Source: Butyrivibrio sp. (GTDB lineage: Bacteria > Bacillota > Clostridia > Lachnospirales > Lachnospiraceae). Taken from it: a stretch of 38,664 bases of DNA. The position numbers and the translations under genes are program-made. The DNA is taken from contig NZ_JAGAYD010000211.1 in NCBI RefSeq assembly GCF_017940685.1, forward strand, positions 1-38,664, in the 5' to 3' direction. The notes beneath the pieces were generated by a model, which worked only from the letters and a program-made list of their open reading frames with translations, was not told where the DNA came from and made no database searches. The number at the start of each line of letters is the position of its first letter. Position 1 is the first letter of the stretch. Positions 1 through 38,664 of this stretch are shown one piece after another.

Positions 1-170
1 GGATCAGTTGGCGTAGTATCACTTATGATGTTCTCTGTAGCATGAGAAACCTGTGGCAGAGAAAAGACAAGGAAAGACGCCATTATGACACAAAAAAGTC
101 CAGAAATAATGCCTTTCCTTAGGTATTTCTTGATATATTTACTTGTTTCCTCTCCCCTGTTACTAGCCAT
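1..170 (-). CDS. fliP: FliP, flagellar export gate protein, N-terminal fragment
   Basis: Only the first 56 codons lie in the window; the gene continues beyond base 1. The ATG at 170-168 directly follows the fliO stop codon (TAA at 173-171). The fragment has a basic N-terminus (MASNRGEETSKY...), then a hydrophobic stretch ending in VSHA, which looks like a cleavable signal peptide, then a polar segment starting TENIISD. FliP is normally made with a signal peptide and follows fliO/fliZ in Gram-positive flagellar operons, where it forms the core of the type III export gate with FliQ and FliR. The identity rests on the signal peptide and gene order, because the conserved FliP core is outside the window. 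No strong ribosome binding site is visible, so translational coupling to fliO is likely. Confidence 0.72.
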   Translation of the reverse strand, partial: MASNRGEETSKYIKKYLRKGIISGLFCVIMASFLVFSLPQVSHATENIISDTTPTD

Positions 171-506
171 TTACTTCTTAATCTCACCTTTGATCTTTTC
201 AAGAATATCCTTAAAGCTTATGTTGTCCTGCGGATTTTCTTCCTTGAAAATAAGGTCCTCCCTGGATACTTCGCCGAGGTTTGTGACCTCGTCTTTTGAA
301 ACAGCAATGGCCATATATTTCTGACCAATGCGGACAATCTGAATATATTTTGTACTGGATATTCTGGCAGTCTCTATGATCTCGATATTACCGGTAGCTG
401 TCTTATCTTTTTGAAAATCAGCCATCCACCTGGTAAAAAAATATGTGGCAGCTAAAACTCCAATGAAGATAATAAGCATCACTATAAGCTGCAGATATGA
501 ATTCAT
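171..506 (-). CDS. fliO: FliO/FliZ-like flagellar assembly membrane protein
   Basis: This 111-residue protein has one N-terminal membrane helix (about residues 6-25) followed by RWMADFQ and a small soluble domain. That domain includes IEIIETARIS and the stretch YIQIVRIGQKYMAI, a beta-rich pattern typical of FliO/FliZ proteins (compare the family pattern 'v.v.lg..yylig'). FliO helps assemble FliP into the export gate. I chose the ATG at 506. A TTG at 533 would add nine residues and overlap the end of fliY by 11 bases, but it lacks a convincing ribosome binding site. The gene sits between fliY and fliP, the expected place. Confidence 0.8.
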   Translation of the reverse strand: MNSYLQLIVMLIIFIGVLAATYFFTRWMADFQKDKTATGNIEIIETARISSTKYIQIVRIGQKYMAIAVSKDEVTNLGEVSREDLIFKEENPQDNISFKDILEKIKGEIKK

Positions 507-522
507 AGAAAATGCCCCATCC

Positions 523-1761
523 TTACTGAACAATCTCTGTTACGCGGACGCCGAAGCTCTCCTCGATAACAACAACTTCTCCCTTGGCAACAAACTTACC
601 ATTTACCAGCACATCAACAGGCTCACCAGCAACCTTATCAAGTTCTATGATGGTACCGGGAGCAAAATCAAGAATATCTGAAATGGGCTTAGCTGTTCTT
701 CCAAGCTCAACGGTAACTTCCAGTGGTACATCCTTGATGATTCCAATATTCTCGCCGCCAGCCATGATGGTGGTACCACCAGCAAAATTCTGGAACTGAG
801 CTGGCTGGATATTCATGTTCATCATCTGAGGTGCCATCTGCATCTGAGGCATTGCCATCTGAGGCATTCCCATCTGTGGCATAGCCATCTGAGGCATTGG
901 CTGCCCCATCATTGAAGGATCCATAGCCGGCATTGGCTGTGGAGCTGCGGCAGCAGGTGCTGGAGCAGGTTCCGGAGCCGGTGCTGGAGCTGGAGCAGAT
1001 TCCTGATTTGCAGCATCTGCACCAATAACTGTATCCTTCAGGGTCTTGGCAAAATCTATTGGATACAACTGCATAAGAGTTGAATCCACCAGATCGCCAA
1101 CCTGCATCTTAAAGGAAATCTTTACAAAGGTTCCAGTAAGGAAATCTGCTATATCGGAAGGATCATCATTGATCATCTCAAGAAGTGTAGCCTGTGGCGG
1201 GCTGATATCTACCTTCTGATTGATCATGGTTGAAAGAGATGTGGCAGCTGCACCCATCATCTGGTTCATAGCTTCTGAAATGGCAGAAAGCTGAAGCTCT
1301 CCAATCTCACCATCTGTATTGGTACCATCACCGCCCATCATAAGGTCAGTGATGACCATAACATCGTGCTCTTTCAGGATAAGAATGTTAGTACCATCAA
1401 GACCTACTGTGTATTTGATCTGGATAAATACGCAAGGCCTTTCATAGTTGCTTATAACATTCTCCCAATTAGCAAGTTCAACCTGAGGAGTGGTGATATT
1501 TACTTTCTGATTAACCAGAGAGTACAGCGTAGTTGCTGAAGAGCCCATACTAATGTTGGCCACCTCACCAATTGCATCTTTCTCTGAATCAGTAAGGAGC
1601 GACTCATCAATATCGCCTCCACCTACTGGTGCTGAAGCTACCGAAGCTTCTGGCGCCCCCATGTCCGAAGGAGCATCTGCAGGCGCAGCATCGCCTCCAC
1701 CGGTTGGATCCATACCGGCAAGTAAAGCATTAATTTCGTCCTGAGATAACATTCCATCCAT
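523..1761 (-). CDS. fliY: FliY, flagellar switch protein with CheC-type phosphatase domain and FliN domain
   Basis: This 412-residue rotor switch protein has three parts. Residues 4-15 (MLSQDEINALL) are a FliM-like CheY-P binding motif. Residues about 55-250 are a CheC-type domain keeping both phosphatase signatures: E66/N69 in GEVANISMG and E163/N166 in SEAMNQMMG. Residues about 334-412 are a FliN/SpoA domain. CheC/FliY enzymes dephosphorylate CheY-P at the motor. Between the last two domains, residues 256-322 form an unusual linker, first Pro/Ala repeats and then repeated MPQM units. The gene starts five bases after the fliM stop. ATG 1761 has only AGGAG one base away, with GGAGG further upstream; ATG 1752 (MLSQ) is an equally plausible start. 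Confidence 0.93.
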   Translation of the reverse strand: MDGMLSQDEINALLAGMDPTGGGDAAPADAPSDMGAPEASVASAPVGGGDIDESLLTDSEKDAIGEVANISMGSSATTLYSLVNQKVNITTPQVELANWENVISNYERPCVFIQIKYTVGLDGTNILILKEHDVMVITDLMMGGDGTNTDGEIGELQLSAISEAMNQMMGAAATSLSTMINQKVDISPPQATLLEMINDDPSDIADFLTGTFVKISFKMQVGDLVDSTLMQLYPIDFAKTLKDTVIGADAANQESAPAPAPAPEPAPAPAAAAPQPMPAMDPSMMGQPMPQMAMPQMGMPQMAMPQMQMAPQMMNMNIQPAQFQNFAGGTTIMAGGENIGIIKDVPLEVTVELGRTAKPISDILDFAPGTIIELDKVAGEPVDVLVNGKFVAKGEVVVIEESFGVRVTEIVQ

Positions 1762-1765
1762 GCTC

Positions 1766-2749
1766 CTACTCTTCCTCCTCTCTCACTACCGACGTAATAC
1801 GCACGGCATATTTATCTTTTGCAGTACCAGGCAATGCAGTGAATTTAAATATATTTCCTATATAAACCTGCATGTCTGTATTTACTCTGTTATCAAGCCT
1901 TATTATGTCTCCGGCCTGTAAATGAACAAAATCATTGACTGATACATTACACCTTCCAAGTACAGCCTTAACCGGAACATCCACATGTCTGACCATAGAC
2001 TCCAGATAGTCCTGATAATCCTCTTCTGCATTCTTTTGCATAGTTGAAAACCAGAACTTGGTGTTCAGCTTGTCCATAACACTCTCAAGTGTGAAGTATG
2101 GCAGACAGACGTTCATAAGACCTTCTGTATCGCCAATCTTAATATTGAGAGTGACAATTGCTATCATATCTGTAGGTGAAATAACCTGTGCAAACTGTGG
2201 ATTGGTCTCTATCCTCTCCATTACAGGATTGATTGCCACTACATTCTGCCAAGGTTCAACCATAAGCTGCATGCATATGGTGACCAGCTTCTCAATAAGA
2301 GGCATCTCAATGTCTGTAAAGGGTCTTGGTTTATCAAGTCCAACTCCCTCTCCGCCAAGCATTCTGTCAATAAATGAAAATCCAATATTGGCCTGAAGTT
2401 CCAATATAATGGTTCCCTGTAGAGGCAGAAAACTTATAACTCCCAAGATTACCGGGTTCGAAAGGGCGTTTGAAAACTCTGAATATGTAACTGTTTCAGA
2501 GTTAGCTACTGAAACAGAAACGTTCTTTCGAAGATAAATAGGAAGCGTCGTTGATAAAAGACGTCCATAGTGCTCATAGATCATCTCCAGGGTACGCAAG
2601 TGCTCTTTCGAGAACTTGGCAGGACGTTTAAAGTCATAATCCTTGACTTTCTTTTCGTCATTGCCCTGCATCTGCTCCATATCAAGCTCACCTGTCGATA
2701 TCGCCGACAGCAGACTATCTATTTCGCTTTGTGATAGTACTTCGCTCAA
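1766..2749 (-). CDS. fliM: FliM, flagellar motor switch protein
   Basis: This 327-residue switch protein has an N-terminal CheY-P binding peptide (LSQSEIDSLLSAI, residues 5-17), then the FliM signature region DYDFKRPAKFSKEHLRTLE, a central CheC-like fold without the phosphatase Glu/Asn pairs, and a C-terminal FliN/SpoA domain (about 250-327). It forms the middle of the C-ring between FliG and FliY and sets rotation direction when bound by CheY-P. The start codon is TTG at 2749, preceded by GAGGAG seven bases upstream. It lies between fliL and fliY in the motA-fliP unit. Confidence 0.95.
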   Translation of the reverse strand: MSEVLSQSEIDSLLSAISTGELDMEQMQGNDEKKVKDYDFKRPAKFSKEHLRTLEMIYEHYGRLLSTTLPIYLRKNVSVSVANSETVTYSEFSNALSNPVILGVISFLPLQGTIILELQANIGFSFIDRMLGGEGVGLDKPRPFTDIEMPLIEKLVTICMQLMVEPWQNVVAINPVMERIETNPQFAQVISPTDMIAIVTLNIKIGDTEGLMNVCLPYFTLESVMDKLNTKFWFSTMQKNAEEDYQDYLESMVRHVDVPVKAVLGRCNVSVNDFVHLQAGDIIRLDNRVNTDMQVYIGNIFKFTALPGTAKDKYAVRITSVVREEEE

Positions 2750-2770
2750 TGTGAATCTCCTCTAAAAGAA

Positions 2771-3313
2771 TTAGTTATAAAGCACACTAGAAAAGCTTAC
2801 ATCATAGATGAAGTTAGAACCATAAAGCTCCTGAACTTCCTCAAGGATAGTCTCTTTTGCAGTCTCATCCATTCCTGACTGAAGTTCTTCCATAGAATAT
2901 GATGCAAGGGTATTTGTAACCTTACTCTTAACAAGCTCTTTCATGCTTGCAAGCGATTCTTCTGTACCAAGAGTTGCATAGTCGGCACTTGCTTTGTTCA
3001 TTGAGAATACAACCTCAACTACCATGTAGTGGCTCTTTCCATCGGCGCCAGCCTTAAGGTTGATGGTAAGCTTTTCATCACCTGTAAAGCCAAAGGTAGC
3101 TACATCTGTAACAGCTACAACTCCAGATGCAGATCCTGAAAATCCTCCAGTACTGCCACCGTTAGCTTCAAGCTCCAAAGCTGCAGCTATATCAGAAATA
3201 AGATGTGCAGTCTGTGAATTAGTGGTCATGACGCTAAGAAGCATAAATCCTGTCATGGCCAGATTCACTATAAGAAGTGCCAGGATGATTATTGATAACA
3301 GATTCTTTTTCAT
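2771..3313 (-). CDS. fliL: FliL, flagellar basal-body-associated membrane protein
   Basis: This 180-residue protein has a short cytoplasmic start (MKKNLLS), a single membrane helix (about residues 5-28) and an extracytoplasmic domain. A Gly/Ser linker (about 52-66) precedes the FliL-like region ending LYGSNFIYDVSFSSVLYN. FliL forms a ring around the stator and stabilises MotAB engagement. GGGGAG lies ten bases upstream of the ATG. It sits between motB and fliM, the usual Clostridia arrangement. The sequence is divergent, so position and topology carry much of the call. Confidence 0.85.
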   Translation of the reverse strand: MKKNLLSIIILALLIVNLAMTGFMLLSVMTTNSQTAHLISDIAAALELEANGGSTGGFSGSASGVVAVTDVATFGFTGDEKLTINLKAGADGKSHYMVVEVVFSMNKASADYATLGTEESLASMKELVKSKVTNTLASYSMEELQSGMDETAKETILEEVQELYGSNFIYDVSFSSVLYN

Positions 3314-3334
3314 TTGTCCTTATCTCCCCTCAAA

Positions 3335-4168
3335 TTAGTAAGATGCACTCAAAGGATTGTATATCTTGATCTCAACTCTTCTGTTGCGGGCTCTTCCCTC
3401 ATCAGTAGAGTTATCTGCTATTGGGTCATACTGACCTCTGCCGGTATGAACCAGATTAGCAGGGTCAAGCGTAGTGTTCTCAGTCAGATAATAAAAGATT
3501 GTCAGGGCTCTTCCGGATGAAAGCTCATCGTTGTTGGCATATTTTCCGCCGCCGCCCATAGGGATATTATCTGTATGTCCTTCAATCTCAATTGTTCCGC
3601 CAGCATAGGACTCAAGTATCTGTCCTACCTTCTCAACTACAGGAAGCGCATCCTCTTTAAGATCCACCTTACCTGAGTCAAAAAGGATCGAGCCCTGGAT
3701 CGTAAGCTGAACAAACTGACTTGTATAATTGAGGGAAACCATATTGTCGATCTCACCCTCTTCAAGAGCTTCTTCTATCTGCTCTGCCAGCTCTGCTGAA
3801 GCTTCAAGCTGCTCAGCTTCAGCTGCTTCCATAAGTTCTTTCTGTTCCATTTCACCAACTGCAGTTTCCTCAGAGTCAGAATCCTCTCCGCTCTGGGCAA
3901 GTCCCATGGAAGTAATATATGAAGAAAGCTCTGTGAGCTGGGATACACCATCGCCAATGAGGGCTCCCTGACCAATAGCCATCTCACCGCCAGAAAATAC
4001 GCTGAAGGCAGAACTAAATGAAGCTGCAACCTCTTCAAACTTTGCTGCATCCATTGTCGCCATGGAGAAAAGCAAAACGAAGAAGCAAAGAAGCAGGTTC
4101 ATCAGATCACCGAAGGTACCTTGCCACGCGGGGAGGCCGGGTTTAATTTCTTCAGGTTTCTTAGCCAT
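3335..4168 (-). CDS. motB: MotB, flagellar stator protein with peptidoglycan-binding OmpA-like domain
   Basis: This 277-residue stator subunit has one N-terminal membrane helix (about 18-40) containing the proton-carrying Asp at D21 in the TFGDLMNLLLC context. A long acidic, Ala/Glu-rich linker (about 95-145) follows, then an OmpA/MotB domain (about 160-277) with the signature IEGHTDNIPM and the ending DEGRARNRRVEIKI, which binds peptidoglycan. The ATG overlaps the motA stop as TAATG, with GGAGG six bases upstream, so the two stator genes are translationally coupled. The Glu-rich linker is longer than in Bacillus MotB. Confidence 0.95.
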   Translation of the reverse strand: MAKKPEEIKPGLPAWQGTFGDLMNLLLCFFVLLFSMATMDAAKFEEVAASFSSAFSVFSGGEMAIGQGALIGDGVSQLTELSSYITSMGLAQSGEDSDSEETAVGEMEQKELMEAAEAEQLEASAELAEQIEEALEEGEIDNMVSLNYTSQFVQLTIQGSILFDSGKVDLKEDALPVVEKVGQILESYAGGTIEIEGHTDNIPMGGGGKYANNDELSSGRALTIFYYLTENTTLDPANLVHTGRGQYDPIADNSTDEGRARNRRVEIKIYNPLSASY

Positions 4169-4971
4169 TATTCTCCTCCGCCGTCTCCAGAGCCATTCTC
4201 TGCTTCATATGCTGATCTGTCAGCAGGTGACAGGAATGACTTGAGCTTCTCTTCAGTAACACGCGGGTTCTCACCTGCCTGAATAGAAAGCAGACCTTCA
4301 ATAACTATACTCTTACTCATATACTCAGCATTGCTTCTGGCTTTAAGTTTGTTCTCAGCAGGGTAACAGAACCAGTTAGCCAGAACTGAACCATAGAATG
4401 TTGTAATGAGGGCAACCGCCATGGATGGTCCGATAGATGATGGATCAGACATGTTCTGAAGCATAAGAACCAGTCCAAGAAGAGTTCCGATCATACCCCA
4501 TGAAGGGCCCATACCTGCAACATCTGCAAAGAATGTGTAGTTTTCTTTATGACGTTCAGCCATGGCATCAATTTCAGCCTCCAAGATACTCTTTACAAGT
4601 TCTGGCTCAGTACCATCAACTATCAGCATTACTCCTTTTTTCATGAAAGGATCTTCAAGGCCGCTTGCAGCTTCTTCCAATGCAAGAAGTCCTTCTTTTC
4701 TGGCTGTGTTGGACAGATCAATGATGCTCTTGATCACAGACTTGGTATCATCAGATGGCATCTTGAAGATCAGTGTGTATGACTTAAGGCCGCTCATAAA
4801 ACTCTGCATGCTTCTAGATCCCAAAACCGCCATGAAGGCACCACCAAAGGTAATCATCATTGACGGAGCATCCACGAAGTATTTAACGCCTCCAATACCG
4901 GCACTAAACACAATACTGAGGATCATAAAGACGAAACACAGTCCTACTCCAAGTAATGAAGCAATATCCAC
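4168..4971 (-). CDS. motA: MotA, flagellar stator proton-channel protein
   Basis: This 267-residue protein has four predicted membrane helices (about 2-22, 30-50, 150-172 and 180-205) and a cytoplasmic loop between helices 2 and 3. Conserved MotA stretches are ADVAGMGPSWGMIGTLLGL and GPSMAVALITTFYGSVLANW, which include the channel-lining prolines. It pairs with MotB to conduct ions and push on FliG. Translation starts at GTG 4971, seven bases after a GGGGG-containing ribosome binding site. It is the first gene after the flgE terminator, so it probably begins its own transcription unit from the 406-bp leader upstream. Confidence 0.95.
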   Translation of the reverse strand: MDIASLLGVGLCFVFMILSIVFSAGIGGVKYFVDAPSMMITFGGAFMAVLGSRSMQSFMSGLKSYTLIFKMPSDDTKSVIKSIIDLSNTARKEGLLALEEAASGLEDPFMKKGVMLIVDGTEPELVKSILEAEIDAMAERHKENYTFFADVAGMGPSWGMIGTLLGLVLMLQNMSDPSSIGPSMAVALITTFYGSVLANWFCYPAENKLKARSNAEYMSKSIVIEGLLSIQAGENPRVTEEKLKSFLSPADRSAYEAENGSGDGGGE

Positions 4972-5050
4972 AACATTTCCCCCTTTTATTATTTGAAAAT
5001 TTCAAAATTTCTAATTTTTTCAGGTGTTTTTGAAATTAAATTTCTAGATA

Positions 5051-5071
5051 CCTTAATTTTAACACTTTTGC
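5051..5071 (-). repeat. Direct repeat copy 2 in motA leader, possible extended -10
   Basis: Read on the minus strand this copy is GCAAAAGTGTTAAAATTAAGG. It closely matches the copy at 5242-5261, about 190 bp upstream. Each copy contains TGTTAAAAT, which fits an extended -10 element (TGnTAnnnT), but neither has a good -35. It could be a duplicated promoter core or a regulator binding site. Confidence 0.45.
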
Positions 5072-5135
5072 ACGCCAAAAGCCGCTAAAACTGTTCACAT
5101 TTTAGACATAATTGCAGCATAATTTCATTTTGGGG

Positions 5136-5150
5136 ATTTCAATTTGAAAT
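5136..5150. promoter_or_regulatory. 15-bp AT-rich palindrome in motA leader
   Basis: ATTTCAA-T-TTGAAAT is a perfect dyad around one central base. A second dyad with related words, TTTGAAA-A-TTTCAAA, lies at 4992-5006, just before the motA ribosome binding site. Neither is a good CodY box. They may be operator half-sites or simply AT-rich sequence. Confidence 0.3.
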
Positions 5151-5193
5151 TTAATTGAAGATATCCATATTCCCCCACCAACTCATCCTTGAC

Positions 5194-5237
5194 ATACCAC
5201 AACATATAAAAAGGCATAATACTAGATATTGTGGTAT
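5194..5237. promoter_or_regulatory. 9-bp inverted repeat in motA leader
   Basis: ATACCACAA (5194-5202) and TTGTGGTAT (5229-5237) are perfect inverted copies, 35 bp apart start to start, between the two direct-repeat copies. There is no T-run, so it is not a terminator. It may be a regulator binding site or a leader RNA stem. Confidence 0.4.
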
Positions 5238-5241
5238 CGAA

Positions 5242-5261
5242 CTTATTTTAACACTTTTTGC
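5242..5261 (-). repeat. Direct repeat copy 1 in motA leader, possible extended -10
   Basis: Minus-strand sequence GCAAAAAGTGTTAAAATAAG, matching the copy at 5051-5071 apart from single-base slips in the A and T runs. TTCGATAC immediately downstream, with CAAA 15 bases before it, also faintly resembles a SigD promoter, but only 8 of 12 positions fit. Confidence 0.45.
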
Positions 5262-5306
5262 TGTGGAATACAGTATTAATTGAATAAATTTTTTATGTAT
5301 TATTTT

Positions 5307-5340
5307 AAAAAAATTCCCAGGACACAGGTCCTGGGAATTT
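5307..5340 (-). terminator. Rho-independent terminator after flgE
   Basis: On the minus strand there is a perfect 13-bp stem (AAATTCCCAGGAC pairing with GTCCTGGGAATTT) with a CTGT loop and a following T-run, 38 bases after the flgE stop. It is a strong intrinsic terminator and separates the hook unit from the motA-fliP unit. Confidence 0.93.
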
Positions 5341-5377
5341 GATCTGATGGATTTGCCTTTACTGATCTTTCTAATGA

Positions 5378-8300
5378 TTATCTCTTAAGGTTGGTGAGTT
5401 CCTCAAGAAGTGTATCTGATACTGTAATGATACGGCTATTAGCCTGGAAACCACGCTGTGTTGTGATCATCTCTGTGAACTCTCTTGAAAGGTCTACATT
5501 TGACATCTCAAGTACTCCAGTGTTCATGTAGCCGCCATCTGTTGTAATATCCTGAACAGTTGCTTCTCCAGAGTTAAGAGTTGATGAGTAGAGGTTGTCA
5601 CCTTCCTTTGAAAGACCAGATGCGTTAGCGAACTGAGCTGATGCAATCTGTCCAAGGAGCTTAGTCTGTCCATTTGAATATGTTGCGTAGATCCTACCGT
5701 CAGTTGAGATATTTACGCCATTCATCTCACCTACTGCTCTACCTGTGTTAAGGCTCTTCTTGTCACCCTTAACAGCCTTAACTGTTGAAGATCCGCTGGT
5801 GTTGTAGTTTGTAACTGATGAGAAGTCAAATGTCATGTGTCCAGCTACCATCTCTGCAGGGTCATTGTCACCCTTCTGGTAACCAAATGCTTCCATTCCG
5901 TAAAGCTCACTCTGATCAAAGATCATGTTTACGAGGCCTTGTCCCTCTGAGTTGTCATTAGCTGAAACAAGGGAACCGTTTGCTGCGTCGAACTTAAGCA
6001 TGATTGTGTGGCTGCCTGTTGAAAGTTCGATAGACTTAAGGTCTTCACCAATCTTGTATGTTCCGTCTCCGCCGTACGCTCTTGCTTCATCATCGCTAAC
6101 ACCGAAAATCTTCTGAAGGATGCCCTTATTAGCTCCACTTGCTGTTGAAAGAATATCTGAGATATTTCCTTCTGTCGGGAAGTCCTTAGCAATCTCAGTT
6201 GGGTTAACTGTCTTGTATGTTACGTTGCCTGTAGTTGAATCAACCTTTGCCTCATAATCAGGGTTGATGTTGTTAGTATCAGTCTGAACATGAGTTACAA
6301 TCATTCTGCTACCAACCAGCTGAACCTTAAACTCGCTGTCATCCTTAGTTGGATAATCGCCCTTAAGGCTCTCATAAGTTGTTCCATCTGCATAAATCTG
6401 TGTAAGAACGCTTTCACTAAGCTGTTCCTTAAGCTGCTCAAGAGTATAAACTCCATCATTACCGCCTGTAAGAACATAACCTTCCTTCAAGGAAGAATTC
6501 TTATTTCTAAATACAGATGTTGGTACTCCATACTCATAATTCGTGAAATTAGCTGTCTTAGTATCAGTTACGTGAGTAAATGTCTCGATATCAGCAGTCT
6601 TCTCAACTGTGCCAGTATAGGCAACAGTTGCCGTGAATCCTTCGGTTCCTGTAATATTTCTTACTTCATAAGTAATAGTACCACTAGTAACTGAAGTTCC
6701 TTCACCAAGGTTCAGTTTAGCAAGAAGAGCAGCTCTATCAGAGTCTGTCATGTCTGTTGCTATATTGATGGTCTGCTGCTTTGAAGCAAGATAATTAGCT
6801 AAAGTTTCCCCGGTGTTACAATCTACACTAGTCTCCTCATCGGTAAATCCATTTCCAGAAAACTTGATTGTATATACTTTATTTGTCTCTGAAGCACTTT
6901 CCAATTCATACTCAAACGTGAAATTTGAAAAATACGCATCAAGTCTAGCAGAAAGATCTGCTGAAGCATTTGGAAGGCTGCTTCCTACTACAGTTGTTGT
7001 CGATGTTCCAGCAGTAGTTAAAACACCAAGTAAATCCTGATAAAGAGAACCAGTAGTAGAATCAACTGCTATGTTTTCTGTATAATTGCCACTAGTAATT
7101 GTAATAGAACTGTCAGTATTTAATGTAAGATTAAAAGTATCGCCAAGGGAAGGCATCTGTATTGCTGACTTTAAATCTGTTAATGCACCAGCAGGAAATC
7201 CTGTTTCTGTAGGCGAGAATGTTCCCTTAGCATTTCCCTTAATAAGAGCATATAAAGCATTGTCAGAGTCGCTTATCTGAATAGACTTTGTTCCGCTGCC
7301 TGCATCAAGATACTTACCGCTGATCTTAAGTTCTCCAGCAGCATTGTATGAATAAGTTGTATCTCCATATACAGTTCCTGCTGGGCTAGTTATAGTTCCT
7401 GCTGTTATCTTTCCAAGAAGAGAACTGATTGTATCAGAAGCATAAGTCGTTGATGAAGCCTTGAAATAAGTATCATACTTAGTTCCAAGACCAGCTGTAG
7501 GTGTGGATGCAGTTTCTGAAGGGCCCTCGTTAGCAGTTATAGTAAGATCCTTAGAATTCTCATCATAGCTATAATTGTACTTGTCTGCATCTAAAGTAGA
7601 AACATCAAGTCCATAAATATTAAGAAGCATGTCAGAATTCAAGCCGCTAAGCTTACCAGTTATTGGATATGCTGGATTATCTGAGTTCGAAGGCATAGCA
7701 TAACCAAAATGAGTGGTTGGGTTATAGAAATAAGGAATATCATTTGTTGTAGACACATTTGTATATGTCTTGGATGAATCAGTTGTGATCTTTGCATCCT
7801 CAGAATTGTAAGTGATTGTCAGAGCATCCTGAGAAATAGTATAAGATGTGATATCGCCATATTTCTCTTTATATGTCGTTTCCTCAAGAGGATATACTTC
7901 ATCAAGGAATCCGTCTATCTTAAGAAGGTTATCAAGAGTAGTATCTGTGCTCTTAATAGTGTAAGTGTCATATACAGGAGAATTTGCTTCACGCCAGATT
8001 GTTGTCTTTCCTTCTACTGGCTCATCAATGTAGTAGCCATCTTCGATCTTGGATGTAACAGTCTCAGTCTTTCCGAATGTTACATGATCAAGTCTGTTTG
8101 TCGTTGTTCCATCAGGAAGTGTGATCTCCTGGTTGATTGAATTACCATCAGAATCAAGGATATCTGTCAGCTGAAGTGAGAAAAGATGGTCAGTTCCTGT
8201 ATCCTTAAGTGTAAATTTACCTGTGTAGAGATAACCCTTGTTGTCATAGAACTCGAGAGTGATTGTCTTACCATCATCAGATGTAACGTTGGTATCGTGG

Positions 8301-8860
8301 TCGTCGATATTTCCAGAATAGAGAGCCTGAGTTGTTGATGCTGGTGAATATGTAGCATTGTCAGCGCTCATGATCTGAAGAGATGTGATATCGCCGTTCT
8401 TATCAACCTTGATCTCACCAGTCTTCTTATCTTCCTTAGCTGCCCAGCCCTGTACGAAGTATCCGTTTGACTGCATAGCAAGGTTACCAGCGCCATCAAC
8501 GTAGAAAGAGCCGTCTCTTGTGTAGAGGTTTTCCTTACCGTTGTTTACGATAAAGAAAGAGCTACCTGTTATCATGATATCGAATGGGTTATTTGTGGTC
8601 TGAGTAGCACCCTGTGACTCAATGGCTGTAGAAATAGCACCAGACTTAGCACCAAGACCGATCTGACGAGCGTTTACACCACCCTTTGTCTCTGATGCGC
8701 CAGAAGCTGTCTGAGTTGTCTGATACATAAGATCTGAAAATGTGATTGACTGGGATTTGTAAGATGTTGTGTTAACGTTGGCAATGTTGTTACCAAGAAC
8801 GTCCATCTTGGTCTGATGTGTACGAAGTCCTGCAACACCAGAATAAAGTGATCTCATCAT
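5378..8860 (-). CDS. flgE: FlgE, flagellar hook protein with very large central insertion
   Basis: This is a 1160-residue hook protein; typical FlgE proteins are about 400-450 residues. The N-terminus (MMRSLYSGVAGLRTHQTKMD, then LGNNIANVNT) is the rod/hook family motif. FlgE-type regions follow to about residue 260, including FFIVNNGKENLYTRDGSF. The C-terminal roughly 230 residues are also canonical, with NLYSSTLNSGEA, GVLEMSNVDLSREFTEMI and RGFQANSRIITVSDTLLEEL. Residues about 260-930 are a Thr/Ser/Asp/Gly-rich insertion that I do not recognise, presumably exposed on the hook surface (D2/D3-like). The reading frame is intact. GGAGG lies ten bases upstream of ATG 8860. It is the last gene of the fliK-flgE unit. 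Confidence 0.95.
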   Translation of the reverse strand: MMRSLYSGVAGLRTHQTKMDVLGNNIANVNTTSYKSQSITFSDLMYQTTQTASGASETKGGVNARQIGLGAKSGAISTAIESQGATQTTNNPFDIMITGSSFFIVNNGKENLYTRDGSFYVDGAGNLAMQSNGYFVQGWAAKEDKKTGEIKVDKNGDITSLQIMSADNATYSPASTTQALYSGNIDDHDTNVTSDDGKTITLEFYDNKGYLYTGKFTLKDTGTDHLFSLQLTDILDSDGNSINQEITLPDGTTTNRLDHVTFGKTETVTSKIEDGYYIDEPVEGKTTIWREANSPVYDTYTIKSTDTTLDNLLKIDGFLDEVYPLEETTYKEKYGDITSYTISQDALTITYNSEDAKITTDSSKTYTNVSTTNDIPYFYNPTTHFGYAMPSNSDNPAYPITGKLSGLNSDMLLNIYGLDVSTLDADKYNYSYDENSKDLTITANEGPSETASTPTAGLGTKYDTYFKASSTTYASDTISSLLGKITAGTITSPAGTVYGDTTYSYNAAGELKISGKYLDAGSGTKSIQISDSDNALYALIKGNAKGTFSPTETGFPAGALTDLKSAIQMPSLGDTFNLTLNTDSSITITSGNYTENIAVDSTTGSLYQDLLGVLTTAGTSTTTVVGSSLPNASADLSARLDAYFSNFTFEYELESASETNKVYTIKFSGNGFTDEETSVDCNTGETLANYLASKQQTINIATDMTDSDRAALLAKLNLGEGTSVTSGTITYEVRNITGTEGFTATVAYTGTVEKTADIETFTHVTDTKTANFTNYEYGVPTSVFRNKNSSLKEGYVLTGGNDGVYTLEQLKEQLSESVLTQIYADGTTYESLKGDYPTKDDSEFKVQLVGSRMIVTHVQTDTNNINPDYEAKVDSTTGNVTYKTVNPTEIAKDFPTEGNISDILSTASGANKGILQKIFGVSDDEARAYGGDGTYKIGEDLKSIELSTGSHTIMLKFDAANGSLVSANDNSEGQGLVNMIFDQSELYGMEAFGYQKGDNDPAEMVAGHMTFDFSSVTNYNTSGSSTVKAVKGDKKSLNTGRAVGEMNGVNISTDGRIYATYSNGQTKLLGQIASAQFANASGLSKEGDNLYSSTLNSGEATVQDITTDGGYMNTGVLEMSNVDLSREFTEMITTQRGFQANSRIITVSDTLLEELTNLKR

Positions 8861-8925
8861 AAGGCAAAGTCCTCCATCTTTTTAATATGAAAATAAAACA
8901 TAAATATTCACCAGATATCTATGGA

Positions 8926-9039
8926 TTATTTCCGGATTTCGGACGAAGCTATTTGCGACTGATCCGGCAGTCTGTCCGGATCAAAAGATTTCCTGACGGG
9001 AGGCTCTTCTGGCCTTGTATCCCGCTTCGGTCCAATCAT
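8926..9039 (-). CDS. Possible 37-residue small protein between the TIGR02530 gene and flgE
   Basis: A 37-codon ORF starts at ATG 9039-9037, overlapping the upstream TGA as ATGA, the classic arrangement for translational coupling. The product begins MIGPKRDTRPEEPPVRKSFD and is basic, Pro/Arg-rich and hydrophilic, with no membrane helix. GGAG lies about ten bases upstream of the ATG. A 7-bp hairpin (8961-8982) falls inside it. I recognise no family. It could be a genuine small flagellar-operon protein or a chance ORF. Confidence 0.35.
   Translation of the reverse strand: MIGPKRDTRPEEPPVRKSFDPDRLPDQSQIASSEIRK
8961..8982. repeat. Short perfect hairpin inside the small ORF upstream of flgE
   Basis: GATCCGG (8961-8967) and CCGGATC (8976-8982) are exact inverted copies with an 8-base loop. 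No T-run follows, so it is not a typical terminator. It might act in RNA stability or processing ahead of the abundant flgE message. Confidence 0.4.
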
Positions 9040-9461
9040 GCAATAACTGCTCCGTCTATGTTAGTAAATACATTGTTCTTGTTTTCTGTCTGATCCATTG
9101 CTGTTACTACTGTGCTGCTTGGCACATTAACGATAAATGCCAGCTGGTCAACCAGTATCAGTGAATCCTTGATACCCTTTTCTCCTGCCTCGATCTTACC
9201 GTGATTTAGTCTTTCCATCTGCTCGCCTGTAAGCTCGATATTTCTCATGCTAAGTCTGTTAAGGGCATGCTTAGAAAACTTAACAGTATCTTCACTGTTA
9301 TTAATATCGGATGCAACCTTAACTTTATTTAGTACCTGGGCAAAAGAATTTTCTCCTGCAGGCAAAGAATTTTTATCTTTGCCTGCTTTAGGAGTATTAG
9401 GATTTAAATATTGATCCTGGACCTGGCCAATGGACATGAACCTTTGATCATCCATTATCAT
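9036..9461 (-). CDS. Flagellar operon protein, TIGR02530 family
   Basis: This 141-residue protein lies between flgD and flgE. It matches my recollection of the TIGR02530 'flagellar operon protein' family: the central stretch VKFSKHALNRLSMRNIELTGEQ, followed by a Gly/Lys segment and the hydrophobic SLILVDQLAFIVNVPSSTVVTAMD. Its biochemical role is unknown, and its constant place by the hook genes suggests a part in hook assembly. GGAGG lies eight bases upstream of ATG 9461. It has no signal peptide or membrane helix. The function is not established from sequence. Confidence 0.82.
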   Translation of the reverse strand: MIMDDQRFMSIGQVQDQYLNPNTPKAGKDKNSLPAGENSFAQVLNKVKVASDINNSEDTVKFSKHALNRLSMRNIELTGEQMERLNHGKIEAGEKGIKDSLILVDQLAFIVNVPSSTVVTAMDQTENKNNVFTNIDGAVIA

Positions 9462-9490
9462 TTATTTGTCCTCCATTTGCAGACTGATGT

Positions 9491-10186
9491 TTAGACTTCA
9501 TCAGCCTTCTTAAAGGTTCTGTGCGTATCTTCTCTTATGTCGTCAATTCTGTTTACGTACTGAAGAAGTGATGTGACATAGTTCTTGTTCATGAGATTCT
9601 TTGCTTTCTTATCCATTATGTCATTGTAATAAGAGTACATATTGTCGATTGTCTCGCCATGCTCTTCTTCAGTTATCATGTCAAGATTTGGAAGCTTATC
9701 AATGGCCTTCTGGAAATCTTCAACAGCTTCAAGTGCATCAACATAATCTGTTGCGAGAACCTGAGATACATTATCAATGTCATAAGCTGTTCCATTGATG
9801 TTTAAGTATGCTTTATTACCACTGTAAGTGACATAATCAACAACACCCTGAATCTCTGAAGTTGTACCATTTTCAGCATTTGTCTGAGTGATGACAACTG
9901 TTTTGCCAACCATTTCAGATGCTCTCGAAAGAGACATTGCGTTGGCCATGTTTGAAAGCTGCTCAACCTGAGTAAATGTTGCATACTGAGAAATATACTC
10001 AGTATTAGATGTTGGCTCCATTGGATCCTGATACTTCATCTGAGCAACCAGGATCTGCATGAAAGCATCCTTATCATATCCATTTGGAGTAGTCTTTGAT
10101 GCTGCTTTTTGATCTTCTGTCTTTATACCTGAATTAACTACTTCACCATTTTTTATGATTGCACTTACTGAACTTGTATCTGCCAT
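9491..10186 (-). CDS. flgD: FlgD, flagellar hook cap / hook assembly protein
   Basis: This 231-residue protein carries the conserved FlgD N-terminal signature (residues about 39-78): DKDAFMQILVAQMKYQDPM, then STNTEYISQ-like residues and TQVEQL. A short beta region (about 88-150) with EMVGKTVVI follows. The C-terminus is helical rather than the Fn3-like extension of enterobacterial FlgD, as in short Gram-positive versions. FlgD caps the growing hook and is needed for FlgE polymerisation. A GGGGAG ribosome binding site lies seven bases before the ATG. It sits between fliK and the TIGR02530 gene. Confidence 0.93.
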   Translation of the reverse strand: MADTSSVSAIIKNGEVVNSGIKTEDQKAASKTTPNGYDKDAFMQILVAQMKYQDPMEPTSNTEYISQYATFTQVEQLSNMANAMSLSRASEMVGKTVVITQTNAENGTTSEIQGVVDYVTYSGNKAYLNINGTAYDIDNVSQVLATDYVDALEAVEDFQKAIDKLPNLDMITEEEHGETIDNMYSYYNDIMDKKAKNLMNKNYVTSLLQYVNRIDDIREDTHRTFKKADEV

Positions 10187-10204
10187 AACTGGTCTCCCCT
10201 AAAT

Positions 10205-11674
10205 TTATGCACTGAAGTCAACTGTACTTCCATTTGCTTCCATCATAGATACTGCAATCCTCTCAGCTTCGGTTTCAGGCTCTTCCATTTCATCATCAGA
10301 TAGCTCTGATAAATTGATCCTTCTAAGACCTTTTACCTTTTTATCCTGTGATGCTTCCCTTGGCTGTCTGTCGCCCTGCTGATCAAGATTTTGCTCAAAT
10401 CCGTGACTTGCAATTGTGACTTCTACTGAAGTTACCTTGATACCCTGCTCGTTGAACTTTTGCTGAAGCTGTGCCATCTGTGCTTCCACCGCTTCCTTGA
10501 CGATCTCGTTCTGAGCAGTAAACTTTGCAACTATTCCGTCTTTGCCGCTGGTCAAAAGAATATTCACATGGCCAAGGCTTGCTGGATGAAGCTGCATCTC
10601 TATGCTAGTATCTGTTTGAGATTGTGTGATTGTGATTCTTTCCGTGATCTGTCTGATTATATCTTCCATCTGGGTCCTGTCAGTGTAGCTGTTAAATGAT
10701 GAAGTATCAACTTCAGTTGCTGCATCAGCTATATTGTTCATGACCTGATTGAAAATATTTGTTGACTGAGCTTCGCCTTGAAGATTGCCTTTGTTTTCTC
10801 CGCTGTTTTTATTATCAGTTTCAACTACAACAGGCTTTTCTTCTGACTCACTCGGTGTGATCGCCTCAGACACGGATGCGTTTACTTTGCTTAAATCAAT
10901 TTCTTTTCCAAATTCTTCAGACAGTTCCTCACCGTTTAAAAACTTAGCTGTTTCATCAGCTGAGTTTTCAAGCGCTGCGCCAAATCCCTGCTTGGCGTCT
11001 TCAATCGCTGTCTGTAATTCCTCTTCTGATAGATCGAACTCGTTCATAAGTCCGCTCTTCATACTCTCCGCACCCTCCATGAGGTCCTGCAGTGATGTAT
11101 ATATATCAGAATCTGTGATAAGATCGATTACTTCGCCCTGTCCCTGAATCTCTGTCACCAGCTGTGTTAAGTTTGCCGGATCTAAAAGATCTACAGCCAT
11201 GAGGCCAAGTATTTGCATTGCATCTACTATTTCCTCTTCAGAGATATCAAAAGTTTCTGCAATCTGGGAGATGATCTCTTCTCCTGCTTCGTTAATGGCT
11301 TCCTGCAGCTCTTCATTAACTTCTGTATTACCTGTTTCATTTGTAGCAATCACCTGACTCTCAGTAACCTCATTTGCTTCAGATGCATTTTCTAAATCAG
11401 CATTTGTGTTATTTGCCTGATCTTTGAGGTTAACTGTGTTTGTATCGGTGGCATTTGTCTCTTTTGCACCAGCTAGCTGTTTGTTTACATCCTTTGAAAC
11501 ATCTACTGTTTTGGTCTGAACAAAAGTATCGGAAACCTTGTTCAAAATGTTGTCAAAGTTTGTAATCGCCGCATTGGAAGAATTCTTCGAAGTAGAGACA
11601 TTTGAAACATTTGCTGCAGCGCCCTGTGTCATGTAAGCAGCAACCATGCTTACTGCACTGTTTGCACCGCCCAT
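10205..11674 (-). CDS. fliK: FliK, flagellar hook-length control protein
   Basis: This 489-residue protein has a long, low-complexity, Asn/Thr/Glu-rich N-terminal ruler region. The C-terminal Flg_hook domain (about 345-430) carries the signature MQLHPASLGHVNILLTSG, then KFTAQNEIVKEAVEAQMAQL and VEVTIAS. FliK measures hook length during export and triggers the substrate switch at FlhB. Its length may matter here because FlgE is unusually large. AGGAGG lies six bases upstream of ATG 11674. It is the first gene after the cellulase terminator and has a SigD-like promoter at 11741-11767. Confidence 0.92.
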   Translation of the reverse strand: MGGANSAVSMVAAYMTQGAAANVSNVSTSKNSSNAAITNFDNILNKVSDTFVQTKTVDVSKDVNKQLAGAKETNATDTNTVNLKDQANNTNADLENASEANEVTESQVIATNETGNTEVNEELQEAINEAGEEIISQIAETFDISEEEIVDAMQILGLMAVDLLDPANLTQLVTEIQGQGEVIDLITDSDIYTSLQDLMEGAESMKSGLMNEFDLSEEELQTAIEDAKQGFGAALENSADETAKFLNGEELSEEFGKEIDLSKVNASVSEAITPSESEEKPVVVETDNKNSGENKGNLQGEAQSTNIFNQVMNNIADAATEVDTSSFNSYTDRTQMEDIIRQITERITITQSQTDTSIEMQLHPASLGHVNILLTSGKDGIVAKFTAQNEIVKEAVEAQMAQLQQKFNEQGIKVTSVEVTIASHGFEQNLDQQGDRQPREASQDKKVKGLRRINLSELSDDEMEEPETEAERIAVSMMEANGSTVDFSA

Positions 11675-11740
11675 CTAGATCCTCCTTTCAATATTAAGTT
11701 TAAACCTAAGGCATAATTTGCCTATAGTCTTACGCTATGT

Positions 11741-11767
11741 ATATCGGATATTAAAATGTATACTTAA
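11741..11767 (-). promoter_or_regulatory. SigD (sigma-28)-like promoter for fliK-flgD-flgE
   Basis: The minus strand reads TTAA (11767-11764), a 15-base spacer and TCCGATAT (11748-11741). The SigD/FliA consensus I use is TAAA-N15-GCCGATAT, so the -10 matches 7 of 8 positions. It lies after the cellulase terminator and about 66 bases before the fliK start, the expected place for a promoter of the hook unit. Confidence 0.6.
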
Positions 11768-11781
11768 CCCTAAAATCAGAT

Positions 11782-11820
11782 TTTTTTAAAAAAGCTGTGA
11801 CAAATTAGCCACAGCTTTTT
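11782..11820 (-). terminator. Rho-independent terminator between GH9 cellulase gene and fliK
   Basis: AAAAAGCTGTG (minus strand, 11820-11810) pairs with CACAGCTTTTT (11799-11789) in an 11-bp stem with a 10-base loop and an extended T-run. It starts six bases after the cellulase stop codon. It splits the flagellar cluster so that fliK needs its own promoter or read-through. The A and T flanks are symmetric, so it could work in both directions. Confidence 0.85.
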
Positions 11821-11826
11821 CTTATA

Positions 11827-14139
11827 TTAGTTTTCTTGAGCTATTTCAGCTGCAAGTAGATATATTAGAGGAGAATTCCAGTAAATTGTGATCTCATTTG
11901 TGGAATAACTCTGGGAATTATCAGCATAACACTTGGCACTTGGCGCACCCTGAAGCACGTTCTGAACATAAGCATCATTAAGTCCGCTGTTTGGTCCACC
12001 CACAAGCATTCCAGGAACAGTTACTCCCATAGCCTGTGAAGGTCTGTGGTGAGGGTGATCCGCGTAGGTTGTTCCAAAACCAGTAAGGAAGGAATAACCT
12101 GTTGAGTTATTGCCAAAGAGATAATTAAGCTGCATATCAGCAACATTCTTATTAACCTTGTCAACAAGCCCGTTCATTATAAACAAATACTCACCATTAT
12201 TGGCGATTGTAAGGTTACTGCCCCATGGGTAAGCCCCAACAATTGATGATCCATAAGAATACTTGGCAGAGTTTGAAATAACTTCATTTGAGTATTTGGA
12301 AGCTTCCTGCCTGACTAAATCCTGAGTCTGGGCATCCTGTCCATCAGCTGAAAGATATGCATATCCGCCATAGCCTGCAACTCCCTGCCATCCAAGAGAA
12401 TAGCCGTTGTCAGGAAGTACTGTTTTTAAAGACTCTTCATAAGTCTTATCTCCTGTGGTCTTATAAAGCTCAGCATAAGCCCAGAATCTCTCATCAATAT
12501 CGCATACATCTTCATACTCGCCGGTTGAGATGTCTGAAGGATTCTTGTAACCTACTGTATCTGTTTCAGTCTTATCAATGTAGGTGGCAGCCTTTTTAGC
12601 TGCTTCAAGGCATATATCAGCATACTCTTTATCGATATCCGAATATACACGGCTTGCCATTGCCATAACGCCTGCAAGATCTGCTGTAGCGGTTGTTGTT
12701 ACCGACATGATAACAAGCTCTTCCGTCTCATCCTCAGGCATTATCTCACCAGGGAAGTTTCTGCATGTTACCTTGTGGTAAACACCTCCGTCATCTCTTT
12801 GCATCTTTAAGAGCCAGTCAAGCTCGTACTTAGCTTCATCAAGGATGTCCGGGATACCATTTCCGCTTTCAGGAATACCAACATTATCATCAAATACATC
12901 AGGATAATTCTCATATGCAAGAAGAAGGTCAGCTACAGCCTTGGCTCCTGCTACAGAGTATCTTCCGTAGTCGCCTGCATCGTGCCATCCGCCTGTTACA
13001 TCAAGACTCTTTGACCTGTCCTCATAAAGGACAGAACTTTGTGTATGGCATACCGGATGAGCAAAATCACCTGCCAGATCCTTGGATAGTCCGGTTCCGC
13101 ACCTCTGGTAATAAAGCATTTTAATAGATGCCTTAAATGCTTCATTATAAACATCGGAAGAAATCTTAAAGGAAGGAGAAACCACGCCTCCAGCTTCCAC
13201 ATGGTACGTTCCTTCATCCTTTATATCCGAGAAATTAAAGATAGCCTCTTTATCTCCAGTGTCAGGATCATCTATGCTACTTCCAATTTTCTTTTCAAAT
13301 ACTGTTTCCCCGGTAGCTTCGTTAATAAGATCTGCGCTTCCAGTAAGAGCTGCTCCTCTTAAGGTGGCGCTCTTATATGCTGAAGGAAGATATCCGATCT
13401 GATTTACAGCAATATCAGGAATATCAACCGCCCAGTTTCCAGCTACTCTGTTTGTTGCATCTTCAAGGGTAAGGATGACGTTACTAAGATATACGTGATG
13501 CTCAGGAGTTTTACTATCCATGCCTCCTATAGCACCCATATTAAAGCAAAACCTGGGAGCAGGATCTCCAGTCTCATTCATGGTGAAGGTGTATTCATAG
13601 TGCTGTTTATCCTTGCCAACTGTTACATTTTCAAGATAGTAAGCGTGATAATCTCCACCATTTAACTGAAATCTCATTTCCAGGATCTTACCATTCACAT
13701 CTGATGAAGCATCAAAAGAAATTTTGTAAACACATCCTTCTTCCAGAGAAAATCCATCATGATACAGCTGAACTCCATGAGCTACAGTACCAACGCTCTT
13801 TATATCAACATCAAGTTCGCCATCTCCATTCACACTAAGTTCCGCATTACCATTTTGGCAAAACGTATACCAGGGATCAGTTCCTTCCGAAAAATCACCA
13901 TTCTTCAACATGTTCTCCCCAGTGACAAGTGCTGAATTATCTTCTTTTTCATTATCCTTAGTAACTGCTTCTTCAGATGTTTCTGAAGTACAGCTTTCAG
14001 TAGTAACTTCTGTACTTTCTTCTTTTGATTCCTGCTCAGTAACTTCCTGAGCCGAATCCGGTGATTTAGCTGCAGCACAGCCGATCACAGAAGCACTGAT
14101 GACCATAACAAGCAGCAACGCCAAAAACTCTTTCTTCAT
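11827..14139 (-). CDS. GH9 cellulase/endoglucanase, predicted lipoprotein with CBM4-like domain
   Basis: This 770-residue predicted secreted beta-glucanase has a lipoprotein signal peptide with lipobox VIGC (Cys21), a Ser/Thr/Glu-rich linker (about 28-72), a CBM4/9-like jelly-roll domain (about 75-228, from NMLKNGDFSEGTDPW), a CelD-type Ig-like domain (about 238-328) and a GH9 (alpha/alpha)6 catalytic domain (about 335-770). Catalytic signatures are present: DAGD at 387-390 (nucleophile/base Asp), HHRPS at 697-701, and the general acid Glu749 in NEITIYW. ATG 14139 has GAGGAG upstream; ORF extension to 14190 lies inside the preceding gene. It starts only 19 bases after the motE-like stop and ends at a terminator, so it appears to be the last gene of the flgB flagellar unit. 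Lipid anchoring would display it on the cell surface. Confidence 0.93.
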   Translation of the reverse strand: MKKEFLALLLVMVISASVIGCAAAKSPDSAQEVTEQESKEESTEVTTESCTSETSEEAVTKDNEKEDNSALVTGENMLKNGDFSEGTDPWYTFCQNGNAELSVNGDGELDVDIKSVGTVAHGVQLYHDGFSLEEGCVYKISFDASSDVNGKILEMRFQLNGGDYHAYYLENVTVGKDKQHYEYTFTMNETGDPAPRFCFNMGAIGGMDSKTPEHHVYLSNVILTLEDATNRVAGNWAVDIPDIAVNQIGYLPSAYKSATLRGAALTGSADLINEATGETVFEKKIGSSIDDPDTGDKEAIFNFSDIKDEGTYHVEAGGVVSPSFKISSDVYNEAFKASIKMLYYQRCGTGLSKDLAGDFAHPVCHTQSSVLYEDRSKSLDVTGGWHDAGDYGRYSVAGAKAVADLLLAYENYPDVFDDNVGIPESGNGIPDILDEAKYELDWLLKMQRDDGGVYHKVTCRNFPGEIMPEDETEELVIMSVTTTATADLAGVMAMASRVYSDIDKEYADICLEAAKKAATYIDKTETDTVGYKNPSDISTGEYEDVCDIDERFWAYAELYKTTGDKTYEESLKTVLPDNGYSLGWQGVAGYGGYAYLSADGQDAQTQDLVRQEASKYSNEVISNSAKYSYGSSIVGAYPWGSNLTIANNGEYLFIMNGLVDKVNKNVADMQLNYLFGNNSTGYSFLTGFGTTYADHPHHRPSQAMGVTVPGMLVGGPNSGLNDAYVQNVLQGAPSAKCYADNSQSYSTNEITIYWNSPLIYLLAAEIAQEN

Positions 14140-14158
14140 AACACTCTCCTCAAGCATT

Positions 14159-15112
14159 TTAGCCAGTAACCTTAGTAGATTTATTCTCAAGTGAAGTTGG
14201 CTCTAAAAGCTGTGTTAGCTTGGCTGCATTCCCTTCCTCCATGGCTGCCAGAATATCTCCCCTTGTTTCAACACTCATCTGCGCCAGTATCTTAGCAACC
14301 AGTGTGATCTGATTTTCTTTTACCATCTCATCAAATATCTTGGCAGCGGACTTAGCTTTCATGCCTGAATAGGTGGTTGCAAAAGCCTTTATTGCCGCAT
14401 CATCAGCCTGACCCTGAATGATCTTTTTATATATCTCTGCTGCGTTGTCAGGATCGATCATCTCATAGTAAGCCTGATACTGCTCAGCATCAGGAGCATT
14501 TTCCCCATATACTATTTCTTCATAGAACTTGGCCTTTTCCTCATAAAAGGACTTTTGCTGCTGTTCAAAAGGTTCAAGCCGTGCTACTTCTGCTTTAAGT
14601 TTTTCGTTTTCAGCAGTCAGCGCACTGTTTTGCTCCATTTCTGATTGAAGAGCCTTTTCAAGTCTCTTGATATAGGCAAGGGCGTCATCCAAGGTAGATA
14701 GACTTGCCCCTTCCTGAGTGCCATCTGTTACCATGGTGCCATCAACAACAACCGGAGTGGTTTCAGTCTCTTTTTGAACTGATCCATCAGGAAGTATCAG
14801 GTTGAGGTAAGGAACGTCCTTGATAAGGGGAGCCAGGATATCTGAACCAAAGCCTCCCACATCCAGCTTCACCAAAAGAGCCATGATAGCAAGCCAGATC
14901 AGTATGATCAGGAATGTGATAACCAGTGTTGCCAGACCACCTGCGTTGTCGCCGTTAATTTCAGCAGTCCTGTCGGCAAATTCTCTCTCCTGTTCCTTCT
15001 GGGCTTTTCTTTGTTCCTTCAGCTTTTTTGCATATTCTTTTTTATCTGCTTTTAGCTTGGCCTTCGCCGCTTTGGGATCTTCCGGGCCATTTAATAAACT
15101 GGTATCAGCCAT
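14159..15112 (-). CDS. YlxF/MotE-like flagellar operon membrane protein with MgtE-N-like domain
   Basis: This 317-residue protein has a Lys/Glu-rich cytoplasmic N-terminus (about 1-55), one membrane helix (about 60-83, LATLVITFLIILIWLAIMAL), a coiled coil (about 140-190) and a C-terminal helical region (about 205-310) resembling MgtE N-domain repeats (DPDNAAEIYKKI, KSAAKIFDEM, LVAKILAQMSVETRGDILAAM). B. subtilis has the similar YlxF between fliJ and fliK. In Epsilonproteobacteria, MotE-type proteins act as chaperones or stator-associated factors; the role here is unproven. It starts three bases after the fliJ stop, with AAGGAAG upstream. Confidence 0.82.
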   Translation of the reverse strand: MADTSLLNGPEDPKAAKAKLKADKKEYAKKLKEQRKAQKEQEREFADRTAEINGDNAGGLATLVITFLIILIWLAIMALLVKLDVGGFGSDILAPLIKDVPYLNLILPDGSVQKETETTPVVVDGTMVTDGTQEGASLSTLDDALAYIKRLEKALQSEMEQNSALTAENEKLKAEVARLEPFEQQQKSFYEEKAKFYEEIVYGENAPDAEQYQAYYEMIDPDNAAEIYKKIIQGQADDAAIKAFATTYSGMKAKSAAKIFDEMVKENQITLVAKILAQMSVETRGDILAAMEEGNAAKLTQLLEPTSLENKSTKVTG

Positions 15113-15115
15113 TTA

Positions 15116-15571
15116 TTATTCTTCCTTTTGTCTTTGTGCGTAGGTAAAGCTGCTTCTCTGGTCGTTTTCTTTTGCTTCTTCCTGTTTCTGCTCCTCAAGA
15201 AATTCTGCAAATGCCCTCTCTCTTAAGGATTCCTGCATCTTTCTTTCCTGGACATTTCTTGTAAGTTTAACTCTCACTTTTTCAACACGCTCTTCATACT
15301 GCTTTACTACCATGGACTGCTGTTTTATCATGACGTCCATTTGAGCAGTGGCATACTGATTATCCAGGATATCCTGAAGCTTTAATGAATCTTCATTTCG
15401 AAGTTCTTCCGCTTCCCTTAAGTATCTCTCTTTTCTCTTAACATATTCATCCAGTATATCAAGCTGCTGATTAAGCTCATTCTGAGCCAGTGCAAACTCC
15501 ATTTTTGTCTGATTTTCAGTCTGCTGCTTGATATTTAGAACGCTCTGCATTCTATAAACAAATCTTGCCAT
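15116..15571 (-). CDS. fliJ: FliJ, export apparatus chaperone/stalk protein
   Basis: This 151-residue protein is almost entirely coiled coil, beginning MARFVYRMQSVLNIKQQTE, a typical FliJ start. It is rich in Glu, Gln, Lys and Arg, and its length matches FliJ (about 147). FliJ inserts into the FliI hexamer and couples it to FlhA. The sequence alone would be weak evidence, but it lies directly between fliI and the ylxF-like gene. The ribosome binding site is weak. Confidence 0.88.
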   Translation of the reverse strand: MARFVYRMQSVLNIKQQTENQTKMEFALAQNELNQQLDILDEYVKRKERYLREAEELRNEDSLKLQDILDNQYATAQMDVMIKQQSMVVKQYEERVEKVRVKLTRNVQERKMQESLRERAFAEFLEEQKQEEAKENDQRSSFTYAQRQKEE

Positions 15572-15584
15572 AAACCATCATCTC

Positions 15585-16943
15585 TTAATCCGCAAACATA
15601 TTGATCAGCTGGGACCTTATTTCTTCAAAAGAAAATTTCTCATCAGTCTCCTGCATAAGAAAAGCGTTAACCATCTCTATCTTAGAAAGAGCATAGTCGA
15701 TATTTTTGTTGGCGCCGCTTCTATAAGCACCTATATTGATAAGGTCCTCTGCGTCATTATATGTAGCCAGAACGTTTTTTAGCTTACCTGCAGCCTTCTT
15801 GTGCTCAGGATCAGCAATAGCTGACATACATCTTGAAATGCTGGCAAGAACATCTATAGCCGGATAATGGTTCTTTTGCGCGAGCTTACGATTAAGTACA
15901 ATATGGCCATCCAGGATACCTCTGGCGGTATCTGTGATAGGCTCGTTCATGTCATCACCATCTACAAGGACTGTGTATAGTCCCGTGATGGATCCGCTTC
16001 GAGACCTTCCTGCCCTCTCAAGGAGCTTGGGCATCTCGGCGTAAACTGAAGGCGGATAACCTCTTGATACCGGCGGTTCTCCTGATGCAAGACCGATTTC
16101 CCTCTGGGCCATTGAAAAACGGGTAAGGGAATCCATCATCAGGAGTACGTCTTTTCCCTTATCTCTGAAATACTCAGCTATGGATGTGGCTGTCTTGGCA
16201 GCCTTAAGTCTCTCAAGGGCTGGTTTATCTGATGTAGCACAGACAACAATGGACCTTTGCATACCCTCTTCACCAAGGTCTCTTTCTATGAACTCACGAA
16301 CCTCCCTGCCACGCTCTCCAATAAGGGCTATGACATTGATGTCTGCCTGGGTATTCCTTGCAAACATTCCAAGAAGTGTGGACTTACCAACACCAGATCC
16401 TGCAAAAATGCCTATACGCTGGCCCTTACCTACAGTAAGAAGGCCGTCAACAGCCTTAACTCCAAGAGAAAGAACTTCTGAAATAGGATCTCTTGTCATG
16501 GGATCCGGAGGCTGGTTTTCAACAGAATACGCAATACCGCCTTCAAGAGCAGTTCCCTGGCCGTAGCTGGTTCCATCGATCCTTCCAAGACCATCAAGGG
16601 TCTTTCCAAGAAGACCTTCACCCACGCTTACTCGAAGCGGTGAATCAGTGTTTTCAACAATACTTCCATTTCCAATTCCACTGGTGTTTTCATAAGGCAT
16701 CAGCTGGACATGGCCATCCTTAAAGCCAACAACTTCAGCCATAGATGGTTTTGCCACAAACTCAGTAAGGGACTCATTATCTTTTTTCTTGGGATAAATA
16801 AGGCAGATATCACCAAGCTTGGCATCAGGTCCTGCTGACTCGATAGTAAGTCCTATTACATTGACCACCTTACCTCTTGTCCGGTAAAATGGAGCATTTT
16901 GCATTTTTTTGTATTTAGATAGATCAACTGAAGAAACAAGCAT
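15585..16943 (-). CDS. fliI: FliI, flagellar export ATPase
   Basis: This 452-residue F1-beta-like ATPase drives the flagellar type III export system. It has Walker A GSGVGKST (residues 181-188), ALIGERGREVREF (about 206-218), Walker B DVLLMMD (about 265-271), the following SLTRFSMAQREIGL, and GEPPVSRGYPPSVYAEMPKLLERAGR. All catalytic features are intact and the length is typical (about 440). The ATG at 16943 is preceded by GGTGGA and lies 12 bases after the fliH stop codon. Confidence 0.96.
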   Translation of the reverse strand: MLVSSVDLSKYKKMQNAPFYRTRGKVVNVIGLTIESAGPDAKLGDICLIYPKKKDNESLTEFVAKPSMAEVVGFKDGHVQLMPYENTSGIGNGSIVENTDSPLRVSVGEGLLGKTLDGLGRIDGTSYGQGTALEGGIAYSVENQPPDPMTRDPISEVLSLGVKAVDGLLTVGKGQRIGIFAGSGVGKSTLLGMFARNTQADINVIALIGERGREVREFIERDLGEEGMQRSIVVCATSDKPALERLKAAKTATSIAEYFRDKGKDVLLMMDSLTRFSMAQREIGLASGEPPVSRGYPPSVYAEMPKLLERAGRSRSGSITGLYTVLVDGDDMNEPITDTARGILDGHIVLNRKLAQKNHYPAIDVLASISRCMSAIADPEHKKAAGKLKNVLATYNDAEDLINIGAYRSGANKNIDYALSKIEMVNAFLMQETDEKFSFEEIRSQLINMFAD

Positions 16944-16955
16944 CTTTGTCCACCG

Positions 16956-17831
16956 TTATCTTCTTTTTCTGTCAAAGGACAAAAGCTTAAGCTTTCTTGA
17001 TATCTCTGACAGCTCCACGCCGAGACTGCAGTCAAACACTCCGCTGTCAGACTCGATCATGCATTCATTTTCTTTAAGAAGCGGATCTTCTATTATCTCC
17101 ATTGTAGTATTAGGAGATGTTACGCAGGCATTTAATGCTTCCTTTTCATCCATGATGTCATCATAGTCATCTGAAGAAACATGAACAATAAGGTCCTTGC
17201 CTGGTTCTATTCTCGAAAGAGTGGTCTTTAAAAGATGAAGTATGATTCCCTTATCTTCCCTTAGTTCGATATTAAAAACATGCTCATAGATCTGGGTAAG
17301 AACATCAACCATCTCAGGCTCAAGTTCATCAACGATCTGCTGATATTCCTTTTCAAGGTCACCCCTTTGCTGATCGATCTCATCCTTAAGGGCCTGAGCA
17401 GCCATAGCGCCTTCCTGATAGCCCGCCTGATATCCCTCATCATGCCCCCTTTGCATGGCATCCTGCATTATGGCATCTGCCTGTTGCTGGGCATTCTGAA
17501 TGATCATATCTGCCTGCTCCTGAGCCTGCTGAATCTTAAGATCCATCTCAGCCTGCATTGCCTCCATATCAAACTGAGGATCAGGAACTGGCTCTAGCAT
17601 ACTCTGATCCTCTGTTAATTGGGAAAGCTGTTCCATCTCAATACCAGGAATAAAGTCCTCCCCCGATTGCATGTCCGGATAGTTGTCCTCCTGGACCATC
17701 TGGGTTCTTTGACGTTTAAGTTCCTGTTCCTGAAACGCTTCGATCTTTTTATTGGCAAGGTCATTATTATCAATGATCCTGGTTTCTGTGCTGTCGTAGG
17801 TTACGTAACCAGCTTTAAAAAGATTAGACAA
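16956..17831 (-). CDS. fliH: FliH, flagellar export ATPase regulator
   Basis: This 291-residue protein has an N-terminal region (about 1-90) with no clear family match, a long Gln/Ala/Asp-rich coiled coil (about 90-170) with the GxxxG-like stretch GHDEGYQAGYQEGAMAAQ typical of FliH, and a C-terminal domain resembling the V/F-ATPase E/FliH fold. FliH binds FliI and links it to the C-ring. The start is TTG at 17831, overlapping the end of fliG by eight bases, with GGAGGTGAT 11 bases upstream inside fliG. Confidence 0.92.
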   Translation of the reverse strand: MSNLFKAGYVTYDSTETRIIDNNDLANKKIEAFQEQELKRQRTQMVQEDNYPDMQSGEDFIPGIEMEQLSQLTEDQSMLEPVPDPQFDMEAMQAEMDLKIQQAQEQADMIIQNAQQQADAIMQDAMQRGHDEGYQAGYQEGAMAAQALKDEIDQQRGDLEKEYQQIVDELEPEMVDVLTQIYEHVFNIELREDKGIILHLLKTTLSRIEPGKDLIVHVSSDDYDDIMDEKEALNACVTSPNTTMEIIEDPLLKENECMIESDSGVFDCSLGVELSEISRKLKLLSFDRKRR

Positions 17832-18858
17832 CTAGTTCATCACCTCCACCTCTGGAGATTACGATCTCACCAGAATCCTCAAGCTTTCTGATGACATTTA
17901 CGATCTTCTGCTGAGCTTCTTCGACGTCCTTCATACGTACAGGTCCCATGAAGTCCATATCTTCCTTGATCATAGCAGCAAGACGCTTAGATAGGTTATT
18001 GAAGATCGCGGTCTGTACCTGCTCAGTAGCACTCTTACATGCAAGAGCAAGGTCAGAATTCTCAACTTCACGCAGCACTCTCTGGATAGAACGGTCGTCC
18101 AGAAGAAGGATATCTTCGAATACGAACATCTTCTTTCTGATCTCGTCTGCCAGCTCTGGCTCTTCGATTTCCAGTGTCTCCATAATATGTTTCTCTGTGG
18201 CACGGTCTACAGTATTGAGGATTTCTACAACTGCATCTACACCGCCAATAATGGTGTAATCCTGGTTTACAAGAGAAGACAGCTTTGATTCCAATACTTT
18301 TTCTACCTCTTTTATGGTATCCGGACTTGTTCTGTCCATGGATGCAATACGCTTTGTTACATCAGCCTGTCTGTCAGGCGCCAGAGCAGAAAGGATCATA
18401 GCACTCTGGGATGCTGACATATAGGAAAGAATAAGGGCAATTGTCTGAGGATGCTCATCCTGTATGAAGGTAAGAAGCTGTGATGGCTCAGTTTTACGGA
18501 TAAATTCAAAAGGCTTAACCTGAAGTGATGCAGTAAGCTTACTGATAACATCAAGAGCCTTGTCTTCACCAAGGGCTTTCTCAAGAAGCTCTTTAGCATA
18601 GGTGATACCGCCTTCAGCAATGTACTGCTGAGCAAGACAAACGCCGTAAAACTCTTCAAGGACAGCTTCCTTGATCTGAGATGTGACACTTCTTGTGTTG
18701 GCAATTTCAAGTGTCAGCTCCTCAATTTCCTCTTCCTTGAGATGCTTAAATATGGCAGATGATTTTTCTGGCCCAAGTGCGATCAGCAAAATCGCTGCTT
18801 TTTGTGTTCCTGTAAAATCGGCGATCAAGGGATTTCCGCCAGTGTCCATGTCATTCAT
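17824..18858 (-). CDS. fliG: FliG, flagellar motor switch/torque protein
   Basis: This 344-residue rotor protein has three domains: an N-terminal FliF-binding domain (about 10-100, with TGTQKAAILLIALG), a middle domain carrying the EHPQ FliM-binding motif (about residue 134, IQDEHPQTIALILSYM), and a C-terminal torque domain with the charged helix around LLDDRSIQRVLREV, which contacts MotA. The length is typical. AGGGA lies six bases upstream of the ATG. The gene begins 42 bases after fliF. Confidence 0.96.
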   Translation of the reverse strand: MNDMDTGGNPLIADFTGTQKAAILLIALGPEKSSAIFKHLKEEEIEELTLEIANTRSVTSQIKEAVLEEFYGVCLAQQYIAEGGITYAKELLEKALGEDKALDVISKLTASLQVKPFEFIRKTEPSQLLTFIQDEHPQTIALILSYMSASQSAMILSALAPDRQADVTKRIASMDRTSPDTIKEVEKVLESKLSSLVNQDYTIIGGVDAVVEILNTVDRATEKHIMETLEIEEPELADEIRKKMFVFEDILLLDDRSIQRVLREVENSDLALACKSATEQVQTAIFNNLSKRLAAMIKEDMDFMGPVRMKDVEEAQQKIVNVIRKLEDSGEIVISRGGGDELVV

Positions 18859-18900
18859 AACAATTCCCTCACAAAAACTTTTTTAATAAAGAGCAAATGA

Positions 18901-20520
18901 TCAGCCGTAATCCTCATTGAGCCAATTCCTAAGAAGTGTTGCAGCAGCTTCAGGATTCTCATCCACAAACTTCTCAATAAGTCTCTTTGTCTCAGATCCT
19001 GTATCCATCTCAATATCAGTGAGTACTTCCTCAGGTGTAGACTCAAGAAGCTGCTCAACAGATAGCTGTTCTGGCTGTTCCGGCTCCTCTTCTGTCTTCT
19101 TGGAAGTCCACATACTTCTTATGATGATGAATGCCAAAAGTCCAAGGATCACAAGGATCAGCACGATCTGAAGTATATCTGTGACAGTTATGTTTGCACC
19201 TGTTCTGTCAAAGAACACATACTCTGTATATGCTGCCATAGCAACATTTTCCGCCTTGATACCAGTAGCTTTTGAAACTACATTTATCATCTCTTCCGGA
19301 ACTTCTATTGCTACAGGCTGTGTATTGCCAGCCTTGAAATCCTCCCAGGTAGCGCCATCGTGATCATCAGGCTTATAGTCTTCCTGCTTCATAACAAGAT
19401 AGTTTATCGCAGTAACAGAAATCGAAGATTCATTGTATTTTATGGCACCTGGTACACTTGATTCAGTGGTTATCTTCTCATTTGGAAGATAGTCCCTCGA
19501 CTCCTCAGTAATTGATGACGTGGAGTTGGTATCATCCAGCGTAACATAAGTCGTCTCATCATCTGCATTGGAGTCAGTTCCAGGAATACCACTTATTCCG
19601 TTAACATTTTCAGCGTTATAGGTATCCTCATGACTTAACACACCCTGTGTCTGGTCCTCTGCAGGAGTATACTGATGATCTGTTACTTCCTTTTTCGAAA
19701 AATCCATCACCAGGTTACTTGCAACCTCAATATTGTCATACAGCTTGGTTCCAAGCAAAACCTTTTTAACCTCAGACTTAACAAGCTGCTCTGCCTTTGC
19801 TTTGACAGACAGCTGCGTTGATGCAAGGCCTGAAGTTGTTGTATCTTCTCCTCCGGAAAAGAGCATGTTGCCTTCCGTATCAAGAATAACAATATTATCA
19901 GTATTTTCGTTACCGACAGCTACAGCAACAGCTTTTGCTAAAAAGGCAGCATTCTCTTCATCAAACTTACCGTCTTCGCTTATCTGCAATAGGATCCAGG
20001 CAGAAGCCTCTTCCTGATTACCTATAAGTGTTCCATCATTGTCGGGGATATTAAGCTGCACATTGGCCGATTTGATAGCATCAAACTTTGAGATAAAGTC
20101 CTGTTCAAGTCTGCTTTCCAGATAAAGCACGTATTTCTTTTGCTTGTCTGATTCTGTAGTTGAAAAGCTTCCATTGGTAACATTGTCGATGCTGTATGCA
20201 TAGGACTGGATGTCATTGGCACCCAAAAGAAGACTGGCATTTCCCTGATCCTTTTTAAGAACCCGGAACTCCAATCCATCGTCTGACATTTTATAATTTA
20301 CCACATTGGAATCAAGGAGTTCCTTGATCTCGGAAGCCTCCTTGGTAGAATTGGCATTAACCAAAGTAACGTACTGTGGCTGATTTAAAACAGACACCAA
20401 AATTATGATGGTAAGCAGTACAACCGTGCTGGCACCTATTATCAAGGTCTTTTGCCTGGCTGTAAACGCATTCCACCAATCGAGAACTTTCTGCCAAATA
20501 GCCCTAAATCTTTCTGGCAT
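18901..20520 (-). CDS. fliF: FliF, flagellar MS-ring protein
   Basis: This 539-residue protein has an N-terminal membrane helix (about 24-44, TLIIGASTVVLLTIIILVSV), YscJ/FliF ring-building motifs (about 50-220, including DGLEFRVLKKDQGNASLLLG and NVQLNIPDNDG), a less conserved periplasmic-facing collar (about 270-420), a second membrane helix (about 441-464) and an acidic cytoplasmic tail ending TLLRNWLNEDYG that docks FliG. It forms the MS ring, the first basal-body structure. GGAGGG lies upstream of the ATG. Confidence 0.96.
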   Translation of the reverse strand: MPERFRAIWQKVLDWWNAFTARQKTLIIGASTVVLLTIIILVSVLNQPQYVTLVNANSTKEASEIKELLDSNVVNYKMSDDGLEFRVLKKDQGNASLLLGANDIQSYAYSIDNVTNGSFSTTESDKQKKYVLYLESRLEQDFISKFDAIKSANVQLNIPDNDGTLIGNQEEASAWILLQISEDGKFDEENAAFLAKAVAVAVGNENTDNIVILDTEGNMLFSGGEDTTTSGLASTQLSVKAKAEQLVKSEVKKVLLGTKLYDNIEVASNLVMDFSKKEVTDHQYTPAEDQTQGVLSHEDTYNAENVNGISGIPGTDSNADDETTYVTLDDTNSTSSITEESRDYLPNEKITTESSVPGAIKYNESSISVTAINYLVMKQEDYKPDDHDGATWEDFKAGNTQPVAIEVPEEMINVVSKATGIKAENVAMAAYTEYVFFDRTGANITVTDILQIVLILVILGLLAFIIIRSMWTSKKTEEEPEQPEQLSVEQLLESTPEEVLTDIEMDTGSETKRLIEKFVDENPEAAATLLRNWLNEDYG

Positions 20521-20564
20521 ATTTCTCCCTCCCCTCTATTACTAAAACACACTAAACAGAAGAA

Positions 20565-20909
20565 TCAGATCTGCATCTGTGTAAGCTCTCTGTATGCAGA
20601 AAGAGCTCTGTCTCTGATTGCAACTGTATACTGCAAAGTTGTGCTGGCTTTCTGAAGCGCTATGGAAAGATCATGGGTATTATCAGTCTGCCCCAAAGCC
20701 CATTTGATCTCTTCATTTTCTGCATCTGACAAATAAGCATTGGTTGTAGAGATATTATCAACTACCGCTTGGAAAATGTTCTTAAAAGATTCGTCATTTC
20801 CGTCCCCTGAATCGCCAAGAACATTGTAAACTTTGCTATTTGTCTTTTCTGCATGCCTTATCACATCACTACTAACATTTCTAAGTTGAGAAATATCAAG
20901 AGATGCCAT
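20565..20909 (-). CDS. fliE: FliE, flagellar hook-basal body adaptor
   Basis: This 114-residue rod-base protein links the MS ring to the rod. The C-terminal two thirds carry the family pattern, with SFKNIFQAVVDNISTTNAY, DLSIALQKASTTLQYTVAIRDRALSAYRELTQMQI. A GGAGGGG ribosome binding site sits just before the ATG. It lies between flgC and fliF, the invariant order in Firmicutes. Confidence 0.94.
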   Translation of the reverse strand: MASLDISQLRNVSSDVIRHAEKTNSKVYNVLGDSGDGNDESFKNIFQAVVDNISTTNAYLSDAENEEIKWALGQTDNTHDLSIALQKASTTLQYTVAIRDRALSAYRELTQMQI

Positions 20910-20931
20910 AATCCCCTCCTAAAGCTATTTA

Positions 20932-21378
20932 TCAATTAGTGCCAAGGTCCAGTCCCCTGGTTGCAAGGTTCTTACTTGCATTAAAGGCAGTTACATTGGC
21001 CTCATAAGAGCGGCTTGCATCTATGAGGTTAGTCATTTCTGTAACTGTATTGACATTAGGATATGTAACATAGCCATACTCATCCGCATCTGGATGGGAT
21101 GGATCGTAAACTATATTCATCTGAGTCCAGGTATCGTCCTGAACGGATGAGACTTTAACGCCTCTTCCTGAATAATGATCAAGCCTTTCATTAAGGATCC
21201 TGGAAAATGGAGTCTGAGTGCCCTTCTCTGAAAAAGTAACAACCTTCCTCACATATGGTGTCCCATCTGCTGTCCTTGTAGTATTGGAATTGGCTATATT
21301 CTCAGAGATTATATCCATACGGAATCTCTGAGCAGTCATACCTGATGAATTTATATTAAAAGAATCAAATATGCTCAT
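20932..21378 (-). CDS. flgC: FlgC, flagellar proximal rod protein
   Basis: This 148-residue rod protein begins FDSFNINSSGMTAQRFRMD with the rod motif IISENIANSNTTRTADG. Its C-terminus reads NVNTVTEMTNLIDASRSYEA then NVTAFNASKNLATRGLDLG, the standard FlgC ending. AGGAGG lies six bases upstream. It starts 13 bases after flgB and forms the proximal rod with FlgB. Confidence 0.96.
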   Translation of the reverse strand: MSIFDSFNINSSGMTAQRFRMDIISENIANSNTTRTADGTPYVRKVVTFSEKGTQTPFSRILNERLDHYSGRGVKVSSVQDDTWTQMNIVYDPSHPDADEYGYVTYPNVNTVTEMTNLIDASRSYEANVTAFNASKNLATRGLDLGTN

Positions 21379-21391
21379 CTAGCACCTCCTA

Positions 21392-21787
21392 TCATGAAGA
21401 CTTGGTAACCATGGCCAAAGTACTGAACTCATGCTTAAGTCCCGACATAAGTCCCTGATACTTTAACTGGTTAGCTGCAAGCATAACGTTTTCAGTATCA
21501 ATATCAACGTTATTTTTATCAGTCCTATAAGAAAAGCCTGAATAATCGTTGACAACCCTGGCCTCAAGGTGCTTGTTCTTAAGATTCGCAACCTTCTCAT
21601 CCATGGTCTTGTATCTGTTGTGACCAAGAGCCCTCTCAAGCTCATCCTCAAAATTGAGATCCTGCCTCTTATAGCCTGGTGTGTCAACATTGGCAATGTT
21701 ATTGGCAATTATCTCGTTTCTGGTCCAGGCTGCATCTGAAGCCTTGTCCATAACATTAATGTAATCAAATACATTGCTATTAATCAC
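21392..21787 (-). CDS. flgB: FlgB, flagellar proximal rod protein
   Basis: This 131-residue rod protein starts at GTG 21787, seven bases after AAGGAGGAG. It begins NVFDYINVMDKASDAAW and contains NEIIANNIANVDTPGYKRQD, the flagellar rod motif; the C-terminus reads MLAANQLKYQGLMSGLKHEF. An in-frame ORF extension upstream to 21964 is rejected because it reads through the codY terminator, the promoter and the ribosome binding site. It is the first gene of the flagellar cluster, immediately downstream of codY as in B. subtilis. Confidence 0.95.
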   Translation of the reverse strand: MINSNVFDYINVMDKASDAAWTRNEIIANNIANVDTPGYKRQDLNFEDELERALGHNRYKTMDEKVANLKNKHLEARVVNDYSGFSYRTDKNNVDIDTENVMLAANQLKYQGLMSGLKHEFSTLAMVTKSS

Positions 21788-21816
21788 AGACCCACTCCTC
21801 CTTATTATTCTATTTA

Positions 21817-21845
21817 ATAATAAAATCTTTTTATGTAAATTACAA
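21817..21845 (-). promoter_or_regulatory. Candidate sigmaA promoter for flgB
   Basis: On the minus strand: TTGTAA (21845-21840), 17-base spacer, TATTAT (21822-21817), about 30 bases before the flgB GTG and downstream of the codY terminator. The -35 matches 4 of 6 and the -10 matches 5 of 6. Several other AT-rich candidates exist in this leader. Confidence 0.42.
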
Positions 21846-21899
21846 GCATAATATACTTTATATTGTGTTTTTTGAACTTTGCCTACACAAAATCTATGT

Positions 21900-21946
21900 A
21901 AAAAACAAAGAAAGGATTTACCATACCATATCTGATAAATCCTTTC
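21900..21946 (-). terminator. Rho-independent terminator after codY
   Basis: GAAAGGATTTA (minus strand, from 21946) pairs with TAAATCCTTTC in an 11-bp stem, loop about 15 bases, followed by TTTGTTTTTT. It lies about 55 bases after the codY stop and upstream of flgB. It would end codY transcripts and might attenuate any transcript starting at the SigD-like site at 21990-22017. Confidence 0.85.
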
Positions 21947-21989
21947 ATCATATTTCACATCCATGTCGCTGTTATTGTTTATACAATAT

Positions 21990-22017
21990 ACATCGGCAAA
22001 TTATATTTCCTGCTTTA
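21990..22017 (-). promoter_or_regulatory. SigD (sigma-28)-like promoter at the codY 3' end
   Basis: The minus strand reads TAAA (22017-22014), a 16-base spacer and GCCGATGT (21997-21990), 11 of 12 positions matching TAAA-N15-GCCGATAT. It straddles the codY stop codon. B. subtilis has a SigD promoter as well as a SigA promoter ahead of its fla/che operon in the same place. Transcripts from here must pass the codY terminator hairpin to reach flgB. Confidence 0.5.
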
Positions 22018-22780
22018 GTTTTTTGATCTCACCAAATACCACATCGTTGGTAACCTTGATGTAAGTGCCCTTCATTCCTGAAGATCTGGATTCTATTACC
22101 CCGGCGCTCTCAAATTTTCTTAAGGCGTTTACGATGACGCTTCTTGTAATACCAACCCTGTCAGCAATCTTGCTGGCAACCAGTACACCTTCCATTCCAT
22201 CAAGTTCATCAAATATGTGGATGATAGCCTGCATTTCAGAGAAGGAAAGGGTTCCAATAGCCGATTTAACAACTGCGAGCTTTCTGCTCTCTTCGGCATT
22301 TTCTTCATTTACAGCTCTTAGCATTTCAAGACCAACAACTGTAGTTCCATACTCGCAAAGGATAATGTCGTCAATGTCATAAGGCTTGTCAGTCTTATAG
22401 ATAAAGAGTGTTCCAAGCCTTTCACCTGCAATTTCGATGGGTGTGATGATAGCCTGGAACTTGGAGGAATCAACACCTTCAAATCCCAAAGTCTCAAGAT
22501 TGACATTTTCTTTGGTAGAAAGAATTGTCAGAAGCCTTTCATTTAGCATCGGATCTATGAAAGAGCCTACGCTGCAGGATAAAAGGTTACTGATGGACTC
22601 AACATCATTACTCTCACCAATTCCTAATACTTTACCCTTTTTGCTGATAACAAACATGTTTGAGGATAAAATGTCACACAAGACCCTGCATATGTCGTTG
22701 AAAACCACTTTCCCAGAATTGCTTGTATGAAGAAGCTTTCCTATTTTTCGAGTCTTATCCAGTAGTTGCACACTACTCAT
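22001..22780 (-). CDS. codY: CodY, GTP- and branched-chain-amino-acid-sensing global repressor
   Basis: This 259-residue protein has the same length as B. subtilis CodY. The N-terminal GAF domain begins SSVQLLDKTRKIGKLLHTS; the C-terminal winged helix-turn-helix (about 200-240) includes SKIADRVGITRSVIVNALRK and ESRSSGMKGTYIKV. CodY represses amino-acid uptake, biosynthesis and often motility genes when GTP and branched-chain amino acids are plentiful. ATG 22780 has AAGGAG seven bases upstream; the longer ORF from 22849 crosses this ribosome binding site. The gene lies directly upstream of flgB. The hslUV/xerC genes often found before codY are absent, and topA is its neighbour. Confidence 0.97.
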   Translation of the reverse strand: MSSVQLLDKTRKIGKLLHTSNSGKVVFNDICRVLCDILSSNMFVISKKGKVLGIGESNDVESISNLLSCSVGSFIDPMLNERLLTILSTKENVNLETLGFEGVDSSKFQAIITPIEIAGERLGTLFIYKTDKPYDIDDIILCEYGTTVVGLEMLRAVNEENAEESRKLAVVKSAIGTLSFSEMQAIIHIFDELDGMEGVLVASKIADRVGITRSVIVNALRKFESAGVIESRSSGMKGTYIKVTNDVVFGEIKKLKQEI

Positions 22781-22871
22781 CAGAATTCTCCTTTTTAACG
22801 TTTTTCCCCATTGTGTAAAGGAACGATGATATTTACGAAATAGCGTCAATATATGTCCCTACACTATTTGT

Positions 22872-22900
22872 ATCATATCACAAAAAAATAGGCGCTTCAA
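22872..22900 (-). promoter_or_regulatory. sigmaA promoter for codY, overlapping the topA terminator
   Basis: On the minus strand: TTGAAG (22900-22895), 17-base spacer, TATGAT (22877-22872) preceded by TGA, giving an extended -10. The -35 lies in the loop and arm of the topA terminator. The predicted leader is about 85 bases. Confidence 0.55.
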
Positions 22901-22915
22901 ACAATAAAGCGCCTA
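22882..22915 (-). terminator. Rho-independent terminator after topA
   Basis: TAGGCGCTT pairs with AAGCGCCTA (22915-22907 with 22897-22889) in a 9-bp GC-rich stem with a 9-base loop, followed by seven Ts on the minus strand. It lies 54 bases after the topA stop codon. Confidence 0.92.
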
Positions 22916-22935
22916 CAATTATGAAAAAAAGCTAA

Positions 22936-22950
22936 AGATTTCTGAAAATT
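22936..22950. promoter_or_regulatory. CodY-box-like site upstream of codY
   Basis: AGATTTCTGAAAATT matches 13 of 15 positions of the CodY consensus AATTTTCWGAAAATT. It lies between the topA stop and the topA terminator, about 36 bp upstream of the proposed codY -35. Position and score suggest autoregulation, but one match in AT-rich DNA is not proof. Confidence 0.4.
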
Positions 22951-22969
22951 TGTATTATTAGTTTTACGT

Positions 22970-25072
22970 TTATTCTTTTACTTTATCTTCTACGTGACCA
23001 CATTCAGGATTGCCACAGGCAAGCTTGTTGTTCTTAGCGTACATCACGCCGCCGCACTTAGGGCATTTCTTTGAAACTGGTCTTTGCCATGACATAAAGT
23101 CGCAATTTGGATTGTCTATACATCCATAGAAGATACGACCCTTTTTGGTTCTCTTAAGAACTATATCCTTACCACACTTAGGGCATGAAACACCAATCTT
23201 TTCAAAATATGGCTTGGTGTTCTTGCACTCAGGAAATCCCGGGCATGCAAGGAATTTGCCATGAGGTCCATACTTGATGACAAGGTTTCTGCCACAAAGC
23301 TCGCAGACTTCATCTGTAACTTCGTCCTGAACCTGAACCTTTTCAAGTTCTTTTTCAGCTGCTGTAACAGCTTCATTGAGATCAGGATAGAAATTCTCAA
23401 TTACGGTCTTCCACTTTACATCGCCTTCTGCGATTCCATCAAGAAGGGCCTCCATGTTGGATGTAAAGTTCACATCAACGATCTGAGGGAAAGCCTCCAT
23501 CATCATCTTGTTCACAGCCTGTCCAAGCTCTGTAATGTAAAGAGATTTGTTCTCCTTGGTGATATAGTGTCTTGCCATGATCGTTGAGATTGTCGGAGCA
23601 TAGGTAGATGGTCTTCCTATTCCAAGAGCTTCAAGGTCATGTACCAGGGATGCCTCTGTATAATGAGGAGCAGGCTGTGTAAAATGCTGCTGAGAATCAA
23701 AGCTGTCAAACTTAAGCTTGGTTGTTGTATCCAGCTTTTTCATGATCACATTCTTTTCAATCTGATCATCCTCATCGGTGTACACATTAAGGAATCCATC
23801 AAACACTGTCTTGGATGCTGCAACGGTAAATCTGTGCTCTCCACAGTCAATCTTGACAGATGTGGTCTCATACTTGGCAGCAGCCATTCTGCTTGCCATG
23901 AATCTGCGCCAGATAAGCTGATAGAGTCTGAACTGATCTCTTGAAAGATAGTCCTTAACAACTACAGGTGTTCTGTCTATATAAGTTGGCCTGATGGCCT
24001 CGTGAGCATCCTGAATCTTAGCTTCACTCTTTTTAGAGGTTGCGCCTTCTGAAAGATACTTTTCACCGAAGTTCTTGGTAATATAGTCGTTGGCAGCCTC
24101 AACAGCTTCTGCTGAAACTCTTGTTGAATCTGTTCTTAGGTATGTAATAAGACCAACTGTGCCCTCTTTGCCAAGTTCAATTCCTTCATAAAGCTGCTGA
24201 GCAACTCTCATTGTCTTCTGAGTTGAGAAATTAAGCGCCTTACTGGCTTCCTGCTGAAGTGTAGATGTTGTAAACGGAAGTGGAGCTTTTTTGCTTCTCT
24301 CGCCCTTCTTTACATCGCTTACAACATACTTTTTTCCTTCAAGCTCTTTTAATATCTCTTCAAGCTCCTTTTTTGAGCTTATTTCTTTTTTCTCGTTACC
24401 CTTACCATAGTAGTGAGCTACAAGAGGCTTCTTCTCACCATCTGCCATAAGGTTAACATCTAAAGTCCAATACTCTGTTGGTATAAAAGAGTCTATCTCT
24501 TCCTCTCTGTCTGCGATTATCCTAAGAGCAACAGACTGAACTCTACCTGCTGAAAGGCCTCTTTTTATCTTGGACCATAAAATAGGAGAAATCTCATAAC
24601 CAACCATTCTGTCAAGAACACGCCTTGCCTGCTGGGCATCTACAAGATTCATATCGATATCTCTAGGATGCTTCATAGCTTCTTTGACAGCATTTTTAGT
24701 TATCTCATTAAAGGTTACTCTCTGAACCTTGGCATCAGCCTCTGAAAGCTTAAGAGCTGCACAAAGGTGCCAGCTTATGGCTTCTCCTTCACGGTCCGGG
24801 TCAGTTGCAAGGTAAACCTTGTCAGCCTTCTTGACCTGTCTTCTCAGTTCTGCAAGGACATCTCCCTTTCCTCTTATAGTTATATATTTGGGCTCGAAGT
24901 CATGATCTATATCGATTCCCATAGAACTTCTTGGAAGATCTCTGACATGGCCATTGCTGGCTGCCACCTCATATCCTGAACCCAAAAACTTCTTGATAGC
25001 CTTCACCTTGGTTGGTGACTCAACTATAAGGAGCGAATTTTTCTTTGTCTTGGTTTCTTTCTTTGTTGCCAT
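22970..25072 (-). CDS. topA: DNA topoisomerase I (type IA) with three zinc-binding C-terminal motifs
   Basis: This 700-residue topoisomerase relaxes negative supercoils. The N-terminal TOPRIM domain begins SLLIVESPTKVKAIKKFLG and has DPDREG at 91-96. The catalytic tyrosine is Y311 in GLITYLRTDSTR. The C-terminus has three tetra-Cys zinc motifs: CELCGRNLV...CPGFPEC, CPKCGKDIV...CIDNPNC and CPKCGGVMY...CGNPEC. Length and layout fit Clostridia TopA. AGGGG lies 13 bases upstream of the ATG, a little far. It has its own promoter and terminator. Confidence 0.97.
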   Translation of the reverse strand: MATKKETKTKKNSLLIVESPTKVKAIKKFLGSGYEVAASNGHVRDLPRSSMGIDIDHDFEPKYITIRGKGDVLAELRRQVKKADKVYLATDPDREGEAISWHLCAALKLSEADAKVQRVTFNEITKNAVKEAMKHPRDIDMNLVDAQQARRVLDRMVGYEISPILWSKIKRGLSAGRVQSVALRIIADREEEIDSFIPTEYWTLDVNLMADGEKKPLVAHYYGKGNEKKEISSKKELEEILKELEGKKYVVSDVKKGERSKKAPLPFTTSTLQQEASKALNFSTQKTMRVAQQLYEGIELGKEGTVGLITYLRTDSTRVSAEAVEAANDYITKNFGEKYLSEGATSKKSEAKIQDAHEAIRPTYIDRTPVVVKDYLSRDQFRLYQLIWRRFMASRMAAAKYETTSVKIDCGEHRFTVAASKTVFDGFLNVYTDEDDQIEKNVIMKKLDTTTKLKFDSFDSQQHFTQPAPHYTEASLVHDLEALGIGRPSTYAPTISTIMARHYITKENKSLYITELGQAVNKMMMEAFPQIVDVNFTSNMEALLDGIAEGDVKWKTVIENFYPDLNEAVTAAEKELEKVQVQDEVTDEVCELCGRNLVIKYGPHGKFLACPGFPECKNTKPYFEKIGVSCPKCGKDIVLKRTKKGRIFYGCIDNPNCDFMSWQRPVSKKCPKCGGVMYAKNNKLACGNPECGHVEDKVKE

Positions 25073-25106
25073 TTAGAATAAGTGTCCCCTTCACAATTTG
25101 ATTGAC

Positions 25107-25119
25107 ACGTTTGTAACGT
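25107..25119. promoter_or_regulatory. Small palindrome in the topA leader
   Basis: ACGTT-TGT-AACGT is a perfect 5-bp dyad just downstream of the proposed topA -10, close to the expected transcription start. It is a possible operator; no regulator is assigned. Confidence 0.3.
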
Positions 25120-25130
25120 TCACTTTCATA

Positions 25131-25159
25131 TTAATATACATTTTATTTCATTTCGTCAA
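25131..25159 (-). promoter_or_regulatory. Candidate sigmaA promoter for topA
   Basis: On the minus strand: TTGACG (5 of 6), 17-base spacer, TATTAA (4 of 6), about 60 bases before the topA start and just downstream of the palindromic repeat. Confidence 0.5.
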
Positions 25160-25176
25160 GTATATGGTATAAGGAA

Positions 25177-25291
25177 CGATTCTTTCGTGACAGAGGGGAC
25201 GGTTCTTTTGTGACAGGGGGACGGTTCTTTTGTCACGTTGCATGAAATGCAATGTGACAAAAGAACCGTCCCCTCTGTCACGAAAGAACCG
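25177..25291. repeat. Long GACGGTTCTTTTGTCAC palindromic repeat element
   Basis: Two 38-bp arms (25177-25214 and 25254-25291) are inverted copies with only two mismatches. A third unit, GGGACGGTTCTTTTGTCAC (about 25217-25235), lies in the interior and also pairs with the right arm. The centre is TTGCAT-GAA-ATGCAA. The unit GGGACGGTTCTTTTGTCAC resembles REP-type palindromes scattered in many Firmicutes genomes, which I recall being associated with Y1 (REP-associated) transposases. It begins 12 bases after the oxidoreductase stop and might act as a transcript end or stabiliser. No transposase is nearby. Confidence 0.85.
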
Positions 25292-25303
25292 GCATTTATA
25301 ATC

Positions 25304-28165
25304 TTATTTCTTGAGCCATGCAGTCTCTTTAGGAGTCTTTTTTACGAAAGGTCTTGCAAGTGCCTGCTTTGCACCATTTGGAAGGATGTACTTAAGCTTG
25401 TCCTCCGCCTTTCTCATGGTTGAGCAGTCTGGATTATCCCTTGTAAGCTTGATAGCATCAAATTCACATCTTGTTGTGCAAAGTCCGCAGCCCACGCACT
25501 TATTAGGGTCAACAATTGATGCACCACAGGACAGACATCTTGAAGTTTCCTTCTTAACCTGTTCCTCTGTAAATACAAGCTTGTTATCTCTAAATGAAAG
25601 CTTGCCATCAGCGCTTGCCTTTACACCTGCTGTCTGTCTTCCAACGTGGTCATAATCCTTAACAGAAATATCATCCTTATCAAGTTCGATAAAGAAGTTA
25701 GGGTCACGCCCAATTGTAAGTGAAGAATGAGGCTGAACAAATCTGTGGATAGACTCAGCACCTTCTCTTCCACAAGCAATGGCATCAATGGCAAATCTAG
25801 GTCCATAGAACATGTCGCCACCAACAAAGATATCCGGAACAGTAGTCTGGAATGTCACTTTATCTGCTGCTGGAGCTGGTCCTCTAAACTCAACGTTCTC
25901 GTCTTTTAAGAGATCTCCCCATACAGTTGCCTGTCCAACAGAAAGGATCACATTTTCACAGGCAATCTCCATAGTTTCATTCTCATCGTACTTAGGATCA
26001 AAGCGTCCCTCAGCATTCTTAACCTGAGTGCACTTCTTAAATACGATTCCCTTTACTTTTCCATTCTCTGTAAGGATCTCTTTTGGTCCCCAGCCGCCTT
26101 TAAGCTCAATGCCTTCAGACTCGGCAATTTCGATTTCCTCAGGAAGTGCTGGCATAATGTCTCTTGTCTCAAGGGAAACCTGTGTAACCTTGGATGATCC
26201 ACATCTAATTGCTGTGCGGCTAACATCGATAGCAACGTTACCGCCACCAATTACAACTGTATCACCAGTAAGCTTGTAGCTTTCGTCGTCAATAACCTCA
26301 TGGAGAAGGTCAACACCCTTAAGAACTCCCTTAGCATCCTCACCAGGAACGTTTACTCCTCTTCCGCCCTGACATCCGATGGCGATATAGAAAGCCTTGT
26401 AGCCTTCTTCTCTAAGCTGCTTTAAGGTGATATCTTTTCCAACCTCTACTCCAAGGCGGATATCAACACCAAGTTCTCTAAGTACATCAACTTCGGCTTC
26501 TACAACATTCTTTTCCATTACGAATGAAGGAATACCATATGTGACCATTCCACCTGGCTTCTTGTTCTTATCAAAGAGTGTAGGCTTGTAGCCCTTAAGT
26601 GCAAGATAGTAAGCACAGGAAATACCTGCAGGACCTGCACCGATAATAGCTACCTTCTCATCAAAGCCGGCTCCGATCTTAGGAATGACTTTCTTGGGAA
26701 TGTAGCGGGTATCTGATTCAAGATCGCGCATTGCAACAAACTTTTTAACTTCATCGATTGCAATAGCCTGATCGATGGTGCCTCTTGTGCAGGCATCCTC
26801 GCAGCGTCTGTTACATACATGTCCGCATACAGCCGGAAGTGGATTGTACTTCTTGATAAGAGCAAGAGCTTCCTCATATCTTCCCTGAGCTGCCATCTTA
26901 AGATATCCCTGAACAGGAATATGAGCAGGACATGCTGTCTTACATGGAGCTGTACCAGTCTTGTGTGTATTGATCCTGTTGATGTCGCGGTAGTCCTCAG
27001 TCCACATCTCTGTAGACCATTTCTTTTCTGTAGGAAGAGGCATCTTAGGATAGGTAACTTCGCTTCCATCCTTTTTGCAAAGCTTCTGTCCAAGAGTTGC
27101 TGCACCAGCAGGGCAAACCTCTACGCAGCGTCCACATGCAACGCAGTTTTCCTTGTCAACATGAGCAACATAAGCTGAACGTGACATGTTTGGTGTATTG
27201 AAAAGCTGTGAGGTACGAAGCGCATAGCACACATTTACATTACAGTTGCAAATAGCGAAAATCTTGTGCTCGCCATCAATATTAGTGATCTGATGAACGA
27301 AACCGTTGTCCTCAGCCTGCTTAAATATTTCAAGGGCTTCCTCTTTGGTGATATAGCGGCCATCCTTCTGAGTTTCAACTACGTAGTCAGCCATATCACC
27401 GATAGCGATGCACCAGCCTTCAGGATCATCAGCGCAGCCCTGCTCGTAGGTCTTTCTGCTTCTTCTGCAGGAGCATGGAGATGCTGCGTATTTTCCCTCA
27501 TAGTAGTCAAGCCAGTAAGAAATCTTTTCAAGGCCGATGGCTGTATTCTCCATCTCAATAGCCTTTTCAACAGGGATTACATGCATACCAACGCCTGCAC
27601 CACCCATAGGAACCATATGTGTAAGTCCCTCAAGAGGAATGCGGCTCATTCTCTCAAAGAAAGGTCCTACTTCAGGATGCTCTTCAATAACTCTGCCGTT
27701 CATGTTGCCAAACTCAGCAGAGCCTGGAACATACATAGGAAGAACATACTGCTTAACATGCTTTTCATTTTCGTAGTTCCACTCAATGATTCCGTGATAT
27801 GACATCTCATCAAGGTGCTTTTGCAGCTCCTCTTTTGAGTATTCAGGACAAAGAGCAGCAACCTCTTCGAATGTCTTTGGCTTTCTCTTTTCCATCTTAA
27901 GAGCAATCTCGCACTGCTCATCAGTTACAAGATTGTAAATGCCCCAGTACTCAGGGCTTTCTTTTGTGATCTTTTCAAGACCGAGCTTTATTTCTTTCCT
28001 GTCAGTAATAGCCTTGGCAAGTCTTGCCAGGGGCTCTCTGAAAGGAGCATTCATATCTACCCACTCTGGAATGATGCCAGCTCTTGGGTCAATTCTGTTA
28101 CGGTTTGGATCCAGCGAATATGGAGTGTTTAGATCCTTCATATCCATTGTATTCATATCAACCAT
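25304..28165 (-). CDS. Multidomain [4Fe-4S]/FAD/NAD(P) oxidoreductase, GltD-like core
   Basis: This 953-residue cytoplasmic electron-transfer protein has several parts. Residues about 50-150 include a winged-helix-like segment. Residues 231-313 hold an unusual Cys cluster (C231, C233, C245, C252, C306, C308, C313), then a ferredoxin motif at 341-351 (CVACGRCVEVC). Next is a GltD-type N-terminal Fe-S domain (C408, C412, C447, C451, C455, C459), an FAD site GAGPAG (509-514), an NAD(P) site GGGNVA (640-645), and a C-terminal Cys-rich ferredoxin domain (C877, C880, C890, C893, C896, C900). The core is like glutamate synthase small subunits and ferredoxin:NAD(P) reductases; electron donor and acceptor are unknown. 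ATG 28165 has AGGAG five bases upstream. It is the last gene of the hypB-hypA cassette. Confidence 0.85.
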   Translation of the reverse strand: MVDMNTMDMKDLNTPYSLDPNRNRIDPRAGIIPEWVDMNAPFREPLARLAKAITDRKEIKLGLEKITKESPEYWGIYNLVTDEQCEIALKMEKRKPKTFEEVAALCPEYSKEELQKHLDEMSYHGIIEWNYENEKHVKQYVLPMYVPGSAEFGNMNGRVIEEHPEVGPFFERMSRIPLEGLTHMVPMGGAGVGMHVIPVEKAIEMENTAIGLEKISYWLDYYEGKYAASPCSCRRSRKTYEQGCADDPEGWCIAIGDMADYVVETQKDGRYITKEEALEIFKQAEDNGFVHQITNIDGEHKIFAICNCNVNVCYALRTSQLFNTPNMSRSAYVAHVDKENCVACGRCVEVCPAGAATLGQKLCKKDGSEVTYPKMPLPTEKKWSTEMWTEDYRDINRINTHKTGTAPCKTACPAHIPVQGYLKMAAQGRYEEALALIKKYNPLPAVCGHVCNRRCEDACTRGTIDQAIAIDEVKKFVAMRDLESDTRYIPKKVIPKIGAGFDEKVAIIGAGPAGISCAYYLALKGYKPTLFDKNKKPGGMVTYGIPSFVMEKNVVEAEVDVLRELGVDIRLGVEVGKDITLKQLREEGYKAFYIAIGCQGGRGVNVPGEDAKGVLKGVDLLHEVIDDESYKLTGDTVVIGGGNVAIDVSRTAIRCGSSKVTQVSLETRDIMPALPEEIEIAESEGIELKGGWGPKEILTENGKVKGIVFKKCTQVKNAEGRFDPKYDENETMEIACENVILSVGQATVWGDLLKDENVEFRGPAPAADKVTFQTTVPDIFVGGDMFYGPRFAIDAIACGREGAESIHRFVQPHSSLTIGRDPNFFIELDKDDISVKDYDHVGRQTAGVKASADGKLSFRDNKLVFTEEQVKKETSRCLSCGASIVDPNKCVGCGLCTTRCEFDAIKLTRDNPDCSTMRKAEDKLKYILPNGAKQALARPFVKKTPKETAWLKK

Positions 28166-28201
28166 TCTTTCTCCTACCTTTCTTCCGCTCAAAACTAAAG
28201 T

Positions 28202-28546
28202 TTACGTTGCCGCAATTTCTTTTATCATAAACTCGTTGCCCTTTAAGAGATATGTATGTTCACTGCCACAGTTGGGACAGATCTTGCCATGAGCAACGGT
28301 TTCATATTCACTTTTACAGTCCTCACAAAAGGTTACAGCAGGAAGGGTCTCTATAATAAGCTCTGCCCCATCCATAAGCTCTGTCCTGGCAGCAGCCCAC
28401 TTCCAAGCGTCGTCCAAAAGAGAAGGTACCACACCTGAAACTTCTCCAAGCTGCAGGGTTACTGAATGTATCTTTTCAAGATTATTCTCTTTTCCCACCT
28501 CTGTAAGGTCATCAATTATTCGAAAAACAACACCAAGTTCATGCAT
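28202..28546 (-). CDS. hypA: HypA, nickel metallochaperone
   Basis: This 114-residue protein starts MHELGVVFRI, with the Ni-binding N-terminal His2-Glu3, and has a zinc site C74-xx-C77 and C90-xx-C93 (FCEDCK...ICPNCG). HypA delivers nickel with HypB to [NiFe] hydrogenases, and in some bacteria to urease. The ribosome binding site is weak. It follows hypB after a 134-bp gap holding a long hairpin and precedes the oxidoreductase by 36 bases. No hydrogenase is in the window. Confidence 0.93.
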   Translation of the reverse strand: MHELGVVFRIIDDLTEVGKENNLEKIHSVTLQLGEVSGVVPSLLDDAWKWAAARTELMDGAELIIETLPAVTFCEDCKSEYETVAHGKICPNCGSEHTYLLKGNEFMIKEIAAT

Positions 28547-28599
28547 TTGTCTTTACCTTGTCTGCCTTAAATAAATTTCATTTGATCCATATACAAGTA

Positions 28600-28654
28600 A
28601 AAGCCATGCGAAACTAAGGTTAAGATAAACTTCCCCTGTTTATCGCATGGCTTT
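28600..28654. repeat. Long hairpin between hypB and hypA
   Basis: AAAGCCATGCGA (28600-28611) pairs with TCGCATGGCTTT (28643-28654) in a 12-bp stem. Inside lies a second inverted repeat, GATAAAC with GTTTATC. On the minus strand the T-tract is short (TTTTACTT), so it could be a weak terminator, an RNA-processing site or a control element that sets the hypB to hypA ratio. Confidence 0.55.
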
Positions 28655-28680
28655 CTCTCATCTCAATGCCAGATCTATGT

Positions 28681-29349
28681 TTACTTTATAGCTTCCTCTA
28701 TCTGATCAGAAAGCCACGCAGCCCATTCATCAATTCCTTCACCTGTCTTAGCACAGATAGGAATGATGATAGCCTTTGGATTGCGCATATGTATATACTC
28801 TTTGCACTTTTCAAGATCAAAGTCAAAGTAGGGAGCAACATCCATCTTGTTAATAAGTACCACGTCGCAAATGGAGAACATAAGTGGGTACTTAAGTGGT
28901 TTGTCATGACCTTCAGGAACTGAAAGGATCATGGCATTTTTAGTGCTTCCTGTATCAAACTCAGCAGGGCAAACAAGATTACCCACGTTTTCAAGGATCG
29001 CAAAATCCACATCTGAAACATCAAGTTCTTTAATACCCTGTCTTGTCATGTCAGCGTCAAGGTGACACATTCCACCAGTGTGGAGCTGGATTGATTTAAC
29101 ACCAAGCTCAGCGATGGCCTTTGCATCAACATCTGAGTCGATATCCGCTTCCATAACGCCGATCCTGTACTTGTCCTTAAGAGTCTCAATGGTCCTCTTA
29201 AGTGTAGTTGTTTTACCAGATCCAGGGCTGGACATAAGGTTTAAAAGAAAAGTCTTAGACTCCTTAAGCTCTCCTCTGAGTTTTTCTGCATCCTTGTCGT
29301 TACTCTCAAAGATGCTCCTCTTGACTTCAATTACTCGAACATTATCCAT
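28681..29349 (-). CDS. hypB: HypB, nickel-inserting GTPase
   Basis: This 222-residue GTPase has Walker A SSPGSGKTT (40-48), a metal site around HTGGMCHLDADM (C95, H96), ENVGNLVCPAEFD (C127) and the guanine-specificity motif NKMD (167-170). It lacks the His-rich region and the N-terminal CxxCGC high-affinity nickel site found in some HypB proteins, so it probably works only as the GTP-gated nickel transfer partner of HypA. Its ATG abuts the stop of the upstream DUF5692-like gene, so the two are tightly coupled. Confidence 0.95.
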   Translation of the reverse strand: MDNVRVIEVKRSIFESNDKDAEKLRGELKESKTFLLNLMSSPGSGKTTTLKRTIETLKDKYRIGVMEADIDSDVDAKAIAELGVKSIQLHTGGMCHLDADMTRQGIKELDVSDVDFAILENVGNLVCPAEFDTGSTKNAMILSVPEGHDKPLKYPLMFSICDVVLINKMDVAPYFDFDLEKCKEYIHMRNPKAIIIPICAKTGEGIDEWAAWLSDQIEEAIK

Positions 29350-30467
29350 TATTCTGCACGCTCCATTGCAAGCTGGAAGTCCTTGGTATCACCAAATACT
29401 TCGTTTGCATAAGGATTCTTACCAAGCTTGATTGATCTCTTAATGATTTCAGTCATACAGATCACGTTGATGGCAATTGCAAGAATTGCAACAACACCCT
29501 GAGCTGTAGGATTAGCGGTGATACCCATAGAGGAGATTATATCACCAGCCTGTGCTGTCTTACCAGCCCCTGAATTGTAAAGCTCGATAGCCTTTGCGTA
29601 AAGATCCATTGTTGTGATGCCAGCCTCAGTTGCTCCGCCGTAAACTGAAGGAAGTGCTGCTGCAAAGCGTGAAGAAAGCTGGAATGCAGGAACAACCTGT
29701 GCCCACATGCACCAGATTGCAAGTGTGTTAGCACGGTTCTGGATCCATGCGCCCTTGTTCCAGAATGCGTTAGCAAATGTAGGAGCAAGAAGAAGTGCTA
29801 CACCACAGTACCATGAATGTGTAGGAAGGTTGAGGTATGTGTATTCAAAGTTCCAAACATCGTATGCAAAGATGAACCAGATTGTCATATCAGGCCAAAG
29901 CATATCTGCATGGTTCTTGTCCTTTGATGTGTAAAGATGTACGCATCCTGTCATGCAGAAGATATTGATAAGTCCTGCAAGAGCGTTAACAACGTTCCAC
30001 CATCCACCATAGATGAATACACCCTCGTTTGATGCCCACCAAGCACCTGAAAGGTTGCCTGTGATTGAGAATGCTGCAAGAGCAGACTCCATATCAGAAA
30101 CGTTAGCAATCATGATGTTAGCTGCAACGATGAACCATGGGAACCATTTGAACCATTTTTCCTTGCCAATGCCCCATTTGTACTTGATCATCATAAAGCC
30201 TACACAACCGATATCAGCAGCGTAAAGCTTGAAGTAATGGAACCAGCCGTCCATGAATGCTACAGTAGGATTTGACTTGCCACCAAACATACCTACATGT
30301 GCAAGGATGAAATAAACTGTAAGGATTGTAGGAATAGCTACAAATACGATCATTCCACCCAATTTGGTCCTACGACCAATCTCGTTCATGAGAATAAGTC
30401 CCACAAACACTAATATCCAACCAATCAGCTGCATAGATGCATGGTCGCTGTAAAGTTGAAATAACAT
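29349..30467 (-). CDS. Trp-rich polytopic membrane protein, DUF5692-like
   Basis: This 372-residue integral membrane protein has about nine hydrophobic helices (for example about 12-30, 38-60, 113-130, 165-187, 200-216, 225-242 and 335-356). It has 18 Trp residues (nearly 5%), clustered at helix ends in WFKWFPWF, AWWASNEG and GGWWN. I believe it belongs to DUF5692; no function is established. ATG 30467 follows AAAGGAGG with a six-base spacer, so the longer ORF from 30491 is rejected. It is the first gene of the hypB-hypA-oxidoreductase cassette and shares its promoter, which suggests a link to nickel or redox metabolism. A transporter or membrane electron-transfer partner are both possible. 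Confidence 0.7.
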   Translation of the reverse strand: MLFQLYSDHASMQLIGWILVFVGLILMNEIGRRTKLGGMIVFVAIPTILTVYFILAHVGMFGGKSNPTVAFMDGWFHYFKLYAADIGCVGFMMIKYKWGIGKEKWFKWFPWFIVAANIMIANVSDMESALAAFSITGNLSGAWWASNEGVFIYGGWWNVVNALAGLINIFCMTGCVHLYTSKDKNHADMLWPDMTIWFIFAYDVWNFEYTYLNLPTHSWYCGVALLLAPTFANAFWNKGAWIQNRANTLAIWCMWAQVVPAFQLSSRFAAALPSVYGGATEAGITTMDLYAKAIELYNSGAGKTAQAGDIISSMGITANPTAQGVVAILAIAINVICMTEIIKRSIKLGKNPYANEVFGDTKDFQLAMERAE

Positions 30468-30505
30468 AAAAAACCTCCTTTGACATTGCAAATTTTATAG
30501 TTACA

Positions 30506-30544
30506 TGCAATATGTCACATTTTTAACTATTATAGCATATTGCA
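30506..30544. promoter_or_regulatory. 9-bp dyad flanking the -10 of the DUF5692-hypB-hypA promoter
   Basis: TGCAATATG (30506-30514) and CATATTGCA (30536-30544) are perfect inverted copies spaced 30 bp start to start, on either side of the -10 at 30529-30534. A third related word, CATTGCA, lies at 30484-30490 and can pair with TGCAATATG in the leader RNA. The layout suggests repressor binding; a metal- or redox-responsive regulator would fit the genes, but this is inference. Confidence 0.55.
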
Positions 30545-30557
30545 CAACGCCAATCAA
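30529..30557 (-). promoter_or_regulatory. sigmaA promoter for DUF5692-hypB-hypA-oxidoreductase
   Basis: On the minus strand: TTGATT (30557-30552), 17-base spacer, TATAAT (30534-30529) preceded by TGC, a consensus extended -10. It lies about 60 bases upstream of the first gene. This is the best sigmaA match in the window. Confidence 0.8.
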
Positions 30558-30579
30558 CTATATAAGCAGATGTTTTGTT

Positions 30580-30614
30580 GAAACTGGGGCACTGGATTTT
30601 AAAAATACAGTTTC
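30580..30614. repeat. Inverted repeat after the PTPS-related membrane protein gene
   Basis: GAAACTG (30580-30586) and CAGTTTC (30608-30614) are exact inverted copies, 15 bases after the stop of the upstream operon on the minus strand. No T-run follows. It may be a weak transcript end. Confidence 0.3.
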
Positions 30615-30629
30615 CATCTGCATCATTCC

Positions 30630-33317
30630 TTATTTTTTTCTTTTTCCAAATGGAATGTCAAAATCATCTCCTGTCGTAAAGTCGAGGTCAAATGCTTTAA
30701 GGTCGTATTTGGTTTTGCTTTCCGGCTTTTCAATATCTTTATTCTCAGCATCTTTTGCCACAGTTTCATCTGCAGCTTCTTCTGAACCAGTATCTTCCCG
30801 GACATCTTCTTTTATGTCATCTGCATTTGCATCTTCCTCTTCATCTTCTATTTCTGACTTATGAACCGCCTTTTCCCTGTCTCTTATTTCCGATGCCAGG
30901 CAATAAATAAGGAAGATCATGCAAAGGATCACACCAATTCCTGTGGTAATCAGGCTCTCCATCAAATATGGATAAACCACTCTGATAATCGTGTTTCCGC
31001 TTCCAACAACCAAAAGATTGTTATCCTCACTTAATGCTTTATCAGACCTGAATATGTCCTGATAAGCAATCCCGGTATTAAGATCGTCAACAGGGCTGTT
31101 TATCATCAAACCATTTAGAAATGACGAAACTTCAATTGGATATATTTCCTTATCCGGAAGGATCGCTGGCTCCATTCCCATTACCCACTGCATGATCTTT
31201 TCAGCATGGGAGTCCCTTGTTATATAGTAATAAAAAGGAATATTAAGTCCTATGTAGCATACATTCTCATTGATGCCTGATCCAAAGAACGCCAGCTCAA
31301 TATTGTTGTCGTAAATTGTTCCCCTTACGTCCTTAAGACCATTTAAGTAGTAGGTTATCCACTTTGAATATCCTCTTGGGAACAGGTCGCAGTCCATTTC
31401 TCCAAAATCCTGGGTATACAGTATTGGGTAGCCATTCTCAAACTGTATCACGTTACAGGTTACTCCAAGGAAAGTCTTGGTTCTGGTATCCCTGTCTTCT
31501 GGCATGCCATCTGCCAGTATTACTACCCTTACACCATTTTCAGAGAGCTTTCTTACAAGATTTTCTGCCGCAATCCTGTCATCATAATAAAAGCCTGAAA
31601 GATACACAGTCTTATACTTTGAAAGCTCCTCATAACTGTAGTGGTCCAAATACTCATCACTGGTTTCCCTGATATTTGGGAAGGCCAGTGACAGAGAATA
31701 TGCACTATATCCGATACCTATGGCATCGTAGTCAGTCTTAGTTCCATAATATGTATCGATCCCGGAAAGATGATAAAGCATGTATCTGCTGTTTTCATAA
31801 AGAAAGTCGTAGTTACACTCTTCTGCAGCCTTATCAAGCTTTACAAGGCTCTTTTCTCCGTAGGGAACCTGCTCTTTGTCAATGATAACAGTGTCAGCTC
31901 CTAAAGTTATGCATCTGTCAAACAGATAACCATAGTACTCATCATTAAGAGCCATGTTGAGTCTTCTGGTATTATCGCTTGTAACAGCGGTCTCATACTT
32001 TTGCCCAAAGACTTGCTGGACACCATCTGGCCCATAGCCAAGAGCAAACACACCTTCTCCTGGAAGTTCTCCAAGGTCAATAAAGGCAACTCTCTGTTTT
32101 GTCAGCTCTTTTGCTTCTTTTATGAGAGTTCTTTCGGACAGCTCAACAATCCTCTGACCTGGCTGCCTGCCATTTCCATAGCCGTAAATCCAGTAAAGAG
32201 AAGGTATAGAATCAACAGCAATAAGTAAAACAAATACTAAAAGTATCCATTTTCTTAGTTTCTCCCAATAAATTGTTCCAAGAAGAACAAAGCATGCAGC
32301 CCCCGGAAGAAGCATCAGCATCCAAAGCATCTCCGCTCCTGGGATTATGCGGATCATAAGATATGCTGTAGAACCGGTCAAAAGAACTGTCAGTACAGCA
32401 CAGATATACATGGGAGCAGATTTTTTGTTACTTACCATTATTCCAAGTATGGCGATGATAACCAGCGAAAGCCCAAAATAAGCTGCTTCCGGCGAATTAA
32501 TCCTATATACAGGATTTAAAGTGATCAAAATACTCTGGAAGAAATTACCAGCCTTATCAAGCTTTTCAAAGTCATAGCCTCCTATCAGCATAGGAACTGT
32601 ATAGATTCCGCAGATAAGGAATGAAATAAAGAAGCTTACAAAAACCTTGATCATTCTTCTTCGGTTCCTAAAATAAAGGCGCTGCAAAAGCATATAGATA
32701 CATACAAGAAGAAAATGAAGAAGTGCTGTTCCAGTATGTGACAGGATCATAAGGCAACTAAAGAGCATTATTGCCACCAGGTCTTTAAACCTGTTACTGC
32801 CAAGATATTCTGATACAGCTAAAAGAAATGCCGGAATTAAAAAAACACAAAGAGCCATGGCTAAATTGCCCTGGCTAAATAAAACATAGATATTGACTGG
32901 AAGAAAATACCAGATGATGCCAAATACTGCTCCGGTTATAGGCCTTTTCTTTTTAAACCCAATAGTGGTCCATATTATCTGCCCCAGAACAAATAAAAGA
33001 ATGCAGTAATAGATGTAAGCTATGTATACCTGCCCACCTGAGTACATCTCACATAAAGCAAGTAGAACCGCAGAAAGAGGCGCAATATACCTAAGGGGCT
33101 GAATGCCGTTGTACCAGTAGCTATTATAAAGAGGGTAATAATCATCTCTTACAATAGACTTATAGAGCATATCTCCCCTGAAAAGGTGATAATAAGCATC
33201 CTGTCCACTGGGATAAAGACCGTTTAAAACAATAAACTCCCAAAGAAGAAAAGAAATCCCAAAAAGCGATGCGATGGTTATTAAGATTGCTAGTAGCCCT
33301 GGTATTTTACTCTTCAT
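30630..33317 (-). CDS. Large polytopic membrane protein, 6-pyruvoyl-tetrahydropterin synthase-related domain
   Basis: This 895-residue protein has about a dozen membrane helices in its first 400 residues (starting about 7-27), a soluble extracytoplasmic region (about 400-810, including ISGIDTYYGTKTDYDAIGIG), a late membrane helix (about 785-810) and a very acidic cytoplasmic tail (about 815-895). It resembles the PTPS_related membrane proteins (PF10131), which look like GT-C-type polyprenol-linked glycosyltransferases; activity is unproven. Its ATG overlaps the end of the PTPS-like gene by 11 bases. Position in the XrtG operon suggests a role in surface glycan or protein decoration. Confidence 0.72.
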   Translation of the reverse strand: MKSKIPGLLAILITIASLFGISFLLWEFIVLNGLYPSGQDAYYHLFRGDMLYKSIVRDDYYPLYNSYWYNGIQPLRYIAPLSAVLLALCEMYSGGQVYIAYIYYCILLFVLGQIIWTTIGFKKKRPITGAVFGIIWYFLPVNIYVLFSQGNLAMALCVFLIPAFLLAVSEYLGSNRFKDLVAIMLFSCLMILSHTGTALLHFLLVCIYMLLQRLYFRNRRRMIKVFVSFFISFLICGIYTVPMLIGGYDFEKLDKAGNFFQSILITLNPVYRINSPEAAYFGLSLVIIAILGIMVSNKKSAPMYICAVLTVLLTGSTAYLMIRIIPGAEMLWMLMLLPGAACFVLLGTIYWEKLRKWILLVFVLLIAVDSIPSLYWIYGYGNGRQPGQRIVELSERTLIKEAKELTKQRVAFIDLGELPGEGVFALGYGPDGVQQVFGQKYETAVTSDNTRRLNMALNDEYYGYLFDRCITLGADTVIIDKEQVPYGEKSLVKLDKAAEECNYDFLYENSRYMLYHLSGIDTYYGTKTDYDAIGIGYSAYSLSLAFPNIRETSDEYLDHYSYEELSKYKTVYLSGFYYDDRIAAENLVRKLSENGVRVVILADGMPEDRDTRTKTFLGVTCNVIQFENGYPILYTQDFGEMDCDLFPRGYSKWITYYLNGLKDVRGTIYDNNIELAFFGSGINENVCYIGLNIPFYYYITRDSHAEKIMQWVMGMEPAILPDKEIYPIEVSSFLNGLMINSPVDDLNTGIAYQDIFRSDKALSEDNNLLVVGSGNTIIRVVYPYLMESLITTGIGVILCMIFLIYCLASEIRDREKAVHKSEIEDEEEDANADDIKEDVREDTGSEEAADETVAKDAENKDIEKPESKTKYDLKAFDLDFTTGDDFDIPFGKRKK

Positions 33318-33774
33318 CTAAACTCTCTTCCACGATGGAATGTACTATATTATTAAGAGCCGTGTTCATGTGCTCTTTTATATCATTTAAATACTCATCT
33401 CTTCCCCTGAAGGAATACACATAGGTTCTTGATGGGGTCTCACTGGCTTCGATTTTAATCAGAAGTCCGCCAATCTTTTTTATCTCCTCGTAAAAAATAG
33501 GTGCAAAGTAATCCAGCATATTCTCAAGAGTCGGGATTATGGTATCAAAGGGCTTAATATCATTAAGGAGCTTGTCCTGAAAAGGCTCCAAAAAATCATC
33601 GATTGCCTTCTCAAAGTCAAGGAACATGATGAACTTGTCCTTATCAACCAAAAGCTCTATGGCAAACTCCCAGGTATGGGGATGACTCTCACCCTTTTTG
33701 CCATTAAAGATCACATAGTGATTGGCGTTTAAGTACAATTTGAACTTATATTCTCTAAGTGCATCGTTACGCAA
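33307..33774 (-). CDS. Stand-alone 6-pyruvoyl-tetrahydropterin synthase-like protein of exosortase G loci
   Basis: This 155-residue PTPS-fold protein keeps the zinc His set (H19 in NANHY, H31 and H33 in SHPHTW), the PTxEN-like motif PTLENMLDYF and the Glu of SETPSR. The catalytic Cys normally near the first His pair appears to be missing, so the usual pterin chemistry is doubtful. I recall a PTPS-related family (TIGR03112) that travels with XrtG and its glycosyltransferase. Start is TTG 33774 with AGAGG seven bases upstream. It lies between the GGDEF-like and membrane protein genes. Confidence 0.78.
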   Translation of the reverse strand: MRNDALREYKFKLYLNANHYVIFNGKKGESHPHTWEFAIELLVDKDKFIMFLDFEKAIDDFLEPFQDKLLNDIKPFDTIIPTLENMLDYFAPIFYEEIKKIGGLLIKIEASETPSRTYVYSFRGRDEYLNDIKEHMNTALNNIVHSIVEESLDEE

Positions 33775-33785
33775 CTTTCTACCTC

Positions 33786-34949
33786 TTAAGATTTATCTTC
33801 TTTTGATCTAAATCTTGATTCCGTTCTGGAATCCGGCCTCATTGGCTTATCACCAGAGATCATGGACACGATCTCTGGGTTACCCATGGCTCTCATTGTC
33901 CTGTCGTAAACCATTTTTATATCCAGCCTTGACCTTGCAGTTTCAACTGACAAAAGCTCTGCATCAGCCTTAACTTTCTTTGCTATATCTTTTGCTTTAT
34001 CATTGTCACATTTAACAGACATGATAAGCGCCAGATGGTTCTTGCCATCATAGAATTTGATATCTCTTTTCCCAAAGAGAATGCAGTTGGCTCCAAAGAA
34101 ATTGGATACTGTTTCCTTCTGGCCATACCTGAATGCAATAAAAGAAATAGGAAAAGCCTTGATCTGCTTCTTGTATTCTTCAAGGAACTTTTCAATGGCA
34201 GTAAAATTAAAGAGATTTAGCCTGTTGTCATAGATCTCATCTCTTACCATCTTTTCATTAAGAACTTCTATTACATTGTTGGCCTCTTTAAGATCAGCCT
34301 CAGTTGAATACACCTTTTTCTTATTTTTGTTACTTCCGATTGCTAGTACGATCGGGAGTACAAAGATTGCAGAATAGGCTACTACAAATATGATGATAAG
34401 TTCCATCTTTGATCCAAGGAACTTGTTGTTATCAAGAAGTACTGTGGTATTGGTCAAAAGACATATCCTGTACTGTTCACCTTCATAGTCAAACAGAGCG
34501 CCGCTGGCAATATATTCCTTATTGTCCAAGAATATCCTCTCGTGCTTAACCTTATTGAGCTCCAAGTCATTTATGAAGCCCATTGAAGAGTCTGTTGTAT
34601 AGTAGGAATTTGCTGTAAGGGCTTGATATCTGTTGGTTTCAAGAGCATCCTTTACATACAGCATTGTCTGGTCTTTAGAAAATGTCCAGTATCTGTTGGA
34701 GGAAGAATCCAAAGTACTTAAGATACTTTCTATGATCTCCTGATCTGTCCTGTTCTCCTTAAGGTTGATCTGATCTATAACCAGCTGAACATAGCTGTCC
34801 TGCTGAGTTGCACAGACATCCAGTATTCCATCCTCATATCTTTGCATCTCAAAGTAGGTCAGAGCAACAAATGCCGTGACCACAAGGAGCATCGCTATTA
34901 AGATAAGTGGAATACTTACTAGTCCGCTTTTTTCCTTAGTCTTGTTCAT
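33786..34949 (-). CDS. Two-TM sensor-like protein with degenerate GGDEF-like domain, XrtG operon
   Basis: This 387-residue protein has membrane helices at about 13-33 and 188-210 enclosing an extracytoplasmic domain (about 35-185), the topology of a sensor. The C-terminal domain (about 235-365) resembles a GGDEF fold: LNLFNFTAIEKFLEEY fits the start of a GGDEF domain, but the active-site position reads YDGKNHLAL, so diguanylate cyclase activity is unlikely. The last roughly 25 residues are polar and basic. Its ATG overlaps the glycosyltransferase stop as ATGA. Function is unknown; it may recruit or regulate the adjacent glycosyltransferase. Confidence 0.6.
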   Translation of the reverse strand: MNKTKEKSGLVSIPLILIAMLLVVTAFVALTYFEMQRYEDGILDVCATQQDSYVQLVIDQINLKENRTDQEIIESILSTLDSSSNRYWTFSKDQTMLYVKDALETNRYQALTANSYYTTDSSMGFINDLELNKVKHERIFLDNKEYIASGALFDYEGEQYRICLLTNTTVLLDNNKFLGSKMELIIIFVVAYSAIFVLPIVLAIGSNKNKKKVYSTEADLKEANNVIEVLNEKMVRDEIYDNRLNLFNFTAIEKFLEEYKKQIKAFPISFIAFRYGQKETVSNFFGANCILFGKRDIKFYDGKNHLALIMSVKCDNDKAKDIAKKVKADAELLSVETARSRLDIKMVYDRTMRAMGNPEIVSMISGDKPMRPDSRTESRFRSKEDKS

Positions 34950-36307
34950 GATTCGTTCATAAAATGATAGAGCTTTGAGTTTAAAAGAGATATCTTCTTC
35001 ATATCATCTTTTACAACAGCTTTATACTCTTCTACTTCCTCCGTAAAGGTCTTGGTCTTCCAGGCACTGGTGGTATTCATGCTGTTGAAAATACCGGTAA
35101 GTCTGATAAAGAATGTCAGCATATTAAATAGTGGCAAAATTGGAATAGCCCACCAAAGCGACTTGTAGTATTTTTGGATGTCCGGAAACTCTCTTAGGAA
35201 TATGCTGATGGACCAAAAATACAAATAGGCGATGACCACATAAATAAGCATTATAAGAGCGCTTGAAAGCAGGATCATCTTGGTTGAAAAGTCCATAAAG
35301 TACAGACACACAAGGGCAAGTATCCAGACAATCCTGGGGAATGCAAAGGTGTGGTCGTACAAAAGAGTTCGTACGTTAACATCTTTAAGCATCCTGCTTG
35401 GGCGAAAAGCCTTGGAATCAAACATATTGGCAACTTCCAAGGATCCCCTTTGCCATCTCTGCCTCTGGGTATAGAGCTTATTCATGCCTTCTATAGGGCC
35501 AACAAAATAGATCGCATTATCGCAAAGCTTAACCTTCTGTCCCATCAGATATCTCATCTGAAATGTTATCTGGGTGTCCTCAGCGATAGTATTAGTGTTA
35601 TACATTCTGGACTTTAGAACTGTTGATTTTCTAAAAGCAGAAAACGCACCCGAAAGGGTGTAGATTTCATTCTTTTCAGAGGCGTAGCTCCTTCCTGCAA
35701 GAAAAGCCTGTGCATACTCAACAAACTCTATCTGGCGAAGGAGTCTTGAAAAGAAATGCTTATACTCTTCGATCTGCTGCGGAATAGTCAGGATTGCACC
35801 TGTCATGCAGCCTATAGATGAATCAGACTCAAACACATCTATCATGTTTTTTAGTGCATCTTTTTCAAGAGCTCCGTCTGAGTCTATATTTATTATGTAT
35901 TTACCGGTGCTGTTATAAAGAGCAAGGTTAAGGGCTCTGCTCTTTCCCTGTCTGGCATTTAGCCACTGCATCCTGATTGTCGGAAATTCCTTCTGTGCTT
36001 CAGTGTACACATGAAAAGAATCGTCCTTGGTCCTGTTGTTTACCAGATATACTCTTATTTTCGAATCGTCGTAGCTTGAGTCATGTATGGATTTAATGCA
36101 CTCCCTAAGTGAATCATAGGAGTTGTAAACAGGCACAATAAGAGAAATCTCAGGATATGCAAGAGGGGGCTTTGGATGGTAATTACGTATACGCTTTTTT
36201 ATCAGCGTAATGGCACTTCCAATTGAAGGTATTATCTCCATTATGAAAGGGATAATTACCCAGGCGCCCCAGAATATGAAGGAATTAAAAAAAGTACTGA
36301 TACCCAT
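34946..36307 (-). CDS. Exosortase G-associated family 2 glycosyltransferase
   Basis: This 453-residue membrane-bound processive GT2 enzyme has an N-terminal helix (about 8-28), then the GT-A domain with PEISLIVPVYNSYDS (about 52-66), the nucleotide-sugar/metal motif DSDG (142-145), the ED pair at 243-244 (IAEDTQITFQ) and QRQRWQRG (281-288), the Q/RxxRW motif of processive synthases. Three or four C-terminal helices follow. It fits the XrtG-associated glycosyltransferase family (TIGR03111). It starts three bases after XrtG; the sugar donor cannot be read from sequence. Confidence 0.9.
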   Translation of the reverse strand: MGISTFFNSFIFWGAWVIIPFIMEIIPSIGSAITLIKKRIRNYHPKPPLAYPEISLIVPVYNSYDSLRECIKSIHDSSYDDSKIRVYLVNNRTKDDSFHVYTEAQKEFPTIRMQWLNARQGKSRALNLALYNSTGKYIINIDSDGALEKDALKNMIDVFESDSSIGCMTGAILTIPQQIEEYKHFFSRLLRQIEFVEYAQAFLAGRSYASEKNEIYTLSGAFSAFRKSTVLKSRMYNTNTIAEDTQITFQMRYLMGQKVKLCDNAIYFVGPIEGMNKLYTQRQRWQRGSLEVANMFDSKAFRPSRMLKDVNVRTLLYDHTFAFPRIVWILALVCLYFMDFSTKMILLSSALIMLIYVVIAYLYFWSISIFLREFPDIQKYYKSLWWAIPILPLFNMLTFFIRLTGIFNSMNTTSAWKTKTFTEEVEEYKAVVKDDMKKISLLNSKLYHFMNES

Positions 36308-36309
36308 AT

Positions 36310-37002
36310 TTATTTATCTTCCTTTTGCTCATTCTCCTTAGGAGCGTCAGTTTTTTCTTTATCATAGGAGAAGCTTCCAACCTTCATCCTTACAACCTGT
36401 GATTTGGTAAATACATAGAAGTACAAAACCACTGTTGCTGCGTAGAAGAATATTCTGCCTACATAGGTGTGGGCTATGTAGTACATCTGCTCTCCACCAA
36501 AATGGATCATAGTAGCTATTATTATGATCCTTAAAGCGTTTGCAAGAATTATATAGATCACACCAACTGCCGAAAGGATTGCTCTTTCAGAAATTGTGTA
36601 CACCTTGAAAAATGCCAGGATCGCAATATATACCATGATCTCAATGATACCTGAGCACTCAAAATCAATCTGAAGTGTCATGGAGCCGCCTTGTGTCTCA
36701 ACAAAAATGATACCATACTTGAAAAAGGCTGAAAAGAAGCCTGTTACACGGCCAAAGAGTCCCGCAAGAGCAGCAACTATCCTGGCTAAAGGCATGGTGG
36801 CAATGGGACGAAGAAATATCATCATAAGAATAAACAGACCACCCATTCCTATGGTTATGAATGCAGCCTGATTTTTTACTTTATAGAATATCCTAAGATT
36901 GAGAAGCCAGATAATTACAAGGACTATGAAGATTATAAGTTTTGTAGTACTTGACGGATTGATGGTTGAAAGAAAAGCAGATATACGTGATGTAATAGGC
37001 AT
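36310..37002 (-). CDS. xrtG: XrtG, exosortase-family sorting enzyme of Gram-positive bacteria
   Basis: This 230-residue membrane protein has about six to seven helices and the exosortase catalytic triad: Cys116 (DFECSGIIEI), Arg158 (NALRI) and His178 (YIAHTYVGR). This fits exosortase family protein XrtG (TIGR03110), thought to cleave and anchor proteins with a Firmicu-CTERM signal. ATG 37002 follows GGAGG by six bases; the ORF extension to 37029 overlaps that site. A hydrophilic Lys/Glu-rich tail (about 210-230) ends the protein. It is the first gene of the operon, just downstream of a candidate substrate gene. Confidence 0.9.
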   Translation of the reverse strand: MPITSRISAFLSTINPSSTTKLIIFIVLVIIWLLNLRIFYKVKNQAAFITIGMGGLFILMMIFLRPIATMPLARIVAALAGLFGRVTGFFSAFFKYGIIFVETQGGSMTLQIDFECSGIIEIMVYIAILAFFKVYTISERAILSAVGVIYIILANALRIIIIATMIHFGGEQMYYIAHTYVGRIFFYAATVVLYFYVFTKSQVVRMKVGSFSYDKEKTDAPKENEQKEDK

Positions 37003-37039
37003 GGTAAACCTCCGTACCTTAGTTCTCAATTTATATTAT

Positions 37040-37067
37040 ATACTATTATCCGTAACATTATTGCCAA
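37040..37067 (-). promoter_or_regulatory. Candidate sigmaA promoter for the xrtG operon
   Basis: On the minus strand: TTGGCA (5 of 6), 16-base spacer, TAGTAT (4 of 6), between the upstream terminator and the xrtG ribosome binding site. An overlapping TATAAT (37040-37035) is a better -10 but has no -35 at good spacing. Confidence 0.3.
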
Positions 37068-37091
37068 CATTCTGTGAAATGTTTATAAAGA

Positions 37092-37153
37092 CAAAAAAAC
37101 ACCGGGAAGGTTTCGTTGACCTTTTGGGGATCAAAGAAAACCATTCCCAGTGT
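37092..37153 (-). terminator. Rho-independent terminator between the Firmicu-CTERM gene and xrtG
   Basis: On the minus strand ACACTGGGAATGGTTT pairs with AAACCTTCCCGGTGT (one T.G wobble, one bulged T), loop about 23 bases, followed by seven Ts. It lies about 20 bases after the stop of the surface protein gene. Confidence 0.82.
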
Positions 37154-37175
37154 CTGCAAATTCTAGCCTGATATA

Positions 37176-38664
37176 TTAAAATATGAATTTCTTTTTTATA
37201 ACAAATGGAACAGCTGCGCTAAGAAGACACATTGCAGCTCCGCCCCATGGACCTGTGCTTGTTCCCGCGCAGGTAACAAGTTGTTGTCCAATCCTTCCAT
37301 ATTTTGTCGATACAGTTTTGACATCTGTCGCATCTATACCATATCTTTCTGCCAGCTTAACAGTATTTACATACCATTCCATTTCCTGCTGTGTGTCAGT
37401 AATATTTATAGTCGCTTTTCCATAGCAGACATCAGCTCCTACAAGTTCATTTATATTTTTACTTGCGCCCCATGCATCTAAAGAGAAAATATAATATTCA
37501 TAGCTGCCATTTTCAAGTCCTTGGCTCTGAGGATTCCAATCTATATTGCCACTGGCATCAACTGTTACAAGTCTCATCCCCAATGCGTGGCTCCAGTCAT
37601 TATTTACAAGCACAGAAACAGCCTGAGTGTATTCGCCGCCTCTCTCATTTAAATGAGCAGGCATCTGTGTTGTGCAGTATCCGTAAATATTTTCACTCTG
37701 GTCATTATACTGCTTGGCTTCTCCATCCACAACAACCTCCTGAGTTCCAGGTGTTGCATATTGGATAAGAGTTGATGGATAGTAGGTCCAGTCATCTGAA
37801 TTACCATCATAGGTTATACCTACAGGAGATGCTATTTCTCCAGTATCTCCATATCCTGAAAGTGAAGAATCCTCCATGTAAAGCCCAAATGAAAGGCCAC
37901 CAGTATTTGCAGGCAGTTCGCTTATCGGAATTGCGATCTCCCACTGACTTCCCTGATGAACTGCATCATATCCATTGGCAGCTACAACAGCGCCATCCTG
38001 TGTGAGCTGTATCAGCATTCTGTTTCCAAGATCAGTTAAGATCTCAAACTTACCGTTGTGATTAGGACCTGCCCATGTAGCTGAATTATTACCATCATCT
38101 TTTATGTAGATATAAACATATCCTCTGTCAGAATCGATAACCCACGCTACAGACTCAACATTATGATCACCTTCGGGCTCTTTTAAGTCATACTTGGTTA
38201 CCGCATCCCAGTCATTAAAGTTTCCATCAAGTCCAATGCCGTCGTAAACTGCATCAGGGTCATTGGTTGATACATCTTCAATGGCTTCTCCATTTACGCT
38301 TGTAGAATAATTCTGGCTGCTTACTGTAAAGTCCTGACTTGCAAAATATGAAGCAGGAATAGAAATGTTCAGTGTAAGTGTATCTGCCTGATCAGAAGTT
38401 TCAGAAACAGAAAATCCCGGAATATCTGACCAGTTATCTCCGTGAACACCCTTGTTGTAATCAATAATGATCTGCTGCGTTGTACCATCTGGATAGGTTA
38501 TTGTAAGAGGATAATTCTGCCAGGTATGTTCCCACTCATTAGTGCTCTTAGTCTTATAGGAAATAGTTACTGTCTGTCCATCAGTAACTGCCTTGACCCC
38601 CATCACATCTTCTATCGCACCATTTGACCAGCTCTCTGACTGAATTTCAGGTTCTCTTCTTTCA
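37176..38664 (-). CDS. Firmicu-CTERM surface protein, 5'-truncated, candidate XrtG substrate
   Basis: The frame is open to the window edge; codons before the GTG/ATG at 38606 continue in frame (E-R-R-E-P-E-I-Q-S...), so only the C-terminal 495 or so residues are seen. The visible part has a beta-rich domain, a CBM9-like domain around DGNFNDWDAVTKYDL with VYIYIKDDG, a second beta domain (from about GNSDDWTYYP), and a C-terminal tail: GTSTGPWGG, a hydrophobic helix and basic KKK. This three-part tail fits the Firmicu-CTERM sorting signal (TIGR04145) recognised by XrtG, and xrtG is the next gene downstream. The protein is expected to be exported and surface-attached; its ligand is unknown. Confidence 0.85.
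   Translation of the reverse strand, partial: ERREPEIQSESWSNGAIEDVMGVKAVTDGQTVTISYKTKSTNEWEHTWQNYPLTITYPDGTTQQIIIDYNKGVHGDNWSDIPGFSVSETSDQADTLTLNISIPASYFASQDFTVSSQNYSTSVNGEAIEDVSTNDPDAVYDGIGLDGNFNDWDAVTKYDLKEPEGDHNVESVAWVIDSDRGYVYIYIKDDGNNSATWAGPNHNGKFEILTDLGNRMLIQLTQDGAVVAANGYDAVHQGSQWEIAIPISELPANTGGLSFGLYMEDSSLSGYGDTGEIASPVGITYDGNSDDWTYYPSTLIQYATPGTQEVVVDGEAKQYNDQSENIYGYCTTQMPAHLNERGGEYTQAVSVLVNNDWSHALGMRLVTVDASGNIDWNPQSQGLENGSYEYYIFSLDAWGASKNINELVGADVCYGKATINITDTQQEMEWYVNTVKLAERYGIDATDVKTVSTKYGRIGQQLVTCAGTSTGPWGGAAMCLLSAAVPFVIKKKFIF

Follow-up and report, generated by a model that had tools for sequence, protein, structure and literature searches.

A Butyrivibrio cassette of DUF5692, HypB, HypA and an IsrA-family flavoenzyme as a candidate nickel-matured reductase of conjugated fatty acids

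We identified, in the 38,664-nucleotide stretch of Butyrivibrio DNA analysed here (the window), a cassette of four minus-strand genes. It probably gives rise to a double-bond-saturating enzyme that is matured with nickel and most likely acts on dietary fatty acids. In gene order, the products are a DUF5692 membrane protein (372 aa, 29349..30467; PF18948, E 1.7e-126), a HypB-type GTPase (222 aa, 28681..29349; TIGR00073, 245.8 bits against a cut-off of 121.2), a HypA-type nickel/zinc chaperone (114 aa, 28202..28546) and an IsrA-family flavo-iron-sulfur oxidoreductase (953 aa, 25304..28165; profile matches and a cysteine alignment). An earlier note on this DNA had named a membrane protein, both nickel chaperones and a large flavo-iron-sulfur oxidoreductase; profile matches confirm that all four genes are real, but its range of 28165..30557 leaves the oxidoreductase outside, at 28165..25304. 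We give about even odds (a probability near 0.5) to the reading that the cassette specifies a membrane-associated reductase of conjugated fatty acids, matured with nickel and working in biohydrogenation, in which we infer the nickel, the substrate and the role of DUF5692.

The oxidoreductase comprises an N-terminal domain with six invariant cysteines, 4Fe-4S sites, an FAD/NAD(P) domain and a C-terminal 4Fe-4S domain. As described for IsrA clade 9, it is a protein of the ~900-aa class whose specific N-terminal domain is fused to an FAD/NAD(P) and 4Fe-4S core, and hypA and hypB lie close by in the window, as they also do in relatives. The six cysteines, with two CxC motifs (the cluster V site; C240/C242, C261, C315/C317 and C322 in ORF numbering), are kept in 49 of 49 sequences (ORFs of at least 800 aa, aligned over more than 700 columns from a start ahead of residue 160, with L070 and L080 representing one locus). 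On size, domain make-up, cysteines and gene neighbourhood, and with the published pattern compared by description, the protein is probably a clade 9 relative. The flavoenzyme, related to the putative isoprene reductase IsrA, is probably itself the nickel enzyme that seems to be missing. The earlier note had seen no hydrogenase, urease or other hyp gene, and we likewise saw none by eye among window ORFs of at least 120 aa, a limit that a HypC-sized protein would escape, nor any [NiFe]-hydrogenase large subunit beside the hyp genes. Its phrase "no nickel enzyme", however, presumed an oxidoreductase without nickel, though the literature proposes that this family may have it. Its suggestion of an uncharacterised nickel-linked redox system fits, and comes close to the published proposal for IsrA (PMC10134865).

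The hyp/DUF5692 neighbourhood of isrA is already known: Kronen 2023 (PMC10134865) reports it, with DUF5692 near a fraction of 0.4 of 988 IsrA homologues, and proposes IsrA as the nickel client. What is added here are the co-occurrence counts, the shared HypB and the isomerase linkage. Like the clade 9 isr operon of Acetobacterium wieringae ISORED-2 described there, the window has a protein of ~900-950 aa with FAD/NAD(P) and 4Fe-4S domains, a six-cysteine site with two CxC motifs, and adjoining HypA and HypB; unlike that operon, it carries DUF5692, a single HypA and, within the cassette, no additional ferredoxin gene. We propose that the cassette encodes an IsrA-family reductase together with its maturation and membrane partners. 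HypB and HypA would load nickel, with the six invariant cysteines of the N-terminal domain as its probable site, as in the printed proposal for IsrA. Judging from the domains and Kronen's model, electrons from NAD(P)H would pass through FAD and the 4Fe-4S clusters to this site, which would hydrogenate a C=C bond that is conjugated but otherwise unactivated. In the cassette's group the substrate would most likely be a conjugated fatty acid derived from linoleic or linolenic acid in the diet, making this the step of biohydrogenation in which the bond is reduced; the basis is a linoleate-isomerase homologue linked in relatives.

For the co-occurrence counts we used 295 genomes from the order. The IsrA threshold was 100 bits, which lies in the gap between 117.4 and 34.5 bits; of the 50 genomes that matched at all, seven fell below it and were excluded (G025, G050, G073, G107, G171, G202 and G274). 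For HypA the threshold was 50 bits, giving 63 genomes (67 exceeded the tool cut-off, and four at 29-40 bits were excluded), and HypD and HypB were counted over their cut-offs only (56 of 59 and 61 of 167 genomes). Fisher values for such counts overstate independence because the sampled genomes are related.

The DUF5692 protein covers positions 3-304 of the 304-position PF18948 profile (421.9 bits, cut-off 27). Its start was chosen from the conserved start in an alignment of homologues and from the sequence, at an ATG with a Shine-Dalgarno-like site seen by eye; the ORF itself extends to a TTG at 30491, and at its other end overlaps the HypB ORF by 1 base. The predicted structure is helical (pLDDT 83.8), and a fold search gave no match above background, which points neither way. 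The earlier note had called for a co-occurrence check, and IsrA is found in 31 of the 32 DUF5692 genomes, as well as in 18 of 18 genomes reached via DUF5692 loci, nine of them without isrA in the fetched flank; 12 of 43 IsrA genomes lack DUF5692. DUF5692 lying mostly outside hyp contexts, which the note had said would count against it, holds on a narrow reading only: the gene is near isrA in 16 of the 32 genomes and not near it in the other 16, yet all but one of the latter encode IsrA, HypA and HypB at other places in the genome. DUF5692 thus depends on IsrA; as an accessory it probably, though with weak support, positions either the enzyme or the lipid it acts on at the membrane. It might instead import nickel or carry electrons in the membrane, much as the earlier note had supposed, being a helical protein of membrane type with ties to a redox enzyme that is linked to chaperones. 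We think this very improbable, given that in 25 aligned sequences no Cys or His column is invariant (conservation peaks at 20 of 25) and that DUF5692 occurs in none of the 32 HypD-positive, IsrA-negative genomes.

Both chaperones are of recognisable type, belonging to families of the [NiFe]-hydrogenase maturation system (HypA-F). HypB, whose N-terminus reads MDNVRVIEVKRSIF, has no His-rich or Cys-rich stretch there, in agreement with the earlier remark that it lacks a nickel-storage motif, and keeps the G-domain Cys-His...Cys. HypA has the MHE start and two CxxC motifs and scores 107.4 bits with PF01155 (cut-off 28.9); at 68.6 bits it falls under the curated TIGR00100 cut-off of 88.1, and we therefore call it a divergent HypA. 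An Ech hydrogenase, which the note says is reported from Butyrivibrio-type bacteria, is present in this genome: an Ech-type [NiFe] hydrogenase and HypD lie on another contig than the cassette, with HypF- and HypE-like genes adjoining them as read by eye, and the single PF00374 match is on contig C213. HypA and HypB could thus serve Ech only, their position by the oxidoreductase and DUF5692 being incidental. The window HypB is the only over-cut-off copy found in the genome, and two relatives (G134 and G150) keep hypB in the corresponding position although the other three genes of the cassette are lacking there. We nevertheless consider an Ech-only role unlikely. HypA and HypB are both present in 18 of the 19 IsrA genomes without HypD, a co-occurrence that argues against a hydrogenase-only role. 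Among the 239 HypD-negative genomes, 18 have both IsrA and HypB, one IsrA only, one HypB only and 219 neither, and across the order 60 of 61 HypB genomes have HypD or IsrA. Within the genus a second HypA tracks IsrA, with two HypA of at least 50 bits in seven of seven genomes with IsrA and one in three of three without. This genome's other HypA, the one outside the cassette, adjoins a nickel-insertion (LarC-type) protein, and the DUF5692/hyp/isrA set stays together in several gene orders across relatives. A complete hydrogenase operon adjoining the cluster in other strains would have spoken against the earlier note; none was seen in the window, and this genome's EchE, HypD, HypE and HypF have no match in 80 loci or in the listed neighbourhoods of relatives. 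DUF5692, IsrA and the adjacent HypA have been gained or lost together around a retained hypB; B. hungatei DSM 14810 carries the trio, which strains like G134 do not. Since HypB is the sole over-cut-off copy in a genome with Ech and HypD, and is kept in two relatives without the trio, it is probably common to the Ech and IsrA systems. The note's idea that the chaperones serve an enzyme elsewhere is accordingly partly right: it survives for HypB, but the other three genes vary together.

The fatty-acid substrate is suggested by a homologue of the P. acnes polyunsaturated fatty acid isomerase (PDB 2b9w; PMC2885616), found at E <=1e-10 in 11 of the 295 genomes, all 11 IsrA-positive. In nine of the 11 a copy is found no more than 4.4 kb from hypB, isrA or DUF5692, and in G111 (locus L169) the operon runs isomerase-hypB-hypA-isrA with predicted ORFs 0 to 12 bp apart. 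For each of four homologues searched, the closest solved structure is 2b9w (E 3.1e-21, 4.1e-22 and 7.8e-63 over nearly full length; 9.7e-87 over a 295-aa part). The P. acnes enzyme forms conjugated linoleic acid (CLA) rather than reducing it, and by gene linkage only, the cassette's reaction would be the reduction of CLA (rumenic acid, cis-9,trans-11 18:2) to trans-11 18:1. Three of the 11 genomes lack DUF5692 (G111, G181 and G238). The IsrA proteins of relatives from which the link is drawn are ~44-55% identical to the window IsrA in those compared at full length and 33-50% in the N-terminal part. In a sample of the class, two of 201 genomes gave isomerase matches, one a 115-aa fragment near hypB-hypA-isrA and the other with neither isrA nor hypB over the 12 kb examined.

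Alternatively, the same type of enzyme may act on a terpenoid, an aromatic acid or another plant-derived C=C bond, or serve as a general electron sink, which is possible but somewhat doubtful. Physiological data exist for one family member, IsrA, which was identified with isoprene (LFC 10.70), and Acetobacterium strains whose homologues share 47-49% identity with IsrA are reported not to reduce isoprene, so substrates differ within the family. The isomerase homologue does not lie in the window and, at the same threshold, was not found in this genome or the other nine of the genus, and the fatty-acid link is consequently carried over from relatives; in print, a B. fibrisolvens genome paper reports no linoleate isomerase gene in that strain or other Butyrivibrio species. 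Five of the seven IsrA-positive genus genomes have two IsrA paralogues, ~50% alike in the N-terminal part, at least one of which may therefore act on another substrate. Against these points stand the isomerase linkage in nine of 11 genomes and the oleate hydratase reported beside isrA homologues in two Acetobacterium.

Rumen bacteria convert dietary polyunsaturated fats to trans and saturated fats, and milk and meat fat are shaped thereby. In the literature, rumen biohydrogenation is ascribed mainly to butyrivibrios, and the cis-9,trans-11-octadecadienoate (CLA) reductase of B. fibrisolvens (Hughes 1982; Fukuda 2007) is described as membrane-associated, as reducing a conjugated diene and as making up 0.5% of cell protein. 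It comes from the same bacterial group as the cassette, to which we liken it by description, not sequence. A gene sequence for it has been published (Fukuda 2007); the work on this reductase is taken here as cited in PMC4478896, PMC2836310 and PMC2654759. The authors of PMC4478896 were unable to trace the reductase in genomes, since it was missing from KEGG, COG and Pfam even though a sequence had been reported. As a probable fatty-acid-saturating system, the cassette offers a testable candidate for a rumen step about whose genes little is known. It supplies named genes for deletion and expression, with the isomerase-hypB-hypA-isrA operon as a ready expression target, and suggests a reason for HypA and HypB in genomes without a hydrogenase. 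A wider proposal, which we advance tentatively, is that nickel-containing IsrA-family flavoenzymes, matured by a dedicated HypA and a shared HypB and with DUF5692 as lipid-handling membrane partner, carry out the anaerobic biohydrogenation of polyunsaturated fatty acids both in the rumen and elsewhere. If true, such enzymes would form a new class that uses nickel to saturate unactivated conjugated double bonds, and HypA/HypB pairs in hydrogenase-free genomes would be explained.

The single promoter envisaged earlier has no clear support in the sequence. A weak promoter-like site (TG-extended TTGATT-17-TATAAT, 30529..30557, minus strand) lies upstream of DUF5692, and the scan found 15 such sites against 10.6 (sd 3.8) in shuffles, not clearly above chance. 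Between hypB and hypA, an attenuator- or terminator-like hairpin with a U-run (28603..28651, minus strand; fold z -3.74) separates the two genes. An Rfam search of the window gave no family at gathering score and, around the hairpin at E <=5, six microRNA families only, each far under its gathering score. The stem is retained with compensatory changes across 8 loci, these being eight of the 12 available hypB-hypA spacers (L070, L077, L079 and L097, omitted from the alignment, have other hairpins).

The cassette is a member of a described family, in which an IsrA-type oxidoreductase is accompanied by HypA, HypB, and a DUF5692 protein, here in a rumen-type Butyrivibrio, and it is not a new kind of system. 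All four genes are on the minus strand: the DUF5692 gene (30467..29349; PF18948 over cut-off), hypB (29349..28681; TIGR00073 over cut-off), which overlaps it by 1 base, hypA (28546..28202; PF01155 over cut-off), and the gene for a 953-aa oxidoreductase with Fer4_20, Pyr_redox_2, and Fer4 domains (28165..25304), downstream of which a DNA topoisomerase I-like reading frame was seen by eye. HypA scores 68.6 against the stricter TIGR00100 cut-off of 88.1 and is therefore divergent. HypB keeps the Cys-His...Cys of its G domain and has no metal-rich N-terminal stretch, bearing out the earlier note's statement that the N-terminal nickel-storage motif is lacking. Residues 393-883 of the oxidoreductase match PDB chains (E up to 1e-20), the named matches including a molybdopterin oxidoreductase, the formate dehydrogenase-O major subunit, NfnA, NfnI, and a glutamate synthase small chain; the first 390 residues fall outside every best PDB stretch at E up to 1e-20.

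In the open-licence literature searched, DUF5692 is named only by Kronen et al. 2023 (PMC10134865). That paper describes IsrA, a putative isoprene reductase of Acetobacterium wieringae ISORED-2, as an Fe-S flavoenzyme induced by isoprene (LFC 10.70), and gives it a six-cysteine "cluster V". The ISORED-2 genome is reported there to encode HypA and HypB without [NiFe] hydrogenase genes, IsrA is proposed as the nickel client, and the fraction of 988 IsrA homologues with the gene nearby is given as 0.73 for HypA, 0.56 for HypB, and 0.4 for DUF5692 (PMC10134865). Because the neighborhood and the nickel proposal are both reported there, neither is new here. What we add to the published picture is the dependence of DUF5692 on IsrA across whole genomes, the linkage to a fatty acid isomerase, and a HypB probably shared with a hydrogenase; nickel and the substrate of the window's IsrA homologue are put forward as hypotheses. 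The six-cysteine pattern of the window's oxidoreductase is the one described for IsrA (PMC10134865). In the TTG-started reading frame these are C240, C242, C261, C315, C317, and C322, present in all 49 IsrA-family sequences compared, as are R243, E294, H300, N316, and R326. We hypothesize that nickel is bound at this site.

The association was followed with five queries of an identical set of 295 genomes of the order, in which DUF5692 was found in 32, IsrA in 43, HypB in 61, HypA in 63, and the [NiFe]-hydrogenase maturation marker HypD in 56. The earlier note's refuting case, DUF5692 homologues lying mostly outside hyp contexts, applies only in a narrow sense. Of the 32 genomes with DUF5692, 31 also carry IsrA, the exception (G202) being 86% complete. 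The isrA gene lies within a few kb of DUF5692 in 16 and elsewhere in the other 15, and DUF5692 is absent from all 32 genomes that have HypD without IsrA. Of the 61 genomes with HypB, 60 also have HypD or IsrA, and both HypA and HypB occur in 18 of the 19 genomes that are IsrA-positive and HypD-negative, the exception (G181) being 75% complete. Fisher values for these co-occurrences range from 6e-8 to 2e-49 and overstate the evidence, given the kinship among the genomes. The order sample spans 129 genera, 15 of them with DUF5692 and 24 with an IsrA match of any strength. IsrA was also found in all 18 genomes reached through DUF5692 loci of the named collection, picked for variety from 80 and including Butyrivibrio proteoclasticus P18, B. 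hungatei DSM 14810, Pseudobutyrivibrio xylanivorans MZ8, Lachnospira multipara LB2003, and two Treponema MAGs; this set is not independent, since at least three genomes (G005, G062, and G218) overlap the order sample and nine flanks already showed isrA. Across the 80 loci, 27 have isrA in the fetched flank, with many flanks cut by contig ends.

The DUF5692 proteins of three Treponema MAG loci (L140, L142, and L151) are 57-61% identical to the window's, isrA is present in the two Treponema MAG genomes examined, and either gene transfer or mis-binning may account for DUF5692 in spirochaete MAGs. On contig C9 of G262 (~149696-152500), DUF5692, HypA, and HypB are consecutive, with a hypA-hypB gap of only some 0.8 kb where the relative G093 has isrA; the isrA of G262 is elsewhere in its genome. 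Locus L063 (7558-13307; G238) holds a tandem pair of isrA paralogues, and five of the seven IsrA-positive genomes of the window's genus have two paralogues, ~50% alike, on separate contigs. In L050 (1614-10521; G118, of the genus of P. xylanivorans MZ8), an IsrA-HypA pair has an upstream group encoding a CooC/MinD-like ATPase, two 2-hydroxyglutaryl-CoA dehydratase D-type proteins, a BadF-type ATPase, and a small CdhC-matching protein (PF03598, 36 bits), a nickel- and double-cubane-flavored neighborhood.

The earlier note had suggested that the chaperones may serve an enzyme elsewhere, such as Ech hydrogenase. The genome carrying the window (95% complete) does encode a hydrogenase large subunit and HypD, both over cut-off, with HypF-, HypE-, and additional Ech-like genes seen by eye alongside them; no hypA or hypB is on this 14-kb contig, and the only HypB over cut-off in the genome is the window's. 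A second HypA (L038 8544-10202, contig C262) adjoins a LarC-type nickel insertion protein (PF01969, 442 bits). B. hungatei DSM 14810 (100% complete) likewise has HypD and one HypB, that of the cassette. DUF5692 and IsrA are both absent from three HypD-positive genomes of the same genus (G134, G150, and G277); HypA at 50 bits or more numbers one in each of them and two in each of the seven IsrA-positive genomes. In G134 and G150, topA-codY-flgB is preceded, as in B. hungatei, by a HypB that shares 84-87% identity with the window's and has no adjacent HypA. Around this kept HypB, the two genomes thus lack DUF5692, the cassette HypA, and IsrA together; G277 has two HypBs, ~55% identical, in a different place. 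The simplest reading, we infer, is that HypB is common to Ech and IsrA and that the cassette HypA is for IsrA. The earlier suggestion would then be right in part.

The DUF5692 protein (372 aa, 18 Trp) has a mostly helical predicted model (pLDDT 83.8, pTM 0.83), and a fold search found nothing above helical-bundle background. The invariant columns of 25 DUF5692 sequences are N, E, R, K, D, Q, W, F, Y, G, P, A, I, L, and M; none is Cys or His, so the passage of electrons or metal proposed in the earlier note is unlikely to go through haem or a Cys/His route. We prefer a putative role in holding IsrA, or a hydrophobic IsrA substrate, at the membrane.

Several divergent isrA loci adjoin a gene for a ~420-aa flavoprotein. 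Among solved structures, its best relative near full length is 2b9w, an entry with the name "putative aminooxidase" (E of 7.8e-63, 3.1e-21, and 4.1e-22 for L049, L068, and L067; the runners-up, at 1e-7, 1.3e-5, and 2.2e-8, cover shorter N-terminal stretches). We take 2b9w to be the polyunsaturated fatty acid isomerase (PAI) of Propionibacterium acnes. PAI is described as a 425-aa linoleic acid isomerase that contains FAD and has an amine-oxidase-like sequence (PMC2885616). Six crystal structures of it are reported there, the same number as the PDB entries matched by the flavoprotein. Isomerase homologues (E up to 1e-10) occur in 11 of the 295 genomes, from eight genera; all 11 are among the 43 with IsrA, and eight have DUF5692. 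Nine have a copy no more than 4.4 kb from hypB, isrA, or DUF5692, and in the other two (G181 and G238) isomerase and isrA are on separate contigs. In G111 (L169), the isomerase (4434-5843; 295 aa matching 2b9w at 9.7e-87), hypB (5847-6506), hypA (6507-6893), and isrA (6906-9815) repeat the window's order with the isomerase replacing DUF5692. In G197 (L172), an isomerase, a carotenoid-isomerase/CrtI-like flavoprotein (its best NCBIfam match, under cut-off), a ferredoxin-reductase-like protein, one unknown, and a divergent DUF5692 (59.5 bits) are consecutive. Since PAI makes conjugated linoleic acid (CLA) and IsrA is a proposed reducer of conjugated dienes, one operon may encode an isomerize-then-reduce pathway: the isomerase would conjugate linoleic acid, and the IsrA homologue would then reduce the conjugated diene.

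Coverage beyond the order was thin: a class sample, partly overlapping the order sample, gave isomerase matches in two of 201 genomes, one unlinked within the 12 kb read and one a fragment near hypB-hypA-isrA. The fragment, a 115-aa open frame (L168 8458-8691; G353) matching isomerase residues 343-420, looks like a gene remnant. A trio of PAI-like isomerase, CrtI-like flavoprotein, and ferredoxin-reductase with a 2Fe-2S domain recurs in L172 (5102-9356), L171 (4065-8322), and L168 (5721-8691, with the isomerase as the fragment), and is perhaps a second fatty-acid saturase system. GntR-FCD or TetR regulators, classes that can sense fatty acids, lie near isrA in L064, L065, L066, and L168.

A CLA reductase was reportedly purified in 1982, and a CLA-R gene is said to have been published. 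Butyrivibrios are described as the best characterized bacteria for biohydrogenation of linoleic to vaccenic acid, with a membrane-associated oxidoreductase (NADH:rumenate 1:1) that the authors could not trace in genomes (PMC4478896). In B. fibrisolvens, CLA reductase is put at 0.5% of protein, and growth starts only after conversion to vaccenate (PMC2836310). The main text of PMC10134865 contains neither linoleic, isomerase, nor Butyrivibrio, and oleate occurs once in that paper, for an oleate hydratase adjoining homologues in two Acetobacterium; titles and abstract openings in the open-licence literature yielded nothing tying the IsrA family to fatty acids. The isomerase homologue was not found in any of the order sample's 10 genomes from the window's genus; this genus must therefore use a different protein as isomerase, and the window's link to fatty acids rests on relatives. 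By analogy with these, we hypothesize a fatty-acid substrate for the window's IsrA homologue.

A single promoter for the cassette is possible. Between hypB and hypA lies a U-run hairpin (28651..28603, minus strand; z -3.74) that matches no Rfam family. Its 9-bp stem is kept in eight of 12 hypB-hypA spacers, the other four having different hairpins, and was not seen downstream of hypB in G134 and G150. Of the alignment cells in the stem, 98.6% pair, versus 26-44% in slid versions. Seven cells are changed on both sides (reached by 0 of 500 shuffles), three stem pairs show such a change (28 of 500), and there are five further pair types (323 of 500). With this hairpin, hypA-isrA could be expressed at a lower level than DUF5692-hypB. 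Its inner sequence, GATAAAC..GTTTATC..CCTT, is conserved in most of the eight spacers and, judged by eye, perhaps forms a pseudoknot.
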